From IMG/VR virus record IMGVR_UViG_3300025727_000008, positions 1-64,000 of that record: a stretch of DNA of 64,000 nucleotides, one strand, 5' to 3'. The DNA comes from a virus. The notes under the pieces were generated by a model that searched no databases, had not been told where the DNA came from, and was given only the letters and a program-made list of their open reading frames with translations. Made by a program: the position numbers and the translations under genes. Positions 1-64,000 of the stretch are shown here, piece after piece (positions within the stretch are counted from its first letter, which is position 1; every line of letters begins with the position of its first letter).

Positions 1-2840
1 ATTTTTAATAAATATGTACTGGAAGGCATATCTTCATCAACAATAGAATTATCTGATTTTATTCTTTTAACTATATTTGAAGGTTTTAATATATCATAAC
101 CATAAGAACCATCAATTTCAAAAGAACCATTATTAGAAGTTAATTTTAAATCTAAATAAGTAAAGGTATTATAAGTAGAATTATATGTAAAGTTTAATCC
201 TTCATTAAAAACCAATCCCTTTTCAGAAGTATTTGTGAAATCTGTAGGTCTTGTTGTTTCAGTTACATTAGTTGCTAACGCTTTAACACCCGAAATAAAT
301 CTAGAAGAAGTATCTAAAGGATTGTAATAATATATGTTAGTATTGTTTGACGAAGAAACATACGCTTTATCCTTTAATATAATTGTAGTAGTTGTGTTAG
401 GGTCAATTCCTGATTGTGTACTACTAGAGTATTCTCCTATTAATTCATAAGACGAATTAAAGAATAACATATATTTTTTAAAAGTAAATGCGCCATCAAT
501 TGTTATACTAGTCGAAACATCTTTTGTAACTGCCCCATCAGAATTAACAGGTGAAGAAAAATTATCTATATGTGGATTTAATGTAGAATAAACTATATCA
601 TCAGTAAAGTTTAGATTTTTATTTACAGTAGTTGTTAATAAATTAGCAATTTCATCTCTACCTGATATAGTATAAGTCATCATACCTGATTCATTTTTAG
701 ACTCTATATCTTCAACATTACCATTGAATACTTCTTCATTTAGAGTATAACTACCATTATAATAATACATTCTTGATATTGGGGTTTTTTGATAATATTG
801 TTTAGTGGAATCTAATATAGTTAGATATTTATGTGTTCTATCACCATAGTTTACTCTCACATCATGCCCTGATTTATTGGTAATAGACAATCTAGCATTA
901 TATAATTTTGTATTTTTAACTTCTACTGTTCGATTCTCTAAAGTTAATCTATCACTTTGGTCATGTCTTACTTCTGTATCTGCTGCGAACTCCACATTTA
1001 ATTTATTATTAGAATATGGAACTACATAACAATCTACACTACTGAAACTATGAACAGTAGAACCACCAACAAATACACTACTGTTTACTGTCTTTCTAGC
1101 ATCTATCGTAAATGTTTGAGTGGTTAATGTATAATTTCTTGTTGATACGGAAGCGATAATATAATGATACCCATCTATTTCTACAATAGTATTATCTGCT
1201 AATATTGAAGCATAATCATATTCACCTGTTAAACCATTTATAGTAATTGTATTAGAACTAGAACTAACGGTATGTTCTATTTTTTTAAGTTTCAATGTAT
1301 CAGAATAAAGACCATTTCTAACTACCATTTTAGAATCTTCTTTAACTTTCAAATGTTGTGTACCACTATTATCTAAAGTAACTACCGTAGCCATTTTACT
1401 CATTTTATTTTTTGGATTATTAACAATGGTATCTAATGTAGTAGGAATTTTATCATTCTTTAATTGTGCAGATTCAAAAGTTATATATTTTATAGCCCCA
1501 TTTAAATTTTCACTATTAGTCCAAACATTACCCGAAAAAGAGTTTGCGTCTGTTAAACTTCTTTTCATTAATGGGAATGCTTTGTTCCAATATAAGGGGT
1601 CAAAATTACTATCATCTTCATCATCTATTAAAGTATTATCAACTAATATAGCATCTAAATTATTTCTTCCTAAATTCTGTATAGTATTATTGTATTTGCT
1701 TTCTGTTTTGAATACTACATTTTGTATTGTTGTTCCTATTCTTAAATTAAAATTAACATTTGTTGCTGCGAGTGGAGTTGAGTGTCTATAAAAATCTAAA
1801 TAAAATCTATGATAAGATGTAACAGTGTATTTCAATTCTACATTTCCTAAATAATTAGTTCCATTAAAAATTGCCATTCCTTCTTGCAATTTATCATAAT
1901 CATCACTAGACACTATAAAATATTTTCCTGTACTGCCTACTTCATATTGTGTTATACTGCCATTAGGAACACCTGCGGTAACAAAATCAGTAGCCACAAT
2001 AACATCGTCATCATCCCAAACTCTAGTAGAAGTTACCGTATATTTTTCATTGTAATCTAATTGGTCTTTTTCCTTTAACCTATCATTGTAAAAATAAAAG
2101 GTAGGAGTATTTACATTACATATTTTATCGTATTTATCTGTTGTAGCAGAATTATCTCCCCTTAAACCATAAGATACCGCTACTAAATCTGTATCTGTTT
2201 TTGCTGCTCCCTTGTATATTTCAAATGTAGTTCCTTTTGGTATATCACCATTATATTTAGGACTAAACTCTACACCATCACCAAATTCATCAAATGAAAC
2301 TATTCTAGTTACTTTAGCAAAGTGTGCATTAACAGAGTCAACTCCCTTACCGCTTGCAGTATCTAATATATCATGGTTTAAAATTATAAAATAATCATAA
2401 TCTTCTATATCTAAACCTACTCTATCAGTAGGAAAGTCCGAACTAGGATGATAAGTTGCTCGCAAGTTAGTAGCAATATTATTAACAGTTTCGTCAGCAA
2501 AATTAGAATCATATATTTTTACTTTGAAAGAAGGAGTTGTTTCTTTGTTTGTAGTGGCTACTATTTTCGTTTGAACTGTACCATCCTTTCTAGGTGCTTT
2601 TCTTATTTCTGTATGAATTATAGAAGAGAATGGGTTAGTATTACTTTCTATTTTATAATCAGTTTCATTTTCTAAACCTGCTGTATATAATGTAGGGTTA
2701 ACTGAAACATTTTTAAATGCCTTTGCTTTATTATTAGTACTGTTTCTATCAGTATAAACATTAGACCCATTGCTAATAGTTATCTCAGTTTCACTAACAC
2801 CTATATTTAATGGAAATAACATTCTACCCGAATAAGACAC
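1..2840 (-). CDS. tail hub / tail-tip protein, C-terminus cut by window edge
   Basis: This open frame runs without a stop from 2840 to the left edge, giving about 946 residues with the C-terminus missing. I chose the GTG at 2840, which lies five bases after a GGTGA ribosome site; an in-frame ATG is at 2822. The protein is rich in Thr, Ser, Asn and Tyr and looks beta-rich. Around 640-700 it reads MMTYTISGRDEIANLL, resembling the GRD-containing segment of Mu gp44 / gpD-type baseplate hub proteins. It is the next-to-tip gene downstream of the tape measure, where siphovirus hub or tip proteins sit. Hub function is inferred from that segment and the position; host-binding domains may lie beyond the window. 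Confidence 0.6.
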   Translation of the reverse strand, partial: MSYSGRMLFPLNIGVSETEITISNGSNVYTDRNSTNNKAKAFKNVSVNPTLYTAGLENETDYKIESNTNPFSSIIHTEIRKAPRKDGTVQTKIVATTNKETTPSFKVKIYDSNFADETVNNIATNLRATYHPSSDFPTDRVGLDIEDYDYFIILNHDILDTASGKGVDSVNAHFAKVTRIVSFDEFGDGVEFSPKYNGDIPKGTTFEIYKGAAKTDTDLVAVSYGLRGDNSATTDKYDKICNVNTPTFYFYNDRLKEKDQLDYNEKYTVTSTRVWDDDDVIVATDFVTAGVPNGSITQYEVGSTGKYFIVSSDDYDKLQEGMAIFNGTNYLGNVELKYTVTSYHRFYLDFYRHSTPLAATNVNFNLRIGTTIQNVVFKTESKYNNTIQNLGRNNLDAILVDNTLIDDEDDSNFDPLYWNKAFPLMKRSLTDANSFSGNVWTNSENLNGAIKYITFESAQLKNDKIPTTLDTIVNNPKNKMSKMATVVTLDNSGTQHLKVKEDSKMVVRNGLYSDTLKLKKIEHTVSSSSNTITINGLTGEYDYASILADNTIVEIDGYHYIIASVSTRNYTLTTQTFTIDARKTVNSSVFVGGSTVHSFSSVDCYVVPYSNNKLNVEFAADTEVRHDQSDRLTLENRTVEVKNTKLYNARLSITNKSGHDVRVNYGDRTHKYLTILDSTKQYYQKTPISRMYYYNGSYTLNEEVFNGNVEDIESKNESGMMTYTISGRDEIANLLTTTVNKNLNFTDDIVYSTLNPHIDNFSSPVNSDGAVTKDVSTSITIDGAFTFKKYMLFFNSSYELIGEYSSSTQSGIDPNTTTTIILKDKAYVSSSNNTNIYYYNPLDTSSRFISGVKALATNVTETTRPTDFTNTSEKGLVFNEGLNFTYNSTYNTFTYLDLKLTSNNGSFEIDGSYGYDILKPSNIVKRIKSDNSIVDEDMPSSTYLLK

Positions 2841-2841
2841 T

Positions 2842-3915
2842 TCACTCACCAAATGTATAATAAAATAAAATATTACTGTAACTAGGAGTTAAAGTATTAA
2901 GTGTTAAACTAGGTTCTTTTCCTTTATGCATGGAGATTTCAAATAATTCTCCCATAAATTGTTCGCTAATTAAAGTACCTTTACCAATTCTAGACTCTCC
3001 ACTATTTGTTGTATTATCAAATTCAAATGCAGGTACAGAAATAGTTTGAGTTTTAATAGATTGATTATTAACATAAAGTTCTATTTCTCCGTTCTTCCTG
3101 TAAGAACATGAAACCTTGTAAATTTCTTCTAAATACATTGCTTCTCTAGGTTGAGAAATATAAATTGATACTCCCGATAAAGAGGAAGAAGAATTAAGTG
3201 TAGTATTTGAGCCGCTTTTACTAATCACTTTTCCTAAACTAACACCACTACTATTGAATATTTCAGTACCGCCACTACTATGCGCTCCTAATTCAGCCAT
3301 TTTAGTAGAATAACTACTACCAAAAGTTAGCGTAGCACCGGAAATAGTAGCGTCAGAAGCCAATTCAGTAAGACTAGTAGTGTGTTTTTGGTAATAACCA
3401 TCTTCATCATAATAACCATGTAAAGTATTAACCGATGTTATAATCGGACTATCACTAGAAATAGTAGTAGTTAATCCTGATGTATTAGTAAAATCAACAC
3501 ATAGTTTATATTCAGCAGGTTGATTATAATTAGTAGTTGTAGTATTTTGTAAATAAAATTTAAAATTATTATTGTGAAATAACATCATTTTATGAGAAAG
3601 GCGATTTGTTATATGATTTGTATAATCCCCTGTACCAAAGTATCTAGAACTTTGAAACCCACTTTCAGTTTCATCTTCGGCAGGACTAGGTGGAGTTTTT
3701 GTTGATGTTTTAGTATCTATATCATCAGAAGCATGACCATTACCATTAACGTCATATGGCGTTATAATTGCTTCAATGGTAAAACTATCAGAGTGATTCC
3801 AGAAGTTGCCTCTAGACGTGCCTGTGCCTACTGTATCGGCATCTAATTTTAAATAACCATCACACATAACAGGAAATACTAATGCTTTAGAATTTCCAAT
3901 ATAAACATTAGCCAT
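2842..3915 (-). CDS. tail-associated protein with LamG / concanavalin-like fold
   Basis: 357 residues, start ATG preceded by GAGGTAGTAAAATG. The N-terminus (SFTIEAIITP, about residues 44-53) and C-terminus (GEIELYVNN, then GELFEISMHKGKEP) match the pattern of laminin-G / concanavalin A-like lectin domains often found in viral tail fibres and adsorption proteins. The middle is Ser/Thr-rich and low in complexity. It stops one base before the hub gene start, so the two are probably co-translated. A role in host surface or glycan binding is inferred from fold and position only. Confidence 0.6.
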   Translation of the reverse strand: MANVYIGNSKALVFPVMCDGYLKLDADTVGTGTSRGNFWNHSDSFTIEAIITPYDVNGNGHASDDIDTKTSTKTPPSPAEDETESGFQSSRYFGTGDYTNHITNRLSHKMMLFHNNNFKFYLQNTTTTNYNQPAEYKLCVDFTNTSGLTTTISSDSPIITSVNTLHGYYDEDGYYQKHTTSLTELASDATISGATLTFGSSYSTKMAELGAHSSGGTEIFNSSGVSLGKVISKSGSNTTLNSSSSLSGVSIYISQPREAMYLEEIYKVSCSYRKNGEIELYVNNQSIKTQTISVPAFEFDNTTNSGESRIGKGTLISEQFMGELFEISMHKGKEPSLTLNTLTPSYSNILFYYTFGE

Positions 3916-3927
3916 TTTACTACCTCA

Positions 3928-4626
3928 TCAATCAAAGAAATTATCGCCTATTACTTTCGCTTCTTCAAAATCTAAAGTAAATCCAATACTAGGAAATTCA
4001 GTGGCTATTATATTTGTAGTAAATGAACGAACAAAACCAGTTACTCCTGTATGATTTTCAGTTTTTTCAGCAGCCTTAAAAATAGATGATTGGTCATTCA
4101 TAGTATTGCCTGTTCCCATTGTAAAATTATTATCATAGGCTCTGTTCTTCCACGAAAAAGGTATAATTGGTAGTGTTTCTATTGAAGTATTTGCATCAAC
4201 ATTTGTTCTATAATTAAATTCATTATTAACCCTACTAGGATAAAAAAACAAAATTTTACTTATATTTTGGTCATCCTGTAAAGAACTTGAATCAACATAA
4301 GAATGTATTAATTGTGCCAATTCAAATGAAGTCATAACAACCTCTTTTGCATCGGCTGTTCCTGATTGTTTCTTAATAGTCTGCTCAACTAATGTTCCCG
4401 ACAAAGACATAGTTTTGGATGATAACCCCATATCAAATGCTAAATTAAGAGATTCCCCTCTAACTGCACCTGATAATGGAACTCCCATATTTGGAACAGT
4501 TTTAGTAGTCATAATATTTACAGAGTCAACATGCAAAGGAATTCTATTTATTATGGCATCATCACCAATTTCATTCCTTCTAGATAATTCTAACATTACC
4601 ATGTTATTAGGGTCTAGTGCGCTCAA
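3928..4626 (-). CDS. distal tail-like structural protein
   Basis: 232 residues. The start overlaps the tape-measure stop by four bases (ATGA), and it lies directly between the tape measure and the LamG and hub genes, the usual position of a distal tail or tail-tip adaptor. The sequence SKTMSLSGTLVEQ and later beta-rich stretches resemble the tube-like fold of distal tail proteins, but I do not recognise a family with certainty. No signal peptide or membrane segment is visible. The call rests mainly on synteny. Confidence 0.5.
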   Translation of the reverse strand: MSALDPNNMVMLELSRRNEIGDDAIINRIPLHVDSVNIMTTKTVPNMGVPLSGAVRGESLNLAFDMGLSSKTMSLSGTLVEQTIKKQSGTADAKEVVMTSFELAQLIHSYVDSSSLQDDQNISKILFFYPSRVNNEFNYRTNVDANTSIETLPIIPFSWKNRAYDNNFTMGTGNTMNDQSSIFKAAEKTENHTGVTGFVRSFTTNIIATEFPSIGFTLDFEEAKVIGDNFFD

Positions 4627-6248
4627 AAGTTATTCACCACCGAACCGGTTCTATTCATTCTAAGGTTAATTTCTCTAGCAACCTTATTTGCTATATCTCG
4701 TATCTCTGTATCGGAAGCACCAACTCTACCATTAACATTAACATTAATTGTATTACCACCTGAGCCGCCCATCATTCCTTTACTATCTGCATTAGAATGT
4801 ACTCTTGAGCCTCTTGGTAGAGATACTAATTCTGCACCTCTTTCTCCAACTAATTGCATATTAGAATTAACTACCCCGCCTGTACTAAATGGATTAATTG
4901 CCGCTACTAAAATACCTCCTAATGTCCATGCTAGTATAACAGGTAAAGAATAAATAGCAATACCAAGATATGTTAAAGCACCAAGTACTAAACCTATTGA
5001 AATCATTATCCCTGCTATTGTATCTACTGTTGTTGCTCCACCTTCTAATAAAGATTCTAATATTTCTCCTAAAATAGATATAACTGATATAAATGATAAC
5101 CAAACAAGCCCCCCTAATACTTGAAGTGCTAATTTTAGAATATTAGCACCAATTAAAATTATCCCCCCAACAACCATTAAAAAATCACCCTGAACAAACC
5201 CATCGTATAATAAATAGAAAGCACCTACTAAATCACTAATGGTATTCATTATTCCACCTAACACAAAATTAATTTCTTCTTTAATAGTAACCCATGCTTC
5301 TATTAATGGTTCTTTTAATAATTGGAATGCTTTTCTAATAGCAAATAGAGTCAATACAATAATTGCAAACCATTTCATTGCTGTTTTAAAGAAATTCCAC
5401 CCTGATTTAAGATAGCCCTTGAAGTTCTTTCTTATCTTTGTGAAAAAATCAAACAATAGCACTTGTTTTTCAATTACCCCTTTCCTAAACTCAGAAAACT
5501 CCTTTTGTTTATCAAAATATTTTTGCAACCCCTTTCTTCCACTGAGCCAATTAGTAATTTTACCTTCTTTCTTAGGTTTCTTATTTTGTCTTTCTGTAAT
5601 TATGTTATCCATATAACGTTTCTTTTCTAATGTTCCAGCCGCTTCTTCTTTTCTATCCTCAATTTGTTTAAATTGTCTTTCTGTAATTTCTTTGGTGTAA
5701 TTTAATACTTCTTTCATATCATCTAAATTTTTAGTATCAATACCCTTCTCACCAAAAAGAAGATATTCTACTCCATCAAAACCCTTAAAAGAGTTTCTTA
5801 AAGTTTCCACCATATTTTTTGCTTTTTTAAGTCCAGTTGCTCCATCATTCAAACTATTAAAAAAATCCTTATCATATAATTTTTTAAATGGCTTCATTGC
5901 AGTTTCCATTTCTCGTACTTCCAATAAGGCTTCCATTGCCTTCATTGCTTCTTCCGTTGATGCCGTTTGTTTCTTATGATATTCGTTTATTATAGTGAAA
6001 CCTGCTCTAACTTTATTTTGTAATTGCCAAAAAGTAGGAAGAATACCCGAAGCCAATCTACTGATAACACCTAACGCTTTAGAACCTGCTAAAGTATCAA
6101 TAGTCTTTTGAAACCCAGTTTGAGAACCCGACAAAGCCTCCGTTGCCCTTTTTACATCATATAATTTTGCAGTGAATACATTGGCTTCTTTAGCCGCTTC
6201 AATAAAGATAGAGCGAAAGTTATCAATCTCATTGTTATTTGAAACCAT
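4623..6248 (-). CDS. tail tape measure protein
   Basis: 541 residues. The N-terminal half is helical and charged. The middle (about 290-470) carries several hydrophobic, Gly-rich segments typical of tape-measure membrane-insertion regions. The C-terminus has the hallmark series FSTGGVV, QLVGERGAELVSLPRGSRV and NVNVNGRVG seen in phage tape measures. It follows the frameshifted chaperone by four bases, the canonical order. At about 1.5 angstrom per residue it would set a tail near 80 nm, so the virus is probably siphovirus-like; that number is an inference from the usual ruler rule. Confidence 0.9.
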   Translation of the reverse strand: MVSNNNEIDNFRSIFIEAAKEANVFTAKLYDVKRATEALSGSQTGFQKTIDTLAGSKALGVISRLASGILPTFWQLQNKVRAGFTIINEYHKKQTASTEEAMKAMEALLEVREMETAMKPFKKLYDKDFFNSLNDGATGLKKAKNMVETLRNSFKGFDGVEYLLFGEKGIDTKNLDDMKEVLNYTKEITERQFKQIEDRKEEAAGTLEKKRYMDNIITERQNKKPKKEGKITNWLSGRKGLQKYFDKQKEFSEFRKGVIEKQVLLFDFFTKIRKNFKGYLKSGWNFFKTAMKWFAIIVLTLFAIRKAFQLLKEPLIEAWVTIKEEINFVLGGIMNTISDLVGAFYLLYDGFVQGDFLMVVGGIILIGANILKLALQVLGGLVWLSFISVISILGEILESLLEGGATTVDTIAGIMISIGLVLGALTYLGIAIYSLPVILAWTLGGILVAAINPFSTGGVVNSNMQLVGERGAELVSLPRGSRVHSNADSKGMMGGSGGNTINVNVNGRVGASDTEIRDIANKVAREINLRMNRTGSVVNNF

Positions 6249-6252
6249 AATA

Positions 6253-6824
6253 TCACTTCTGTTTCATTTTTTCCATTTCTTCTGCTTCTATTTTCTTAAC
6301 TTCGCCATGTATTTCTAACATTTGTTTTACAAGAATTGCAGGAGTACAGTATGCCTCTAAAGGACTAATACTGAAAGTTGTTGAGTATGTATATATCATT
6401 ATTCGTGAAACAATATTTGGTGGAACTTCTCCACCTTTTAATGCTCTACGAATTAACTTTCGTTTCCCGTATCATCCCCCATCATATCGGTGAAAGGATT
6501 AGGGAGAATTTCTTTTAATTGTGCGCCAACATAAGGGCTAAGTCGTAGTAAATCAACAGACGATAAAACTGGGTCTGTTTTTTCAACAAAATTTTCAACC
6601 ATGAACTTATACATCTTATTCAAATCTAAATCAAAAGATTGAGTTTTTGAATCAATTTTCATCACGCTTGATAACGCTTGTTCTACCTGTAACCAAGTTG
6701 GTTCTTTAATCCAAACTTGTAGGTATTCATCAGATTCAGGTTCAACCCGTATATGATGGCATTCTGTATTTACTGCGGCAAATAGCCGGCTCTTATCTGT
6801 TATCGCTTTTTTTTCTTCTACCAT
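6253..6824 (-). CDS. tail assembly chaperone, -1 frameshift fusion product
   Basis: If ribosomes slip back one base on GGGAAAC (6462-6468), the frame continues as KRKLIRRALKGGEVPPNIV through to a TGA at 6253, adding about 67 residues. This would be the GT-type long form that recruits tail tube subunits to the tape measure. The extension is a coherent protein with an Arg/Lys-rich start and a helical Glu/Lys-rich end (EAEEMEKMKQK), has no independent start site, and stops four bases before the tape-measure start. The product is about 190 residues. It is a shifted product, so a simple translation of these coordinates will not reproduce it. Confidence 0.8.
6453..6824 (-). CDS. tail assembly chaperone, short (unshifted) product
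   Basis: 123 residues from the ATG at 6824, six bases after AGGTGG; a GTG at 6833 is possible but is part of the ribosome site. It corresponds to lambda gpG by position: after the tail tube, before the tape measure. The reading frame ends ten bases after a GGGAAAC heptamer, and the -1 frame stays open to 6253. Sequence similarity to known gpG proteins is not obvious to me, but the gene order plus slippery site is diagnostic for this class. Confidence 0.8.
   Translation of the reverse strand: MVEEKKAITDKSRLFAAVNTECHHIRVEPESDEYLQVWIKEPTWLQVEQALSSVMKIDSKTQSFDLDLNKMYKFMVENFVEKTDPVLSSVDLLRLSPYVGAQLKEILPNPFTDMMGDDTGNES
6462..6468 (-). promoter_or_regulatory. programmed -1 ribosomal frameshift site GGGAAAC
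   Basis: Read on the minus strand in the zero frame as ACG GGA AAC GAA, the heptamer G GGA AAC fits the X XXY YYZ slippery rule exactly. Lambda G/GT uses the closely related GGGAAAG. The zero-frame stop follows ten bases later and the -1 frame is open for about 67 codons. Confidence 0.85.
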
Positions 6825-6833
6825 ATTTTCCAC

Positions 6834-6916
6834 CTAACTAATACTAACTAACAAACAAACAAATGTGTTAGTGGAATGTGATAATGAACTATTATTTAAT
6901 TAAATAGTCCTCCGTA
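6834..6916 (-). other. intergenic gap with small inverted repeat between tail tube and chaperone
   Basis: About 83 bases downstream of the tail tube stop. Near 6890-6910 a short inverted repeat (ACTATT / AATAGT) encloses an AT-only loop, followed by GTTT/GTTA repeats near 6840-6865. It could be a transcript processing point or weak terminator that lowers chaperone expression relative to the abundant tube protein. No coding frame is seen. Confidence 0.3.
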
Positions 6917-8452
6917 TTAATGCATTAAAGCCCATTTACCTTTATATTGTGCATTGGATAATGTTCTTGCTGATGCTGTGAATGCTACTTCTATTGCTCC
7001 TTTATCTTCAGGGAATGGGATATCAACAGTACTGAGTATAAAATCTGTTAATGTTAATGTAATAAATTCTTCTGTTTCTTTTGTAAAGTTCACAACAATA
7101 TTACCTGTTGATTCGTTATCCTTTCTCAACTCATCCCATAATGTTGTATCTGTAATTAGTGCCGTCATTGAAACTTCATATGTTCTTTGTGCAGGTATAT
7201 GTTCATTCATAACTTGCCTACTTGTATTTCCAATATATCTTTGAGGGGTTATGTTATTATTAATAGTAATAGAACCTGATTTAATCCTTGCATATGTTTG
7301 ACTGAATACTTCTAAAGCACCGTCTGAAAACATAAATGGATAATTATCAGAATCAGTAACACTAAAGTTTTTCAAACCACTAGGAGTTAGAACTCCATTG
7401 TGAGGAATGTAATTATTAGCGGTATCAGTAACAACATCATATGCCCTTCTAGTAACTAAATCTAAACTTGTTTTTAACTCCATACCTTCTTCAAAATTAA
7501 GAGTCAATGTATTAACTTGGCATCCTGTAAAGATACGAGAAAATATGTTTTCATGTGGGGTCAGATTATCAACGGCAGTGGTTGCAGCCACACCTGCTTT
7601 TCTATAAGATACATCTAACCCAAAAGACGGTAAAGATGCTCCATTGGATTCATCAAAGGTATAGGTTAAAACACTAGTAGTTCCCATTTCATGATAATTG
7701 GCTAAATCACTAATACTAGTAGCAGGTGTAGTATCAGTAGTATTTGTTGAAAGAGGCGGGTATTCAGCACCACCCGCAATTGGAACTCTAACTAAACCTT
7801 GTGAAACATCATTAGCAATGAACTTATTATTAGTCGATGAAGTCCAATCAACAGCATTATTGGTAATTCCTAATCCTGTTACTTTTCCTAAAGCATAATA
7901 CAACCAAGAACCATTATTTAATGATAAATCTAAAGAGCCACCACTAACAGTTTCAGCACCTCTAAATTGTAAAGCAAGATTTCTAGTATTTCCACCCATT
8001 AAAGCCAGTTGTGTAACTGGTGCATCAACGCTTGGTGGAGAAAAGGAATTAACTAACCCTAACCAATTATCAGATAATAGTTTTTGGTTAGTAGTTGAAG
8101 GTGCAATAACAGGCGCACCGAATGATAATAATTTAACATCTACATTTTCTGTACCGATTGCTTCCATATCAGAAACATTTGAATCAAAAGTAAAACTATT
8201 TTCAGTATTTGATGTAACCGTTACATAGTAAACTACTGCGGGAGTAGCAGAATCAGTAACTTTCGCTCTGCATCCAACATATAAATCAGTCAAAAACTTA
8301 AACTTATCACTATCGGCAGTAGCCAAAACTGCAATATTTAAATCGGTATTTCCAGCAGCCCAAGTAACTACCATACTATCAAAATACATATCCATTTCCG
8401 GCACTAATGTAGCCATTGTCCCTGCGCCTACAAATACTTCATTACTTACCAT
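6917..8452 (-). CDS. major tail tube protein
   Basis: 511 residues, beta-rich, Thr/Asn/Ser-rich and low in Lys, as expected for an abundant structural subunit. It lies between the tail-completion gene and the frameshifted chaperone, the standard place for a siphovirus tube protein. The length is well above simple tube proteins (about 150-250 residues), suggesting extra surface domains. The C-terminal part (TYEVSMTALITD, TLTLTDFILSTVDIPFP) resembles the tube beta-sandwich; this is a pattern impression. The ribosome site GGGTGATTAAAA precedes the ATG. Confidence 0.75.
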   Translation of the reverse strand: MVSNEVFVGAGTMATLVPEMDMYFDSMVVTWAAGNTDLNIAVLATADSDKFKFLTDLYVGCRAKVTDSATPAVVYYVTVTSNTENSFTFDSNVSDMEAIGTENVDVKLLSFGAPVIAPSTTNQKLLSDNWLGLVNSFSPPSVDAPVTQLALMGGNTRNLALQFRGAETVSGGSLDLSLNNGSWLYYALGKVTGLGITNNAVDWTSSTNNKFIANDVSQGLVRVPIAGGAEYPPLSTNTTDTTPATSISDLANYHEMGTTSVLTYTFDESNGASLPSFGLDVSYRKAGVAATTAVDNLTPHENIFSRIFTGCQVNTLTLNFEEGMELKTSLDLVTRRAYDVVTDTANNYIPHNGVLTPSGLKNFSVTDSDNYPFMFSDGALEVFSQTYARIKSGSITINNNITPQRYIGNTSRQVMNEHIPAQRTYEVSMTALITDTTLWDELRKDNESTGNIVVNFTKETEEFITLTLTDFILSTVDIPFPEDKGAIEVAFTASARTLSNAQYKGKWALMH

Positions 8453-8463
8453 TTTTAATCACC

Positions 8464-8991
8464 CTATGTATTACGACCGAACCGCTTCATTTCAACTGAT
8501 AACTTATACCCTAATAGTCTTTTACCCCTATCATTGGCTTCACTTCTACTCATCAATTTTAGTAACTCAGCACTTTCTTCTATTGTTCCTGAAGTACCGC
8601 CACCAACATACACAGTTGGTCGTAAAGAGTTGTGTTCTAAAATGTATCGTGCAATTCTATACAATGCTTGTAGTCTATCTCTAGAAAAAGTAATTGTTGG
8701 GAAATCTCTTCTATGTAAAACCCTCATGTGTAAGGTAAATGTGAAAGTTTCATTTCTAACTGCATAATCTATGGTAGGATATTCAATATTAGCACTCTCT
8801 TCAAAGACAATTATAACTTCTTGTGAATCTACATCTACTCTTCTTCCGGTTTTAGGTTCTATTGAACGAACATCAATAAATTTAGGAGTTACTGCATGAC
8901 TCGATATTATACTACCATTGCTCGTTAAAGTAGAGGCAGTTGCAGCCCAATTATCATTTAATAAACGAATAATAAAAGTTACTTCATCCAT
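8464..8991 (-). CDS. tail completion / terminator-like protein
   Basis: 175 residues with alternating strands and helices (MDEVTFIIRLLNDNW at the start; FTFTLHMRVLHRR and LQALYRIARYILEHN in the middle). Size, charge and position between the head-tail connector and the tail tube match tail terminator proteins of the gpU / gp17 type. Its start overlaps the end of the 65-residue gene upstream. Assignment is by synteny and fold-like pattern, not by a recognised signature. Confidence 0.55.
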   Translation of the reverse strand: MDEVTFIIRLLNDNWAATASTLTSNGSIISSHAVTPKFIDVRSIEPKTGRRVDVDSQEVIIVFEESANIEYPTIDYAVRNETFTFTLHMRVLHRRDFPTITFSRDRLQALYRIARYILEHNSLRPTVYVGGGTSGTIEESAELLKLMSRSEANDRGKRLLGYKLSVEMKRFGRNT

Positions 8992-9176
8992 ACACTTAAC
9001 TCCTTTTCAACATCTTTAACCAATTCTTTAGTAAGTATATCTATTGCATTATCTAAAATATTATCTTCAGAAAAACTAATGTCGAAGCCCAATTCAGTTT
9101 CTAATTCTTTAAGAATAAGATTACGTTCTTCTTGTATTCTTATTAATTCTGTTAATCTTTTAGAATAATTTTTCAT
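8979..9176 (-). CDS. small helical head-tail region protein
   Basis: 65 residues from the ATG at 9176 (MKNYSKRLTELI), after GTGATTATT. It is almost wholly alpha-helical and charged, with repeated Glu/Leu spacing suggestive of a short coiled coil. It starts 6 bases after the stop of the adaptor gene and overlaps the next gene by 13 bases. The product is probably a small connector or assembly protein; I do not recognise a family. Confidence 0.55.
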   Translation of the reverse strand: MKNYSKRLTELIRIQEERNLILKELETELGFDISFSEDNILDNAIDILTKELVKDVEKELSVWMK

Positions 9177-9181
9177 AATAA

Positions 9182-10258
9182 TCACGAAATAAAATGTATT
9201 ATATTCTTTTTCCCATTAATAATATCATTTGCTTCTTCTAATAAAATATCATGTTTAGTTTTTAAATCTATATTAGAACCTGTTTCTGCAATCAATATAG
9301 AATTATCATCATGTCGAATTACTTCTGCCGCAACTAATTTAGTAGTCGCCTCATGTATTCCGGCTGGAACTCTACCATCACCTGCAACATATGTAACTCT
9401 AATAGAATGATTTTGAACATATGGGAATTGTTTATGGAAAAATATCTTTCCTTCATGGTTTATCATCCAATAATCACCCATTCTATTTTGGTCTTGGTTG
9501 TCGGTAAATCCTGTAACCGTACCGAAATTAGAAGTAAGATTACATGCCGAACCATCTTCTCCTAACAGTAGTGAAGATATTATTACATTACCACCATTTT
9601 CTGAATCAACCGTAGCATAAAAGAAATCTGAAATATTTACATTAGAATTACCATTAGCAGTAACAGATTTAGCAGCAACTTCACCTGTAAATTTTGCTGT
9701 CTTATGTGGGAAAACTTCATTGATTGCATCTACTATTTGACTAGCAGTTGTCTTAGTACCAAAATTATCATAAAAATGTGTACTCTCTACTAAATTAAAA
9801 GTATAGGTTCCGACAGTTAATGATATAGTCCAAGCACTAGTTGTTACTGTTGTAGGCAAGGTTAGTTTAGCAGTAGCAGATGCTAAATCTTTATATTCGC
9901 TACCTTGCCAAACTTCTAATCTAACTAACTTTTGAATTCTTGGTTGTGATAATTGGACAAACCCAACATAATCTTTCCATATAGATACAGGATATGCACC
10001 TTGATTCCAACCATCAAAAGAAAAATATTCATCTCTATGTATAATAGGTCTGTATGATTGTCCGATTTTATCGTCTACTTTCTCTTCTGCTCTCTTAATT
10101 AATTTACCTAATTCGGCTCTTGTAGGAGTAGTGGTATCACTAAATGCACTAATTTGTAATAAATTAGAAACGTCAGTGTGAGTAGTATAATGTCCAAAAC
10201 CAATATTATAATTTACATCAATATTTGTGAAATCACTAGGAGAGGAAACTTTTACCAT
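9182..10258 (-). CDS. head-tail connector (adaptor) protein
   Basis: 358 residues. The N-terminal helical part (AFSDTTTPTRAELGKLIKRAEEKVDDKIG) and the C-terminal RVTYVAGDGRVPAGIHEATTKLVAAEVI match the pattern of HK97 gp6-type adaptor proteins, which have a helical bundle ending in a YxAG...VP..I..A segment. Between them, about residues 130-250, is a beta-rich Thr/Asn insertion that makes the protein about three times the usual adaptor length and may be a surface domain. It lies upstream of the tail genes as expected. Confidence 0.65.
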   Translation of the reverse strand: MVKVSSPSDFTNIDVNYNIGFGHYTTHTDVSNLLQISAFSDTTTPTRAELGKLIKRAEEKVDDKIGQSYRPIIHRDEYFSFDGWNQGAYPVSIWKDYVGFVQLSQPRIQKLVRLEVWQGSEYKDLASATAKLTLPTTVTTSAWTISLTVGTYTFNLVESTHFYDNFGTKTTASQIVDAINEVFPHKTAKFTGEVAAKSVTANGNSNVNISDFFYATVDSENGGNVIISSLLLGEDGSACNLTSNFGTVTGFTDNQDQNRMGDYWMINHEGKIFFHKQFPYVQNHSIRVTYVAGDGRVPAGIHEATTKLVAAEVIRHDDNSILIAETGSNIDLKTKHDILLEEANDIINGKKNIIHFIS

Positions 10259-10268
10259 AGTATTACAC

Positions 10269-13200
10269 CTACTTACTCCTTGCGAGTAACTTGCTATACT
10301 TATTACTTGCCCTTAGAAATATATCGTTATTTACACTTCTTTGTTGCGCCCTTTCTCTTCTATGTCTTCCTTTTATTTCAGGATTAGGTTCTCGCCTATT
10401 ATTATTTCTATATCCAGTATCAATAAATTGACCGGCTATTTTAAAATCTAATGTCCTAATAGATTCCCATGTACTTCCCTTTTCTAATACTACTGGTATA
10501 TATTCTATCTCTCCTAAATGTCCAGTAAATACTTCTCTCCAATGTTCTTCTGTTTGTTTTATGTTATCCTTACCAGTGAATATAAAGTCAATATAAAAAT
10601 TATAAAACTCAGTAATTATATTTTCTTTTTCACTTGCTATATTAGTATCGCTATTTAAACCTAATAAAGCATATATTGTAAGCCCTTGAAAATCCTTCTT
10701 ATTATCAGTTATCAAGGTAAAATGTCTTGTTATTTTAGCGAAACTTTCAAATATTTTTATTATTTCTTTTCTATCTTCTGGTTTTATCCAAAATAAATGT
10801 TCATATAATTCTATTTCATCTAACATATGTTTAGTAGAAGGCACTTCAGAATTCCTGCTACCTCCCCACAATTCTCCTGCTTGAAATGTACCTGAAGAAT
10901 TAATTGGTACTATAGCATCTATTTTTCTTTGCGTATCTCCTTCATCTCCTGCTTTTATTATTGATTTAAATGTATATTTATTTACATTGTAAGTTTTTCT
11001 AAATGAAACTTTCGTATTTTCTTCGTCAGGAAATTTATATTCCGGCATACTAAGTGCTTGGTCTTTTTTATCCCATTTACTATCTTTTTTATCCTTATTT
11101 TTATATGCATCAGTTATACCATCTATTAAATGTTGCATTTCTTCTTCATTTAAATCCTTTAAATGCATGAAGTCCGTTTGTCCTACATTCCATGCTGTAG
11201 GATTAAATAATTTCTCATAATAATATTGTAAACCGTGGTCATACCAAGCAGGAAATTTTTGTTCTTGTGTACCTAATTTGTACTCTTTCTTAAACCATTT
11301 ATATTCATCTGTCTTTTCAAATTCATTGAATAATTTTTTATTTTCTTTATTACTATATTCCACTTTAATGTCTTTTAACATTGATTTAAAAGCATCATGT
11401 TTCTCTTTATTATTTTTAATATTTATTACATATTGTTTGCCATCATTTTTAAATTCTACTTTATCTTTATCTACTTCATCTTGATTAAAGAACCATTGCA
11501 AATATGGCTTAGATTTATCATCCATAAATAATTTATATGAAGGATAATCATGCTCATAATCTCGGTCTGTATGAATAGTTTCTTTTAAATTATATCCAAA
11601 TATAGAACTCAAATCACGAACCTTATTCCTGCTTAAATATTCCTCTTTCCAGTCAGGATTGTCTGCCATATACTCTTCTGTTGGTGTCCATTTACCATCC
11701 TTTATATCCTCATATGTTGGTGGATAATTCAATGCTTCCAATATATTCTGATACTTTTCATATGCCTTATATAATTTTAAACTACCTACCTCTCCGTCTT
11801 TAAGTATTCGTTGAATATTTATATGCTGTTCAATCTTACCTATTTCTATATCTAAATTACTTAAATCATCAATTAGTAGTTTAAATGCCAAATTTATGGA
11901 AGCAGTTTGACTTTTACTTTCTTTTTGCCAACTATTAGCACTACCACTTGATACAGTTCCTTTAATAAAACTATAAATTAATTCTCTTATTGTTTCGTTA
12001 TCAGGTCGTTTGAAGGGTTCAAATTTTTTATTATTATATTGATAATAAGAATTACCATCAAATATTGTAGTTAAATCTCTTTCAGTATCTATCAGTATAT
12101 CCATTATCTTTCTTACCCTGCCAACATTAGAGTATAATTTTTCTTGTTGTTTTTCATTAAAAATATCTTTTTCTTCACTTCTAGAAACTGTAGTGCCTCG
12201 TTTTAAATAATCCTTAAACGTTCCAATATCCTTTAATGCTTTAACAATCTCAGTATCAATTTTAAAATTTAAAACCATATCTCCTAAATCTAAGTTACCA
12301 TCTTGGGGAGTTATCCTTAACAATATATCTTTTTTAATATCAGATAAACCCCTTTTAGGTTTAATTTCTCCATCCATTATATCTATAATAGTTTCTTTTA
12401 GAGTTTCTTTATCATTAAATCCCTTAATTTCATCATTAATCTTTTTAAATAATTGCACGTCAGATAAGTTTTTACTAGTAGTATTAGTCAATACAGAATA
12501 TAGGTTATATGTATTGTCCTCTTTAAACCGACGTTTGATTTCATCTAATCTTTCTCTATTTATTATTGCCACATCTACTGCAAGGTTCTCCATATTTTTA
12601 TCATTCATATAATCTATATGACCATCTACTTTGGTGTTAATATTAGCCCGTATTTGTTTATCATTTACAAGAACTTTAATTCCCTCTTCATATTCATTTT
12701 TGTCTTTAACTATATTTCTTTGTATTAATAATAATGATGACCTATCCGATATGCCAGTAAGTTGGGGTTCTATTTTAGTTGATTCTTTTTCTTCCTTAAT
12801 AATATTAATAGTTTTAACAATAGATTTTAATAATTGTTTTTCCATTGGTTCTTCATCTTCTTCTATCTTAGTTGATGCTTGTGATTGTTTATATGCCCTA
12901 AATATCTTTTTAAATAATCGTCTTATATCAGTAGGTAGTAACTTGTTATCGTTAAAAAATGTTTTGAATTTATTTTCTACTTTAGTTCCATGTATTTTTT
13001 CAGGTGTTAAACTTTCATCATAATTATCTAATATTCCATTTATTGTTTTAATCTCTACATCGTTAAATTTCCAATCTTTTTTAAATTTATCAAACTCTTT
13101 CATTTCTTTTGTTTTTTCCAACCATTCATATAGATTTTTATTACCATTATATAAATCAGTAATTATATCAAAAATTTCATTTACTTGTATTTCTTTTAAA

Positions 13201-14003
13201 AATGTATCTTTTTCTACAAAATTATAAGGAAAACCCGACTCATCCCAATCACCAAATGGTTTATCAAATACATTTTTAATATAATCTAATATTTTTATTG
13301 TAATAGTTATCTTTTCTTTTTTAATATCTACATATAAATGATTTTCTAATATTTTAGTATTTAAAATAGGTTTTGATGTTTGGATTTTATTCTCAATTTC
13401 CTTTACTACTGTACTTTTATAATCTATTGTAGATTCTCGTATTTCCTTTTCTTCGTTTTTTGTATCTGCTACTGCATCTTTATCACTACTAGTAGATAAT
13501 TCCGTTTCTTCTAATATCTCTTTAAGATTTCCTTTATCAAGCCCTTCTGCTACAGTTTTTTTTCCAATGCGTTTTATTATTCGCGTAGTAAGAATATCAT
13601 CTTCTATATATCCTTCATTATGTAATAATTGTATAATCCCTAATAAAGTAGAGTTTGATAATTTATCCACTACTATTATTTTTAAACAATTTTCAAGTTC
13701 TGTTAAATTTGTTTTAGAAGTTTTACGGTTAGGATATTCTGCTCTTAAATCTTCCAGTTGAACATTTAACAACAGTTGAATTTTATCTTCACTTTGTTCC
13801 ATTTTAGATGTTATGTCTAAAAAACTATCCGAAAAAATATAAGCAGCGTAATCTAAAAAAAGGTTGGGTACATTATCATTAGAAACTATTATGTTATCAT
13901 CTTTTGTTGTATGATTAATTATTTCCCAACCATTAACTATTTCTTCTGTTAATGTAATTGAAGTAGGTAAAGTAGGTATAATTCTCTCAGTAATTTTTAC
14001 CAT
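10269..14003 (-). CDS. 1244-residue charged helical protein, unknown
   Basis: The largest complete gene here. It is dominated by Lys, Glu, Asp, Asn and Ile in long helical stretches, with no Cys-rich module, signal peptide or membrane segment. The last 200 residues are more globular and end in a basic Arg-rich tail (NNNRREPNPEIKGRHRRER). It sits between the Gln-rich protein and the head-tail adaptor, so a virion role is likely. Unlike the three other giant proteins at 24.8-37.1 kb it lacks the N-terminal tryptophan tag. It could be a minor head or ejection protein; no function is claimed. Confidence 0.7.
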   Translation of the reverse strand: MVKITERIIPTLPTSITLTEEIVNGWEIINHTTKDDNIIVSNDNVPNLFLDYAAYIFSDSFLDITSKMEQSEDKIQLLLNVQLEDLRAEYPNRKTSKTNLTELENCLKIIVVDKLSNSTLLGIIQLLHNEGYIEDDILTTRIIKRIGKKTVAEGLDKGNLKEILEETELSTSSDKDAVADTKNEEKEIRESTIDYKSTVVKEIENKIQTSKPILNTKILENHLYVDIKKEKITITIKILDYIKNVFDKPFGDWDESGFPYNFVEKDTFLKEIQVNEIFDIITDLYNGNKNLYEWLEKTKEMKEFDKFKKDWKFNDVEIKTINGILDNYDESLTPEKIHGTKVENKFKTFFNDNKLLPTDIRRLFKKIFRAYKQSQASTKIEEDEEPMEKQLLKSIVKTINIIKEEKESTKIEPQLTGISDRSSLLLIQRNIVKDKNEYEEGIKVLVNDKQIRANINTKVDGHIDYMNDKNMENLAVDVAIINRERLDEIKRRFKEDNTYNLYSVLTNTTSKNLSDVQLFKKINDEIKGFNDKETLKETIIDIMDGEIKPKRGLSDIKKDILLRITPQDGNLDLGDMVLNFKIDTEIVKALKDIGTFKDYLKRGTTVSRSEEKDIFNEKQQEKLYSNVGRVRKIMDILIDTERDLTTIFDGNSYYQYNNKKFEPFKRPDNETIRELIYSFIKGTVSSGSANSWQKESKSQTASINLAFKLLIDDLSNLDIEIGKIEQHINIQRILKDGEVGSLKLYKAYEKYQNILEALNYPPTYEDIKDGKWTPTEEYMADNPDWKEEYLSRNKVRDLSSIFGYNLKETIHTDRDYEHDYPSYKLFMDDKSKPYLQWFFNQDEVDKDKVEFKNDGKQYVINIKNNKEKHDAFKSMLKDIKVEYSNKENKKLFNEFEKTDEYKWFKKEYKLGTQEQKFPAWYDHGLQYYYEKLFNPTAWNVGQTDFMHLKDLNEEEMQHLIDGITDAYKNKDKKDSKWDKKDQALSMPEYKFPDEENTKVSFRKTYNVNKYTFKSIIKAGDEGDTQRKIDAIVPINSSGTFQAGELWGGSRNSEVPSTKHMLDEIELYEHLFWIKPEDRKEIIKIFESFAKITRHFTLITDNKKDFQGLTIYALLGLNSDTNIASEKENIITEFYNFYIDFIFTGKDNIKQTEEHWREVFTGHLGEIEYIPVVLEKGSTWESIRTLDFKIAGQFIDTGYRNNNRREPNPEIKGRHRRERAQQRSVNNDIFLRASNKYSKLLARSK

Positions 14004-14016
14004 TCATTAAACCACC

Positions 14017-14751
14017 TTAAGCAAGCCATTTAGCCCAAGCAACTGCTTTGCCTAATCCTTGTGCTAGACCTAAACCGCTCTGTGGTGGGGTGTATGTTGG
14101 CTGACCGGTCTGAGGGTCAATCCAATAAGGATTATTCATACTATCATATCCTTGTGGGGGAATAGGATAACCACTGCCATTTTGTAATGCCATTTGTTGT
14201 TGGTTCATAGTATTATTAAAATTAGTACTCATGTTACCACCTTGTATTTGGCTAGGATTTAAGCCTTGAGGGTTCATACCTTGTTGCTGCATACCCATTT
14301 GTTGCCGCATATCCATTGGTGTTTGAGTTTGAGATTGGGGTTGTGATGGAGATGAGAACCCTTGTGCTTCAAGATATTGTTGTTTAGCCATCCTTCGTTG
14401 CATTACAACTTCACTATTAATAGCAGTAGCCAAAAGATTAGCCATATCTAAATCAATATTTTCTTGAGTAATCCTAGTAAATTCAGTAAGAGCATCTGGA
14501 GATATAACAAGATTACCACTAGAACTTTGATTAAATTCTAACTTAATTAACATTTGGCTAACTGCTCTTTGAACAGTATCTTCAATTAGTTTTTCCATTG
14601 CCTTTAAAAATGATTCACCGTGATATTGAAAGAAATCTTCAACATGATTTTCTTGTAAAGTTAAAAGGTTATTGATTGTTTTAAATTGGGTTTGCTGTTG
14701 CGCCCCCATTTGTGTTGATAAGTTACTATTACTCGTTCCAAATAACCCCAT
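14017..14751 (-). CDS. structural protein with Gln/Met-rich tail
   Basis: 244 residues. The first about 130 are helical (NNLLTLQENHVEDFFQYHGESF). From about 130 to 210 the sequence is low in complexity, dominated by Gln, Met, Asn, Pro and Ser (QQQMALQNGSG, MDMRQQMGMQQQG), ending in WIDPQTGQPTYTPPQSG and a short hydrophobic helix (AQGLGKAVAWAKWLA). The stop is one base from the next start. A disordered, sticky tail of this type is common in virion or assembly proteins. No family recognised. Confidence 0.6.
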   Translation of the reverse strand: MGLFGTSNSNLSTQMGAQQQTQFKTINNLLTLQENHVEDFFQYHGESFLKAMEKLIEDTVQRAVSQMLIKLEFNQSSSGNLVISPDALTEFTRITQENIDLDMANLLATAINSEVVMQRRMAKQQYLEAQGFSSPSQPQSQTQTPMDMRQQMGMQQQGMNPQGLNPSQIQGGNMSTNFNNTMNQQQMALQNGSGYPIPPQGYDSMNNPYWIDPQTGQPTYTPPQSGLGLAQGLGKAVAWAKWLA

Positions 14752-15422
14752 TACTCAACCACCTCTTCCGTAACAATTGCGACCTTAACGCCATCGGTTA
14801 ATAGAGTTTTGACTCGCTCATTAATACTGTTAGTTTCTATTACTAATCTAAATAATTCTTCTTCTTTAGATTCAATACCCATAGTAGGTGGTTTAATTGT
14901 CCAACCTAATGAAGATAATGATTGCATGTCTGTCTGTTTTAAACTAGTCAATGGGGCAGAAATTAAAGGGTTTAACATTTTAGCAGAAGGAATATATGCA
15001 CTAAAAGAAAGACCATGTTCTTCTGCTAACATTTGTTGTTCTAACATTTCATATTGCTTATGGATTGTTGCGTGTTTATTACAATAAGTTCCCCTCATAG
15101 GATAGCCCCTTCTTACTTTATGTAATGGTAAAGGGGGGCGCATAGAATCTCCTGCTTCCCATATTTTTTGAGAGCCACATACAACACATCTATCTTTAAT
15201 ATTATATTTAAATTTATATGGGAATTTAAGAAATGTTTTTTTCTCAGGCATTAAAACTTTAATTATTTCCTTCAATTGTTTTTTGGGTTTTAAATTTTTA
15301 TATTCATATTGCATTACTGACCCTGCTGCTCTCGCAGTACTAAAAGTATCTAAATATGGGTTTGAAGTAATATGTGCTGATTGTGCGCCTATTAAATTTG
15401 GGGGGTTGAAATTCATTGCCAT
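14751..15422 (-). CDS. zinc-binding protein of the GTPase cluster, unknown
   Basis: 223 residues from the ATG at 15422 (MAMNFNPPNLIGAQ); an earlier ATG at 15437 overlaps the GTPase stop (TAATG) and is also possible. The middle holds CVVC about 65 residues in, then a Cys and His about 40 residues on (TYCNKHATIHK), consistent with one zinc site. It lies immediately downstream of the small GTPase and upstream of the Gln-rich protein, overlapping both neighbours by a base, so it may belong to the same functional cassette. Partner or effector of the GTPase is speculative. Confidence 0.55.
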   Translation of the reverse strand: MAMNFNPPNLIGAQSAHITSNPYLDTFSTARAAGSVMQYEYKNLKPKKQLKEIIKVLMPEKKTFLKFPYKFKYNIKDRCVVCGSQKIWEAGDSMRPPLPLHKVRRGYPMRGTYCNKHATIHKQYEMLEQQMLAEEHGLSFSAYIPSAKMLNPLISAPLTSLKQTDMQSLSSLGWTIKPPTMGIESKEEELFRLVIETNSINERVKTLLTDGVKVAIVTEEVVE

Positions 15423-15436
15423 GTGATATTCTCCCA

Positions 15437-16105
15437 TTAGTAATCCTTTATCATTGTTAGGATTCCCCTATATACCATTTCTGAATCTGATTTAGCACTT
15501 ACTATGTATTTATAACAAGGTATTCCTTTATCATTTAACTTTTGCATACCATTTCTAAATGAGTCAAATATTGGATGTTTTTCAATAGATGTATAGTCAT
15601 ATTTATCTTTCCATAAATCATGTTTATTAGCCCATAATCCAACTGCAACAGGGTAATCATGTATTTTCTTTTTTTGTTTTTTTCCTTTGTGGTTCCAATA
15701 AGGAGTACAAATTGTATCAACTAAAAAAGTCCAACATAATTGTTGTTCTATATCATAATGTTTATCCATATGTCTATCATCAATCATAAAAATAATATAT
15801 TTTACTTTTCTAGTTTTCATGTCTTGAACCCATTCATTCCAAAATACTGTTTCACCACCAACATCAGCAGTTTTAATGGTATGAGCATCACCATCTAATT
15901 TTACAAATTTTCTAGATGGTCGTTGTAATCCAACAGTTCTATCTGTAATAGCAGGGATTTCACCTCTAGTTCTTAATTGATGATGTAGAGTAGTTTTACC
16001 TACTTTACTTGCACCATATACTCCAAAAGGAATTGAATGTAATCTTTGATAGATTCTATTCATTCCTTCTACAAATAAAATAGCGAAACCCGCCATCACC
16101 GACAT
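15437..16105 (-). CDS. Ras/Arf-like small GTPase
   Basis: 222 residues with a full set of GTPase motifs in order: P-loop GASKVGKT (31-38), switch I Thr near 57, Walker B / G3 DVGG (81-84), G4 NKHD (160-163) and G5 SAK (203-205). G4 specifies guanine. The DVGGE form resembles Arf-like and related small GTPases. Residue 85 is Glu where Ras has the catalytic Gln, so intrinsic hydrolysis may be slow. A Lys-rich insert (GKKQKKKIHD, about 141-150) precedes G4. The N-terminus has a short hydrophobic stretch (VMAGFAILFVEG). Small membrane proteins lie directly upstream. A small GTPase inside a viral structural block is unusual; membrane or assembly control is inferred. Confidence 0.85.
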   Translation of the reverse strand: MSVMAGFAILFVEGMNRIYQRLHSIPFGVYGASKVGKTTLHHQLRTRGEIPAITDRTVGLQRPSRKFVKLDGDAHTIKTADVGGETVFWNEWVQDMKTRKVKYIIFMIDDRHMDKHYDIEQQLCWTFLVDTICTPYWNHKGKKQKKKIHDYPVAVGLWANKHDLWKDKYDYTSIEKHPIFDSFRNGMQKLNDKGIPCYKYIVSAKSDSEMVYRGILTMIKDY

Positions 16106-16111
16106 TATTAA

Positions 16112-16336
16112 TCACACCAAATGATGCCATAAATTAACAATCCCATTCCATGTAGAAGAATATAAATTATACCCAAATAAAGGTATTGCATGACCTATCA
16201 AAAAACCTATTACTGTTGAGATTATACCCCATAACCAAAACCTCGCTCTAAGAAACCAAATATCAGCAGAGTGCGCTCTTTGCAAATCATATGCTAATGT
16301 GGATTCATCGAACCCCATTAGTATCTCAGATACCAT
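16112..16336 (-). CDS. small single-pass membrane protein
   Basis: 74 residues. A charged amphipathic N-terminus is followed by one clear hydrophobic span (FWLWGIISTVIGFLIGHAIPLFG, split here by no gap) at about 33-55 and an aromatic C-terminus. The ATG follows AGTGATTAA. Only six bases separate it from the small GTPase gene, so it is a candidate membrane anchor or partner for that enzyme. It might instead be holin-like, but no lysis enzyme is nearby. Confidence 0.6.
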   Translation of the reverse strand: MVSEILMGFDESTLAYDLQRAHSADIWFLRARFWLWGIISTVIGFLIGHAIPLFGYNLYSSTWNGIVNLWHHLV

Positions 16337-16343
16337 TTAATCA

Positions 16344-16787
16344 CTACTCGTTAAATCCAGTTAAAAATGTAGGGTTTATTGTATTGCTATCAAATTGCGG
16401 TTGTTGGTTTTGTTGCATTGTAGGTAAGTTAGCATCTCCATACACCGGCTGACCGAAGGTTTGATTGAAACTTCTTAATGATTCTCTAACTCTCTTTCTA
16501 TTATCTTCATCCCTTGCTTTTCTATTCCAATAAGAATCTATTTTTCTTTGTAGCAGGAAATCTTCTATTACATCATTTAACATTAAATCAAATAGTGCTT
16601 TCAATAACATGATACCCCCTACTGTGCATATACCGAATAATACTGCATGGGAAAGTCCTGTGTATGGGAAATCCATACCATATAAAGTATAGAAATAAAT
16701 ATTTGTTCCACTAATTGCACCAACAAATAGTATAGTCATTACTAGTCTTGTATCTGTATCAATACTAGGCAAACACATCAACTCCAT
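16344..16787 (-). CDS. membrane protein with basic and Gln/Asn-rich tail
   Basis: 147 residues. Two hydrophobic spans lie near residues 15-35 (MTILFVGAISGTNIYFYTLYG) and 46-68 (LSHAVLFGICTVGGIMLLKAL), followed by a strongly charged helix (RKIDSYWNRKARDEDNRKRV) and a Gln/Asn/Pro-rich tail. A second start at 16778 sits closer to GGAG and is equally possible. With the neighbouring 74-residue protein it forms a membrane pair just upstream of the GTPase. Confidence 0.6.
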   Translation of the reverse strand: MELMCLPSIDTDTRLVMTILFVGAISGTNIYFYTLYGMDFPYTGLSHAVLFGICTVGGIMLLKALFDLMLNDVIEDFLLQRKIDSYWNRKARDEDNRKRVRESLRSFNQTFGQPVYGDANLPTMQQNQQPQFDSNTINPTFLTGFNE

Positions 16788-17053
16788 GTGCAGGAATATG
16801 AGCCACCTGAACCGGATAGTATTGCAGTTATACCTGTTCCCATTGCTCTGTCGTGCATATCAAATTCAATAGTATTATTAGCAGTAAGAATTAATCTAGC
16901 AACTTCATCTGCTGAACCAACAGTAGTGTTATTATGGTCATATAATTTTAATGTTGCAGTTCCAGTAGAACAAAAATGAATGCTGGTCATTTTACATCTA
17001 CCGTCATTCAATACTGCACTAGATGTTTTAACAGGACTACCTGCTGAAACCAT
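16778..17053 (-). CDS. small beta-rich protein, possible capsid decoration
   Basis: 91 residues from the ATG at 17053, which shares its A with the TGA of the upstream gene. The sequence is strand-rich (IHFCSTGTATLKLYDHN, VARLILTANNTIEFDM) with a Gly/Ser-rich C-terminus containing ILSGSGGSYSCTWS. Small beta proteins encoded right after the major capsid gene are often capsid decoration or head-stabilising proteins. No family is recognised; the call is from position and composition. Confidence 0.5.
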   Translation of the reverse strand: MVSAGSPVKTSSAVLNDGRCKMTSIHFCSTGTATLKLYDHNNTTVGSADEVARLILTANNTIEFDMHDRAMGTGITAILSGSGGSYSCTWS

Positions 17054-17466
17054 CACTTCACATCCTTAGTGGTTTTCTTCTTAGTAGTGGTTTTCTTAGC
17101 AACGGGTTTCTTTTCTTTTACTGTTTCTTTAGGGACAACAGTTTCAACCACTGCTTCAACCACTGCTTCAACCTGCTTTTTAACAGGAGTTTTTACTTTC
17201 TTAGGAAATAATATATCATTAACATCGCCTTCTACACCTAAATGTCGTCGTATTGCTTTAATTCTATTTTCAGGTAAATTAGCAATATCCTTTTTATCAT
17301 CAACTGTAAAGTCAACTTGGATTGCTTCATCTCCTAAATAAAGTGCTGCGATTCTAGCAGGTACTTCACAAGGGGTTTGTGCTGTAAGAGAATATATTTT
17401 TTCTCCAACCCCTCTAATTTCTAATGCGCCTTCAACTCTATGTGTTTTCAATCTTATTAATGCCAT
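17053..17466 (-). CDS. capsid-adjacent protein with Lys/Thr/Val-rich tail
   Basis: 137 residues from the ATG at 17466, preceded by GGTGATATT; an upstream ATG at 17541 would add 25 residues but has a weaker ribosome site. The N-terminal 90 residues are mixed alpha/beta (HRVEGALEIRGVGEKIYSL). The tail is a low-complexity Lys-Thr-Val run (VVEAVVETVV; TTTKKKTTKD), positively charged and probably disordered. Directly downstream of the major capsid gene. It may be a head completion or DNA-binding internal protein; no family recognised. Confidence 0.55.
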   Translation of the reverse strand: MALIRLKTHRVEGALEIRGVGEKIYSLTAQTPCEVPARIAALYLGDEAIQVDFTVDDKKDIANLPENRIKAIRRHLGVEGDVNDILFPKKVKTPVKKQVEAVVEAVVETVVPKETVKEKKPVAKKTTTKKKTTKDVK

Positions 17467-17557
17467 AATATCACCATTTTTTAAAGGGTAGTAACCCCTA
17501 CCCCGATGTTTCGGAGTAGAGGCTACTACTTTACATTTCACTTATTATTTAAGTATC

Positions 17558-18961
17558 TCAAGCACTCTTTAGGTTGGTAATCTTACCTTGACCCTTGAAG
17601 AAGGAACAGCATGTTTCGCCCATTGTGCGATACATACCTTGATTTCCAAGTTTACCAACACCGAATGGATTTCCACTAGTAATTCCATCCTCAAAATACT
17701 GAGTAGGCTTCATTACAGATAACCAAAGATGGTCTGTATCAAGAATTAACATATCACTTAACCTGTTGCTTGTTGATTGACCAGTTGACGGCATATCTTT
17801 AGCAGGGATAATTGGTATGTCGTAGTAGGTTGCCACACGGAAACCTACTTCTTGACCCTTTACTCCACGAACACCATTATGGGAAGGAACTATTTCTTTC
17901 CTATCCATAAATCGCTCTTGTGATTGTAGTAAATCAGAAAGTTTCTGTATGGTATCATATCCAGTAATGATAACTTTAGGATTACCACCGTTAGTGCGGA
18001 TTCTACGAATCATATCATTAAGTATGCTTAGAGTTAAAACTCTACAATTACCTGATGTATAATCAGTACCGAAGTCAACTTCTGCGTCTAGGAAAGATGC
18101 AACACCTGTGTAAGTGTAAGCACCTGTTCCGCCGCTAGTATCAACAGTAACAGTTCTAGTTGAACCAAAGATAGTAGTAGCATCAGCAAGTTGTGCTGCT
18201 GTACCATTATTTGTTTGGTTGTGATAGAATACGTCGTCATCAGCCATCTTTGCAAGTTCAGCAGCAGATGATATAATCTTCATTAGAGAAGTATAATTCT
18301 TCTCAATTCCAGTTGTACCGTTCTCTGAATACTTTTCAAGAGGCATAACTAACATCTTGCTTTGTACTTCAGCGTGTAACTTACCCATGTCTTCTCTAAC
18401 GATAGCGCGAATATCTCCGACACCATCATCAATTGCAGCCATTTCCATTCCTAGTTCTGAGAACTCAAATAGATGTGCAATAGTCTTAGGGCTAACATAT
18501 AGTTTAGTATATTCAGGAGCGATTGCTCTGAATCCATCTGCACCACCTAATGCTGCGTTTTCTCCAACACCACCAATTTGGTCTGCTCTAGGTGTTTCTG
18601 CCTGAGCAGAAGTCATTGCTGCTGTTACTGCATTAGTACCAGTTCCGAATGCTGCACTTGAACCACCAATAGGTCGGCTCTTTAGTACTCTCCAACCACT
18701 AGATGTGTAAGGTCGCTTTGCAAGCATTGCAAGAGGGTTAACTTCTTGGTTTAATACTGACCAAACTTTTTGTCCGTATAATAGGTTGTATAAATCTCCT
18801 AATCCTGCTGCACCGGTAAATGCATTAGCACTAGTATCGTGAGGTGTTCCAAATCCACCAACGACTCCACCTGCTTTAAGCAAAGCGTTGCCGCTACCAG
18901 TTCCACCATATCCGTATGTTGCTGCTTCTAAATCTTTCATTGTCTTAATATATCCACTCAT
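17558..18961 (-). CDS. major capsid protein, HK97 fold
   Basis: 467 residues, three bases after the protease-scaffold gene, the canonical order. The pattern (PLAMLAKRPYTSSGWRVLK early; VSPKTIAHLFEFSE; RREDMG-like REDMGKLHAEVQSKML; NPKVIITGYDTIQKL; C-terminal GMYRTMGETCCSFF) fits HK97-type capsid subunits with an E-loop, spine helix and P-domain. The GC content and Cys/Gly/Ala codons are visibly higher than in surrounding AT-rich genes, as expected for a highly expressed protein. No N-terminal delta domain is separate because the scaffold is fused to the protease upstream. Confidence 0.85.
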   Translation of the reverse strand: MSGYIKTMKDLEAATYGYGGTGSGNALLKAGGVVGGFGTPHDTSANAFTGAAGLGDLYNLLYGQKVWSVLNQEVNPLAMLAKRPYTSSGWRVLKSRPIGGSSAAFGTGTNAVTAAMTSAQAETPRADQIGGVGENAALGGADGFRAIAPEYTKLYVSPKTIAHLFEFSELGMEMAAIDDGVGDIRAIVREDMGKLHAEVQSKMLVMPLEKYSENGTTGIEKNYTSLMKIISSAAELAKMADDDVFYHNQTNNGTAAQLADATTIFGSTRTVTVDTSGGTGAYTYTGVASFLDAEVDFGTDYTSGNCRVLTLSILNDMIRRIRTNGGNPKVIITGYDTIQKLSDLLQSQERFMDRKEIVPSHNGVRGVKGQEVGFRVATYYDIPIIPAKDMPSTGQSTSNRLSDMLILDTDHLWLSVMKPTQYFEDGITSGNPFGVGKLGNQGMYRTMGETCCSFFKGQGKITNLKSA

Positions 18962-18963
18962 AT

Positions 18964-20142
18964 TTAATCACCCCTCACTAGGTTGTGAACGTCATCCCAA
19001 GTCATAGATGCTGCTGCTTCTAAACTTGTAGGTATTCCTTCAGGTAGCGTCATAGACACTTCTGCGCTCTTGCGAATTGTTTCATTTTCTTTTGATAGAG
19101 ATTTGCGTAGTAATACAAACTCTTCTTTTAGTGCTGCTACATCTGTTCGGGCATCGTATGATGCTGATTCATGGTTTGCTTTCTTTACAGAAAGTTCTTC
19201 AGCAAGTCTAGATTCAAAAGTCTTGCTTAGATTATCATAAGCGTATTTTTCCATCTGTTCTGCTTTAAACTGCACATATGCCTTTTCAACATTCTCTGCG
19301 CTTAGGTTAAGAGTACTAAAATCAGAGTCATTTAGACCCTCACTCTTTAGTTCAGAAGGTGCTGCTGTTGGTTTACCGCCGCTAACAACTAATTCTCCTG
19401 CTTCATAATCTCTAGTTGTATCTTCATCTAGAGCCTTCAGTTCTTCCTCTTCTTCTTCAGAATCTCCCTTTTCCATTTCAGGTTCTTCTTCAGTGTCCAT
19501 ATACTGTTCATTCTTCGTTACTTCTTCATTTTCTTGCTCTCCGAGTCCGTTAACTTGTTTCATTAAGTCATTCAACTCTTCAAGTGCTTTTTCTAATTTT
19601 TCACTCATTGTTTTGTCCTCCATTTTTAAAATGTCGAATTTTGCTTCGGGATTAATACCCTTTTCGCAGATAGTTACTTCGTGTAACTCTAATCTGTCTA
19701 TCTCATTGTATTCGCCAAACTCTTCTGATGTTCTTTGTTTCTTAGAAATCGCTTGACCCCCAATACTAAAAGAACGAAGTGTTCCCTTTCTAATACTTCT
19801 TGAAATTTCTTTTGCTTTTTCTATGTCCTCTCTTAACTTAATAACAACATAAAACCCTACATCATCTACACCGGTTTTATGTAAAGTTCCATTAGTATCA
19901 CGATATTTTTCAATAACTTCTCCAACTTGCACATTAGAATGATTAGACATTACATTTCTATATTTCTTCTCACCCATATATTTTACAACTGCTTCATCTA
20001 AAGCACTTAATGTAATTAAATCGTTTTGTTTATCTACTATTTCTATAGAAGCATATCCACCAATAACTAAATTATCAGACTTAAGAATAGTAAATTCATG
20101 ATGAGAATTTGCTTTCAACAAAAGTGTAGGCTGCATCAGCAT
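18964..20142 (-). CDS. prohead maturation protease fused to scaffold, with C-terminal W-tag
   Basis: 392 residues. Residues 25-165 match the HK97 / U35 prohead protease fold: GGYASIEIVDKQNDLI, catalytic His68 in SNHSNVQVGEV and Ser126 in LRSFSIGG. From about 175 to the end the protein is acidic and coiled (a Glu-rich run near 225-240), typical of an internal scaffold domain. The extreme C-terminus reads SMTWDDVHNLVRGD, a version of the tryptophan motif found at the N-termini of many neighbours. Ribosome-site signal is weak; a TATA-like AT run about 25-30 bases upstream of 20142 suggests a promoter for the capsid genes. Confidence 0.85.
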   Translation of the reverse strand: MLMQPTLLLKANSHHEFTILKSDNLVIGGYASIEIVDKQNDLITLSALDEAVVKYMGEKKYRNVMSNHSNVQVGEVIEKYRDTNGTLHKTGVDDVGFYVVIKLREDIEKAKEISRSIRKGTLRSFSIGGQAISKKQRTSEEFGEYNEIDRLELHEVTICEKGINPEAKFDILKMEDKTMSEKLEKALEELNDLMKQVNGLGEQENEEVTKNEQYMDTEEEPEMEKGDSEEEEEELKALDEDTTRDYEAGELVVSGGKPTAAPSELKSEGLNDSDFSTLNLSAENVEKAYVQFKAEQMEKYAYDNLSKTFESRLAEELSVKKANHESASYDARTDVAALKEEFVLLRKSLSKENETIRKSAEVSMTLPEGIPTSLEAAASMTWDDVHNLVRGD

Positions 20143-20174
20143 TATTTTTTAATTTTTAACTTTTACTATATTAA
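20143..20174 (-). promoter_or_regulatory. possible promoter before the protease/capsid genes
   Basis: On the minus strand the 32-base gap reads as an almost pure A/T stretch with TTAATATAG about 30 bases before the ATG at 20142 and no clear ribosome site. This is the arrangement expected for an archaeal TATA box with a short or leaderless transcript. Sequence evidence only. Confidence 0.35.
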
Positions 20175-22760
20175 CTAATCGCTATTTTTATTAGGAAATT
20201 TTAAATTACTATATTTATCCTCATTAATATTCCATATATTAACATCATCTTCATCCTTTAACATTGATTGTTTCTTACCTGTCCAAGCAATCCATGTTTT
20301 CTTTTCATTTATTGGAACAACTCTTAGATGTAGTCTAGTTTCAAACTTATCTCCTTCTAATTTATATTCATGATAACCGTCTTTTTGAACACCTAATGTT
20401 ACTATCCCCTTATCTATAATTTTACCTTCATTTATATTAGTTGCAACAATAGCAGGATATTTATTAGATTTACCAAATAAATTATAAATATCATCAGTAT
20501 CTTCAATATCTATTAACCATGCTAATCTTTTATTTTTATAATTAATTACAAAATTAATATTACCATCTTCTTGAAGAGAAATATTAAATTTTCCTTGTTT
20601 AGAATCTTCCTTATAGATTATATTTTCATCCACATCTTTTTCTAAAATTTCTTCATTAGAAAAGAATTTATTAGGATGTTTGTAAATGAATGAATCTTGT
20701 TTTTTCATCCAAGACATTAATTTAGATTCTACTGATTTAAATAAACTTTGGAATAAATCAGGGTATTCTTTCTTTACAAATAAAACTATTTTTTCAAATT
20801 CTAATTCATCATTTCCGCTATTTAATATTTCATTTCTTATAGATATTCTTAACTCAGAACGCTTACTTTTTATTAATTGATTTAATTCTTCTTTCCACAA
20901 ATCAATATTATGTAAAGCGTTTTTCTCCATTAAATTATCTCCTTCAAATCCATATAAAGTATAGCCTTCTAAATTTTCTTTTAATATAATTTCAGCAGTT
21001 CCATGTATATCGTCTGTAATATAATATCCCTTTTTTAGTTTTTTAGGTTTTACTAAATCAGACTCTAAACCACTCATAACTCTAAATGGTTTAGGAACAA
21101 CTCCTGAAACTAAACCGCGTATAGCAGATAATGATTTTTTACTTTTAGATGCTAATTTTTCTAATGTTGCGATATTATCAGATTGAGTAACTTCAGGAAC
21201 TTCTATCACTTTAGCGGAATACAAACTAAAACCATTTTTATTTTTAGTAACTTCATCAACTTTAACTCTAACAATACTACCAACATCTACATTGATTTTA
21301 GTGTTTAAAGCCTTACCAACTTCTAAATAATCCTTCCCTTCAAATTCAACAGTTGCATAATTTCTAGCAACTTCTGCTGTAACTGCACCTATACCCATTG
21401 TATAAGAATGTAAATTGCTTTTAGTTTTTCTATCTTTTAGAACTATCACATCTAAGTCAACAAATTTTTTCCATTTAATCCATTTTGGATTTTTTCTATT
21501 TCCAATATAATAGGTAGATTCTATATCTTTAATAACTACTCCTTCAGAAGCAGGTAATTTCATAATATCTTTAGAATACTCTTCTACTTCTTTCTTAGAA
21601 TCTGCAATACGAGTATCTTTTTTAGAAGGAAATGCTAAATTTTCAGAAGAGTGTTGAGCATATTGATATAATAAAATATTAATTCTTTCTCTTAAAGGTT
21701 CTTCTGTTATTTCTTTTCCTTCATGTATCATAATATCAAAAACATGAGCCTTTAGTGTACCTTCAGTTTTTTTATGGAAAACATGAGTAATAGTGTCTGC
21801 TCGTTGTAATGGCTCATCATCTAAGAATAACATTAATTCTGCATCTAAGATACAATCACCAAACTGTTTCTTTTCCATATGTTTAACTTGTTCAGGGCAT
21901 TTTAAAGTAATATCTTTTTGATTAAAAGAATAAATTTTAACTTTATTATCAAACTTATGAATTTGTATTCTCATTCCATCATATTTTTCTTGAACTACAA
22001 ATTCACCTGTTAAACCTTTAATATCATCTAAATCATCTATTTCAAATATCCTATACATTGGTTTATTTGGTTGAATAAAATCTATTCCTGCTTTTGTTAT
22101 ATCTAATTCTAATAATGAATCCCATTGTTCTTCATTATATTTTTCTAAATATATTTTTTCTAATTGTTTAAATGCGTGTTTACATTTAGATTCTATTCTT
22201 CTAGTATCGTCATTTTCATCACCATAATGTTCAATAATATAAATAGGAACATCTTTAGGTTCTAAATCCAAACCCATATATCCTTGAGTAATATTATCAG
22301 GTTGTAAATTATGTGCATTCCAAGATTTATCAGGAATAGGATTAGTATGAGAACGCACTGCATAATGAATAAATGCTAATAACATAGATTCATTTTTCAT
22401 AAATTCTTTGATTACATCATCACCTAATTGTTTTGAAAATGGGTCGCTTACTTTATCAGATTTGAACCTAAGACTTTTAACACCTTCATAAATTTCTTTT
22501 GCTTGTCTAGATTCAGGGTCATATGCTTCTTCTGAAAAAACTATATCTTCTTTCAAATATTTTTTTAATTCTCTAGTAAAATCATCTAAAGAATCAAACT
22601 GATTTCTAACTTCCTTTACTGTTTTTCGCCACTTCTTGTTATAATCAGAAGGGTTTTCTTTAGCAGATAAATAAGAATATCTGACTCTTTCAAAAAAATC
22701 CAATACTCGTTTAGTTAAAGTATCTTTTTCCTTTTCAAAAATAACCCCTGTTTGCGGCAT
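20175..22760 (-). CDS. large ATP-dependent DNA ligase with N- and C-terminal extensions
   Basis: 861 residues. The core (about 240-510) shows nucleotidyltransferase motifs in order: I, KYDGMR with adenylated Lys near 259; III-like DAELML; IV, EGVVIKD; V, KWIKWKK; then an OB-type segment (AEVARNYATVEFEGKDYLEVG). The first 230 residues are helical and unfamiliar. The last 270 include a beta-rich part (GYHEYKLEGDKFETRLHLRVVP...TWIAWTG) that faintly resembles the LigD 3'-phosphoesterase fold. Seals nicked DNA. Its place beside the capsid genes, with a second ligase at 61.1 kb, suggests a distinct role such as genome end processing or packaging; that is inference. Confidence 0.85.
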   Translation of the reverse strand: MPQTGVIFEKEKDTLTKRVLDFFERVRYSYLSAKENPSDYNKKWRKTVKEVRNQFDSLDDFTRELKKYLKEDIVFSEEAYDPESRQAKEIYEGVKSLRFKSDKVSDPFSKQLGDDVIKEFMKNESMLLAFIHYAVRSHTNPIPDKSWNAHNLQPDNITQGYMGLDLEPKDVPIYIIEHYGDENDDTRRIESKCKHAFKQLEKIYLEKYNEEQWDSLLELDITKAGIDFIQPNKPMYRIFEIDDLDDIKGLTGEFVVQEKYDGMRIQIHKFDNKVKIYSFNQKDITLKCPEQVKHMEKKQFGDCILDAELMLFLDDEPLQRADTITHVFHKKTEGTLKAHVFDIMIHEGKEITEEPLRERINILLYQYAQHSSENLAFPSKKDTRIADSKKEVEEYSKDIMKLPASEGVVIKDIESTYYIGNRKNPKWIKWKKFVDLDVIVLKDRKTKSNLHSYTMGIGAVTAEVARNYATVEFEGKDYLEVGKALNTKINVDVGSIVRVKVDEVTKNKNGFSLYSAKVIEVPEVTQSDNIATLEKLASKSKKSLSAIRGLVSGVVPKPFRVMSGLESDLVKPKKLKKGYYITDDIHGTAEIILKENLEGYTLYGFEGDNLMEKNALHNIDLWKEELNQLIKSKRSELRISIRNEILNSGNDELEFEKIVLFVKKEYPDLFQSLFKSVESKLMSWMKKQDSFIYKHPNKFFSNEEILEKDVDENIIYKEDSKQGKFNISLQEDGNINFVINYKNKRLAWLIDIEDTDDIYNLFGKSNKYPAIVATNINEGKIIDKGIVTLGVQKDGYHEYKLEGDKFETRLHLRVVPINEKKTWIAWTGKKQSMLKDEDDVNIWNINEDKYSNLKFPNKNSD

Positions 22761-22770
22761 AATACCTCAC

Positions 22771-22986
22771 TCAGTTAGATTTATTTTCTTTTCCTTCAAT
22801 ATTACTAGTTTGAGGCAATTTAACTTCTTTAGGATTTTCTTTAGGTTTCTCTACCTTAACTTCTTCACCTGTTAATGGTTCTTTAAGTTCTAAAGTTCCT
22901 AAATGTTTAGCCTCTTGAATTACTTCTTTGGCTTTTGCAATCGCTAGTTCTAATATTTTTTCTTCTCTTGTTACTTTTTCCGGCAT
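22771..22986 (-). CDS. small Lys/Glu-rich helical protein
   Basis: 71 residues from the ATG at 22986 (MPEKVTREEKILELA), preceded by GGGGTGAATAAA; an upstream in-frame start at 23031 would overlap the preceding gene. One long helix (about 5-30) is followed by a Pro/Lys/Glu-rich disordered region. Seven bases separate it from the 76-residue W-tagged protein upstream and ten from the DNA ligase downstream. Unknown function; head assembly is plausible by location. Confidence 0.5.
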   Translation of the reverse strand: MPEKVTREEKILELAIAKAKEVIQEAKHLGTLELKEPLTGEEVKVEKPKENPKEVKLPQTSNIEGKENKSN

Positions 22987-22991
22987 TTTAT

Positions 22992-23222
22992 TCACCCCAT
23001 TGTATTTACTAATTCGTGTATATCTTCCCATTCCATACTCTTTTTTATTGGGCTGCCACTCATAGGAATATTTGTACTGTCCATCATTGGTGAAGGAGAA
23101 TCTACCACTACTAATCCTGATTTCATAAGTAAGTTATCTTTATGATAAACTGCTTCTTCAAGATGTTTCACTTTACTTACTAATTCTTTTAATAATAATA
23201 ACATTTCATTTTCTTCACTCAT
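22992..23222 (-). CDS. small coiled protein with C-terminal W-tag
   Basis: 76 residues from the ATG at 23222. The N-terminal half is a Leu/Glu/Lys coiled coil (EMLLLLKELVSKVKHLEEA), the middle Ser/Pro/Met-rich, and the C-terminus SMEWEDIHELVNTMG closely matches the end of the protease-scaffold, SMTWDDVHNLVRGD. A small coiled protein carrying the same capsid-end peptide as the scaffold is a good candidate for an auxiliary scaffold or protease regulator. The function is inferred from this shared tail. Confidence 0.6.
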   Translation of the reverse strand: MSEENEMLLLLKELVSKVKHLEEAVYHKDNLLMKSGLVVVDSPSPMMDSTNIPMSGSPIKKSMEWEDIHELVNTMG

Positions 23223-23295
23223 AAAAACCATTCCTTCGATATGCTGCCACTAGTTCTTCTGTTATTAATCTTTTAAGTTCTCTTTTCATATTCAT
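23215..23295 (-). CDS. 26-residue coupled microprotein
   Basis: ATG at 23295 shares its A with the TAA of the upstream tagged gene, and its TGA overlaps the start of the next gene. The product MNMKRELKRLITEELVAAYR... is a basic amphipathic helix. Overlap at both ends argues for real translation. No family recognised. Confidence 0.45.
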   Translation of the reverse strand: MNMKRELKRLITEELVAAYRRNGFYE

Positions 23296-23603
23296 TATTT
23301 ACCATCTCTCGGTTTATATATTTTAGTTCCTATATATTTCGGTTCAGGTAATGTAGGACTTAAAGGATGTTCAGTATTCATTAAACAACTCCCATTATCA
23401 CTAATAGTTACTTCAGGTAAAGAACATTTTAAGTTTTTATTATGACCACATTTGGTAGCCTCACATTTTCTTACTTTACAATCTGATGCAGTAGGTATAA
23501 ACGCAGTTCCTTTTGGTATATATTTTGTTCCGCCACCTGCAATATCACTAATTCTAGAAGCCATTTCTGCATCTTCATTCTTAACTATATCTTTCCAACT
23601 CAT
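23295..23603 (-). CDS. W-tagged Cys-cluster protein (DUF1540-like)
   Basis: 102 residues beginning MSWKDIVKNED, a clear copy of the N-terminal tag. The body has a Cys cluster at about 42-73: CKVRKCEATKCGHNKNLKC, then Cys after VTISDNGS, spaced like the metal-binding DUF1540 family seen in some bacteria and archaea. A Pro-rich tail follows. As a tagged protein it is a candidate for packaging inside the capsid. The DUF resemblance is by Cys spacing and I rate it moderate. Confidence 0.6.
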   Translation of the reverse strand: MSWKDIVKNEDAEMASRISDIAGGGTKYIPKGTAFIPTASDCKVRKCEATKCGHNKNLKCSLPEVTISDNGSCLMNTEHPLSPTLPEPKYIGTKIYKPRDGK

Positions 23604-23615
23604 TTAATCATCTCC

Positions 23616-24092
23616 TTAATATTCTGCACCATATTGGTTATCTACTTTAACAGGCAGCATTAGTCCATCACCCATTGGTTCTCCCCACATTTCATCATCC
23701 TTTAGTTTGTAATCTATATATGCTGGATGAACTTCACCCATTCCACCTGAAGGAGTTTGTCGCATATTGGTATCTTTCTTACTATTCGTTTCTTCCTTAT
23801 ATTCATCAGATGTATCTACTAAGCCTTGAATTAAGTGAAGCAAAGCACTATTGTAGGATTCTTTAGCATGTTCTAACCTGTTAAATTTCTCATCAATATA
23901 TTTAAAATCTTCTTCTGATAACTTTCCGTCTAATTTTGGAAATCGCTCATATGCTAAATGCTCAAAATCACCCCAATCTAATTTGGAAAAAGGCTCTATT
24001 TCCAAACTTTCTAATTCGTCTGCTATATCTTCTAATTCTTCCGCAATGCTACCTTTATCATTTATCTTTACTATATCTTTCCACCAACTCAT
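23616..24092 (-). CDS. W-tagged acidic protein
   Basis: 158 residues beginning MSWWKDIVKINDKG. The body is acidic and helical (AEELEDIADELESLEIEP; YIDEKFNRLEHAKESYNSALLHL) and ends GLMLPVKVDNQYGAEY. No catalytic motif, Cys cluster or membrane span. Belongs to the run of tagged genes from 23.3 to 26.7 kb. Unknown function; internal head protein is inferred from the tag. Confidence 0.6.
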   Translation of the reverse strand: MSWWKDIVKINDKGSIAEELEDIADELESLEIEPFSKLDWGDFEHLAYERFPKLDGKLSEEDFKYIDEKFNRLEHAKESYNSALLHLIQGLVDTSDEYKEETNSKKDTNMRQTPSGGMGEVHPAYIDYKLKDDEMWGEPMGDGLMLPVKVDNQYGAEY

Positions 24093-24124
24093 TTAATCAC
24101 CTTAATTTTGTCGTATCTGCAAAT

Positions 24125-24397
24125 TCAGGTGATTCTGCTGTACCACTCAATTTTCTCCTTTATTAGTATATCTTTTATTGTCTCGGCTTCCTTATCCCAT
24201 TCAACATCTTCAGGATTTGTGTCGCCTTTTGCCAAATCCTCAAACAACCTTTGAATATATTTTAAACTTCCTAGTAAATTATTTACCCGCCCTCCAAGTT
24301 CACGAATTACGGCACTATCAGTTCCCTGTCGTAGGGTTTTATTATTAGGATTTCTCTTATCTGCGTCTTCTTTCTTTATTTCATCTTTCCAAGTCAT
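24125..24397 (-). CDS. W-tagged small protein
   Basis: 90 residues beginning MTWKDEIKKEDADKR. It is charged and helical (VIRELGGRVNNLLGSLKYIQRLFEDLAKG), ending KEKIEWYSRIT. Its start overlaps the stop of the next tagged gene by four bases, so the two are translationally coupled. No family recognised. Confidence 0.6.
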   Translation of the reverse strand: MTWKDEIKKEDADKRNPNNKTLRQGTDSAVIRELGGRVNNLLGSLKYIQRLFEDLAKGDTNPEDVEWDKEAETIKDILIKEKIEWYSRIT

Positions 24398-24720
24398 TCT
24401 AAATCCCCCTTACTCTTAGGATAAACCATATCTCTTAATTGACGATATAGTGTTTCATAATCTTTTCTAAGTTCTGCTGCTGATGATACTATTTCTAAAT
24501 TCCTTTCATCAAAGCCCTCAAACTTTTTTTGTAATTTTTTATCAGATTTAACTAAATCTAATTTACGCATTTCATCTAATAAATCAGATAAATGAGTCAT
24601 CTCTTGACCCATATATTCAGTAGGTTGGGTTTTCTGTAAAAGTTTCTTAAGTTTCTTTTTTTGTTTAGGTTCAACTTTTTCTAAAATTGAAGTAGATTTA
24701 AGTATATTTTTCCAACTCAT
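24394..24720 (-). CDS. W-tagged small helical protein
   Basis: 108 residues beginning MSWKNILKSTSILEK. A Lys-rich stretch (PKQKKKLKKLLQK) is followed by helices with Leu/Asp/Arg spacing (LSDLLDEMRKLDLV, SAAELRKDYETLYRQLRDM). It may bind DNA or the capsid wall through the basic part; this is inference. Overlaps the downstream tagged gene by four bases. Confidence 0.6.
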   Translation of the reverse strand: MSWKNILKSTSILEKVEPKQKKKLKKLLQKTQPTEYMGQEMTHLSDLLDEMRKLDLVKSDKKLQKKFEGFDERNLEIVSSAAELRKDYETLYRQLRDMVYPKSKGDLE

Positions 24721-24757
24721 ATCTTACCCTTATCCATTCGCTTGTATGTATAGTTTA

Positions 24758-26746
24758 TCAATTTATGTTTTTAAGTTTAGAAATAATTAATTTTTCTAAC
24801 CCGTTATTTTTCATAGATGTTACATATTCATTATAAATATCATCTAATTGCTTTTCAGTAGGGTTTGTTAATTTACTTTGTTTTTCTTTTAGTGTTTTTA
24901 TAAATTCCATATGTTGTATCTGCGCTGGTCTATTTAATTTTAAATCTCTAAGTGTATCAAACCATGAATCAGCCTCATCTTTCAAACTATCTATATTATC
25001 TCCTGTTTGGCTAGCATTTACATCTTTAATTTTCCTCTTCATGCGATGTGTTTCTTCTTTAGTATTATCAGGTAAATCTCCAAACCCTTCACCTAAAGCA
25101 CCAGTACCATTAAATAAATTACTTAATTTTGTTAATTTCTTAACATATTTCTTTTTAAGTTCCTTAATTTTATTTATGTTAGATTTGTTTTCCCGTTCTG
25201 TTATAGATGCGTCAACACGTTCTGTTAATTGTTCTATAGTTAATTTTTCACCTTTTTTACTATTTAAAGTAGTATCAAGCATATCTAAAATTTCTGTTTC
25301 TATTTCAATTATTTCTATATTTAACTTCTCTAGAAGAATATATTTTCCTTTAATTTTCAATGCAGATAAAATACCATTAAGTGCTTTTGATATTTTTTTC
25401 CTTTTACTAACTAATTCTTTAAAATTATCAATAATGGCTAAAGGCTCATTAGGTTTTGAATAACTAATACTATCTTTGAAATCTTCAGTCATTTCATATC
25501 CATCATCATTAATATCTTTTACCCATTGTCGTTTTTGAGGTTTAACTTCTTTAGAGAGTTCGTATAGTTCTTTTATTGATACTCCGTCTAATGGAATGTC
25601 TGCATCTATTAGTGTTATTTCGTTTGATTTATCATTTAAATCTTTTATTGATTCATTTAAATCATCAATTCTAGATTGTTTCATAGGATTTTTAATTTCT
25701 ACCATACAACTAATTATGAGTCTTAATATTTTTAAATTAGATTCAATTTCTAACATAAATTCTTTAAAATCAGGTTTATCCTTTTCAATATCAATACCAT
25801 TATCACCTATTTCATCTTCTAATATTATTATTTTTTTTATTATTTCATATCCAATTAAATCATTATTTTTTTTAAAAAGAAGTGGTAAATGTTCATCTGC
25901 CTCTTTTATTAATTCAATATTATTTGATTCTATAGGTTCAATAAATTCTTCTATAAATTTAATAGTACTTTCATAATCCATATCAAAATATTCAGTTAAC
26001 AATTCTGTTGATTTATCACTTATATATTGATTATCAAATGTAATATCTAATTTATCAAATATAGCATATAATATTTTTTTGGATTTTATAAATCCGAAGT
26101 CTGTTATAATTTTAGAATATCTTTTAGGTATTTTTTCATTATTATTTAAATAACCATTTAATGATTCAGCAAGGCGTTTAATTAATTCATTTTCACTGTT
26201 AGTAGTAGTCTTTCCTGTATTTAATATTTTTTTAAACATTTCAAGGTCTTTATCTGATTTGTGTTTTTTAGGAATACCATAAATCTCTTTTAATCTAAAA
26301 ATTAATCCACTTTTACGCTTTTTCTCTTCTAATAATAAGTTATATGCTTCAGGATATTTATCTTTAGTTATATTTTTTTCAACATCATCTATTGCATTTT
26401 TAAGAATATTTAAAACTTTAAAATCATCTATTTTCCTTGTTCCTGTATCGTCTTTAGGAGTAGTAGTTTGTGTTTTTTCACCCTCTTCAAGTCGTTCCGT
26501 GTCTGTAAATGTTTTATGATGTATATATGTCCACTCACTATTATTAATATCATCCAAATTAAAAATATCTAATTGAGGAACACCATCTAATTGATTATAT
26601 TTATTTTTTACGTCTTTCATATCCCTAATTAAAGTCTTACTTTCCTTTAAATCCATCTCCCTATATTTACGCAAAATTTTTATTATGATTTCCGATAATG
26701 GTTTAAGTTTACGTTCTTTATTTTTTAAAATATCCATAAACGACAT
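24758..26746 (-). CDS. giant W-tag family protein (662 residues), tag variant MSFMDILK
   Basis: 662 residues starting MSFMDILKNKERK, where Phe replaces the tag Trp but the DILK remains. The rest is almost continuous charged helix, rich in Lys, Glu, Asp, Asn and Ile, with heptad-like stretches (ELKKKYVKKLTKLSNLF). No enzyme motif is visible. Resembles in composition the 920- and 753-residue tagged proteins at 32.0-37.1 kb. I propose an internal head or ejected protein, based on tag and location upstream of the portal's neighbours. Confidence 0.6.
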   Translation of the reverse strand: MSFMDILKNKERKLKPLSEIIIKILRKYREMDLKESKTLIRDMKDVKNKYNQLDGVPQLDIFNLDDINNSEWTYIHHKTFTDTERLEEGEKTQTTTPKDDTGTRKIDDFKVLNILKNAIDDVEKNITKDKYPEAYNLLLEEKKRKSGLIFRLKEIYGIPKKHKSDKDLEMFKKILNTGKTTTNSENELIKRLAESLNGYLNNNEKIPKRYSKIITDFGFIKSKKILYAIFDKLDITFDNQYISDKSTELLTEYFDMDYESTIKFIEEFIEPIESNNIELIKEADEHLPLLFKKNNDLIGYEIIKKIIILEDEIGDNGIDIEKDKPDFKEFMLEIESNLKILRLIISCMVEIKNPMKQSRIDDLNESIKDLNDKSNEITLIDADIPLDGVSIKELYELSKEVKPQKRQWVKDINDDGYEMTEDFKDSISYSKPNEPLAIIDNFKELVSKRKKISKALNGILSALKIKGKYILLEKLNIEIIEIETEILDMLDTTLNSKKGEKLTIEQLTERVDASITERENKSNINKIKELKKKYVKKLTKLSNLFNGTGALGEGFGDLPDNTKEETHRMKRKIKDVNASQTGDNIDSLKDEADSWFDTLRDLKLNRPAQIQHMEFIKTLKEKQSKLTNPTEKQLDDIYNEYVTSMKNNGLEKLIISKLKNIN

Positions 26747-26761
26747 TACTATTACCTCTGC

Positions 26762-26992
26762 TTAAAATGGGATATTTTCACTACGCATATTTTTTCTTTT
26801 AGGAGTTATCATAACATCAGGTATGTTACTAGGGGCATCATCTGTTTTATTTTTTAATGTTGTAGATGGGTCTACACCAACTACCGCATAATCCTTACTA
26901 ACAGTAACATTACTTCTCTGTTCCGAACCTTCCTTAATTCTTGCTTGCTTCAATTCTCTTTCTAATTGTCTTACACTTTTTTCTTCACTCAT
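26762..26992 (-). CDS. small portal-adjacent protein
   Basis: 76 residues. The N-terminus is a charged helix (RQLERELKQARIKEG) and the remainder is Ser/Thr/Asn/Pro-rich and probably disordered, ending in a basic stretch (TPKRKNMRSENIPF). It starts one base after the portal stop. It carries no tag. It may act with the portal in head assembly, by position only. Confidence 0.5.
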   Translation of the reverse strand: MSEEKSVRQLERELKQARIKEGSEQRSNVTVSKDYAVVGVDPSTTLKNKTDDAPSNIPDVMITPKRKNMRSENIPF

Positions 26993-26993
26993 T

Positions 26994-28664
26994 TTATCCT
27001 ACTCTCCTTTCTGTTCTTTTATCATTATTTTGATTACCAGCATCTTTAGGTAATCCTGTAAATCTTTTATCAGGGGCAACATTCATTCTAGGTTTGTTTC
27101 TCTTTTTAGGGGGTTCTGATTTTGCTTTTTCTGGAACACCCGCTTCTGCCAAACTAGGTTTATTACCCGCTTCCATCATTTGCCCTAATTGGCTTGCATC
27201 AACATCAGTTCCAGCATAAGGGTCAGGTTTGAAATCATCACCATCTGTTTGGGTTTTACCTTGTTCATCTCCTTCTACTGGTTCGGGTTTAGTATAAATA
27301 AATCCACCTTCATCATCCATTTCTACATCAAACCCTAAATTCTTTATTGAACCTGCAATATTAACTTCCATTTCTCTTAATCGAAGAACAGCAATTTCAT
27401 CTTCTTCTTCAGAAGGTGGTAATTTTAATTCCCAATCAGTAATGCCAAATTCACTAGTCATAAAAGGAAATACATAATTATTCCAAGTTGTTTGTGCCAT
27501 CTCTACTGCGCGATTAGTAACAAGAATTTGCATACCTTCGTTATTTAACCCACCACTAGCAGAAGCATCATTCATAAACACTTTACTAACTCCATAGAAC
27601 CCTGATATTCTATCTCTCAAATCATCTTTAACTGCAATATAATCCATTTCCTTAAGGCTGTCCATAAATCTAACCCATTCAACAGAACCCTTACCACCTT
27701 CAGATTCTATTCCCATTACAGGTATGAAGTGTGGGTCTTGTTCCATCTTCTCTTTAACGCCACGCCAAAAAGATTTCATTGAATCCATATTTCTAGTTTG
27801 AACAGCCAACAATCCCTTCGGCATTCTTGCCTTAGTATATGATGAATTTACATAATTATCCATTGCTATTAAGGTTGTAACATTATTCCATAATGTTATT
27901 ATTGGCGACATACCATATAATCTAGAAGGAGAATATTTACTAAAATGTACTACTTCACCTTTAATGAAATACTGTTCCTCTCCATTTACTCTATTAACAT
28001 AATGAACAGGATATAATTCAGATGCACAAGTTTCACATAACTCAGTTTGATGACTATGTACTCTATCTCTATGTCTTAAACAAATAAATCCACCTTTACC
28101 TCTTTCCCCTAATTCATTAGAATAAATATGCATAGTAACAGGGTCGCCTCTAAATATTTCTTTAATTTTATGCATTCTAATTTTTGAATTATTATCTAAA
28201 TAATATTCTTTAACATTAACTAAATATGCATCATCCATAATATTCAAATCATCTTCTAATTCTTTTAATACATCAATAAATAATTGTTCTGCACCATTAA
28301 CATAACCATCTAAAAAATCTTTAGCATAACTTAATTGTTTAGGTTCAGGTTTAACTAAATTGGTAGAACCGCAATCAACACATTCCTTTACAGGAGTAGA
28401 ATGTTCTTTATCACATTCTGCACACTTTTCTGTAAATTTTCCTTCCCATATATATCCCCGTCTAAATATTTCTTGTTTCAATTGAGTTATACAAGTTCGT
28501 ACTATTGTTGATTGTTGAACTATATGATAAATTATAGGACTAGTTAACATATAGGAATTATCTCTTTCTTGTATTCCTAAATTAAACACCGTTCTATCTG
28601 CGGGTTTAGGTGTAGTATTTCTAAACAAGTTAGTAAATGAAAACTTTCTTTTTTCTTCAACCAT
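26994..28664 (-). CDS. portal protein with two zinc-binding insertions
   Basis: 556 residues. The order TerL, portal, protease, capsid is conserved here apart from insertions. Portal-like features: an early helix (SPIIYHIVQQSTIVRTCITQLKQEI), VHFSKYSPSRLYGMSPI and the helical C-terminal crown (RLREMEVNIAGSIKNLG). Two Cys modules are inserted: CAEC-x9-CVDC at about 75-93 and CLRH...CETC at about 197-216, each consistent with a zinc ribbon. The C-terminal 110 residues are disordered, Asp/Glu- then Lys/Arg/Pro-rich. Its ATG overlaps the stop of the LAGLIDADG gene by one base. Confidence 0.8.
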   Translation of the reverse strand: MVEEKRKFSFTNLFRNTTPKPADRTVFNLGIQERDNSYMLTSPIIYHIVQQSTIVRTCITQLKQEIFRRGYIWEGKFTEKCAECDKEHSTPVKECVDCGSTNLVKPEPKQLSYAKDFLDGYVNGAEQLFIDVLKELEDDLNIMDDAYLVNVKEYYLDNNSKIRMHKIKEIFRGDPVTMHIYSNELGERGKGGFICLRHRDRVHSHQTELCETCASELYPVHYVNRVNGEEQYFIKGEVVHFSKYSPSRLYGMSPIITLWNNVTTLIAMDNYVNSSYTKARMPKGLLAVQTRNMDSMKSFWRGVKEKMEQDPHFIPVMGIESEGGKGSVEWVRFMDSLKEMDYIAVKDDLRDRISGFYGVSKVFMNDASASGGLNNEGMQILVTNRAVEMAQTTWNNYVFPFMTSEFGITDWELKLPPSEEEDEIAVLRLREMEVNIAGSIKNLGFDVEMDDEGGFIYTKPEPVEGDEQGKTQTDGDDFKPDPYAGTDVDASQLGQMMEAGNKPSLAEAGVPEKAKSEPPKKRNKPRMNVAPDKRFTGLPKDAGNQNNDKRTERRVG

Positions 28665-30001
28665 TAAGCAACAACTCCTTCTAATCTATCCATTTCAAAC
28701 ATCTTACATTTATCATGTAATTTCGCTACCGTAGTAATATCTACCCCATCTTTAGAAAAATCATATCCTACATGGTCTTTATGATTCTCATATTTCATTA
28801 ATTGAAATAATTCTGTCTTTCTATTATTATACCAATCTTCTTTTTTATGTGATTTTTTCATTCGTATTAACTCCAATAAAATATCAGCATTAGACCCCTT
28901 CATTTTGAAGTGCGGTCTACACTTAGTTAGTATTTCAGTCACATCTGCTGCCGAATAAAAATTTAATCTATTAACTGGTCTAGTATCTTGTGGTGATTTT
29001 TGGTCTAAATGTAATCTCCCACATCCTAATGATTTATGCATTTCTAACATGAAAGCCTTACCTCTTTCACCTGTTGCAACTAATCCTACTCTTGGATTGA
29101 ATTTTTTATCCATTGTTATGTAGCCATCAGAATCTATGAAAGCCGCAGTATATGCATAAATATCCTTTTTAATATCATCACTAATTTTATACAAAGCACC
29201 GTTTACATTTGTAACATTACAAGATACTGCCATCTTTGAAATTATACTTGGAGTAGTTTTATTGAATAACGATTTAGGTAATCGTTCATGTATTTGTCTT
29301 GCTGAAATACCAGCATCCTCACTAACAAGTTTAACTATGTTTTGCTTTATAATTTCTTTATCAAATCCCTTGTTAATAGATTTCATATGTTTCTTTATTA
29401 AATGTTTAAATTTTCTTTTGGTTGAAGTCATTTCCTTAGATAAATCACAATATTCTTGATTATATTTCATATCTTTTAGTTCTAATTTTGCTTCCCAATA
29501 TTTACATAATGTATCTACTAATTCTCTTCTAGTAGATTCATCTTGAACATATGATAATTTAATTAAATGTTCTTCACTGCAAGTCATATCTTTAACTACG
29601 GGTTTATATTTACTTATCCAATAAATATCATCTATACTTTTATCTAAATGATTAGAATAACCATCAATTAAATTATCTATTGAATTTGATATTTTTATTT
29701 TATTATCCCCCTTTAAAGTTCTACGATATTTACGCATTTGTTTTATTAATTTAGGTATATCATTTCCTTCAACTTCATATTTTTTTAATTTATAATTCAA
29801 ATGTTTTTTAGCATCTGTTAATGATAATTTAAATTCTTTAGCAAAGATTTTCTCAAGTTGTGTATGGTCTGATAAATTAGAATCAACTAACCAACTTCTT
29901 TTTAACTCATCAGTTATTCTTTTTTGTTCATCTTTAAGACGTTCTTCTTCATCAGCAAGTTCAGCCATTTCTCTCAAGTTTTCGCCTTTTTCACTAACCA
30001 T
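28664..30001 (-). CDS. LAGLIDADG-type endonuclease-like protein
   Basis: 445 residues. The first 240 are charged helix, followed by a winged-helix-like segment (ISARQIHERLPKSLFNKTTPSIISKMAV). At about 285-295 AAFIDSDGYITM matches the LAGLIDADG signature (core helix plus catalytic acid). The following pattern (NPRVGLVATGERGKAFML...GCGRLHLDQ...FYSAADVTEIL...ILLELIRMKK) is the usual LAGLIDADG fold order. Only one motif copy is clear, so it would act as a homodimer. Set between TerL and portal, it could be a free-standing homing endonuclease, or a domesticated DNA-binding or small-terminase-like protein given its long helical N-terminus. Confidence 0.7.
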   Translation of the reverse strand: MVSEKGENLREMAELADEEERLKDEQKRITDELKRSWLVDSNLSDHTQLEKIFAKEFKLSLTDAKKHLNYKLKKYEVEGNDIPKLIKQMRKYRRTLKGDNKIKISNSIDNLIDGYSNHLDKSIDDIYWISKYKPVVKDMTCSEEHLIKLSYVQDESTRRELVDTLCKYWEAKLELKDMKYNQEYCDLSKEMTSTKRKFKHLIKKHMKSINKGFDKEIIKQNIVKLVSEDAGISARQIHERLPKSLFNKTTPSIISKMAVSCNVTNVNGALYKISDDIKKDIYAYTAAFIDSDGYITMDKKFNPRVGLVATGERGKAFMLEMHKSLGCGRLHLDQKSPQDTRPVNRLNFYSAADVTEILTKCRPHFKMKGSNADILLELIRMKKSHKKEDWYNNRKTELFQLMKYENHKDHVGYDFSKDGVDITTVAKLHDKCKMFEMDRLEGVVA

Positions 30002-30013
30002 TATATCACCGCC

Positions 30014-31447
30014 CTAAAAGTTCAGTCCTAGCATACCGCCTAAAGAGTTATTCGTAGGAGTAGGAGATTCAAATAACCCCATATCATCTAATAACATAAA
30101 AACATCTTGTGAATTTTGAGTAGCGGCATTGGCTAATGCTAAACTCATAACTAAATCGTCATGTGCGCCAACTCCCTCAAATTTACCTGAATGAGTAATA
30201 GAAAACATAGACAATTCTTCTACTAATAAATTAGTTAATCTCTTACTAGTATTATCACCATAAGGAAAATTGATTTTTCCATTTTCTATGTTCATTTGAA
30301 GGTTCAAAATGATTTCTTGTTTTCTTTTTCTAGTAGTATTGAAATCTGTAACATTCAAATCTGAAATGTTTCTTAATTCTTGAGTAAATGCTTTAGCAAA
30401 GGTATTAGTTTCGTATAGGATTTCTTCAGGTTCAAATATTTTACCAATCAATCTAATTTTATCTATGTTTTCTCTAAACTCAACATTTTTTGCTCTATCA
30501 ACATGAACTACGGTTTTATTCATATGTTCATCTACTTCTAATACAGTAATAACATTATAATCACCATCTGTTGAAATAGCAGGGTCAACCCCAACATAAT
30601 ATTTGTAGCCTTTGTGTTTTCTATGTCCTAATTTAAGAACGTAATCTTTATTTTTACATTTATCTATAAATTGAGGATTAAATAATGCTGTTCCAGTGGA
30701 AATCGGAACACATAGATATTCCCTTGTAAACTTTAAAGAACCAATTTCCTTTTTCCTACGCATAAGGGCATCATAATCCCATCTATCAACCCAAAGTGGT
30801 TCATTTAAGGCATTAAGACATGGATATTTAGTAACAGTATATGCTTCATTATCCTCTAATTGTGCAAAAATATCAGTATAAGTGAAAGGAGTTCCAATCA
30901 TTCTCAACTTAGAAGAATGGTGTAGGGTTGGTATCATATCTCCAAAGAACCAATCAGTTACTTTCTCAATACCTACTAAACTAAATTCTTTCAAAGGGTC
31001 ATCAATAATGATTTCTTGCGGGTGAAGTCCTCTAATTTGAGAACCAACTGAACGCTCTAAAATTGCGTTTCCATTTGTAAGTTGTATATTTCCAATAGCC
31101 CAACCACGACTAGGTTTGTATGGTTTTAATGCTGGAAGATTAAAATATCTATCAATTTCTCGCATGTGAACTAATGTCTGTTTTTGGTTAGATGAAATGT
31201 ATAGCATTTGGAATGGTGGTTCTTGGAATACTAAGTTCCACACAACCCAACTATGCATAAATACAGATTTACCGTGGTCGCGGCTACAAATGATAACTGT
31301 TCTATCTGTTGTTTGCATACTCTCTAACCATTCATGCATATATTCAGGATATAATAATCCCAATACATTTTGGAAAAAATATGGAAAGGAAGTTTTAGAT
31401 AATTCCATATCCATTTGAGTTACAAAATCTAAATTATCCAATTCCAT
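30014..31447 (-). CDS. terminase large subunit
   Basis: 477 residues. ATPase motifs: Walker A SRDHGKS (55-61) in a TVIICSRDHGKS context, Walker B EIIIDDP (about 145-151), and a coupling motif near RMIGTPF. The nuclease domain begins YYVGVDPAISTDGDYN (Asp288), continues LYETN and ends GAHDDLVMSLALA, giving the acidic residues of an RNase H-type fold. It translocates and cuts genomic DNA at the portal. Length is normal for the family. The product starts one base downstream of the GNAT gene stop. Confidence 0.92.
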   Translation of the reverse strand: MELDNLDFVTQMDMELSKTSFPYFFQNVLGLLYPEYMHEWLESMQTTDRTVIICSRDHGKSVFMHSWVVWNLVFQEPPFQMLYISSNQKQTLVHMREIDRYFNLPALKPYKPSRGWAIGNIQLTNGNAILERSVGSQIRGLHPQEIIIDDPLKEFSLVGIEKVTDWFFGDMIPTLHHSSKLRMIGTPFTYTDIFAQLEDNEAYTVTKYPCLNALNEPLWVDRWDYDALMRRKKEIGSLKFTREYLCVPISTGTALFNPQFIDKCKNKDYVLKLGHRKHKGYKYYVGVDPAISTDGDYNVITVLEVDEHMNKTVVHVDRAKNVEFRENIDKIRLIGKIFEPEEILYETNTFAKAFTQELRNISDLNVTDFNTTRKRKQEIILNLQMNIENGKINFPYGDNTSKRLTNLLVEELSMFSITHSGKFEGVGAHDDLVMSLALANAATQNSQDVFMLLDDMGLFESPTPTNNSLGGMLGLNF

Positions 31448-31448
31448 A

Positions 31449-32039
31449 CTATGTCTCCATAAACATAAACATAGTTGCTTCTAATTCACTCATTGCCTTT
31501 ACAATATTCCAAGCCTTATTCATTGAATTAGGATTCCAAACTAATATTTTATCCCCGCCAATTCTTTTTCTTTCATTTTCAACTACTTCCATTGGTAATC
31601 CTTCAGGAATTTCTTCATCAGTAGGATTTTTAATCCAACCTCTTCTTTGAAATGCAGCAATCCAACCACCATCAGGTATAGTTTTATTATTTATACTACC
31701 TAAAATAGGTTTATCCTTTATCAATTGCATTCTTTTATCTATTAAATTAGAAGAAATTCTTTTTTTTCTATATGGAGTAGCAATAGTGCTTCCGGCTAAA
31801 ACCACATAACTTTTTTTTTCAGACCAACCCGAATAACCCACAATCATATCTCCGTCTAATGCAATTAGATATTTTACATTATCAACAGAATATGGACTTA
31901 AAGTGGGGCGTGTTTTTCTAGGGTTTTTATTTTGAACATATATTTTTTGCCAATTTTCTTCGCGAGATTCTCCCCATTGACTATTCCATAGTTCTAACAT
32001 CTCTGCTTCTGTATATATTTTACTAGGGTATGTTATCAT
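31449..32039 (-). CDS. GNAT-family N-acetyltransferase (untagged)
   Basis: 196 residues. LIALDGDMIVGYSGW followed by VVLAGSTIATPYRKKRISSNLIDKRM matches the GNAT beta4 strand and the acetyl-CoA loop (Arg/Gly-x-x-Gly/Ser form), with the aromatic FQRRGW later. Typical length. It lies between TerL and a giant protein. Substrate is unknown; viral GNATs may modify host or virion proteins or small molecules. Unlike the GNAT at 37.9-38.3 kb it has no tryptophan tag. Confidence 0.65.
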   Translation of the reverse strand: MITYPSKIYTEAEMLELWNSQWGESREENWQKIYVQNKNPRKTRPTLSPYSVDNVKYLIALDGDMIVGYSGWSEKKSYVVLAGSTIATPYRKKRISSNLIDKRMQLIKDKPILGSINNKTIPDGGWIAAFQRRGWIKNPTDEEIPEGLPMEVVENERKRIGGDKILVWNPNSMNKAWNIVKAMSELEATMFMFMET

Positions 32040-32043
32040 AATA

Positions 32044-34806
32044 TCACCTAAAGTTAGCCTTTAAGAAATATACACTTTCTTTTGGAACACCATGTTTTAC
32101 ACCAATTTCACCTAAAGAATTAATCTCATTAACTATTAAATATATTTCATGGGCAGTTACATCTACATTATAATCATTTTTCATTATTTCAATAGCAGCA
32201 TTAGTATGGTCGAAATTATCTAATTTAGATGTATTATAGTATATTGGTTTACCTAACATTTTTCTAATACTATCATGTGCTTTTAGCATTTTATATTCCA
32301 TAGTTGCTTCAGAATTTTTAAACTCATCTAATGCCTGTACGAAATTAATTATAATATTAGCATTTTTTTGTTTACTTCCACTAAAAGACTGTTCAATACT
32401 TTCTCTATGATTATGTATTTCTTTAACTATCATATAAAATGGGTAATTTTTTCTCTTACTCTTACTACTATCATCATGCCAATTTTCAGGAGTTTTCTTA
32501 GAGTCTGAATTAGGGAAATATCCTTCAGGATTAATATTACTCTTACTATGATACTCAAAATATTCCTCTAACCTTCCATAGTTATCTAATATATTATACA
32601 GATGTGTTCCGAATTCTTCATTAGCATCTGTTAATAATATTTTATCATTTTTATCTAAATCTGCAATTAGTTTAACTAAGTTAATTCCTTCTTTCATCAG
32701 GTCAATAATTTTAGCCATTGTTATATTTTTATTGGGGGTATTTATTTTATTAAGATAATTAGTTACTCTTTTAATATGTCTAGGTTTAAATTTACTATAA
32801 CCTAGTTCTAATGTTTCATCCGACATATAATTTTCAAGTGTTTTTCTTTTAGTAGCACCTCTCAATATACCAAATACTCTCGTTAAATTATTATCTCCTG
32901 TATCTAACGATAATGAATCTTCAAAAGGGGAATATCTACTGTTTATGGGAGTTACAAAATACTCATTAATAATTTCTAATAATGCTTTAAATGTTTTATC
33001 TAGTTTTTTAAGTTGCTCACCTTCAATCATAATTTCATCATCACCAATAGAACCTAAGTTTTCCAATAATGGTGATATTAATGCCTGTACTGCTGTTTTT
33101 TTCTTACGATATTTATCAGTAGTTTTGGTAGGTGCAACAACACCAGTATCATATAACTTAGAAAAAGTAATTAAAAATTCTGCAATCCTATCTGTTTTTA
33201 TCTTTATTTTTCCAACTTCTGTTATAGGAGTTTCAACATATTCATCAACATTTTCTTCTCTACCTTCCTTTACTTGATTATCCATTTTACCCATAAATAA
33301 TGTAGATATGGTAGTCTTAGATAATGGTAAATAATATTCAGACTCATTTAACACAGAAGCAGTTCGGTTTAATTTTTTAACATATTGTAATATTAATGGC
33401 TCTATATCCACATCCATTACTGAATGATATTTATCTGATTCATTAAGTAATAATCTTTCTAATGTTTTCATTTCATCGAATAATACAGGAGTAGGGTCTT
33501 TAAATGCTTTATTTTTAAATTCTAAATAATACAAAGGGTCAACCTTTATTTTTCTCATATCACTTAATGTCTTACCTAAAACAATAATATCTTTTTTAGG
33601 TAATTCTGCTCCTTTTTTCCCACCTTCCACTTCCGCAGTATCAGACACTATATTACCCTCATCATCAAATTGAGCAACACTCTCGTAATGTTGTTCATCA
33701 GGTTCAAATTCATCTTTTATTAAAGGTAATAATTTTTTATTGTTTAAAATCCCCTCAAATAAAACTAAATGTTTTTCATGTTTCATAAAATCATCTAACT
33801 CTTTTGCTTCAAAAGAACTAACATAATTTAAATTATTATCAAGTTCATTACTAACTATATTTTCATTAAATTCTAATAATTTAATAATAATATTTTTAGT
33901 TTCTCCGGTAAATTTTTCTATACCCATATTGTCGATTTCTGTTTTAAATGCCTTAAATTTATTTTGAAAGACCTTGTAATCTTTATTTACTTCTTCCCAA
34001 TACTGATATATGGCCGCTCTATTACTTGCTTTACGAGAATCTAATGTTCCTACCATATCATTAATAGGTAAAAACATTTTTTTATTATCATTTGAATTAT
34101 ATATTTTAAGTTGTTCATAGATAGGTTGCATTGGAGTTTTCTTATGTGGTTCAAGAAGATTAATAAAATCCATATATTTATCTATATCTTTTTTATCTAT
34201 ATCTTTACCTTGTTTGAAATTAACTACATCTATTTTTTGCGTCATGTTTTCAAACACTTTTTTGTAGTTTACAGATTTACCATCAGAATCAACGAACAAA
34301 TTCAATATTTCTTTTATTTTATCATTTTCAGATTGTAACTCATTTTGTCTTTGTCCAGCAGATACTTTACCACTTACCTCTATATCATGTTCTTTTAATA
34401 CATGTTGTATCATTAAACTAACCTTATTTGAAAAATCACTAATATATTCTTCATCTATTCTTTTATTAAGATGGGTATAAGCACCAAATATTTGTTTTGT
34501 AAACTCATTTTTTGTTTGAGTATCATTTGATGTTCTTTCTAGGTTTAATTTTCCATCTTCATTTAATATGTATTCTCTTTTCGGTGTTGAAGGAGAATTT
34601 AAAAAATCATTTAATTTTTCAGGTTTATTAAATATTTTATCAAGAACACTTTTTGTAAATTGTATTTTATCTGATATAGTATTTTCAATAAATTCGGTAT
34701 TTTCTTCATAGAAATTTTTGATAATATATTTCCTAGTTGGTTTATATCCTTCTAACATATACTTAGCAAAAATTTCCTTCTCGTCTTGCCAACTTATTTC
34801 ACTCAT
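32044..34806 (-). CDS. giant protein (920 residues) with divergent W-tag
   Basis: Begins MSEISWQDEKEIFAKYM, in which the tag tryptophan is shifted by three residues and the ILK part replaced, so I count it as a divergent tag. The rest is charged helix with many Lys/Glu/Asp/Asn, no Cys module and no catalytic motif. At about residues 87-93 it carries NLERTSN, a string also found near the start of the protein at 39.4-40.6 kb. Four bases from the next giant gene. Probable internal virion protein by context. Confidence 0.6.
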   Translation of the reverse strand: MSEISWQDEKEIFAKYMLEGYKPTRKYIIKNFYEENTEFIENTISDKIQFTKSVLDKIFNKPEKLNDFLNSPSTPKREYILNEDGKLNLERTSNDTQTKNEFTKQIFGAYTHLNKRIDEEYISDFSNKVSLMIQHVLKEHDIEVSGKVSAGQRQNELQSENDKIKEILNLFVDSDGKSVNYKKVFENMTQKIDVVNFKQGKDIDKKDIDKYMDFINLLEPHKKTPMQPIYEQLKIYNSNDNKKMFLPINDMVGTLDSRKASNRAAIYQYWEEVNKDYKVFQNKFKAFKTEIDNMGIEKFTGETKNIIIKLLEFNENIVSNELDNNLNYVSSFEAKELDDFMKHEKHLVLFEGILNNKKLLPLIKDEFEPDEQHYESVAQFDDEGNIVSDTAEVEGGKKGAELPKKDIIVLGKTLSDMRKIKVDPLYYLEFKNKAFKDPTPVLFDEMKTLERLLLNESDKYHSVMDVDIEPLILQYVKKLNRTASVLNESEYYLPLSKTTISTLFMGKMDNQVKEGREENVDEYVETPITEVGKIKIKTDRIAEFLITFSKLYDTGVVAPTKTTDKYRKKKTAVQALISPLLENLGSIGDDEIMIEGEQLKKLDKTFKALLEIINEYFVTPINSRYSPFEDSLSLDTGDNNLTRVFGILRGATKRKTLENYMSDETLELGYSKFKPRHIKRVTNYLNKINTPNKNITMAKIIDLMKEGINLVKLIADLDKNDKILLTDANEEFGTHLYNILDNYGRLEEYFEYHSKSNINPEGYFPNSDSKKTPENWHDDSSKSKRKNYPFYMIVKEIHNHRESIEQSFSGSKQKNANIIINFVQALDEFKNSEATMEYKMLKAHDSIRKMLGKPIYYNTSKLDNFDHTNAAIEIMKNDYNVDVTAHEIYLIVNEINSLGEIGVKHGVPKESVYFLKANFR

Positions 34807-34810
34807 ATTA

Positions 34811-37072
34811 TTAACCTCTTATATTATGTTCTTCTGCTAACCAAGTAATTGGTTGAAACTTACGGTTTCCACTTAAAACAACATCTTCATTTATTACATA
34901 TTTTATAGATTCTTGTATTTCATTAAGAAGTGATTTTCTTACATGTTCGTATCTATCTAATAATAAATCACGCATGTCTTTAATAAGAGTTTGTTTATTT
35001 TCATCATCATCTATTTTTTCATTTTTATTTTTATCTAAAATATCCCAAGCACGACGTATTTCATTGTTACCATTTATATTCCCATCTAAACCCTTACTAA
35101 ACATTATAAATTTCCCAAAATTTCTACTTACATTATATTCGATTATTTCTGCTTCGGGAGATGTAAGGGTTTCTTCATCTTCATCCTCAGTATTAAAAAC
35201 CATTTTTTTGAATTTTTGAAGAGTTATTTTATCTGCATTATTTTGAGTTTCAAAATCTATATGTGTCTTAACCATATTGTTAAGTATTGTTTTAAATTTA
35301 TTTATATCCATCAGACTCTCTATTGCCATCCCAATATCAAAAAATTCTAATCCTGTTAATCTTTCTATTTTATTTTCAGTTTCATCATCTACCTTACCTT
35401 CAAATAATAACAAACCTTCTCTTTCATTAGAAGTTAAAGTAGCCCCTAAATATGAATCTTCTAGTTTATTTAATAATTTTTTAACACCCGTTTTAAATCT
35501 CAAATCACTTTCGTTATCTACATGTCTGTCTACCGGAAGTATTGTTGCCATTAAATTCCAAGTATTAGAATTATAATTATTATATTTATTTTGTAATTCA
35601 TCTAATAAGTCGTCGTCTATTTTAGTGTCTGTTTTAAGTTGTTTTGTTTCATGTTTATCAAAATAACTTTTTAACTTAATAAGCAATTTACTTGTTTTAA
35701 TTTTACTTTTAACTTCGGTTAACATCTCATTAAGTAATGGTTCTAGTTGTTCTTTATTTTCATGGTTAAAATAAATATCAAACATATACTTATAGGTATC
35801 ATAATCATCAACAAGAAGTCTAAATGACTTATTAGTACCTTGTAACATTTGCTTTTTATCTGACTTTGTTCCAGTCGTTATAGCCTTTAAAAAATATTCT
35901 ATTGATACCTTTGTTGATGGTTGTTCAATCTCATTTTTACGTCGCCCAGTAATCCTTGTTAATTCTTCCGTACTTTTTTTACCTGCTTTTTTACGCGAAC
36001 TTTTTTCACTTGAATCAAAATCAATATATTCAGCAAACTTCAAAGTTTGAGCCAACTTAGTTCTTTTAATAGCATTATAATTATTAGTTGTTCCATTAGA
36101 AAATATAAATAATTGTTCTTTAGTCATAAATTTAGGAAACCCTGTAAACGCAAATAAACTTCTTTCTTTATTTCCATACGCCCTTTCAGTTTTTGATTTG
36201 CTAGGTAGTTTTAATTTAGGTGGTGGGGCTAACAGGTTCTTACCCGAAAGAGGTTGAGGATTCGCATTAAATCCGAACGTAGACCAATCTATATGTCTAA
36301 ATTTAGATTCTAATGGTTTACCACCTATAGTATATGTTTCATTTATTTTATCATATAATACAGGTTTAGGTGTATCAATATCAAGGTCGAGTTTTTCAGC
36401 CTTAATCTTAATAGCATCTGCAACTTTACCTTCTATCTCCATAAGTATCATAGTTCCATCTTTAATTTCATACCCTAATATTTCAGGATTAGATTTTAAT
36501 TTCTCTATGATTTTTTTCTTATCAATTTTATTATTATTAATTAATCTACCTAATATCACCTGTCTTTGAGTAATTGCATCTTCCGCTAATACTCTTTTTT
36601 TGGTAACTAGTTTTTTCTTATCTCTAAAAATATGTTCACTATAAGAAACCTTACCAGTTAAATATTCAATAAGTTTTTCAATATCATTATTATATAGTTC
36701 CATAATAATACTATGATTATGATTACTATGCATATTTTTCAATTCTATAATCCATTTTATTTTTTCACGATATTTTGAGAATTCTTTCATAGGTAATTTA
36801 ACATGTGAAATTGATATTGGTGGTTCTTTAAAATAATCAACTTCAGGTGGGGCTAACAGTTTCTTATGTAGTATAGTTAAAATTTCTTGAAATTTAGGTT
36901 CAGTCATTTTATCCGAAGGAACAGGGGGTTTACCAGTATGAATATGTTTATCATAAAAATCACTAACTGCATTATTCATTTCTGATTTATTATATCCTAA
37001 TAATGGATATACTAATTTCATTTTAGGCGACATAACTTTCGCTCTATCTTTAAGAATTAATTGCCAACTCAT
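34811..37072 (-). CDS. giant W-tagged protein (753 residues)
   Basis: Begins MSWQLILKDRAKVMSPK, a canonical tag. Mostly charged helix; a Pro/Leu-rich stretch (LLAPPPKLKLPSKSK, about 280-295) and a basic run (KKAGKKSTEELTR, about 362-375) break it. A Leu-Leu-Ala-Pro-Pro string occurs twice (about 72 and 279). A Ca-binding-like DKNKNEKIDDDE segment near 705 resembles an EF-hand loop but is not a clean match. Start overlaps the 44-residue tagged gene by four bases. Internal head protein is inferred. Confidence 0.6.
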   Translation of the reverse strand: MSWQLILKDRAKVMSPKMKLVYPLLGYNKSEMNNAVSDFYDKHIHTGKPPVPSDKMTEPKFQEILTILHKKLLAPPEVDYFKEPPISISHVKLPMKEFSKYREKIKWIIELKNMHSNHNHSIIMELYNNDIEKLIEYLTGKVSYSEHIFRDKKKLVTKKRVLAEDAITQRQVILGRLINNNKIDKKKIIEKLKSNPEILGYEIKDGTMILMEIEGKVADAIKIKAEKLDLDIDTPKPVLYDKINETYTIGGKPLESKFRHIDWSTFGFNANPQPLSGKNLLAPPPKLKLPSKSKTERAYGNKERSLFAFTGFPKFMTKEQLFIFSNGTTNNYNAIKRTKLAQTLKFAEYIDFDSSEKSSRKKAGKKSTEELTRITGRRKNEIEQPSTKVSIEYFLKAITTGTKSDKKQMLQGTNKSFRLLVDDYDTYKYMFDIYFNHENKEQLEPLLNEMLTEVKSKIKTSKLLIKLKSYFDKHETKQLKTDTKIDDDLLDELQNKYNNYNSNTWNLMATILPVDRHVDNESDLRFKTGVKKLLNKLEDSYLGATLTSNEREGLLLFEGKVDDETENKIERLTGLEFFDIGMAIESLMDINKFKTILNNMVKTHIDFETQNNADKITLQKFKKMVFNTEDEDEETLTSPEAEIIEYNVSRNFGKFIMFSKGLDGNINGNNEIRRAWDILDKNKNEKIDDDENKQTLIKDMRDLLLDRYEHVRKSLLNEIQESIKYVINEDVVLSGNRKFQPITWLAEEHNIRG

Positions 37073-37203
37073 ATTAAATCACTACTTTCTAAAATAATTC
37101 TAATATCATTTATGGTTGGATTACCTTTCATTACTTTTATAATTTCATTTAGAGCGTCTGACCTTTTAGCCCCTATGTTTTTAATGGTATCTTCCCAACT
37201 CAT
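37069..37203 (-). CDS. 44-residue W-tagged microprotein
   Basis: Small frame MSWEDTIKNIGAKRSDALNE... ending in a TGA that overlaps the start of the giant gene (ATGA), and starting in an ATGA overlap with the gene upstream. The tag makes up almost a quarter of the protein, and the remainder is a helical segment. The double overlap and the tag both support it as a real gene. Confidence 0.65.
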   Translation of the reverse strand: MSWEDTIKNIGAKRSDALNEIIKVMKGNPTINDIRIILESSDLI

Positions 37204-37559
37204 TTTGCCTTACCCCCCGTACATTTTTCAAAATTATCTATCATTTTTTCTAGTTCTGCTAATCCCCAAGTGGGAAAGTTACTATCTTTTTGTGGTTTTT
37301 TAACTTCATCTATCATATGCAAAATTGTTCCCACTACCACATCACAAGGCTTTTCTAATATGCTCAGAAAATAATCTTTCATACCGTTAACATCTTCTTC
37401 AAACAACCCCTCTCTAGAATGACCTAATTTTTCAGCGTAATATTCAACTAATTTTTCAATAAACATACTATACTCAGTTTTTAATTGAGAACAACACGAT
37501 TCATACGCATCGAACTTTACATCTAAAATTTGTATTTTTAAAACATCTTGCCAACTCAT
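37200..37559 (-). CDS. W-tagged Cys-containing protein
   Basis: 119 residues beginning MSWQDVLKIQIL. Helical, with scattered Cys (ESCCSQL, EKPCDVV, EKCTGGKAK) and acidic stretches. No recognised fold. Coupled to the downstream microprotein by a four-base overlap. Candidate internal head protein because of the tag. Confidence 0.6.
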   Translation of the reverse strand: MSWQDVLKIQILDVKFDAYESCCSQLKTEYSMFIEKLVEYYAEKLGHSREGLFEEDVNGMKDYFLSILEKPCDVVVGTILHMIDEVKKPQKDSNFPTWGLAELEKMIDNFEKCTGGKAK

Positions 37560-37565
37560 TGTAAC

Positions 37566-37901
37566 TTATCCCTCCAAATTACCATCTAAACTATACAGTA
37601 TTACATCTGATACTGCTACTTCTAATGATATAATCAGTTCTCTTAATTCTTTATCTAATACCCCTGCGTTTCTTACCGCCATCCTATAATCATCATCATG
37701 CTCCATGTCGTAAGGTTCTCCTTTCTCGTCTATTAAATACGGGTTATTTTTATGATGAGCATATTTTTTAGCGTTTAATAAGAACTGTTGAAGTTGTCTA
37801 ATTTCATCAAGAGTCATAGAACCAAAATTAGGGTGAGTTTGCATAAGTTTAACCATAGCATTTACTTCGGGTTTATTCTTTAAGATATTATTCCAACTCA
37901 T
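37566..37901 (-). CDS. W-tagged small protein
   Basis: 111 residues beginning MSWNNILKNKPEV. Helical (LDEIRQLQQFLLNAKKYAHH), with a polar middle (DMEHDDDYRMAVRNAG) and a hydrophobic amphipathic end (LEVAVSDVILYSL). Overlaps the tagged GNAT stop by four bases. No family recognised. Confidence 0.6.
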   Translation of the reverse strand: MSWNNILKNKPEVNAMVKLMQTHPNFGSMTLDEIRQLQQFLLNAKKYAHHKNNPYLIDEKGEPYDMEHDDDYRMAVRNAGVLDKELRELIISLEVAVSDVILYSLDGNLEG

Positions 37902-38308
37902 TGCATCAACTCTATCATTAATCCTTTTTCATCAATTTCTGTAACTTTCAGTTCTGAATTATTCTTCAGTTTATCTGCAACCTTATACAAATGAGGATTC
38001 GTTATTCGACCATAGGCTAACCAAAATGGCCTATATTCTCCTAATACCCCATTAGTGTCCATTAATGCCCCAACTACCATTTTTTCTGCAAACCCTTTTC
38101 TTTGGTAATCAGGATGAATAGAAATATGTAATTCTCTTATCTTTCCATCATTAAATGGCTTCATGTTTTCAAGGCTACTATAATCTTTAGGCCGGTAATG
38201 CAAAATTAGTTTATCTCCGTATTCCTCAAACAAAACATTGTGAAACCAACCATCATCATCTACTGAAATAGGACTAATTTCCGCTTTTAATAACTGTTGC
38301 CAACTCAT
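37898..38308 (-). CDS. W-tagged GNAT-family acetyltransferase
   Basis: 136 residues: tag MSWQQLLKAEI, then a compact GNAT core. IRELHISIHPDYQRKGFAEKMVVGAL holds the beta4 strand and the Q/R-x-x-G-x-A acetyl-CoA pyrophosphate loop; NPHLYKVADKL is the following helix. It is a complete minimal GNAT. An enzyme carrying the same N-terminal peptide as structural-region proteins suggests it is packaged and delivered with the genome. Substrate unknown. Confidence 0.7.
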   Translation of the reverse strand: MSWQQLLKAEISPISVDDDGWFHNVLFEEYGDKLILHYRPKDYSSLENMKPFNDGKIRELHISIHPDYQRKGFAEKMVVGALMDTNGVLGEYRPFWLAYGRITNPHLYKVADKLKNNSELKVTEIDEKGLMIELMQ

Positions 38309-38964
38309 TGTAACTTCTCCATTTTACTTCTAACATCTAACCAAACTTCAGGATGGTTTTGTGCTAACACCTCTTTGATAATTTGCATCTGATGAACAAT
38401 AATTGTATCTTGCCTCTTATGTACTAACTTACCTTTGAACTCCATCAAGTATCTCAAACTCTCACGGACTTCTTTAGCCAACTTAGTTAGTGAATCAATA
38501 TGTTTAGCATCCAAATCATCGGAATCAAAAAGCATATCTAACTTAATATCTAATCTAGAAATATTTGCACTCAAGGTATCAACCTCATTTATTTCTTGCA
38601 TAGCAATCATATTTGCAGCAGACTGTTGAACTAAAGGTTGCACATGATTTTTAATATGTCTAACTACTTGGTCAGCAGTACAATTTAACATTAAACCAAC
38701 TTCTTCAGGAGTTATATTTGCACCATGTAATTGCAATTCAATCTCACTTCTATGTTCACTAATACAAATGTTACATCTAGGATTAGAAGAATTAACATAT
38801 CCTTCCATGTGATTTCTTTGATGTCTTGAAGCAGTTCCACTAGACCAATCCATTTGGACATCCAAATCATCAGCAGTAATTATCATATTATCTAATTCAT
38901 CTTCTAGAGTTTGCCTATTATCTAAATTACAAAATACACAACGTTTTCTGGTTATCATTTCCAT
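38305..38964 (-). CDS. zinc-finger DNA-recognition protein, candidate small terminase
   Basis: 219 residues, untagged. Two similar Cys/His modules: CVFCNLD...HQRNH (about 9-52) and CNICISEHRSEIELQLHG...HIKNH (about 64-107), the second with a helix-turn-helix-like stretch (ITPEEVGLMLNCTADQVVRHIKNH). The C-terminal half is a long coiled helix. HTH plus coiled coil upstream of TerL in the same transcript is the architecture of a small terminase subunit; zinc modules would be an unusual addition. It might instead be a transcription regulator. Overlaps the tagged GNAT by four bases. Confidence 0.5.
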   Translation of the reverse strand: MEMITRKRCVFCNLDNRQTLEDELDNMIITADDLDVQMDWSSGTASRHQRNHMEGYVNSSNPRCNICISEHRSEIELQLHGANITPEEVGLMLNCTADQVVRHIKNHVQPLVQQSAANMIAMQEINEVDTLSANISRLDIKLDMLFDSDDLDAKHIDSLTKLAKEVRESLRYLMEFKGKLVHKRQDTIIVHQMQIIKEVLAQNHPEVWLDVRSKMEKLQ

Positions 38965-39323
38965 AATTCCTCTTCAGGGTAAAGTTCCATAGCCTCTTCT
39001 ATATCTTCTCTAAAGTTTTCAGCGACTTCTAACCAATCAACATCTGATATTGAATCTCCTACTTCATCTCTATCATTAACGGGAGATAATAATTCATCCA
39101 TGAAACCTTTACTTTGAGTCATCATTTCAGGTAACTCTTTTGCTATTGTATTTAATATATCATCTATAACATCTTGTTTAGTCCAGTTGAATTCAAGATA
39201 ACCTTTTACCTTTAATTTAATTAACTGTACTATAGGAAAATAAAGTTCTTCAGTATTCATAACCCATAAATCTGCACTTCTAGTAGCAGTTGCGGTATCT
39301 TTCAATATCTTTTTCCAACTCAT
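38955..39323 (-). CDS. W-tagged acidic protein
   Basis: 122 residues from the ATG at 39323 (MSWKKILKDTATATR), preceded by GGAGAG; a longer frame from 39371 would bury the tag and overlap the 25-residue gene. The body is mixed, ending very acidic (ENFREDIEEAMELYPEEELWK). No catalytic motif. Overlaps the zinc-finger gene start by ten bases. Confidence 0.6.
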   Translation of the reverse strand: MSWKKILKDTATATRSADLWVMNTEELYFPIVQLIKLKVKGYLEFNWTKQDVIDDILNTIAKELPEMMTQSKGFMDELLSPVNDRDEVGDSISDVDWLEVAENFREDIEEAMELYPEEELWK

Positions 39324-39324
39324 C

Positions 39325-39402
39325 TTAATACTCTCCACAATAAGGACACATAATCCCTGAATAATTATCACTGTTAATATTTATTTTACAACACTTTAAC
39401 AT
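39325..39402 (-). CDS. 25-residue Cys microprotein
   Basis: ATG at 39402 after GAGG, product MLKCCKININSDNYSG... ending CPYCGEY, stop at 39325 two bases before the next tagged start. CC plus CPYC could hold one zinc ion. Start overlaps the upstream gene stop. Good ribosome site and packing make translation likely. Confidence 0.5.
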   Translation of the reverse strand: MLKCCKININSDNYSGIMCPYCGEY

Positions 39403-40562
39403 ATTAATTCCCTCTTTAAAATATCTCGCCAATCATTAACTTCTACATCATTAGTTTTTTTAGTTTGAGATTTAACTTCCGGTTTATCAAATCTAATAGT
39501 AACAGTATTATGTTTCCTACCTGTTTTTGGTTCAGTAAACTTTCTATTATTTTCCTTCAATAATATTTTTGCCATCTGATTTGCTACCCCTCTAGTTAAT
39601 TTAAAATATCCTCGTTTAAGTGTGAAAAATTCAGGTATTCCTAAATTATTCCTAACTCTATTTTGAAAATCTTTTCTTGTTGGCAATAAATGACTTTTAC
39701 TCTCTATTTCTCGCATAACCTCGCCATATCGAAATGCACCATTTCTACCTGCCATATCAGGTTCAATATATTTACGAACTATTCTCTTAATACTATTAAT
39801 TTCTAATGCTTTTTCAGCCCAACCTGTTTGTCCTTTTTTTCCTAATTTAATAGGATTATCTTTACTTATACCTACACCGTCTTTTAAGGCTTCAATACCT
39901 TCTTCTATGATTTCATGTAAACTTTTAGAACTTGTAATTTTAACCTCACCTTCTCTACCATACATAACTTGCCAAAAAGGTGGTTCGGCTACACCTTTAG
40001 AATAGTCATACCAAGATTCAGGACATGCCGGTGCAGGGTTTAAATCCCTTTTAGGGAATTTTTTCATTTTAATTTTTCTTTTATTTTCATAATTTTTAGT
40101 ACGATAGTGTCCATATACTTCTTCTTCATCTACAACTTTACCACTATCTTCATCTACTTCTTTATCGGTAAAAGAAATATTTCTAGGATTTAAAGGGTTT
40201 TGAGGGCTACTATAAGAATCCATTAAAAGTCTAACTTTATTTAATTTTATTATATCATCTATACCAATATCTTCTCCATCAACAATATTAGTAATAATTC
40301 CTATAATTTCAGAACCACCTTTACCACTAGTATAAGGTGAAGGGGATTTATCACCTTGTAATCTACCAATTAATCCTTGTTGTTTAAACATCTGATAAAG
40401 ACTAATATCATTTTCCATAAATAATGTTTCACCACTTATTTCTGATAACTGTTGTTGCCAATTATCAAACGATTTTCCAAACATTTGGACATTAGCACCA
40501 GTTAATTTAACATCATTTTTTAAGATTATATTTGACGTTCTTTCTAGGTTTCTTTTTGCCAC
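39396..40562 (-). CDS. protein with C-terminal W-tag
   Basis: 388 residues from a GTG at 40562 following GGGGG; an internal ATG at 40484 is an alternative. Starts MAKRNLERTSN, sharing NLERTSN with the 920-residue protein. Basic overall, with folded-looking parts (EIIEEGIEALKDGVG; YGEVMREIESKSHLLPTRKDFQNRV) and a C-terminal end VNDWRDILKRELIC, the tag placed at the opposite terminus from its neighbours. No family recognised. With the protease-scaffold it shows the tag works at either end. Confidence 0.6.
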   Translation of the reverse strand: MAKRNLERTSNIILKNDVKLTGANVQMFGKSFDNWQQQLSEISGETLFMENDISLYQMFKQQGLIGRLQGDKSPSPYTSGKGGSEIIGIITNIVDGEDIGIDDIIKLNKVRLLMDSYSSPQNPLNPRNISFTDKEVDEDSGKVVDEEEVYGHYRTKNYENKRKIKMKKFPKRDLNPAPACPESWYDYSKGVAEPPFWQVMYGREGEVKITSSKSLHEIIEEGIEALKDGVGISKDNPIKLGKKGQTGWAEKALEINSIKRIVRKYIEPDMAGRNGAFRYGEVMREIESKSHLLPTRKDFQNRVRNNLGIPEFFTLKRGYFKLTRGVANQMAKILLKENNRKFTEPKTGRKHNTVTIRFDKPEVKSQTKKTNDVEVNDWRDILKRELIC

Positions 40563-40638
40563 GTTTTTTACCCCCTATTGATTTATTATTAAATAAAGAT
40601 GAAGTTCCACTATTACTAGTAGTAACTGCCCCTGCCAT
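40513..40638 (-). CDS. possible 41-residue basic peptide
   Basis: ATG at 40638, product MAGAVTTSNSGTSSLF... with a Lys/Arg-rich end (GGKKRGKKKPRKN). It overlaps the first 50 bases of the 388-residue gene in another frame. A basic tail could bind DNA, but Lys codons are easy to produce in A-rich DNA and the ribosome site is weak. Confidence 0.3.
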   Translation of the reverse strand: MAGAVTTSNSGTSSLFNNKSIGGKKRGKKKPRKNVKYNLKK

Positions 40639-40711
40639 TCTTAGTATTGTAAACCATTTAGTGTTAAGAGAAGATGCCACTTATCTAAGCGCAATACTAC
40701 TTGGACTATAA

Positions 40712-40801
40712 CTATTCTTCTTCTCCTTCTATTGCTCTAATAATAGCATACCAGTATTCTTCTTCTTGAGTTAGAATTTTATTATTCTTATCTTTTTTCA
40801 T
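40712..40801 (-). CDS. possible 29-residue acidic peptide
   Basis: ATG at 40801, product MKKDKNNKILTQEEEYWYAII... ending EGEEE. No clear ribosome site; sits in the roughly 185-base gap between tagged genes at 40.64 and 40.82 kb. Otherwise I see nothing in that gap. Confidence 0.3.
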   Translation of the reverse strand: MKKDKNNKILTQEEEYWYAIIRAIEGEEE

Positions 40802-40823
40802 TTTTATTAAACCAATTTCTATT

Positions 40824-41123
40824 TCACTCCAATCCTTTAAACGAATCTCTTTCTGAAATACCAGCATCATCCATTATATCTTGCAATCTAGCAACAAGAT
40901 ACTCATTTGTGAACACCTGCCAATTACCTTCTTCGGTTTGCATTGCTTCTAATCCACTTTCTAACCAAGTCAACCATCGGTGAGCATCATGTTCTAACTG
41001 TCCTTTCAACTTAGGCAAATACTCTAATCTAAACCTTCTAAGAAAATCCTTTACTTGCGCTACAGTCAATTCATTAGGATTGTAATGGGGTTTTTCCTTT
41101 CTAATTATATTAAACCAATTCAT
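40824..41123 (-). CDS. W-tagged small protein
   Basis: 99 residues beginning MNWFNIIRKEKPHYN, the aromatic-rich tag form shared with the genes up to 43.6 kb. Helical body with several Trp (HRWLTWLESGLEAMQTEEGNWQVF). Overlaps the downstream end of the next tagged gene by four bases. Function unknown. Confidence 0.6.
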   Translation of the reverse strand: MNWFNIIRKEKPHYNPNELTVAQVKDFLRRFRLEYLPKLKGQLEHDAHRWLTWLESGLEAMQTEEGNWQVFTNEYLVARLQDIMDDAGISERDSFKGLE

Positions 41124-41338
41124 TTTAATTGCCTTCTTAACATTGGTTTTTTAAATGTATTATATAATTCCCATAATGGTTCACTTGAATTAAGCCTAGT
41201 TATTTCATCATTCAGTTTTTTCATTCTATAAAGTGCTTGTGCGTCAGATTTAAAATCTTTAACTTTATCTCCTACTTCTGTGTACCATTCAGTATTACCC
41301 GATATGTGTCCTTTCTTAATTTGTTTTTTCCAATCCAT
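41120..41338 (-). CDS. W-tagged small protein
   Basis: 72 residues from the ATG at 41338 (MDWKKQIKKGHIS), after GGGGGAAATGATATT; a longer in-frame start at 41425 would bury the tag. Charged helix throughout, ending LRRQLK. Coupled to the next tagged gene. Function unknown. Confidence 0.6.
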   Translation of the reverse strand: MDWKKQIKKGHISGNTEWYTEVGDKVKDFKSDAQALYRMKKLNDEITRLNSSEPLWELYNTFKKPMLRRQLK

Positions 41339-41342
41339 AATA

Positions 41343-41825
41343 TCATTTCCCCCTTGCCATAACTTCAGCACACCTTCTACAATAGTGTAACTCTTTAGGT
41401 GAACCCTTTGAATGTATTTTACCATCTCTTATATATTTTTTAGTGCCTAGAGATACCGGTTTTTTGCATCGAACACAGCGAAATTTACTAAGATTAGAAT
41501 TTGGTTTTTTCTTTTCTTTTCCTTCAGGTCGCCCACTTGCATTAAATCCTTTAATACCATATTGCACTTCACCTTCTTGTGCCATTGATGTTCCTAACCT
41601 AGTTTTTCTCTCTTCGATTAATTTTTTACCTTCAACATTCCTGTTTAGTGGTAAATCTGTTCCTCTTCCCATTGTTCTACTAGTGCCTTTGGGTGCATGA
41701 CCTTCCTCTTCAATAGATTTTACTCTTTCGTTAGGTTTTAATCGTTCACCACCCATTATATCAACAGGTTTCCTGTTCCTATTCTTTCTAGGCCGATTTC
41801 TTTTAATTAAATCAAACCAAGTCAT
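41343..41825 (-). CDS. W-tagged basic protein with C-terminal zinc ribbon
   Basis: 160 residues beginning MTWFDLIKRNRPRKN. The first 115 residues are strongly basic and low in complexity. The end holds CVRCKKPV...HYCRRCAEVMARGK, a four-Cys zinc ribbon. Basic tail plus zinc ribbon suggests nucleic acid binding inside the head or in the newly infected cell; this is inferred. Overlaps the upstream gene by four bases. Confidence 0.6.
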   Translation of the reverse strand: MTWFDLIKRNRPRKNRNRKPVDIMGGERLKPNERVKSIEEEGHAPKGTSRTMGRGTDLPLNRNVEGKKLIEERKTRLGTSMAQEGEVQYGIKGFNASGRPEGKEKKKPNSNLSKFRCVRCKKPVSLGTKKYIRDGKIHSKGSPKELHYCRRCAEVMARGK

Positions 41826-42088
41826 TTTTTCCCACCTTCTAATATATTCCTACTAACTTGGCAACACAATCTAATCTTTTGTGTACTTTCTAAAAACCAA
41901 AAAGAATCCTTATCCCAATCAAATTTATTCTCAACATGATTACAAAGTTCTCTTCTTCCCATGTTTTGCAAATCACCATCTATACTAACATCAAGAATAT
42001 CACCTTTCGGATGCACTAACTTCTTATCTAACCAAACATAGGTACTACCCATGAATGCAATCAATTTTCTAATTATCCATTGCTTCAT
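41822..42088 (-). CDS. small protein, possible degenerate tag
   Basis: 88 residues. The start MKQWIIRKLIAFMG places a Trp and two Ile in a tag-like order but lacks the M-[STND]-W form, so I treat it as untagged or degenerate. Contains paired Cys (LCCQV) and His/Asn/Cys (ELCNHVENK). Coupled at both ends by overlaps of four bases. Function unknown. Confidence 0.5.
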   Translation of the reverse strand: MKQWIIRKLIAFMGSTYVWLDKKLVHPKGDILDVSIDGDLQNMGRRELCNHVENKFDWDKDSFWFLESTQKIRLCCQVSRNILEGGKK

Positions 42089-42786
42089 ACTAAATCACCT
42101 ACTACAATATCATGAATATTATTTGAACTATCTAAATATTGCAATATTAGTTTTACTTTTTCTTCATGCTTGATAACATCGTCATAAAAAATATCTATAG
42201 ATGAAGGAAACAAATATACATTCTCATGCTTTAATTGCCATACTTTATTACTGTAACTACCAGTTTCATCCCACGTTGTTATATTTTCATCGTAAATAGT
42301 CAATGGTCTAATTACCAGTAAGTTATCCATGTGATTTAGTAGTTCATTTAAAGGCTGGTGGAAAATGGAAGTTCTGTTGTTTTCGGAGAGCCATCCATCA
42401 TCTTCTTCTTGCATTGCGTTATACTCTTCCCACATTCTTTCATTCTCTAATTCATTTTCTGTTTTTTCCGGTTCAATCATATGGAGTTTATTATATCTTT
42501 TCGTTATATTATTTTTAGCAATATTAACTATCTTTTTGAATTTTTCATTCAACACATTATGCCCATTAAGAGTTAGACCACGATTACGCTTAATCCAATT
42601 AATAGTTTCTTCCTTAGTTTTCTGAGTTTCAATTGGTTGGCTCTTAGTCCAAGCAGACGGTTGTTCATGATATTTTTTCGGAGTAACATTTCCACCTGAC
42701 TTATTAGGACTTGACTTATTTCTATTCTTCTTTTGAGCATTACTAGGCCACTTCTTTTTTCTTTTTAGAATATCAAACCAAGTCAT
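42085..42786 (-). CDS. W-tagged protein
   Basis: 233 residues beginning MTWFDILKRKKKWPSN. A basic, Asn/Lys/Ser-rich linker (10-60) leads to a more folded region (about 100-233) with aromatic and acidic stretches (YNAMQEEDDGWLSENN; NVYLFPSSIDIFYDD). No motif recognised. The layout, tag then basic linker then domain, is what a packaged cargo protein might look like. Confidence 0.6.
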   Translation of the reverse strand: MTWFDILKRKKKWPSNAQKKNRNKSSPNKSGGNVTPKKYHEQPSAWTKSQPIETQKTKEETINWIKRNRGLTLNGHNVLNEKFKKIVNIAKNNITKRYNKLHMIEPEKTENELENERMWEEYNAMQEEDDGWLSENNRTSIFHQPLNELLNHMDNLLVIRPLTIYDENITTWDETGSYSNKVWQLKHENVYLFPSSIDIFYDDVIKHEEKVKLILQYLDSSNNIHDIVVGDLV

Positions 42787-42790
42787 TTTT

Positions 42791-43219
42791 TCACCCTTTA
42801 TTTTCTATGCCTAATTTAACATTTGGTGTTCCAAACAAACCATCAATAATTCGCCTGTATGGTTTACTAATATAACTATTGTATGCAACAAAATCTATTA
42901 ATTCTTGAACGGAACTAAATTCTGTCTTAGTTAAATATTGTTCTATTTCTTCAGAATCCCACATAAAATGCCCCCCATTAGAAAACGAATTACCATCCAG
43001 TCTTTTGGGAGAACCACGCTCATCATATTTTTTATATTGTAATCCTAATCTAGATGCTGTGTTTTTAATTTCTTCTTCAATTTCATTAGACCAAGAAATA
43101 GGAATATAACCAATTGCCTTTTGTTGATTTGAATTAAACATATTTTCTAATTCTCTTAATTTATTTAGATTGTGTTCTTTATCGAACCTTTCATTCTTTA
43201 AAACACTAAACCAATCCAT
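42791..43219 (-). CDS. W-tagged protein
   Basis: 142 residues beginning MDWFSVLKNERFD, after GGTGATAAA, which is also the end of the 44-residue gene upstream. Mixed alpha/beta body (AIGYIPISWSNEIEEEI; VQELIDFVAYNSYIS). No recognised family. Start is certain because the tag sits at the first residue after a strong ribosome site. Confidence 0.6.
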   Translation of the reverse strand: MDWFSVLKNERFDKEHNLNKLRELENMFNSNQQKAIGYIPISWSNEIEEEIKNTASRLGLQYKKYDERGSPKRLDGNSFSNGGHFMWDSEEIEQYLTKTEFSSVQELIDFVAYNSYISKPYRRIIDGLFGTPNVKLGIENKG

Positions 43220-43223
43220 TTTA

Positions 43224-43358
43224 TCACCAAAGTTGTGGGTACTGAAATGTTTTACCTAATGAAAACTGAAAAATGTGGTGGAATTTATTTAGCACTAGCG
43301 CGATTTTTTTTGTTGGGTAGTAACCATAAACAGTATAAGGATAATAGTAATGTGCCAT
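43224..43358 (-). CDS. 44-residue Tyr-rich microprotein
   Basis: ATG at 43358 after GAGGAATAATAA. Product begins MAHYYYPYTVYGYYP and ends FQYPQLW; eight of the first fifteen residues are aromatic. Its TGA forms part of the next gene's ribosome site, suggesting coupled translation. Tyr-rich peptides may self-associate; no function is claimed. Confidence 0.5.
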   Translation of the reverse strand: MAHYYYPYTVYGYYPTKKIALVLNKFHHIFQFSLGKTFQYPQLW

Positions 43359-43361
43359 TTA

Positions 43362-43571
43362 TTATTCCTCGATAAACTTTAGTGTTGTTTGTTTTGAATT
43401 AGGTTTCTGTTCATCAGCACTAATAACTTTAGTTGGTTTAGGTTTACCTTTAAACCATTTACTCGCAGGTTTAGATGATACAGTTGCACCGTCAATTAAT
43501 TCTTCAGGTAGTTTTGTTTGTGTTGTATTCTTTTTATTTTTACTATCTTTGATAATATTAAACCAGTTCAC
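43362..43571 (-). CDS. W-tagged small basic protein, first gene of the virion block
   Basis: 69 residues from a GTG at 43571, after GGTGATGTT. Begins MNWFNIIKDSKNKKN and continues as a Lys/Thr/Pro/Ser-rich disordered peptide. It is the first gene after the divergent control region, so it should be expressed from the promoter at about 43.6 kb. Function unknown beyond the tag. Confidence 0.6.
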   Translation of the reverse strand: MNWFNIIKDSKNKKNTTQTKLPEELIDGATVSSKPASKWFKGKPKPTKVISADEQKPNSKQTTLKFIEE

Positions 43572-43698
43572 AACATCACCAATAGATTAACCCGATACAC
43601 TATCCTTAATTAAATTAGTTATTAATAATAATAAAATAAAAAAAAAATTAAAACGCAAAGCATATGGTTGGATAAATATATTGTTGTCCAACCATATG
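43572..43698 (-). promoter_or_regulatory. divergent promoter/operator for the virion block
   Basis: Between the first minus-strand gene and the plus-strand control region lies an A/T-only stretch (about 43605-43655) containing TATA-like sequence, then a perfect 12-base inverted repeat CATATGGTTGGA (43661-43672) / TCCAACCATATG (43687-43698) around the spacer TAAATATATTGTTG. This suits a regulator-bound promoter driving the block leftward. Confidence 0.5.
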
Positions 43699-43771
43699 GT
43701 AGCATTCATTGTTAAATGTGCTACCATACGGGGTTTCGGGGGGAATACTAATGTTTGACGAAGAAGATTGA
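43691..43771 (+). other. control unit A: palindrome, hairpin, G-rich site, acidic mini-ORF
   Basis: ACCATATGGT (43691-43700) runs into a hairpin GGTAGCA / TGCTACC (43698-43724), then GGGG and GGGGGG tracts, then ATG TTT GAC GAA GAA GAT TGA (43751-43771), encoding MFDEED. The same order recurs as unit B at 44348-44420. A perfect 12-base inverted repeat, GGGGGGAATACT (43738-43749) / AGTATTCCCCCC (43798-43809), encloses the mini-ORF. It may be a leader peptide or RNA switch. Confidence 0.55.
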
Positions 43772-43810
43772 TTAACAAGTTAAGTCTATCATACGGGAGT
43801 ATTCCCCCCA

Positions 43811-43833
43811 ACCATATGGTAATGCACTTTGTA
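43811..43833 (+). repeat. composite repeat copy 1 (ACCATATGGT + CACTTTGTA)
   Basis: ACCATATGGT followed after four bases by CACTTTGTA, a two-mismatch version of AACTTTGTG. Direct orientation, just upstream of the first plus-strand gene. Confidence 0.5.
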
Positions 43834-43870
43834 CTTATTACCTTATATGTATGGTAATTATACCATTATT

Positions 43871-44074
43871 ATGGTAAACTTTACACGAGCGGACTTTCAA
43901 TTACTTGCAGTGTTAGCAATTGATATGAAATTAACAGAAGAACAAAAGAACATATATGTTGCTAATCTAAAACGCACTAATATTAACTTCAATGAAGATA
44001 AATTCAGAAAGGCTATGATGATTGAATATAACAATCGTCATATTGCCGGCGAATTTGCAATAGGTGGGATTTAA
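43871..44074 (+). CDS. small protein of the control region, first rightward gene
   Basis: 67 residues from the ATG at 43871 (MVNFTRADFQLLAVLAIDM). TTATATG lies about 25 bases upstream with little room for a leader, fitting an archaeal TATA box and leaderless start; an in-frame ATG at 43829 would add 14 residues. Helical, with a DNA-binding-like mix of Arg/Lys and aromatic residues, but no clear helix-turn-helix. It is followed without a gap by a zinc microprotein. Regulator of the flanking repeats is a guess from position. Confidence 0.5.
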   Translation: MVNFTRADFQLLAVLAIDMKLTEEQKNIYVANLKRTNINFNEDKFRKAMMIEYNNRHIAGEFAIGGI

Positions 44075-44158
44075 ATGAAAGAATGCTATAAATGTGGAAA
44101 AATAATCAGTGATAATAAATATTGTTGTTATTCTTGTATTAAAAGTGAGGCGATATAA
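44075..44158 (+). CDS. 27-residue zinc-ribbon microprotein
   Basis: ATG directly after the upstream TAA. Product MKECYKCGKIISDNKYCCYSC... has CxxC and CCxxC pairs 11 residues apart, a minimal zinc ribbon. Its TAA shares the A of the next ATG (mini-ORF MFDEED). Confidence 0.55.
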   Translation: MKECYKCGKIISDNKYCCYSCIKSEAI

Positions 44159-44178
44159 TGTTTGACGAAGAAGATTAA
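44158..44178 (+). CDS. acidic mini-ORF MFDEED, second copy
   Basis: Six codons plus stop, identical in the protein it encodes to the mini-ORF of unit A and started by a TAATG overlap with the zinc microprotein. A third version, VYDDED from a GTG after GGGGGTGA, is at 44400-44420. Three coupled or well-primed copies suggest these are translated. Confidence 0.4.
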   Translation: MFDEED

Positions 44179-44332
44179 TATAACTCAAACGGGCAAATGC
44201 GAAGACTACTGAGCGAACTTTGTAGGTTAATGAACTCGGCCATAATGGTTTTCTATTGAAATACCATTTGGATAGCCAACCTACCCATTGTAAGTCCCGA
44301 CCTAATAAAATTCCCTTCGGGGTCTTAATAAT
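44179..44332 (+). ncRNA. structured non-coding stretch after the mini-ORF
   Basis: No good frame. GTAGGTT (about 44212) and AACCTAC (about 44278) form a seven-base inverted repeat around about 60 bases, and CCCTTCGGGG near 44312-44321 is a tight stem with a T/A-rich flank. It could be a small RNA or an untranslated region with terminator. Weak call. Confidence 0.3.
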
Positions 44333-44357
44333 CACAAAGTTCTCACAACCATATGGT
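44333..44357 (-). repeat. composite repeat copy 2 (inverted)
   Basis: CACAAAGTT (44333-44341), six bases, ACCATATGGT (44348-44357): the exact core pair in reverse orientation. Confidence 0.65.
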
Positions 44358-44420
44358 AGCATCAATAAAGATGCGCTACCACATCGGGGGTGAAAATAAG
44401 TGTACGACGACGAAGATTGA
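44348..44420 (+). other. control unit B: palindrome, hairpin, ribosome site, acidic mini-ORF
   Basis: ACCATATGGT, then hairpin GGTAGC / GCTACC with an inner ATC/GAT pair, then GGGGGTGA, then GTG TAC GAC GAC GAA GAT TGA (44400-44420), encoding VYDDED. Same order and spacing as unit A, and the mini-ORF is similar in protein but not identical in DNA, which points to selection on the peptide. Confidence 0.5.
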
Positions 44421-44453
44421 TTATCCTAACAATACAAGTGTAAGTCCTACCAC

Positions 44454-44477
44454 ACCATATGGTTTGGTAACTTTGTG
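44454..44477 (+). repeat. composite repeat copy 3
   Basis: ACCATATGGT (44454-44463), five bases, AACTTTGTG (44469-44477), direct orientation. Confidence 0.65.
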
Positions 44478-44705
44478 GAAACCCTAATTATAATAAAATT
44501 ATAACAAATTACTAAAAGGGCATCGGGTAGCAGTGACTTTACTATAAAATACGATTAAGGTTCTTGCAATCCGTTCCGGTATGTCGAAGTTTCTAGAATG
44601 TCGGGATAGCGGTCAGGCATAGTGTTTGTGTCTTGCGTCGTGGTTTTTTATATCGTGAAATTAATCACTGTGCGTGTGTATTGCTACTTTCAGCCCTAAA
44701 GGTAA
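44478..44705. other. non-coding spacer
   Basis: About 230 bases between composite repeat 3 and the leftward gene at 44.7-45.0 kb. The composition is more balanced than the flanks (for example CGGGTAGCAGTGACTTT near 44527 and GTCGGGATAGCGGTCAGG near 44599), which can mark a small RNA. I could not fold it into a tRNA and see no convincing frame. Confidence 0.25.
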
Positions 44706-44990
44706 TCAGATTACAATGGGAATGGGTGTTAGGGAAAGAAGAAGAGTATTATATTGTTCAATATTATCTTCAGTAATATCACCAAAGGCATTTATTGCAT
44801 CAATGTTTTTCTTCATTATTGTTAGTGCTTTAGTTGCTTCTTCTACTACTTCAGATGCAAAATCACCTCTAAATTTTAAGGACTTAATAATAATCTTATG
44901 TACTGAACCAGATTTAGATTGTGATATTTCTATTTCAAAGGGATAAGACATATTTAATATCTGTTCGGGTGTGTTTGTATGTTCTGCCAT
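44706..44990 (-). CDS. small leftward protein in the control region, unknown
   Basis: 94 residues from the ATG at 44990 (MAEHTNTPEQIL); a longer frame starts at 45014. TATATTTA lies about 20 bases upstream, fitting an archaeal promoter with a short leader. The only leftward gene inside the rightward half, it begins next to composite repeat 4, which would lie between its promoter and that of the gene at 45.1 kb. Mixed alpha/beta, acidic. A repressor-like role is possible but no DNA-binding motif is seen. Confidence 0.5.
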   Translation of the reverse strand: MAEHTNTPEQILNMSYPFEIEISQSKSGSVHKIIIKSLKFRGDFASEVVEEATKALTIMKKNIDAINAFGDITEDNIEQYNTLLLSLTPIPIVI

Positions 44991-45040
44991 AATCCAAGCA
45001 TGATAAATATACATATGAGGTAATGATTACAAAGTATCAT

Positions 45041-45063
45041 ACCATATGGTTGTGAACTTTGTG
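45041..45063 (+). repeat. composite repeat copy 4
   Basis: ACCATATGGT (45041-45050), four bases, AACTTTGTG (45055-45063), between the divergent genes at 44.99 and 45.14 kb; likely operator. Confidence 0.65.
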
Positions 45064-45139
45064 AACTCACCCTATATGTGAATATATTCACCCCTCATTG
45101 TGCTGAGGGTAATACCACAGAGAAAGGAAAGTGAATAAA

Positions 45140-45613
45140 ATGGCAAAATACACAACAACCGAAATAAGAGATATAATGACGACATGGGTGGATTCTGAAA
45201 AGAACACTACCGGATGGATGAAAGGAGCAGTTGAGGATGCTTGCGCTAATTTAGATGCAGGAGAAATAACTGAATCTGTATTCAGTTCTTCAATTCAAGG
45301 AATGTGCAGACAACTTAAGGAGAATCCACTATCACGACGCGGAACCAATTTCTCATATGATGAAACACGAGAAATTAACCTCGCAGAATGCAAGACCTTT
45401 ACCACAACAATTGAAACAGCATTTAATAAATTAAGCCCAGTGGCTCAAACTTATTACCGAGCAAAGATTTCAGACCAACGCCCAGCAGGAATATACGCCA
45501 ACGGCGCAGATTTAGCCGGATTTATGTACGAAAGATGCGAAGGCGAAGCAAAAATTCAGCAAAAGGCTGATAAAAAGTCAAGCAAAGCAAGTGCGAAAGG
45601 GGGCAATATCTGA
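45140..45613 (+). CDS. helical protein with Lys/Ser-rich tail, unknown
   Basis: 157 residues from the ATG at 45140 (MAKYTTTEIRDIM), after AGGAAAGTGAATAAA; the GTG at 45131 is part of the ribosome site. GAATATATTC and TATATG lie upstream. GC content is visibly higher than neighbouring genes. The body is helical with conserved-looking turns (ISDQRPAGIYANGADLAGFMY) and ends in KKSSKASAKGGNI. Flanked by composite repeats 4 and 5. Strong ribosome site and better codons suggest high expression, as for a nucleoid or replication-initiation protein, but I do not recognise it. Confidence 0.6.
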   Translation: MAKYTTTEIRDIMTTWVDSEKNTTGWMKGAVEDACANLDAGEITESVFSSSIQGMCRQLKENPLSRRGTNFSYDETREINLAECKTFTTTIETAFNKLSPVAQTYYRAKISDQRPAGIYANGADLAGFMYERCEGEAKIQQKADKKSSKASAKGGNI

Positions 45614-45647
45614 GGTTGTCCCTTCCCTCGGCACACTTGGGGTTTCT

Positions 45648-45670
45648 CACAAAGTTCCACACCATATGGT
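45648..45670 (-). repeat. composite repeat copy 5 (inverted)
   Basis: CACAAAGTT (45648-45656), four bases, ACCATATGGT (45661-45670), directly after the 157-residue gene. Confidence 0.65.
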
Positions 45671-45730
45671 TGGATAGTATATTCTTAGATTTTTTAAGGA
45701 TAGTATATTCTTAGGATTTTTAAGGATAGG
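45671..45730 (+). repeat. tandem repeat, about 26-base unit
   Basis: Two near-identical units GGATAGTATATTCTTAG followed by a T-run and AA, with a third partial unit (GGATAGG). AT-rich with TATA-like cores; could be an origin unwinding element or a doubled promoter. Confidence 0.55.
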
Positions 45731-46015
45731 AAAAAAAGAGAGGGTACATCGGATGGAAAAGTTGCTTTATATATGAATGGAATGTATATGGATTATAGAT
45801 GATGGGAGAATCCGTTAAAGTGCGTGTTTCTCTATAACATCATATAATGACCACTAACTTAAGGGAAAAACATTTCACTACCTATTTTAATGGTTCATAA
45901 GGATAGTAATATCTCCCATCCCATATAATATAATATAAAATATCAATATTTATACTATATAGGATATATCATAATAAATATAATAATACATGATTTAGTT
46001 ATCATGGTTTTCTCA
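45731..46015. other. AT-rich non-coding stretch
   Basis: No convincing frame. From about 45920 to 46000 it is nearly all A/T (repeated ATAT/AATA). It lies between the tandem repeat and the inverted repeat set and could serve as an unwinding element; this is inference. Confidence 0.35.
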
Positions 46016-46197
<182 letters not shown>

Positions 46198-46336
46198 AGA
46201 AAATGCGATAAACATACTAAAATATGTGAATCCGGCTCAATTTCAAAGATTTCATTTCTCAACGGCTTGAGAATGACTGAGAATTACATGATAAGTAATT
46301 CATATACACCAATGTTACGATATGTAGCATTTTACA

Positions 46337-46434
46337 CTCACACTAGGCGATAGTCCTGTAAATCTATCAAAGAGTTCCCCTTCTTCGGAAAAAGTTCAAT
46401 TTGATAGTATGCGCCGTGAGAACAGGGGTTTTTT
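46337..46434 (+). ncRNA. candidate structured RNA with pseudoknot potential
   Basis: Three nested helices: CTCAC (46337) / GTGAG (46416), GGCG (46346) / CGCC (46412), CTATCAAA (46364) / TTTGATAG (46400), the last closing an arm with a TTCC/GGAA hairpin. CCTGT (46355-46359), in the internal loop, can pair with ACAGG (46422-46426) just outside the outer helix, forming a pseudoknot. A six-T run follows at 46429. No frame covers it. Function unknown. Confidence 0.5.
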
Positions 46435-46452
46435 ACAATAATAAGAACCGAG

Positions 46453-46518
46453 GAATGGAACTATCCATAGGAATTATCTGACTTAGCGGAAGGATAAGGA
46501 ACATGAGGAATTCCATTC
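46453..46518 (+). other. stem-loop GAATGGAA/TTCCATTC
   Basis: Perfect eight-base outer stem with an inner TATCC/GGATA stem. Part of the row of hairpins downstream of the pseudoknot candidate. Confidence 0.4.
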
Positions 46519-46584
46519 TTCAGAAAAAGATAAAGAAGTTTATATTAGAAACTGAATATGGAAAAGATTAGAATTAGTGTTACA

Positions 46585-46632
46585 TGATTAACATACCTTA
46601 AATGCCTTCGGGAGTTATACGGCAGTTAATCA
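46585..46632 (+). other. two-tier stem-loop TGATTAAC/GTTAATCA
   Basis: Perfect eight-base outer stem (46585-46592 / 46625-46632) with a second TGCC/GGCA stem inside (46603 / 46621). Non-coding. Confidence 0.45.
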
Positions 46633-46684
46633 TTATCTGATTCTAGTTTAAGTAAGTATTCTAGTTTTTAAAAAGATGTTTATG

Positions 46685-46703
46685 CAAGGAAAGGTGTTCC
46701 TTG
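46685..46703 (+). other. hairpin CAAGGAA/TTCCTTG
   Basis: Seven-base perfect stem with a five-base loop (AGGTG). A weaker copy, CAAGGAA...TTTCTTG, follows near 46740-46760. Confidence 0.4.
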
Positions 46704-46913
46704 TGTACTGCGGCCATTAATAAGTAAAAGCATTGTTAATCAAGGAATTTATTTCTTGTGTTTGTTAGTAACATCAGTAGTCAACATCGAATAGTAAAAA
46801 CTAATTAATAACATTTGACTAATGTGATTACATCACCTTCGCGTAAACCGGCATAGCACGTTTTTTCTTTCCCCATACCTTTCACAAACACTTTTCAGGT
46901 ATTACCCTGATTT

Positions 46914-46949
46914 GGGGCTTACTACTTTTTTGCCATTGTAGTAAGTCCC
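46914..46949 (+). terminator. 12-base hairpin with T-run in the loop
   Basis: GGGGCTTACTAC (46914-46925) pairs with GTAGTAAGTCCC (46938-46949), one G-U. Six T in the loop. About 200 bases before the helicase start, so it could be a terminator for an upstream small RNA or part of an attenuating leader. Confidence 0.4.
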
Positions 46950-47153
46950 TTCACACTCAACACTCACTAACGATACATATACCAAGTATGGGACAGTATT
47001 ATGCTTAGTGAATACTGAGTTAGGTTTTGAACAAGTAATAAATTGTATTATGCACATTGCCCCAAGCGGTACTGTTCTTAATCCTGTGGTGGGATGAACA
47101 ATTTTCCTAACTATTCACATTCCCAAATAATAATAATAAAAGAGGAAATAAAA

Positions 47154-48593
47154 ATGATAATAAAAGGAACAAACGAACAAGAAGAAATATGGAAAGAAAT
47201 GACTTATGGTGATTCACATATGATGGTTTATGCTGGTGCTGGCACTGGTAAGACATTCACAATTGTTGAAGGTGCTGAACATGTAGTTGGTAATAAATGC
47301 TTTTTAGCATTTAACAAGGCAATTGCAACTGAATTAGCAAATAAATTACCTGATGATTGTGAAGCAAAAACATTTCATAGTTTAGGTCTATCATCTATTA
47401 AGATGGTTAAAAGGAATTGTAAAGTTGATAATAAGAAAACCTACAACATAGTAAACAACCTAATGGGTAGGAAGTTCAAATCTACATCACAATTAATTAA
47501 ATTAGTTAGTTTGATTAAATCATCAATGATTGAATGGGATGATAGAGAATCAATTCAAAAAATAATGGATGAATATAATATTGAGTTTGATGGTGTATTA
47601 GAAATGAATAATGCCCTGAAGTATCTCCCTACAATAAAGAACAATTGTATGGATTTATCAATCGTTGATTTTGATGATATGATTTGGCTTCCAGTTGTTA
47701 TGGATTTAAGCGTTAAACATTATGATGTAATATTTGTTGATGAAGCACAAGACTTCAATGAAGTTCAAAGACAATTAATTTTGAAAACCTGTAATGGTGG
47801 TAGGATGATTGTAGTGGGCGACCCAAAGCAAGCCATCTATGGATTTAGAGGTGCAGATAGCGCATCAATGAATTTATTTCAAGACACATTAAATCAATCT
47901 CCTAGAGGGGTAAAAGATTACACTCTAAGTATTACTTGGAGATGCCCTAAATCCGTAGTCAAAGAAGCAAATCGTTTCTTTGGTGATTATACATGTCGAG
48001 AAGATGCTGAAGAAGGAGTAGTTAAAACTAATGCAGATTTTGACCCTAAAGTTGGAGATTTAGTTTTATGTAGAACTAATGCACCTTTGATTCAAAGTTG
48101 CTTCTCATTAATTTCACAAGGAATACCTGCTTATGTATTAGGTAGGGATATTGGTTATAGTTTGAATCTTCTAGTAAAGAAGGTAACAAAGAATATGGAT
48201 ATGTCTATTGCAGAATTTCTACCTTTATTAGAAAAACATGTTTCATATCAAGTTGATGTATTAAAGAAAGCAGACAAAGAGCGATTAGTTCAATCTGTTG
48301 AAGATAAACATCAATGTATAATTTATCTCACTAAAAATGCAAGTAGTGTTCAAGGTATTCTTGATAACATTAAGGCTATATTTGGTGATGGTAAAAAGAG
48401 AGGCGTTGTATTCTCTACTATTCATAAAGCCAAAGGTCTTGAAAGAGATAACATTTGGATATTAAAACCTGAACTTATGCCTCATCCTATGGCAAAGTCA
48501 GCAGCAGATAAGCAGCAAGAAAAGAATCTTTGTTATGTGGCAATCACAAGAGCAAAGAAAACTTTGAATTATGTAGGTGAGAGAATTGGTTAA
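47154..48593 (+). CDS. UvrD/Rep-like SF1 DNA helicase
   Basis: 479 residues from the ATG at 47154 (MIIKGTNEQEEIWKEM), after GAGGAAATAAAA. Motifs in order: Q-like GTNEQ, Walker A GAGTGKT (about 26-33), Ia FNKAIATEL, Walker B FVDEAQD (about 195), motif III VGDPKQAIYGFRGAD, IV SITWRCP, V STIHKAKGLE and VI YVAITRAKKTL. A short form lacking the large 1B/2B inserts, as in many viral helicases. Unwinds DNA 3' to 5' in replication or repair. First gene of the rightward operon. Confidence 0.92.
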   Translation: MIIKGTNEQEEIWKEMTYGDSHMMVYAGAGTGKTFTIVEGAEHVVGNKCFLAFNKAIATELANKLPDDCEAKTFHSLGLSSIKMVKRNCKVDNKKTYNIVNNLMGRKFKSTSQLIKLVSLIKSSMIEWDDRESIQKIMDEYNIEFDGVLEMNNALKYLPTIKNNCMDLSIVDFDDMIWLPVVMDLSVKHYDVIFVDEAQDFNEVQRQLILKTCNGGRMIVVGDPKQAIYGFRGADSASMNLFQDTLNQSPRGVKDYTLSITWRCPKSVVKEANRFFGDYTCREDAEEGVVKTNADFDPKVGDLVLCRTNAPLIQSCFSLISQGIPAYVLGRDIGYSLNLLVKKVTKNMDMSIAEFLPLLEKHVSYQVDVLKKADKERLVQSVEDKHQCIIYLTKNASSVQGILDNIKAIFGDGKKRGVVFSTIHKAKGLERDNIWILKPELMPHPMAKSAADKQQEKNLCYVAITRAKKTLNYVGERIG

Positions 48594-48741
48594 GTGTGAA
48601 GAATGTAAAGATACAGGTTTAGTAGCAGTGCAACTTCCTGAAGGTGGTTTAGTGGTTGAACCATGTATGCCATGTTCTATGGAAGATTATATTAAATATA
48701 TAGATACATTAGATTTCTATGATAAACATGGAATTAATTAA
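48586..48741 (+). CDS. 51-residue zinc-finger microprotein
   Basis: Likely TTG start at 48586, inside the helicase end, after AGGTGAGAGA. Product begins MVKCEECKDTGLVAVQL and has a second pair CMPC, so one zinc site of the DnaJ-like CxxC-x-x-TG form. Coupled to the helicase. Confidence 0.5.
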   Translation: MVKCEECKDTGLVAVQLPEGGLVVEPCMPCSMEDYIKYIDTLDFYDKHGIN

Positions 48742-48851
48742 TACTTTAAGGATAATTAAGAATTAGTATTATTACATGCGAAATGGTTCTGGTGATAACT
48801 ACTGGTGATAACAATGTTGCTATTGGACACAAAGCAGGATGTAAAAAGTGT

Positions 48852-48878
48852 GTTTTTAGCCTAAAAACAGTGTTTTTT
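48852..48878 (+). terminator. possible terminator
   Basis: Symmetric GTTTTTAG-c-CTAAAAAC followed five bases later by a T-run of six. It would separate the helicase unit from the small genes after it. Confidence 0.35.
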
Positions 48879-48892
48879 ATGTTGTAAAATTT

Positions 48893-48988
48893 ATGCGAAA
48901 TAAAAAAAGTAGATATTGTGGTAGGGATAGAAGGTTTCATAAAGGAATAAAATGTTTTGATGTATTGCCTTCTCGGTGTGATTGTTAA
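48893..48988 (+). CDS. possible 31-residue Cys-rich microprotein
   Basis: ATG at 48893, product MRNKKSRYCGRDRRFHKG... ending SRCDC; four Cys and one His could bind a metal. No clear ribosome site, so translation is uncertain. Ends two bases before the next start. Confidence 0.35.
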   Translation: MRNKKSRYCGRDRRFHKGIKCFDVLPSRCDC

Positions 48989-48990
48989 TC

Positions 48991-49281
48991 ATGCCAATAG
49001 AAGATTTTAGTCGTAAACATTATGCAAGATTTACTAATGGAGTAGTGTGTATAGATGATGTTCAAGCATTCACATGGAGTAAATTAAAACCTAATGATGA
49101 GTTAACTAAATTTATCTATCCTTCAACAAGAAAGGGGGATGTGTATAAAATAGTTTTATTCTTAAAAGGTGGACAGAATTTTATCACTGCAACTAGTAGA
49201 AAAAACCTTAAAAAAATAATAACTAGATTTAAGGCTCAAAAAACCCTTTTAGGAGAGGATGAGTTATGGGAAGAGGAATAG
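48991..49281 (+). CDS. small protein, unknown
   Basis: 96 residues from the ATG at 48991 (MPIEDFSRKHYARF); an in-frame TTG lies at 48982. Mixed alpha/beta with a basic second half (ATSRKNLKKIITRFKAQK) and an acidic end (GEDELWEEE). Overlaps the next gene by 16 bases. The strand pattern (VVCIDDVQAFTW, KIVLFLKGGQNFIT) might be a small beta-barrel-like nucleic-acid binder, but I do not recognise it. Confidence 0.5.
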   Translation: MPIEDFSRKHYARFTNGVVCIDDVQAFTWSKLKPNDELTKFIYPSTRKGDVYKIVLFLKGGQNFITATSRKNLKKIITRFKAQKTLLGEDELWEEE

Positions 49282-49469
49282 TAACTGAAGATATAATAAA
49301 GAACATACAAGCAATGCAATATCATTACAATAAAATGGTTGAAGCATATGAAAAATTACCTACTCTAACGCCAATGAGAAAGGTAATAATAGACGATGCA
49401 TTAATAGTTATAGGAGCAACTATGGATGGAGTTTATAATGAATTAAAAGATTATGGCGAACAAATATGA
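49266..49469 (+). CDS. small helical protein, unknown
   Basis: 67 residues, start ATG after GGAGAGGATGAGTT. Two helices (IIKNIQAMQYHYNKMVEAYEKL; MRKVIIDDALIVIGATMDGVYNEL). No motif. Overlapping neighbours on both sides indicate it belongs to the early operon. Confidence 0.5.
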   Translation: MGRGIVTEDIIKNIQAMQYHYNKMVEAYEKLPTLTPMRKVIIDDALIVIGATMDGVYNELKDYGEQI

Positions 49470-49479
49470 GGAAATAAAA

Positions 49480-49800
49480 ATGAATGAAGAAAAAGAAATT
49501 AACCCTTTTATGGGAATGAAAGAACAACACAAATATGAGGTAATAAAAATGTATAATAAAGAAAGAAAAAAATTGAATAAGGAATTAAGAATGAGTGCTG
49601 CTATACCAAAAGGTATGGAAGATTTGAATGAAACTACTTGGAAAAATAAGTATAATAATTGTATAATTACAATTGTAAAAAGAATAGTTACAGATACAGG
49701 TAATGTTTTTTGGTATTCAAATACTGATGAAATATACACTATTAAAGATTTGAATAAACATTGGCATCTTGTTTCTGATACTACCGAAGAAGAGGAATAA
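49480..49800 (+). CDS. small protein, unknown
   Basis: 106 residues from the ATG at 49480 (MNEEKEINPFMGM), after GAGGAAATAAAA, the same leader seen before the helicase; an earlier in-frame ATG at 49453 overlaps the previous gene. Charged N-terminal helix, then a compact region (NNCIITIVKRIVTDTGNVFWYSNTDEIYTIKDL) that could be a small beta-sheet domain. Unknown function. Confidence 0.5.
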   Translation: MNEEKEINPFMGMKEQHKYEVIKMYNKERKKLNKELRMSAAIPKGMEDLNETTWKNKYNNCIITIVKRIVTDTGNVFWYSNTDEIYTIKDLNKHWHLVSDTTEEEE

Positions 49801-49801
49801 T

Positions 49802-50044
49802 ATGAATAAAGAAAGTAATGTAGAATTTAGAATGGTATCTGATGATGAGATGCCACCAATAGTGATAACTATGAATGAAGATGATAAAGTTAAAGTTGTT
49901 TTAAATCAAAATAATTTAATATGGTTATCTCTACATAGAAAAACAATTGGTGGACTACCTGAAGCACTATATTCAAAACTAGATATGCTTCTTGATGGTT
50001 TTCTACGAGAACAAAGACATAATGAAAGGATTGATTTAGAATGA
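49802..50044 (+). CDS. small acidic protein, unknown
   Basis: 80 residues from the ATG at 49802 (MNKESNVEFRMVSDD), after GAGGAATA. Beta strands (PIVITMNEDDKVKVVL) then a helix (EALYSKLDMLLDGFLREQRHN). Four-base overlap with the next gene. No family recognised. Confidence 0.5.
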   Translation: MNKESNVEFRMVSDDEMPPIVITMNEDDKVKVVLNQNNLIWLSLHRKTIGGLPEALYSKLDMLLDGFLREQRHNERIDLE

Positions 50045-51135
50045 ATGCAGATATATTTGAAGAACAACTTAAAATAAAAAGTAATAATTATCCTAGATTG
50101 ACTGGTAAATTATTAGAATTATCTAATGCTGATAAATATGATGATGCTAAACAGGAATGGAGAATAACAGGTAAAACTTGGGACACTAATAGACATTATA
50201 ATAATCATCCTGATGTTTTATTGGAACTTAATAACCATCCTAGTAATCATAAACATCATTGTTTATGTGGTCATAATATTAGATACCATTTTGAAATAGA
50301 AAACACTACAACTAATGTATTAGAAATAGTAGGTTCTAGTTGTATTAACAATTGGATGGTATTAAGACATATTAATGAGGTATTGAAAATAGATAAGAGA
50401 ACCATTACTGAAAAGATGATTGATGAATGGAAACAAACAGCAGTTCAATCTTTGGTGAAGGATTCATGGTGGGAATTAGATGGTGAAGAGTTTACTAATA
50501 ATTTTAATAATATAAAGGATTTAGATTTAAGAATAAATGTGAAAAAGACAGGAAGGAAATATTGGGATGAAATGTTAAAGGAATACAGACCCCAAACATA
50601 TATTCGCAAATCAAGTAATGGTATATATGGACACCCTGATTATCAAATGGCTTCAATTGTTTGGAGATGGAATCATCCTGATAATAAACGAAGTCAAATA
50701 AATAGTAAGAGGGGATTTCCTAATGAAAGACTAATTAATGATATTGCTCATTTTCTTATTAATATGAATAGAATACTTACTATAATTCAAATTGAAGATA
50801 AAAAGGATTCAGAAAGGTATCAAGAATTAGCATTAATTGATAATGTTATTCGTAATGAAATAATTAAAACTAATGAAAATGATTTAGACCAACATCATTT
50901 TTTGAAGGGATGTGATTATTTTGGTATCAGACCATTCACAGCAGGTGAAGCAAGAAATGCTTGGGAACGACGATTTCTGAGAGATATGAGAAGGGTAGTG
51001 GTTAATATTCAACAGCCTACAGAAAAACAAGCCGATAAACTTATTAATATATTAAATAGAAGAAGTATTACAGAAGAAGGGGCGGTTCTTTCCAACGATG
51101 AATTTGTTAACCCTGACGATACAATGAGGATGTAA
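50041..51135 (+). CDS. protein with viral CxCG...GSxC zinc module
   Basis: 364 residues. About residues 72-106 contain HCLCGHNIRYHFEIEN...EIVGSSCINNW, a zinc-binding pattern I know from many phage and giant-virus proteins of unclear function (CxCG, I/V-N, then VGSxC). A basic middle (KKTGRKYWDEMLKEYRP; NKRSQINSKRGFPNERL) and the C-terminal EKQADKLINILNRRSI support nucleic acid binding. It starts four bases before the previous stop. A replication or recombination accessory is inferred, not shown. Confidence 0.55.
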   Translation: MNADIFEEQLKIKSNNYPRLTGKLLELSNADKYDDAKQEWRITGKTWDTNRHYNNHPDVLLELNNHPSNHKHHCLCGHNIRYHFEIENTTTNVLEIVGSSCINNWMVLRHINEVLKIDKRTITEKMIDEWKQTAVQSLVKDSWWELDGEEFTNNFNNIKDLDLRINVKKTGRKYWDEMLKEYRPQTYIRKSSNGIYGHPDYQMASIVWRWNHPDNKRSQINSKRGFPNERLINDIAHFLINMNRILTIIQIEDKKDSERYQELALIDNVIRNEIIKTNENDLDQHHFLKGCDYFGIRPFTAGEARNAWERRFLRDMRRVVVNIQQPTEKQADKLINILNRRSITEEGAVLSNDEFVNPDDTMRM

Positions 51136-51137
51136 AT

Positions 51138-51401
51138 ATGGCAAAGAAAAATAAGAAAATAGAAGAAGAAGTAACGGAAGAAGAATCAGAAGATGTGGCT
51201 ATGCAAACGCCATTAAATACATTGCAAGAAGATTTCAATCGTCTTTTAGAATATGCTAAGGGGTTAGAAGGAACTCTTCAGTCATTCAGACAGAAGGTTG
51301 ATGTTTACGAAGCAATGCAAATACAACTACTTGGTGATAAGCGCGAGTTAAAATCGTATATTACACAATTAGAAACAGCACAAAGACAAAGTGAGTCTTA
51401 A
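51138..51401 (+). CDS. small coiled-coil protein
   Basis: 87 residues: a basic/acidic start (KKNKKIEEEVTEEESED) then a continuous helix with heptads (LQEDFNRLLEYAKGLEGTLQSF; IQLLGDKRELKSYITQLETAQ). Two bases after the previous stop. Directly upstream of the ubiquitin-like gene. Could be a scaffold or a modification substrate; no evidence beyond position. Confidence 0.5.
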   Translation: MAKKNKKIEEEVTEEESEDVAMQTPLNTLQEDFNRLLEYAKGLEGTLQSFRQKVDVYEAMQIQLLGDKRELKSYITQLETAQRQSES

Positions 51402-51425
51402 ACACACAAACATAGAGGAATAAAA

Positions 51426-51641
51426 ATGGTTAAAGAAATGAAATTAAGAATAATGAATGAAACAGGCGACACAAATTTAGTTGTTAACACAACTGAAATG
51501 TGTGAGCAAATAGCAGAACACCCAACACATTGGGTTTATGTTGACGGAGATATGATTTCTAGGGAATCTGTAGTCAATGTAGATTGGAATGAAGTTGAGG
51601 CTGTTAACTTAGTACCAGCACTTGTTGGCGGAAGTCAGTAA
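51426..51641 (+). CDS. ubiquitin-like (ThiS/MoaD-type) beta-grasp protein ending GG-SQ
   Basis: 71 residues. Strand order fits a beta-grasp: KLRIMNE, NLVVNT, a helix TEMCEQIAEH, then WVYVDGDMISRESVVN, which aligns with the ThiS pattern (V-A-V-N-G-E-x-V-x-R-S), and the end AVNLVPALVGG. Gly68-Gly69 are followed only by Ser70-Gln71. Ubiquitin-like proteins are adenylated and conjugated through a terminal Gly-Gly, so removal of SQ would expose it. E1-like (56.4 kb) and JAMM (59.0 kb) genes on the same strand support a modifier rather than a pure sulfur carrier. Start follows GAGGAATAAAA. Confidence 0.7.
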   Translation: MVKEMKLRIMNETGDTNLVVNTTEMCEQIAEHPTHWVYVDGDMISRESVVNVDWNEVEAVNLVPALVGGSQ

Positions 51642-51792
51642 ATCTGTAAATATTAAGTATATCTTACTATAGACTATAGTGTCTATCGGTAATTACTATA
51701 GGTCTAGTCTGACTGTTAGTAATCCCAATAACGGGAGTTGTTATCTAATGGGTGTGAAGCCCATTAAATCTTATTTAAAGGAGAAAAAAAAA
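51642..51792 (+). promoter_or_regulatory. structured 5' leader of the ribonucleotide reductase
   Basis: About 150 bases with four stems in a row: TAGAC/GTCTA (51670/51681), TTACTA/TAGTAA (51693/51717), ATAAC/GTTAT (51728/51740) and a perfect TAATGGG/CCCATTA hairpin (51746/51760, loop TGTGAAG), then AAAGGAG before the ATG. It could be a regulatory leader. I see no B12-box, so it is not a recognisable cobalamin riboswitch. Confidence 0.45.
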
Positions 51793-53715
51793 ATGAATAA
51801 AGAAACTGAATTTGCATCAAAAATAACACACTTTACTAAATACGCTAAACATAAACCCGAATATAATAGAAGAGAAACATGGGAAGAAACTTGTATTAGA
51901 AATCTAATAATGCATCAAAATAAAATAACCACCGAATACACAAATATTAACACTCAAAATTTACTTTTACATAAACTATATGATGTTTATGATAATTATG
52001 TAATTCCAAAACTAATACTACCATCAATGCGCTCTATGCAATTCTCAGGGAGAGCAATAGAACGCTCACCAAATAGAATATACAATTGTGCTTACTTACC
52101 AATAGATAATATTTTATCTTTTTCAGAAACAATGTACCTTCTATTAGGTGGAACAGGTGTAGGTTATTCTGTTCAGCAACATCACATTGAACAATTACCG
52201 ATAATTAAAAAGGCAACATATCCTATGAAGTATATTATTCAAGATACCATTATAGGTTATGCTGATGCAGTAAAGGTTTTAGTTGAATCTAATACAGGAA
52301 TAATAGACTATAACCCTGTTTTTGATTTAAGTGAGATTAGACCTGAAGGAACTTTGTTAAAAACTACTGGTGGTAAATCTCCTGACCCAATGATTCTAAA
52401 AAGATGTTTAGAGAATATTTCTAATGTTTTTAATAGCAAACAAAATGGAGATAAATTAACCCCTTTAGAATCACATGATATTCTTTGTTATATTGCAGAT
52501 GCAGTATTAGCAGGTGGTATTAGGCGTTCAGCAATGATTGCTTTATTTAGTTATGATGATAATGAAATGATTGACTGTAAAAGTGGTGAATGGTGGACTT
52601 TTAATGAACAAAGAGGTATGGCGAATAATTCTGCTGTATTAGATAGGAATGAAGTTACCCAAAGTGATTTTAAGGTTCTATGGAATAAAGTTCAAAATAA
52701 TGGTAGCGGAGAACCTGCATTCTATTTCACTAACGATACAGAATGGGGAACAAATCCCTGCGTAGAAATAAGTTTAAAACCATATAGTTTCTGTAATCTT
52801 TGTGAAGTAAATGTTGCTAATGTTAAAGACCAATTAGATTTAGAAAATAGAATAGATGCGGCTACATTTTTAGGAACTTTACAAGCAACATATACAGATT
52901 TTCATTATTTACGACCTATATGGAAACAAACAACTGAAGAAGATGCATTAATTGGAATATCTATGACGGGTATTGCTAATAATAGAATTAAAGGATTAAA
53001 TTTAATTAACGCTAGTGATTTAGTTAAAGAAAAAAATCAGTATTACTCACAATTAATGAAAATTAATCAAGCGGCAAGAACAACTTGCGTTAAACCTGCT
53101 GGAACAACTAGCCTAATATTAGGCACAAGTAGTGGTATTCATGCATGGCATTCTAAATACTATATTAGAAGAATGAGAATAGGTAAAAAAGAACCTATTT
53201 ATAATTATTTATTAGAGAATATTCCTAAATTAATAGAGTGTGAGATTAAACACAATAAAACTACGGGAGAATCTTATTCTTCAGAACATTCTGCTGTGTT
53301 ATCATTACCTCAAAAAGCACCCTATAAAAATAGCATTGTAAGAGATGATGAATCAGCGTTAGATTTACTTAACCGTATTAAATATATTTCAACTAATTGG
53401 GTAAAGAATGGACATAACAATGGTATTAACACAAATAATGTATCTGCTACTGTTAGTGTGAAACCTAATGAATGGAAAGAAGTTGGTGAATGGATGTGGG
53501 ATAACAGAATTTTATACAATGGTATAGCATTATTACCGTATGATGGTGGTAATTATACACAAGCACCATTTGAAACTATTGATAAGAATAAATTTGAGGA
53601 AATGGTTAATATTATAGAAGATTCTAATTTTAATCTACAAGATATTGTAGAAATAGATGATAATACTAATCTACAATCCGAAATTGCTTGTGCTGGTGGA
53701 ACTTGTGAAATTTAA
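51793..53715 (+). CDS. class II (adenosylcobalamin) ribonucleotide reductase
   Basis: 640 residues from the ATG at 51793 (MNKETEFASK), after AAAGGAG; a longer in-frame start at 51679 would translate the structured leader. Active-site elements: YNCAYLPID (N-terminal redox Cys), the radical Cys in FCNLCEVN (about 332), AGTTSLILGTSSGIH, and the C-terminal redox tail CAGGTCEI. The layout, with GGTGVGYSVQ early, matches monomeric B12-dependent reductases. Makes deoxyribonucleotides for viral replication. No thioredoxin or activase gene is seen, so the host must supply cobalamin and reductant. Confidence 0.88.
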   Translation: MNKETEFASKITHFTKYAKHKPEYNRRETWEETCIRNLIMHQNKITTEYTNINTQNLLLHKLYDVYDNYVIPKLILPSMRSMQFSGRAIERSPNRIYNCAYLPIDNILSFSETMYLLLGGTGVGYSVQQHHIEQLPIIKKATYPMKYIIQDTIIGYADAVKVLVESNTGIIDYNPVFDLSEIRPEGTLLKTTGGKSPDPMILKRCLENISNVFNSKQNGDKLTPLESHDILCYIADAVLAGGIRRSAMIALFSYDDNEMIDCKSGEWWTFNEQRGMANNSAVLDRNEVTQSDFKVLWNKVQNNGSGEPAFYFTNDTEWGTNPCVEISLKPYSFCNLCEVNVANVKDQLDLENRIDAATFLGTLQATYTDFHYLRPIWKQTTEEDALIGISMTGIANNRIKGLNLINASDLVKEKNQYYSQLMKINQAARTTCVKPAGTTSLILGTSSGIHAWHSKYYIRRMRIGKKEPIYNYLLENIPKLIECEIKHNKTTGESYSSEHSAVLSLPQKAPYKNSIVRDDESALDLLNRIKYISTNWVKNGHNNGINTNNVSATVSVKPNEWKEVGEWMWDNRILYNGIALLPYDGGNYTQAPFETIDKNKFEEMVNIIEDSNFNLQDIVEIDDNTNLQSEIACAGGTCEI

Positions 53716-54037
53716 TTTAAAAAATTATCCAATACTGTCCCATACAGAAAAAAATAACTTTTTACTTATTGAAGAAGATATAATAGATATTATAGAAAAT
53801 ACAGAGGGTAAATATATTATTAGAAGTAATTTCAATGCAAGAAAAAAGGGTGAATTATCCCATACTAAATTAATTAAAAATATTGTATATTATGTAATAT
53901 ATGGATATACAATAATAAATACTATAGATGAATTAGAGAATTATATCTACTATTCAATAGATGTTAAAATAAATAATAAAAAAAATAAATGGAGAAATAA
54001 ATATGAAAATAAAAATAGCAATACCAACTGTCGGTGA
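53705..54037 (+). CDS. small basic protein, unknown
   Basis: 110 residues from a GTG at 53705 (MKFNLKNYPILSHTE), placed inside the reductase end after GGTGGAACTT. Very rich in Ile, Asn, Lys and Tyr; the C-terminus is a basic Asn-rich tail that overlaps the next gene by 35 bases. Gene overlap on both sides and a good ribosome site support it. No family recognised. Confidence 0.5.
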   Translation: MKFNLKNYPILSHTEKNNFLLIEEDIIDIIENTEGKYIIRSNFNARKKGELSHTKLIKNIVYYVIYGYTIINTIDELENYIYYSIDVKINNKKNKWRNKYENKNSNTNCR

Positions 54038-55316
54038 TAGTGGAAACACAACAAATTCTAGTTTTTTGTTTAGAGCAGAAGAAAAGGACAAATTTCTGTT
54101 TAGTAAGTTATACACAAGGGAATATGTTAAACCTAACTATATTTATAAAAGTCGTGGTTTAAATAATCGTGGTGAGAAAGTTATTACTTGTGGTAGAGTA
54201 ACTATAGGAAATAATAACGATGACCCTGTTTTACACACTATATCTACAACTATTAATGATTCGTTATTCCCAACAAAGATTAGAGATACGACAAAATCTA
54301 ATTTTATGAATACTATTACATTTAAATATATTAATGGTTCTATGATGTTATTTTATGGTAGAACTAATAAAAGATATTATATTAATGGTATGTTGATAAA
54401 TAAAGCAGACCTTATTAAAGCAATAAGTAAAATTATATTAAGGGCTTCATTAACTAGATGTAAAAACCAATTATTTCAGTATATGAGAAAAGTAACACTA
54501 TTTCCTCATAATGTTCTTTATGCTTTAGAAAATAGAACACCTTATCATTTTCAACATGAAATGAGAAAAACAGAAGTAGTAATTAATACTAAATTAATTA
54601 ATGAAGAAGAATGTGTATTAGAAATATCTGATGGTATTTGGGGAGCATTAAAAACAAAAGAATTAAGCACTTTTATTGATTATTTTAAATATAATAAGAA
54701 GAGAAGTAAAACATGGAAAGTAGGAATTACTAATGAGTTCTTATGGGAACAATTAATGGGTGAACCACCTTCAAGAACAGAACTATCTAAAATGACGCAG
54801 TGGTTATTACAACATAGAACATCTGATTTAATAGAAGATAGAGCAACTAAATTGTTATTTGATATTTCCGCAGAAAATCCTGCTATTGATTTTGTTCAGT
54901 TTCGTAATCCACAAAATAAAGCATTATTTGTACATGGAAAATATTCTGATTGGGTTATAGTGTATATTGGTAAAGGTATGAAGCGAGGAAGACAAGATGT
55001 AGTAACCTACCAAATTAAAGCCCCTTCTAAAGAGAAAGGTAATTGGCATGGAATGAAACTTTCAGGTAGTATTTGTATTGATAATGTGTCTAGAGGGTCT
55101 AGTATTGGCGACCAATTAGTTGCTAGAGCATTAGCGTTGGTTGATGAAAGAATAGCGGCACACCACCTTTACACGATTAAACCGTTGATAACCCCTGCAT
55201 TAATTAGTGGGGATGTAATTATGCCGAGATTAGATAGAAAGAAATTAAATAGTTGGAATCAATCAAAGGCAAATGAATATACTTTAAAGCAAACACAAAA
55301 GAGGAATGTAAAATGA
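54003..55316 (+). CDS. 437-residue protein upstream of TFB, unknown
   Basis: Start ATG after GGAGAAATAA. Mixed alpha/beta with basic patches (IILRASLTRCKNQLFQYMRKVTLF), a conserved-looking GYWxA-like ISDGIWGALKTKELS, and a C-terminal region NKALFVHGKYSDWVIVYIGKGMKRGRQD. No Cys module, Walker motif or nuclease signature. It overlaps TFB by four bases, so the two are probably co-translated and may act in the same process, transcription initiation or replication. I do not recognise it. Confidence 0.6.
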   Translation: MKIKIAIPTVGDSGNTTNSSFLFRAEEKDKFLFSKLYTREYVKPNYIYKSRGLNNRGEKVITCGRVTIGNNNDDPVLHTISTTINDSLFPTKIRDTTKSNFMNTITFKYINGSMMLFYGRTNKRYYINGMLINKADLIKAISKIILRASLTRCKNQLFQYMRKVTLFPHNVLYALENRTPYHFQHEMRKTEVVINTKLINEEECVLEISDGIWGALKTKELSTFIDYFKYNKKRSKTWKVGITNEFLWEQLMGEPPSRTELSKMTQWLLQHRTSDLIEDRATKLLFDISAENPAIDFVQFRNPQNKALFVHGKYSDWVIVYIGKGMKRGRQDVVTYQIKAPSKEKGNWHGMKLSGSICIDNVSRGSSIGDQLVARALALVDERIAAHHLYTIKPLITPALISGDVIMPRLDRKKLNSWNQSKANEYTLKQTQKRNVK

Positions 55317-56233
55317 AATGTTCAGAATGTAATTGTATTACAACTTCCTTTGATGAAAGATTAGGTGAAACTATTTGTAATGATTGCGGTCTGATTTTAT
55401 CAGTAGATATTTTTGAAGAAACAATGAGTGTAATTACAACAACAAAGCAACAAGGTAATATTAAATTTAATAGAAGTGCTGATATTTATACTCTAGGTTC
55501 TGTAATATGGAAGAATGATGTGAAGGTAGGCTACAATAGTAATAACTACAAGTTGTTTCGTGAACAATTAAGGTCAGTTTCTAATCCAACAGAACAAAAG
55601 TTCAAGGTTTCATCCGGTATGTTTTTATCTTATTATAGTGGAAAATCACTACTTCCTGAAGTTTTTTTGAAGTTTAAAATTCTTAAAGAAGAACATATAA
55701 TAAGAGGACTACCTATTGATAATGTAGCCGCAGGTATAGTATATTATGTTCTTAAAGAAAAAAATATTCCTGTTTCATTGAAGGATTTTTCAAAGAAAAG
55801 TAAAATACCCACTAAAAATATAATGAGAACGGCTAAAAAACTAACTAAGAGGTTTGGTAAAGCACATGTATTTAGTGATTTAAATGTAAATGATATAATT
55901 AATCAATTTATAGAAAATTTAAATTCTTTAGAAGGTAAATGTAAGATACCTGATTCTGTTAGAATGGATTGTTACAATTTTATTGAATATATAAAAAGGT
56001 GTTATGATAATTTTAACTTAACATTTACAAGAAACCATATAATAACAGCAATATGGATGGTAGGACAAACACATATTTCACTAAATATAACACAAGATTC
56101 TCTCAAAGAATTATGTAACATAAGCCCATATACTATTAGACATAAAACTGAACAGATTTGTAATAATCTAAATTTAGATAGAAGTAAATTGAAATTATAT
56201 ACTATTGAAAATATTATAAATGGGGTAAGATAA
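55313..56233 (+). CDS. tfb: TFIIB-like archaeal transcription factor B
   Basis: 306 residues. N-terminal zinc ribbon CSECN...CNDCG (Cys3, Cys6, Cys22, Cys25), a linker corresponding to the B-reader, then two cyclin-like helical repeats (about 110-200 and 210-300; IRGLPIDNVAAGIVYYVLKEKN is the repeat-1 helix pair). This is the archaeal/eukaryal basal factor that joins TBP-bound DNA to RNA polymerase. A viral copy probably redirects host polymerase to viral promoters. Divergent from host TFBs in the linker. Strong evidence for an archaeal host. Confidence 0.85.
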   Translation: MKCSECNCITTSFDERLGETICNDCGLILSVDIFEETMSVITTTKQQGNIKFNRSADIYTLGSVIWKNDVKVGYNSNNYKLFREQLRSVSNPTEQKFKVSSGMFLSYYSGKSLLPEVFLKFKILKEEHIIRGLPIDNVAAGIVYYVLKEKNIPVSLKDFSKKSKIPTKNIMRTAKKLTKRFGKAHVFSDLNVNDIINQFIENLNSLEGKCKIPDSVRMDCYNFIEYIKRCYDNFNLTFTRNHIITAIWMVGQTHISLNITQDSLKELCNISPYTIRHKTEQICNNLNLDRSKLKLYTIENIINGVR

Positions 56234-56234
56234 T

Positions 56235-56381
56235 ATGGGAATAATGAATGAAATAGATATAATGGTTAAAAACCAAGAAAGCCCTGAAGAAATAGCAAAA
56301 GTTATTCTCAGTTCAGGGAATTTTGATGGTAATAGTGATGAAGCATTAAGATGTGCAATAGAAATAATAAAGGAGCAATAA
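56235..56381 (+). CDS. 48-residue small protein before E1
   Basis: ATG one base after the TFB stop, product MGIMNEIDIMVKNQESPEE... ending CAIEIIKEQ; a short two-helix acidic protein. Its end contains the ribosome site of the E1-like gene. No family recognised. Confidence 0.5.
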   Translation: MGIMNEIDIMVKNQESPEEIAKVILSSGNFDGNSDEALRCAIEIIKEQ

Positions 56382-56383
56382 AA

Positions 56384-57025
56384 ATGAAAATAAAAAAATT
56401 AAAACAAAGAAAAATATTGATAATAGGAGCAGGTGGGATAGGTAGTTATCTTGTATCTTTCCTAGAAAGAATTAGTGAGAGAAGACAACCACTTTATCAC
56501 ATTACTATTTATGATGATGATAAAGTAGAAGAAAAGAATTTATCTTATCAGAATTATAATGTAAGTGATGTTGGTAAAACAAAAGTAAGCGTTGTTGGTA
56601 ATTCAGTAGGGATAAAACCTGCTATAATTAATCGAGAAGAATTTCAAGTATTAATATCTAAACAAATGCATGGATATAAAGGTAAATATCCTTATGACCT
56701 TGTAATTTGTTGTGTTGATAATCTTGCTGCTAGAAGATTAATGTATAAAGAAGGACATGGAGAAGATTGTCCTGTAAAATGGTTAGACCTTAGAGCGCAA
56801 GGTAGAAATGCAGTATTGATTTCTTACAAAGTTAATCCTATATTAATACCGGATTTACTTGCCGGTGCAGATGGTTCATTTAGTTGCCAAAATGGAGATT
56901 GGGATGGTTCTGCTAAAGACGTTAATTCAATGCATATTGCAATAGCAGGTATTGGAACTCAATGGATTCAACGATGGTTTAATGATAATAATGATGTTGC
57001 AGATAAAATGGTGGTGCATGTATGA
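56384..57025 (+). CDS. E1/ThiF-like adenylating enzyme
   Basis: 213 residues from the ATG at 56384, after AAAGGAG. Rossmann GAGGIGS (15-21), acidic strand end YDDDKVEEKNL (43-53), DVGKTKV (62-68), and CVDNLAARR (110-118) follow the E1/MoeB/ThiF order for ATP and Mg binding. NLSYQ replaces the usual N-L-x-R-Q, so the conserved Arg is missing. Late SFSCQNGDWDG then VNSMHIAIAGIGTQ resembles the Cys-containing end of ThiF-type enzymes; Cys167 is the best catalytic candidate. No UFD or extra domains. Should adenylate the C-terminus of the ubiquitin-like protein at 51.4 kb. Confidence 0.82.
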   Translation: MKIKKLKQRKILIIGAGGIGSYLVSFLERISERRQPLYHITIYDDDKVEEKNLSYQNYNVSDVGKTKVSVVGNSVGIKPAIINREEFQVLISKQMHGYKGKYPYDLVICCVDNLAARRLMYKEGHGEDCPVKWLDLRAQGRNAVLISYKVNPILIPDLLAGADGSFSCQNGDWDGSAKDVNSMHIAIAGIGTQWIQRWFNDNNDVADKMVVHV

Positions 57026-57258
57026 GAGCCGCGTCAAAGGCTCATGTTGAGTATGAAGTGTTAAGATATATTCTTAATAATATAGACTTGTCTGATTTAG
57101 AAGAAAGAATGTGTCCTAAAGATGATGCTAAGTTAGAGTTACTAACTAAGAGATTTAATGATGGTGCAAACGCTATTTCTAAACAGATTAATAATAAGAT
57201 TCAAAGTAGGAAGAATAAACTTCCAAAGAAGCATTCAGCATATGAGGTGAAAGAATGA
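57022..57258 (+). CDS. small helical protein after E1
   Basis: 78 residues, start in an ATGA overlap with the E1 stop. Charged helix with a Lys-rich tail (SRKNKLPKKHSAYEVKE). One Cys (ERMCPKDD). Not an E2 fold by eye. Perhaps an accessory or substrate of the conjugation enzymes by coupling only. Confidence 0.5.
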   Translation: MRAASKAHVEYEVLRYILNNIDLSDLEERMCPKDDAKLELLTKRFNDGANAISKQINNKIQSRKNKLPKKHSAYEVKE

Positions 57259-57545
57259 GTGATGAAAGTGGAATGCTAAAAGAGATGTGCGACGAGTGTG
57301 GTAAGGATTATTCAGGTGACGAGATTCGACGCTGCTCTATCTGCAACACAGCAGTTCACATGAACAGTTGTGGGGATGAGTGGAAGTATGACGAGTCACT
57401 ACATGACGAGCATCACAGAAGCGGTGATGTGTGTTCCCGCTGCGTAACAAACATTATCTTACACCACTTACAACATTTAGGTGAGAGTGAGGATAGACAA
57501 GCCAACTTTACTTGGTGGTTCAACAAAGGAGATGAAGAAGAATGA
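57255..57545 (+). CDS. PHD/RING-like zinc finger protein, candidate E3
   Basis: 96 residues. Cys12-x2-Cys15-x11-Cys27-x2-Cys30-x4-His35-x3-Cys39-x20-Cys60-x2-Cys63 gives the C4HC3 spacing of PHD fingers and close to RING, a cross-brace zinc fold rare in prokaryotic viruses. It overlaps the previous gene by four bases and follows the E1-like gene by one. The DNA is clearly richer in GC (and CGN Arg codons) than its neighbours, so it may have been acquired separately. E3-like function is a hypothesis; a plain nucleic-acid or protein-binding finger is possible. Confidence 0.55.
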   Translation: MSDESGMLKEMCDECGKDYSGDEIRRCSICNTAVHMNSCGDEWKYDESLHDEHHRSGDVCSRCVTNIILHHLQHLGESEDRQANFTWWFNKGDEEE

Positions 57546-58096
57546 ATGATAAAGAAGAAGATGATAGAATGATTGATGAAAGCAAATACGAAGGACACAC
57601 ACCTGCACCTTGGCGAGTTGAAAACGGAAGCATACACGCAAAAGCCGATTGGTGGTCAGGAGCAGGTGATATGATTTTCTTTTCAAAACGACACGGACAA
57701 GATGCAAACTCACAACTCATGGCAGACGCACCACTTCTCTTAGCAGAAGTCAAGCGGTTGCGTAAGATATTAGGCGATATTGTTGAGACTGAATCTCCGG
57801 AAATATGTTTGGCTTGTAATGGAGTGAATAAAGACCCCGAAACTCACGGATATTGTGAAAACTGCCGAGTGAAATGCGAGATTTGCGGAAATTATTTGGA
57901 TGAAGACACCGAAGGAGAAAATTATGAGAATGAGAATTGTGGGTGTTGTTATGTTGAAGCAGGGATTATCCCCGAATGGATGGGTCATTCCTATTACGCC
58001 AACGATTATCTCAAAGATTTCTCCCCCAAAGTGTTAGAAGAATACGGGTATGATAACCCTTGTGATTGTGGGGATGAGGAAGGTGATGCAGAATGA
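57542..58096 (+). CDS. TPAPW-domain protein fused to zinc fingers
   Basis: 184 residues. Residues 18-80 (HTPAPWRVENGSIHAKADWW...ANSQLMADAPLLLAEVKRLRK) match a small domain common in phages (TPGPW...ANAxLIAAAPELL). The C-terminal half has CLACNGV, CENC, CEICGN, CGCC and CDCG, enough for two or more zinc sites. Like the previous gene it is GC-richer than the surroundings. Function of the domain is unknown; the fusion suggests binding to nucleic acid or protein. Confidence 0.6.
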   Translation: MNDKEEDDRMIDESKYEGHTPAPWRVENGSIHAKADWWSGAGDMIFFSKRHGQDANSQLMADAPLLLAEVKRLRKILGDIVETESPEICLACNGVNKDPETHGYCENCRVKCEICGNYLDEDTEGENYENENCGCCYVEAGIIPEWMGHSYYANDYLKDFSPKVLEEYGYDNPCDCGDEEGDAE

Positions 58097-58353
58097 AGTA
58101 TATTCATTTCAATATATTAGATAGGGTTCTATGTGATGCAGAAGCAGAACCCGTTCCAGAAAAATTGGCAAACACTAGAAGATTGTGTAATGATTGTATT
58201 CAAGTTATATGGAAGGAACAGTATAGTAGAAGTCGATTTTTTCCCCAAGAGTGGGTAGAAAAAGTTGATACACAAACGGAGTTATTACCACCTAAAAAAA
58301 TAAAACCATTAGCGTATTATTTAAAATTAAAGGAAGTACAACTATGGGAGTAA
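58093..58353 (+). CDS. small protein, unknown
   Basis: 86 residues. Four-base overlap with the previous gene. Contains CNDC (one Cys pair) and a Pro/Lys-rich second half (ELLPPKKIKPLAYYLKLK). AT-rich again after the GC-rich pair of genes. No family recognised. Confidence 0.5.
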   Translation: MKYIHFNILDRVLCDAEAEPVPEKLANTRRLCNDCIQVIWKEQYSRSRFFPQEWVEKVDTQTELLPPKKIKPLAYYLKLKEVQLWE

Positions 58354-58541
58354 AAAGATACCGGTATATGGATGGTGAAAAAGGTGATGAACAATACCTA
58401 AAAGCGAAAGATGAGGAATCAGAAGCCGTAACCATGTTTATGCACAATCTAATAGAAAGGGCTGAAATAAAAGCAAGTAAATATAGAAATATTGCTTTAC
58501 TTTCTAATGTCTGTTGGATTTTAGTATATTATTGGTGGTGA
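58344..58541 (+). CDS. small protein with hydrophobic end
   Basis: 65 residues: charged N-terminus (VKRYRYMDGEKGDEQYLKAKDEE) and a short hydrophobic C-terminus (IALLSNVCWILVYYWW, about 50-65), which could be a membrane tail anchor. Overlaps the previous gene by ten bases. Confidence 0.5.
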   Translation: MGVKRYRYMDGEKGDEQYLKAKDEESEAVTMFMHNLIERAEIKASKYRNIALLSNVCWILVYYWW

Positions 58542-58545
58542 AAGT

Positions 58546-58707
58546 ATGAGCAATGACTCAGTAAATAATTGCCCTATTTGTAAAGAACCAATGAAATTAA
58601 TGAAGGGAATATCCCATAAATCCCGTTATGATGACGGTGTTTCAACACAATACCATTATTGTGTTCATTGTAGTGAAGAAAAATGGAAAAACAAGGAGAG
58701 TGAATAA
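58546..58707 (+). CDS. 53-residue zinc-ribbon microprotein
   Basis: ATG at 58546 after GGTGGTGAAAGT. CPIC near residue 9 and HYCVHC near residue 38 form a zinc ribbon. Ends one base before the next ATG. Confidence 0.6.
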   Translation: MSNDSVNNCPICKEPMKLMKGISHKSRYDDGVSTQYHYCVHCSEEKWKNKESE

Positions 58708-58708
58708 A

Positions 58709-58948
58709 ATGGTAGAAGATACAGATATAGATGATATAATAGAAGAAGATGTAGGGAATATAATGAATGTAATAACAACTGATGGTTATTATATTCAAGC
58801 CCAAGTAGTAAAGGTATCATGCCCTGCTTGTGGTGAGGAATTTTTAGGAACTAAACGCCATGCTGGTGGATTTATTGCAGGTCATATAGCCTTTCATGAA
58901 TTTGAAAATACCCGCGACACAATAGTAGAATCAATGGGGGGAATATAA
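58709..58948 (+). CDS. small zinc-finger protein
   Basis: 79 residues from the ATG at 58709 (MVEDTDIDDIIEED), after GGAGAGTGAATAAA. Acidic N-terminus, then VSCPACGEEFLGTKRHAGGFIAGHIAFHE, a C2H2-like module (CxxC ... H-x-x-x-H). Typical of small transcription or anti-host regulators, but function is unknown. Confidence 0.6.
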   Translation: MVEDTDIDDIIEEDVGNIMNVITTDGYYIQAQVVKVSCPACGEEFLGTKRHAGGFIAGHIAFHEFENTRDTIVESMGGI

Positions 58949-59038
58949 TTGGTTTCGTGGTCGTTTGAAGAAAGAACAATGTTATATGAATTAGATAATG
59001 ATGGACACCTGATGGTAATTAGGAGTGAAATAAAATGA
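58949..59038 (+). CDS. possible 29-residue peptide before JAMM gene
   Basis: TTG at 58949 directly after the previous TAA, preceded by GGGGGGAATATAA. Product MVSWSFEERTMLYELDN... ends in a TGA that overlaps the JAMM gene start. Good ribosome site and coupling; peptide unknown. Confidence 0.4.
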   Translation: MVSWSFEERTMLYELDNDGHLMVIRSEIK

Positions 59039-59597
59039 AAGAAAAAATAAAAATAGAAGAAGAAAATAAAGCAATGAAAGATTTTGATTGGAAGAATCAC
59101 ATTAGGGATGTGTATAAAGATATGAATAAAATCAATGAAGGTGGTGTTAATTTTATTAGCCCTTGCCAAGATAGTGAAGTATTTTTAACATCAATTTGGA
59201 ATATGTCTATGGATGTATTAGATGGTATGGAAGTGCAAGTAGTTATTGACGACAAAGATGATTTGTATATCAGTAGTGGTTCAGCATCATTTGTATCTTT
59301 TGAAAATCATGAAGATGAATTAGTAAATGGTGCGCCAATGAGAATACCAATTAAATCATGGATTCATACCCATCCATTTGGTGAGGCTTACCTTAGCGGT
59401 ACAGATTGGAAAACAGTAAAGACATGGCAACCTATTATGAAAAGTGCTATTGTGTTAGGTGATAATCAATACCTTGCGGTGAACATGGATAATGCTAGAT
59501 ACGAAAAGGGAACTTTTTCAGCAAAGAAGGTTTACTATGGATTATTAGAACAAACTAATTTTGGTGATGTAGAACCTATGATGGAAGGTGAAGAATA

Positions 59598-59598
<1 letters not shown>
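59035..59598 (+). CDS. JAB/JAMM (MPN) metallopeptidase, putative deubiquitinase-like
   Basis: 187 residues, start after GGAGTGAAATAAA. SWIHTHPFGEAYLSGTD gives His111-x-His113-x10-Asp124 with Ser121, the zinc-binding JAMM signature HxHx(10)D; the expected upstream Glu may be in GMEVQVVID (about 66). The strand after it (AIVLGDNQYLAVN) is the normal fold continuation. JAMM proteins cut isopeptide bonds or trim ubiquitin-like precursors. With the Gly-Gly-Ser-Gln modifier and E1-like enzyme it would process or remove the tag. A tail-assembly gpK-like role is less likely because it lies far from the tail genes. Confidence 0.85.
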
Positions 59599-59897
<299 letters not shown>

Positions 59898-59999
59898 ATG
59901 ACTACATTAACTGAAGAGAATAGCAGACAAACAACATTAGAAGAATTTGGATTATTTTTATACTTAAAGTTTGGAGATGAAGAATGGTGGTTAGAATGA
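59898..59999 (+). CDS. 33-residue peptide
   Basis: ATG directly after the previous stop. Product MTTLTEENSRQTTLEEF... ending GDEEWWLE resembles a PCNA-interacting peptide (Q-x-x-L-x-x-F-F/L: QTTLEEFGLF), the same box used by clamp-bound proteins. Stop overlaps the lipoprotein start (ATGA). Confidence 0.5.
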   Translation: MTTLTEENSRQTTLEEFGLFLYLKFGDEEWWLE

Positions 60000-60439
60000 A
60001 GAAATTTATTGCAATATTATTTGCATCAATTCTATTAGCAGGGTGTTCCATTCCTGACCCTGAAGAAGTATTTGCTGAAGAAAAGGAAGCCCCTAAAGAA
60101 TGGATTAATATTAATGGGTCATTTACTTATTTAATTAATGATATGAATAATTCTACACAAGAAACTATTTGGATAAATGTTAATAGTTCTCATGGTTTAA
60201 TTGAGTTAGATAGTTTCCAATATAATATTACACATCTAAGTTTTGAAGTAGTGAATAATACAGTTTATTTTCATAACTATACATATGTTGTATCGGGTTA
60301 TCTTGAACAAAATAATTTTATGTGGAATATTGGATATGCACCTAATTTTGGTAATGCAAGTTTAATATTTCCAACCTTTCCATTTGATGTAACTATTTAT
60401 TACAATGTTAATTATCGTATATGGAATGGTCAAGAATGA
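59996..60439 (+). CDS. secreted lipoprotein with many N-glycosylation sequons
   Basis: 147 residues from the ATG at 59996. MKKFIAILFASILLAGCS is a signal peptide with lipobox LAGC; the mature protein would start at the Cys and be membrane-anchored outside. The beta-rich domain holds about eight N-x-S/T sequons (NGS, NNS, NST, NSS, NIT, NNT, NYT, NAS). Archaea N-glycosylate surface proteins at such sites. A virus-coded, glycosylated surface lipoprotein could block superinfection or mask the cell; inferred from location and fold of such proteins. Confidence 0.75.
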   Translation: MKKFIAILFASILLAGCSIPDPEEVFAEEKEAPKEWININGSFTYLINDMNNSTQETIWINVNSSHGLIELDSFQYNITHLSFEVVNNTVYFHNYTYVVSGYLEQNNFMWNIGYAPNFGNASLIFPTFPFDVTIYYNVNYRIWNGQE

Positions 60440-60837
60440 ATAAGAAAGCATTGACTGTTCATTTTCCTGCACCATTACCAGCAGAAATACCTTGCCCTAT
60501 TTGTGAAGGCAATAAATGTAAGGTTTGTGATAAAACAGGTAAGATGAAATTAGTAGTAGATGCTAAAGTACCAATACAAAGAAATCTTATTATAAAATAT
60601 ATTTCTAATAATTTAGAACATATAGCAATAGAATTATCTAGACAGTATGGTTTAGTTCCTGAAGTTAATACTGAAGAAATATTTGAGTGTGATGAAGGAA
60701 CAACATATGAAATTGCAAAGATAAGTAGTTTAGGTGGAGTGATATGGATAGCAAGCAGATTAGACAAATTAGAATCTCCTAGATATTTTAATAGTGTTAA
60801 AGAATTAACTCGATTTAAAGAAGGGTGGTTTACATGA
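60436..60837 (+). CDS. DnaJ-like zinc-motif protein, unknown
   Basis: 133 residues from the ATG at 60436, overlapping the lipoprotein stop (ATGA). CPICEGNKCKVCDKTGK (about 15-31) matches the CxxCxGxG-type zinc repeat of DnaJ. The rest is mixed (LEHIAIELSRQYGLVPEVN; LGGVIWIASRLDKL). Single zinc repeat without a J-domain. Could be a small chaperone-like or nucleic-acid protein. Confidence 0.55.
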   Translation: MNKKALTVHFPAPLPAEIPCPICEGNKCKVCDKTGKMKLVVDAKVPIQRNLIIKYISNNLEHIAIELSRQYGLVPEVNTEEIFECDEGTTYEIAKISSLGGVIWIASRLDKLESPRYFNSVKELTRFKEGWFT

Positions 60838-61064
60838 GTGATGATATGGATATAATAGCAAGAGTACCACGAAATGCTACCACTGAACTATTAATCAAAA
60901 CAGGAACTTTTTGGAAAATTGAAGTGGTAGATATTAGATGGTATTCTGATGGTAAACCAACAAGAAAAGGAGTAAGAATAAATATGGATGAATTGCCTAC
61001 TTTAATTAAGGCACTTCAAAAAATTAATAATAAAAATGAGGCAAACAAGGATGAGTCTGAGTAG
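60834..61064 (+). CDS. small protein upstream of ligase
   Basis: 76 residues from the ATG at 60834 (MSDDMDIIARVPRN), in an ATGA overlap and after GGGTGG. Beta-rich with a basic centre (DGKPTRKGVRI) and a helical end. Overlaps the ligase start. A ssDNA- or RNA-binding fold is possible (about the size of transcription factor PC4-like domains: FWKIEVVDIRWYSDGKPTRKGVRINMDEL). PC4 resemblance is tentative. Confidence 0.5.
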   Translation: MSDDMDIIARVPRNATTELLIKTGTFWKIEVVDIRWYSDGKPTRKGVRINMDELPTLIKALQKINNKNEANKDESE

Positions 61065-62580
61065 ATTATCAAAAATGTGTGAAGCAATAGAAATAACTAA
61101 TAGTTTCAAAGATAAAATTAAAATTATAGATGAATCGTTGAGTTCATTTTCTAATCCTAAATTAGTGTTAGATATTCTAACTCTAAATTTAGAAACTAAT
61201 TCTATTGGTAATAAACGAGCAATAACTTGGGTTGCTAATGCTTTAGAGTTGTTTGAAGAAGAAGTTAAAAGTCAAGAAGAAATATGGGGAGATATAGGAG
61301 AAGGACTGTATCAATATTTACCTAGTAAAGAAGATAGTAAACTTTCAATTAAAGAAGTTTATTCCTTATTATTATTAGATTGTTCTAGTATTAACAGTAA
61401 TTCATATGTTATTTTTGCTAGTGCAATAAAAGATATGTCTGATTTAGAGATTAAATGGTTTATTAGATATTGGTTAAGGATTCCTAGAAATAGAGTTTCA
61501 TATTCAATTGTTGTTAAGGCAATAAATAAAAGATTTCCTAATAATGATGTAATTAAATTATGTAATATACAACATGTTTCAATAGTATTTTCTTATTTAG
61601 AATCAGGTAGAACACCACCTACTACTATACAAACAGGAATGTTTCTAAAACCATCATTGGCTAAAACTTATAATTCTAATTTACCTTCAGAATATATTTT
61701 AGACATAAAGTATGATGGTAATAGATATCAAATACATAAAGATAATAAAAATGTTATGATTTTTAATAGAAAAGGTAAACTTGTAACTCATCAGTTTCCT
61801 GATGTAGCAGAACAGGTTTCACACTTCAATGCCAATAGTTGTATTTTAGATACTGAAATATATCCCATAATTAAAAATGGTAGTATAGACCCTGCACCAC
61901 ACAAGAAAATGGCGGCAAGGGTACATTCCAAAGATAAACAAGAAGCCTTGCTTAAATGCCCAGTTAAAATGGTAATTTTTGATATTATACAATACATGGG
62001 TGAGTTATTAATTGACGAACCATATAGAATAAGGTTATCACATCTATTGGATTTTCCAATAGAAAATAGAGTATGGAGTTTTGATATAGATACTTCGATT
62101 GAATCAGCATATAACATTGCTATTAATAGAGGATTTGAGGGTATTATGATTAAAGATTTAAATGCCCCATACAAAAGTGGTAGGAGTAATAATATATTGA
62201 AACATAAACCTTCTAGAATAGAATTAGATGTAGTTATTACTTCTGCTGAATATGGTAAAGGTAGAAGGACAGGTGTGTTTAGTTCATTTGGAATTTCAGT
62301 AAAAACTGAAAATGGATATGAAAGTATAGGTAAAGTAGGCACTGGATTATCAGATAGTGATTTGCTACATCTAACAACAGAACTTAAGAAGATAATAGAT
62401 AACTATTCTTCGGATGTGTATTATGTATTACCTAGAATAGTTTTAGAAGTTAGATGTGATTTAATATCACAAGATTCTAATGGTAATTATGGATTAAGGT
62501 TTCCTAGAGTAGAGAGAATTAGAAATGATAAACACCCATATGATTGCAATACTTTAGAAGATGTTAAAAACAATAGGTAA
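61051..62580 (+). CDS. ATP-dependent DNA ligase (second)
   Basis: 509 residues from the ATG at 61051 (MSLSRLSKMCEAIE); an ATG 15 bases upstream is in frame. An N-terminal helical DNA-binding domain (1-200), then motif I KYDGNR with adenylated Lys near 220, DTEIYP, motif IV EGIMIKD, V KHKPSRIELD and an OB domain (AEYGKGRRTGVFSSFGISV; GKVGTGLSD). This is the usual archaeal/LigB layout, smaller than the 861-residue ligase of the virion block. It fits replication: Okazaki fragment sealing. Confidence 0.88.
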   Translation: MSLSRLSKMCEAIEITNSFKDKIKIIDESLSSFSNPKLVLDILTLNLETNSIGNKRAITWVANALELFEEEVKSQEEIWGDIGEGLYQYLPSKEDSKLSIKEVYSLLLLDCSSINSNSYVIFASAIKDMSDLEIKWFIRYWLRIPRNRVSYSIVVKAINKRFPNNDVIKLCNIQHVSIVFSYLESGRTPPTTIQTGMFLKPSLAKTYNSNLPSEYILDIKYDGNRYQIHKDNKNVMIFNRKGKLVTHQFPDVAEQVSHFNANSCILDTEIYPIIKNGSIDPAPHKKMAARVHSKDKQEALLKCPVKMVIFDIIQYMGELLIDEPYRIRLSHLLDFPIENRVWSFDIDTSIESAYNIAINRGFEGIMIKDLNAPYKSGRSNNILKHKPSRIELDVVITSAEYGKGRRTGVFSSFGISVKTENGYESIGKVGTGLSDSDLLHLTTELKKIIDNYSSDVYYVLPRIVLEVRCDLISQDSNGNYGLRFPRVERIRNDKHPYDCNTLEDVKNNR

Positions 62581-62612
62581 AATATTAATTACCTACAGCC
62601 AAAGGCAAGTAT

Positions 62613-63014
62613 ATGTTAGACCGGAATGTGGTTCTTGGTATTTGTTCAATAATAGCAAAACCCACAGTATCAATTATTAAAGCCGAAAGATATAGTATGG
62701 GATATAGAGTTAAATTATCAATAGTATTTAGAAGCAATGCTGAAAGGTTGTTGGCACTTCAGCGTTGCTTCCTTCAAAACAATATAGAAAGTAAATATAA
62801 AATATCTGAATCAAAAAGTAGACAAAGACCTATTCTGATTATATCTAAGTTAAATGATATATCTAAATTTGTAGAAACATATGATATTGTTTCAGTATCT
62901 TTTAGTGATAATTGGGATATATTTATTAATGTTAAAAAATTAATAGGAGAAAACTCACATAAAACTATGAAGGGTCTTGATGAAATAATAGAATTAAAGG
63001 GGTATTTAATATGA
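62613..63014 (+). CDS. small LAGLIDADG-like fold protein, tentative
   Basis: 133 residues. GYRVKLSIVFRSNAERLLALQRCFLQNNIESKYKIS and IISKLNDISKFVETYDIVS recall the strand-strand-helix pattern of LAGLIDADG-fold proteins but without the acidic motif. Follows the ligase by 32 bases. May be a structured DNA-binding domain rather than a nuclease. Confidence 0.45.
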   Translation: MLDRNVVLGICSIIAKPTVSIIKAERYSMGYRVKLSIVFRSNAERLLALQRCFLQNNIESKYKISESKSRQRPILIISKLNDISKFVETYDIVSVSFSDNWDIFINVKKLIGENSHKTMKGLDEIIELKGYLI

Positions 63015-63340
63015 AGTGTGTTAGATGTAATCTAAGAAATACTTCATCAAATAAAGACATGTGTAACATGTGTTATCTAAATATATTAGATAATAAACCT
63101 AAAAATAAAGTTGATGATGTAGAGATATTAGAATATCATATTCACAAGGCTCTTTGGGATGGTTGCAACGATTGTGGTTGTAATGATTTTTATTGTGATG
63201 CAGGTATAAAAGAAGAAAAAGAAGTTAAATGGTACATATTAAAAGTTCGATGTCCCAATTGTAATAGTAATTATGAACAAATAATGGAAGTAAGAATAAA
63301 TGAGTTTAATAAAAATAAGCAAAGAACACATGAGCAGTAA
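63011..63340 (+). CDS. zinc-ribbon protein, unknown
   Basis: 109 residues, four-base overlap. CVRCN, CNMC, CNDCGCNDFYC and CPNC give at least two zinc sites (residues about 3-21 and 57-90). Mixed with Lys/Glu strands (VKWYILKVRCPNCNSNY). Typical nucleic-acid-binding microprotein of this block, perhaps TFIIS- or RPC-like; not identifiable further. Confidence 0.55.
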   Translation: MKCVRCNLRNTSSNKDMCNMCYLNILDNKPKNKVDDVEILEYHIHKALWDGCNDCGCNDFYCDAGIKEEKEVKWYILKVRCPNCNSNYEQIMEVRINEFNKNKQRTHEQ

Positions 63341-64000
63341 GCCACTAATAGTTTTAGGCAATACTGCTATGGATAAAATGAAAAGAGCAAGAAGTTTTGT
63401 TTCTGATAGTCCAATAGTAATGTATGCCAATGAGTTTAATATTGTAGACAATTATAGTATTCCTAAAGATAGAGGAATTATAATAGATGAGATGCACTTT
63501 AAACCAAATAATGATTTAATTAAAAAAACTATATTAGAATATGCAGGACAAGTAGTATTGATTTCTGATAGTAAAAAAGCAGTGTTGCCTACAATATATA
63601 ATTTATGTGATATGAAAAGACCAACGGAAAAAATAGATGTGAAAAACATTTCACCAAGAGCAGATGAACCTGTTAATTATGAAGTAGATATGTTCACTTT
63701 AGCAAGAGAATATTTAACTAATAGAGATAGAGATGAAGTTGCATTAAAACTTAAGATAAATACACCAGCAGATAATCAATTATTATCTTGGATTGTTCCT
63801 AATATAAACCCTAACAAAATAGCGTTTATAGATAATAATGTTAAAAGACGCTGGAACAGTTCATATTTTTATGAGTTATTAGCATATTCTCATAATGGTA
63901 AACTAAGTGCTAAGATGGTTATGCCTACCAGAAGGAAATATTCTAAGTTAGGTAGTATCGCTAGTAGATTAGGATTAAGAAGGCATGAAACTTATTTGAT
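63330..64000 (+). CDS. AAA+ clamp-loader-like protein without P-loop, C-terminus cut by window edge
   Basis: At least 223 residues, starting inside the previous gene. RGIIIDEMHFKPNNDLIKKTI resembles Walker B with its following helix, and GQVVLISDSKKAVLPTI resembles sensor 1 of clamp-loader subunits. No Walker A (G-x4-G-K-S/T) is visible near the N-terminus (IVLGNTAMDKMKRA), so it may be an inactive clamp-loader or helicase-loader homologue. Later Arg/Lys-rich (RRWNSSYF; RRKYSKL). Continues beyond the window. Confidence 0.5.
   Translation, partial: MSSKPLIVLGNTAMDKMKRARSFVSDSPIVMYANEFNIVDNYSIPKDRGIIIDEMHFKPNNDLIKKTILEYAGQVVLISDSKKAVLPTIYNLCDMKRPTEKIDVKNISPRADEPVNYEVDMFTLAREYLTNRDRDEVALKLKINTPADNQLLSWIVPNINPNKIAFIDNNVKRRWNSSYFYELLAYSHNGKLSAKMVMPTRRKYSKLGSIASRLGLRRHETYL

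Follow-up and report, generated by a model that had tools for sequence, protein, structure and literature searches.

Ribosome-destabilizing short ORFs with early acidic codons have been described in bacteria. The design closest to the units reported here is that of MgtQ, an 8-residue ORF with AGGAGG and with acidic codons at positions 2 and 5, which lies inside alternative stem-loops (PMC8092293). In MgtL, early acidic residues cause intrinsic ribosome destabilization in bacteria (PMC11282234), and N-terminal D/E runs abort translation in yeast and in a human-factor system (PMC9718836). Destabilization of the ribosome by acidic chains in archaea was not found in the literature searched. Attenuator leader peptides of the trp and mgtL type also consist of a short ORF within alternative RNA hairpins. 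Among viruses, the bar minigenes of phage lambda have two codons, are not acidic, lie near the attachment/control region, act via peptidyl-tRNA drop-off and are toxic.

Here we analyzed 64,000 nucleotides (hereafter the window) from the beginning of a virus record that is 78,572 bases long; they contain palindrome-bounded units with an acidic mini-ORF. These units have in common with MgtQ and MgtL a very short ORF, a strong Shine-Dalgarno sequence, early acidic codons and, in the predicted folds of most units, overlapping alternative stem-loops (PMC8092293, PMC11282234). MgtQ and MgtL are bacterial and lie upstream of the transporter gene they control, whereas the units are viral, probably archaeal and multicopy, with no controlled gene seen; they are also far more acidic and contain no proline. 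Unlike attenuator leaders, they have no evident downstream gene, and D/E is their only codon run. Like lambda bar, they are stand-alone viral few-codon ORFs with a ribosome site near a control region, but bar has no hairpin closing the ribosome site, whereas the units have a predicted one. The surroundings of the units resemble the early gene islands of archaeal viruses, with small single-gene cassettes, one conserved promoter element, a TATA box, and an inverted repeat as the likely regulator site (PMC11065993). In contrast to those islands, the motif CAAAGT-ACCATATGGT-ACTTTG stands apart as an element of its own, 32-34 bp upstream of TATA, and the mini-ORF units have no TATA. No described unit of this anatomy was found in the open-access literature searched.

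The virus and its strand-switch control region

The ORFs of the window included a terminase large subunit (PF17289, Pfam search), a TFIIB-like protein whose Pfam matches were weak and below the cut-off, and ATP-dependent DNA ligase-like proteins recognized from the ORF list. Such gene content fits an archaeal tailed virus, the host of which is probably marine archaea and may be of Poseidoniales type. No host record was found by searching GTDB with the unit-B hairpin and the terminase. The hairpin was present in none of 84,980 GTDB genomes, and the terminase matched only two contigs binned as Maricaulis, one of them without palindromes in its 21 kb searched; these contigs are probably mis-binned virus and thus give no host evidence.

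Up to about 43.6 kb the genes pointed left, and beyond about 45.1 kb most of them pointed right. The GC skew, which was -0.13 at 42-44 kb, had turned to +0.10 at 44-46 kb. These changes mark the region at 43.6-45.7 kb as the strand switch and a probable replication origin. The control region proper (43600-45670) separates left-going structural from right-going replication genes at the GC-skew minimum. Near its left end, the hairpin CATATGGTTGG...CCAACCATATG (43661-43698) stands beside an A-tract (43630-43655), and this hairpin was present at the equivalent position in three relatives (L118, L110 and L119, introduced below). The whole control region gave no match to annotated phages, and Rfam gave none above the gathering score in the window.

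Two units and a coupled third mini-ORF

Units A (43691-43820) and B (44348-44463), both on the plus strand, have the same order of palindrome, hairpin, G-rich ribosome site, mini-ORF, trailer and palindrome, and both are bounded by ACCATATGGT. The first four elements had been described in an earlier note made from the letters alone, and their coordinates were confirmed; overlooked there were the closing palindromes, the pairing of the trailer onto the ribosome site or start, and the repeated 3' hairpin arm. In unit A, the opening palindrome (43691-43700) is followed by hairpin 1, GGTAGC/GCTACC (43698-43725, arms 43698-43703 and 43720-43725), the ribosome-site arm GGGGGGAATACT (43738-43749), the mini-ORF encoding MFDEED (43751-43771, ATG TTT GAC GAA GAA GAT TGA), the anti-ribosome-site arm AGTATTCCCCCC (43798-43809) and the closing palindrome (43811-43820), which is at the same time the upstream promoter element of ORF 43871-44074. 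Unit B runs from its palindrome (44348-44357) through hairpin 1, GGTAGCATC/GATGCGCTACC (44355-44380, arms 44355-44363 and 44370-44380), the ribosome site GGGGGTGA (44386-44393), the mini-ORF encoding VYDDED (44400-44420, GTG TAC GAC GAC GAA GAT TGA) and the trailer GTAAGTCCTACCACACC to a second palindrome (44454-44463). The 3' arm of hairpin 1 recurs behind the mini-ORF as CTACC, so that the 5' arm GGTAGC has two partners. A stem of at least 6 bp beside the palindrome was found at 213 of 506 site-strands of the family, versus 81 in shuffles; the palindrome-adjacent hairpin is not specific to mini-ORF units.

A further MFDEED, said in the earlier note to start by a TAATG overlap after a zinc microprotein, was located at 44158-44178 on the plus strand (mini-ORF C), with a GAGG ribosome site upstream. 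It stands behind a 27-residue CxxC microprotein, MKECYKCGKIISDNKYCCYSCIKSEAI (44075-44158, plus strand), which had no Pfam match. A frameshift fusion was unsupported for mini-ORF C, the frame being closed 12 bases upstream. In L118 (4409, minus strand), a TAATG-coupled MFDEED follows an unrelated gene.

Acidic mini-ORFs preceded by a ribosome-site motif numbered exactly three in the window, and a stretch of 670 bases holds them all. Whole-window shuffling (40 times) gave a mean of 0.075 short acidic ORFs when the ribosome site was ignored and none with one, and 1000 shuffles of 43600-45129 gave a mean of 0.002, again none with a ribosome site. Chance is thus ruled out, and the mini-ORF cluster is real. 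CCATATGG occurred six times in the window, always within 43691-45670, against 0.75 expected.

Mini-ORFs in related viruses

A hairpin-pattern search found three records (L007, L013 and L014), and a terminase search led to 80 loci; 49 records, mostly those behind these loci, were searched whole. ACCATATGGT was present in 35 of the 49, and where positions were listed, its sites fell in one few-kb region per genome with an occasional outlier. The comparison set consisted of 34 control regions (L102-L135), in which L118, L110 and L119 are the same records as L007, L013 and L014, respectively. Mini-ORF units, sought in relatives as the earlier note had suggested, were found in five other records: L118 (two units), L110, L119, L131 and L135, the last two near-identical. 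The frame was always intact. With the window included, six genomes among about 35 control regions carry the unit.

The peptides were MFDEED (A), VYDDED (B) and MFDEED (C) in the window, MFDEED, MFDDEEN and MFDEED in L118, VDEEEEEQE and MKDDEEEEEN in L110, VDEDEEEEQE and MTYIYSEEEEEEEN in L119, and VDIFYDDDE in L131/L135, with lengths of 6-14 residues across genomes. In every unit, Asp/Glu occurs among the first codons and the ORF is preceded by a ribosome site of its own; the counterpart of the unit B site was GGAGGTG in L118 B, L110 and L119, and L131 also had a perfect GGAGGTG. The distance from palindrome to start codon was 51, 51, 51, 53 and 54 in the B type and L131, and 59 and 61 in the A type.

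Between the window and L118, substitutions were of the coding type that the earlier note had proposed looking for. Copies A and C differed by two synonymous changes only (TTT/TTC and GAC/GAT), which are not independent since the two copies are letter-identical inside each genome. Copy B differed by TAC/TTT (Y/F), two GAC/GAT, GAT/GAA (D/E), GTG/ATG and one extra codon. One inserted codon separates the units of L110 and L119; for the promoter-driven copies of these genomes, the difference is four codons plus several residues. All indels between relatives were multiples of three, without exception in these small numbers, and a hairpin kept together with a broken mini-ORF frame was seen in no relative. 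The suggestion that the peptide itself matters held for the frame and the acidic residues and failed for the exact peptide: L110 is a close relative with a 92% identical terminase, and it has VDEEEEEQE, not MFDEED, so that charge is conserved and not sequence. The comparison thus supports a coding constraint that acts on acidic charge and not on one exact peptide, and the conserved features are the frame, the ribosome site and the acidity. MKDDEEEEEN (L110) and MTYIYSEEEEEEEN (L119) are each the first ribosome-site ORF of an ordinary TATA-promoter cassette, so that the acidic mini-ORFs resemble independent gene products.

Among 28 stretches of viral contigs that matched a pattern for free MFDEED-like ORFs, 26 were the ends of longer open frames, L178 had no CCATATGG nearby, and only L007 belonged to the family. 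The trailer pattern AAGTC...ACCACACCATATGG gave three new matches, all unrelated, and a search for anti-SD plus palindrome returned, besides unrelated sequences, the L131/L135 records only.

Predicted folding of the unit RNAs

Unit A was predicted to form a 12-bp GGGGGGAATACT/AGTATTCCCCCC helix with the ribosome site inside and the entire ORF looped (-52.8 kcal/mol, z -5.6). L118 A, with AGTATCCCCCC opposite GGGAGGGATACT, was predicted to fold in the same way (z -4.2), and one compensatory A-U to G-C change distinguishes the two helices. The clearest pairing of a trailer onto the ribosome site and start was GGAGGTGAAA/TTTCACCTCC in L131, which extends over the GTG (-50.2 kcal/mol, z -4.7). The GTG start region was paired with trailer CCAC in L119 (z -4.4), L110 (z -3.0) and window B (z -2.1), and in L118 B the ribosome site was paired (z -1.0); predicted folding was weak in the last two. 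Alternative pairings overlapping the ORF were strong in A, L131, L118 A, L119 and L110, and weak in B and L118 B. As read from the sequence, the promoter-driven mini-ORFs of L110 and L119 are closed by GCTACCATG/CATGGTAGC or a shorter form. These models suggest that a closed initiation region may be reached via different sequences, though not strongly in every copy. For seven units aligned with MAFFT, RNAalifold misaligned L131, and its result was left out of the evidence. Box C/D RNA and integron-like attC sites were also considered and not supported.

A shared promoter and the genes behind the units

Throughout the family, the palindrome forms the upstream part of a promoter, (CAAAGT)-ACCATATGGT-(ACTTTG), with TATA mostly 32-34 bases on and ATG 26-28 later. 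In the 34 control regions and the window, ACTTTG was found at 206 site-strands, mostly 12-17 from the palindrome. A TATA-like box was recognized at 86 of these, its distance from the palindrome peaking at 32-34, and the next ATG peaked at 26-28 from TATA, a spacing as for leaderless mRNA. This promoter drives cassettes of one gene each, which face either way and whose arrangement changes from genome to genome, and several small genes share one regulatory sequence with a TATA box. In the units, the ribosome site takes the position expected for the TATA box, and an inward-facing promoter of this kind therefore does not drive them. At unit B, ACTTTG is on the outer side of the unit and absent from its interior. 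The units have no consensus TATA directed into them, and their transcription is therefore assumed.

The earlier proposal of a leader peptide found no support in what lies downstream. No gene on the same strand was obviously led by the unit behind B, L118 B, L110, L119 or L131. Unit A is followed by ORF 43871-44074 (plus strand, 67 residues, MVNFTRADFQ..., probably leaderless), which has its own TATA at family-standard spacing (ACTTTGT 43826-43832, TATA 43843-43849) and relatives in 8 of the 34 control regions. A T-run was found about 50 nt behind L118 B, L110 and L119, in L118 B between the unit and the structural operon. The orientation of the units relative to neighboring genes flips between genomes.

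Possible function of the mini-ORFs

We put at roughly 40% the probability that the units are stand-alone mini-genes whose polyacidic nascent chain destabilizes the ribosome in the manner of MgtL/MgtQ. Units A and B would be self-contained transcription units of an archaeal tailed virus, placed in its early/origin control region. Hairpin 1, a strong ribosome site and an ORF of 6-10 codons would be present on each RNA, and most trailers are predicted to pair with the ribosome site or the start codon, which would let the RNA be closed or open. The selected product would be an acidic nascent chain with Asp/Glu near the N-terminus, not an exact peptide. A ribosome translating the mini-ORF in vivo would open the hairpin, start the acidic run, be destabilized and drop off, and the outcome might be an RNA kept switching between alternative pairings, or a translation apparatus taxed or sensed. 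Since only N-terminal acidity is kept, intrinsic ribosome destabilization is a known effect that needs nothing else, and since no controlled gene was found, the output would be the fate of the RNA itself or an effect on ribosomes in trans. A tentative and rather doubtful generalization would be a class of stand-alone polyacidic mini-genes in archaeal viruses, in which an anti-Shine-Dalgarno trailer clamps the ribosome site and the only product, a 6-14-residue acidic chain, makes ribosomes drop off; the class would serve as a translation effector or sensor with no controlled downstream gene.

A serious rival, possible though less probable than ribosome destabilization, is that a free acidic micropeptide acts in trans, for example by imitating DNA or the acidic tail of a protein and binding a basic host or viral protein. 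Several copies would raise the dose of such a peptide, and the genomes do hold several, in varied RNA contexts that include the TAATG-coupled copy and sole-gene cassettes; the lack of a downstream gene agrees with it, as do the early anti-defense genes on shared promoter islands of archaeal viruses (PMC11065993). However, the peptides have no motif besides acidity and range in length from 6 to 14, and a trans-acting peptide leaves the folded-shut ribosome site unexplained. The clustering of all palindromes at the strand switch and skew minimum, with hairpins generally flanking them and unit order and orientation varying between genomes, could instead mean that the unit works mainly as a DNA or RNA element in origin function or recombination, with palindromic hairpins and cassette borders, and that the mini-ORF is its by-product. 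We regard this as unlikely: a by-product would not be expected to have its ribosome site, start codon, frame, stop and acidity preserved each time, or to turn up again within promoter cassettes and as the coupled mini-ORF C.

Somewhat more improbable still is a cis leader or attenuator, in which translation of the mini-ORF chooses between alternative hairpins and controls a downstream gene. The GGTAGC arm can indeed pair either within hairpin 1 or with the CTACC that recurs behind the ORF, and unit A lies upstream of ORF 43871-44074; yet that gene has its own TATA at standard spacing, B, L118 B, L110, L119 and L131 are without an evident downstream gene of their own, and the flipping orientation speaks against control of a neighbor. 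That the mini-ORF encodes a secreted or shared signaling hexapeptide of the arbitrium type is very improbable. Six residues repeated identically within a genome would suit such a signal, but the 6-14-residue ORFs contain no export signal, signal sequence or precursor, no receptor gene was recognized, the neighbors at 43871-45613 gave no Pfam match, and the sequence differs between close relatives.

A family of such mini-ORFs is kept in frame here in several virus genomes and copies, with a ribosome site predicted to be clamped by its own complement. Ordinary gene annotation ignores six-codon genes. If translated, the mini-ORFs would be among the smallest viral genes known and would extend nascent-chain-driven ribosome destabilization to archaea and viruses. 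The promoter rule (palindrome, ACTTTG, TATA at 32-34, leaderless start) predicts early genes of an uncultured marine virus group.

Neighboring genes and other features

The palindrome at 45041-45050 serves two divergent promoters, one for ORF 44706-44990 leftward and one for ORF 45143-45613 rightward, and the last palindrome of the array lies at 45661-45670. A protein search found no viral relatives of the 45143-45613 product. ORF 44706-44990 (minus strand) encodes a small conserved protein, EIEISQSKSGSxHxxIIKSLKxRGD, with no Pfam match, which was present in 25 of the 34 control regions and in 23 viral contigs. About 300 bases between palindrome/promoter and the gene of this KSGS protein were 90% identical between L118:4802-5160 and L119:2414-2772, and the cassettes near them differ between the two genomes. 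Weaker counterparts were seen at L110:3426-3712 and at 44455-44706 of the window. This stretch, in which no gene was recognized, is a candidate noncoding RNA.

At the L118:3758 site, minus strand, a leaderless 11-codon ORF encodes MQISIGYDEDE, with an acidic tail; it stands directly before the next gene, and its end overlaps the start of that gene (ATGAATGA). The window also has a noncoding stretch between 45.7 and 47.1 kb, with a long (CT)n run at 46130-46178. Finally, many otherwise unrelated window proteins have a common N-terminal motif, M-x-W-x-x-[IL]-[ILV]-K (MSWQQLLK, MNWFNIIR, MTWFDLIK, MDWFSVLK), in minus-strand ORFs starting at 24092, 26746, 37072, 38308, 41123, 41825, 42786, 43219 and 43571. 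The motif was found in L007 and L013 too, and it looks as if it were a shared targeting or packaging tag.
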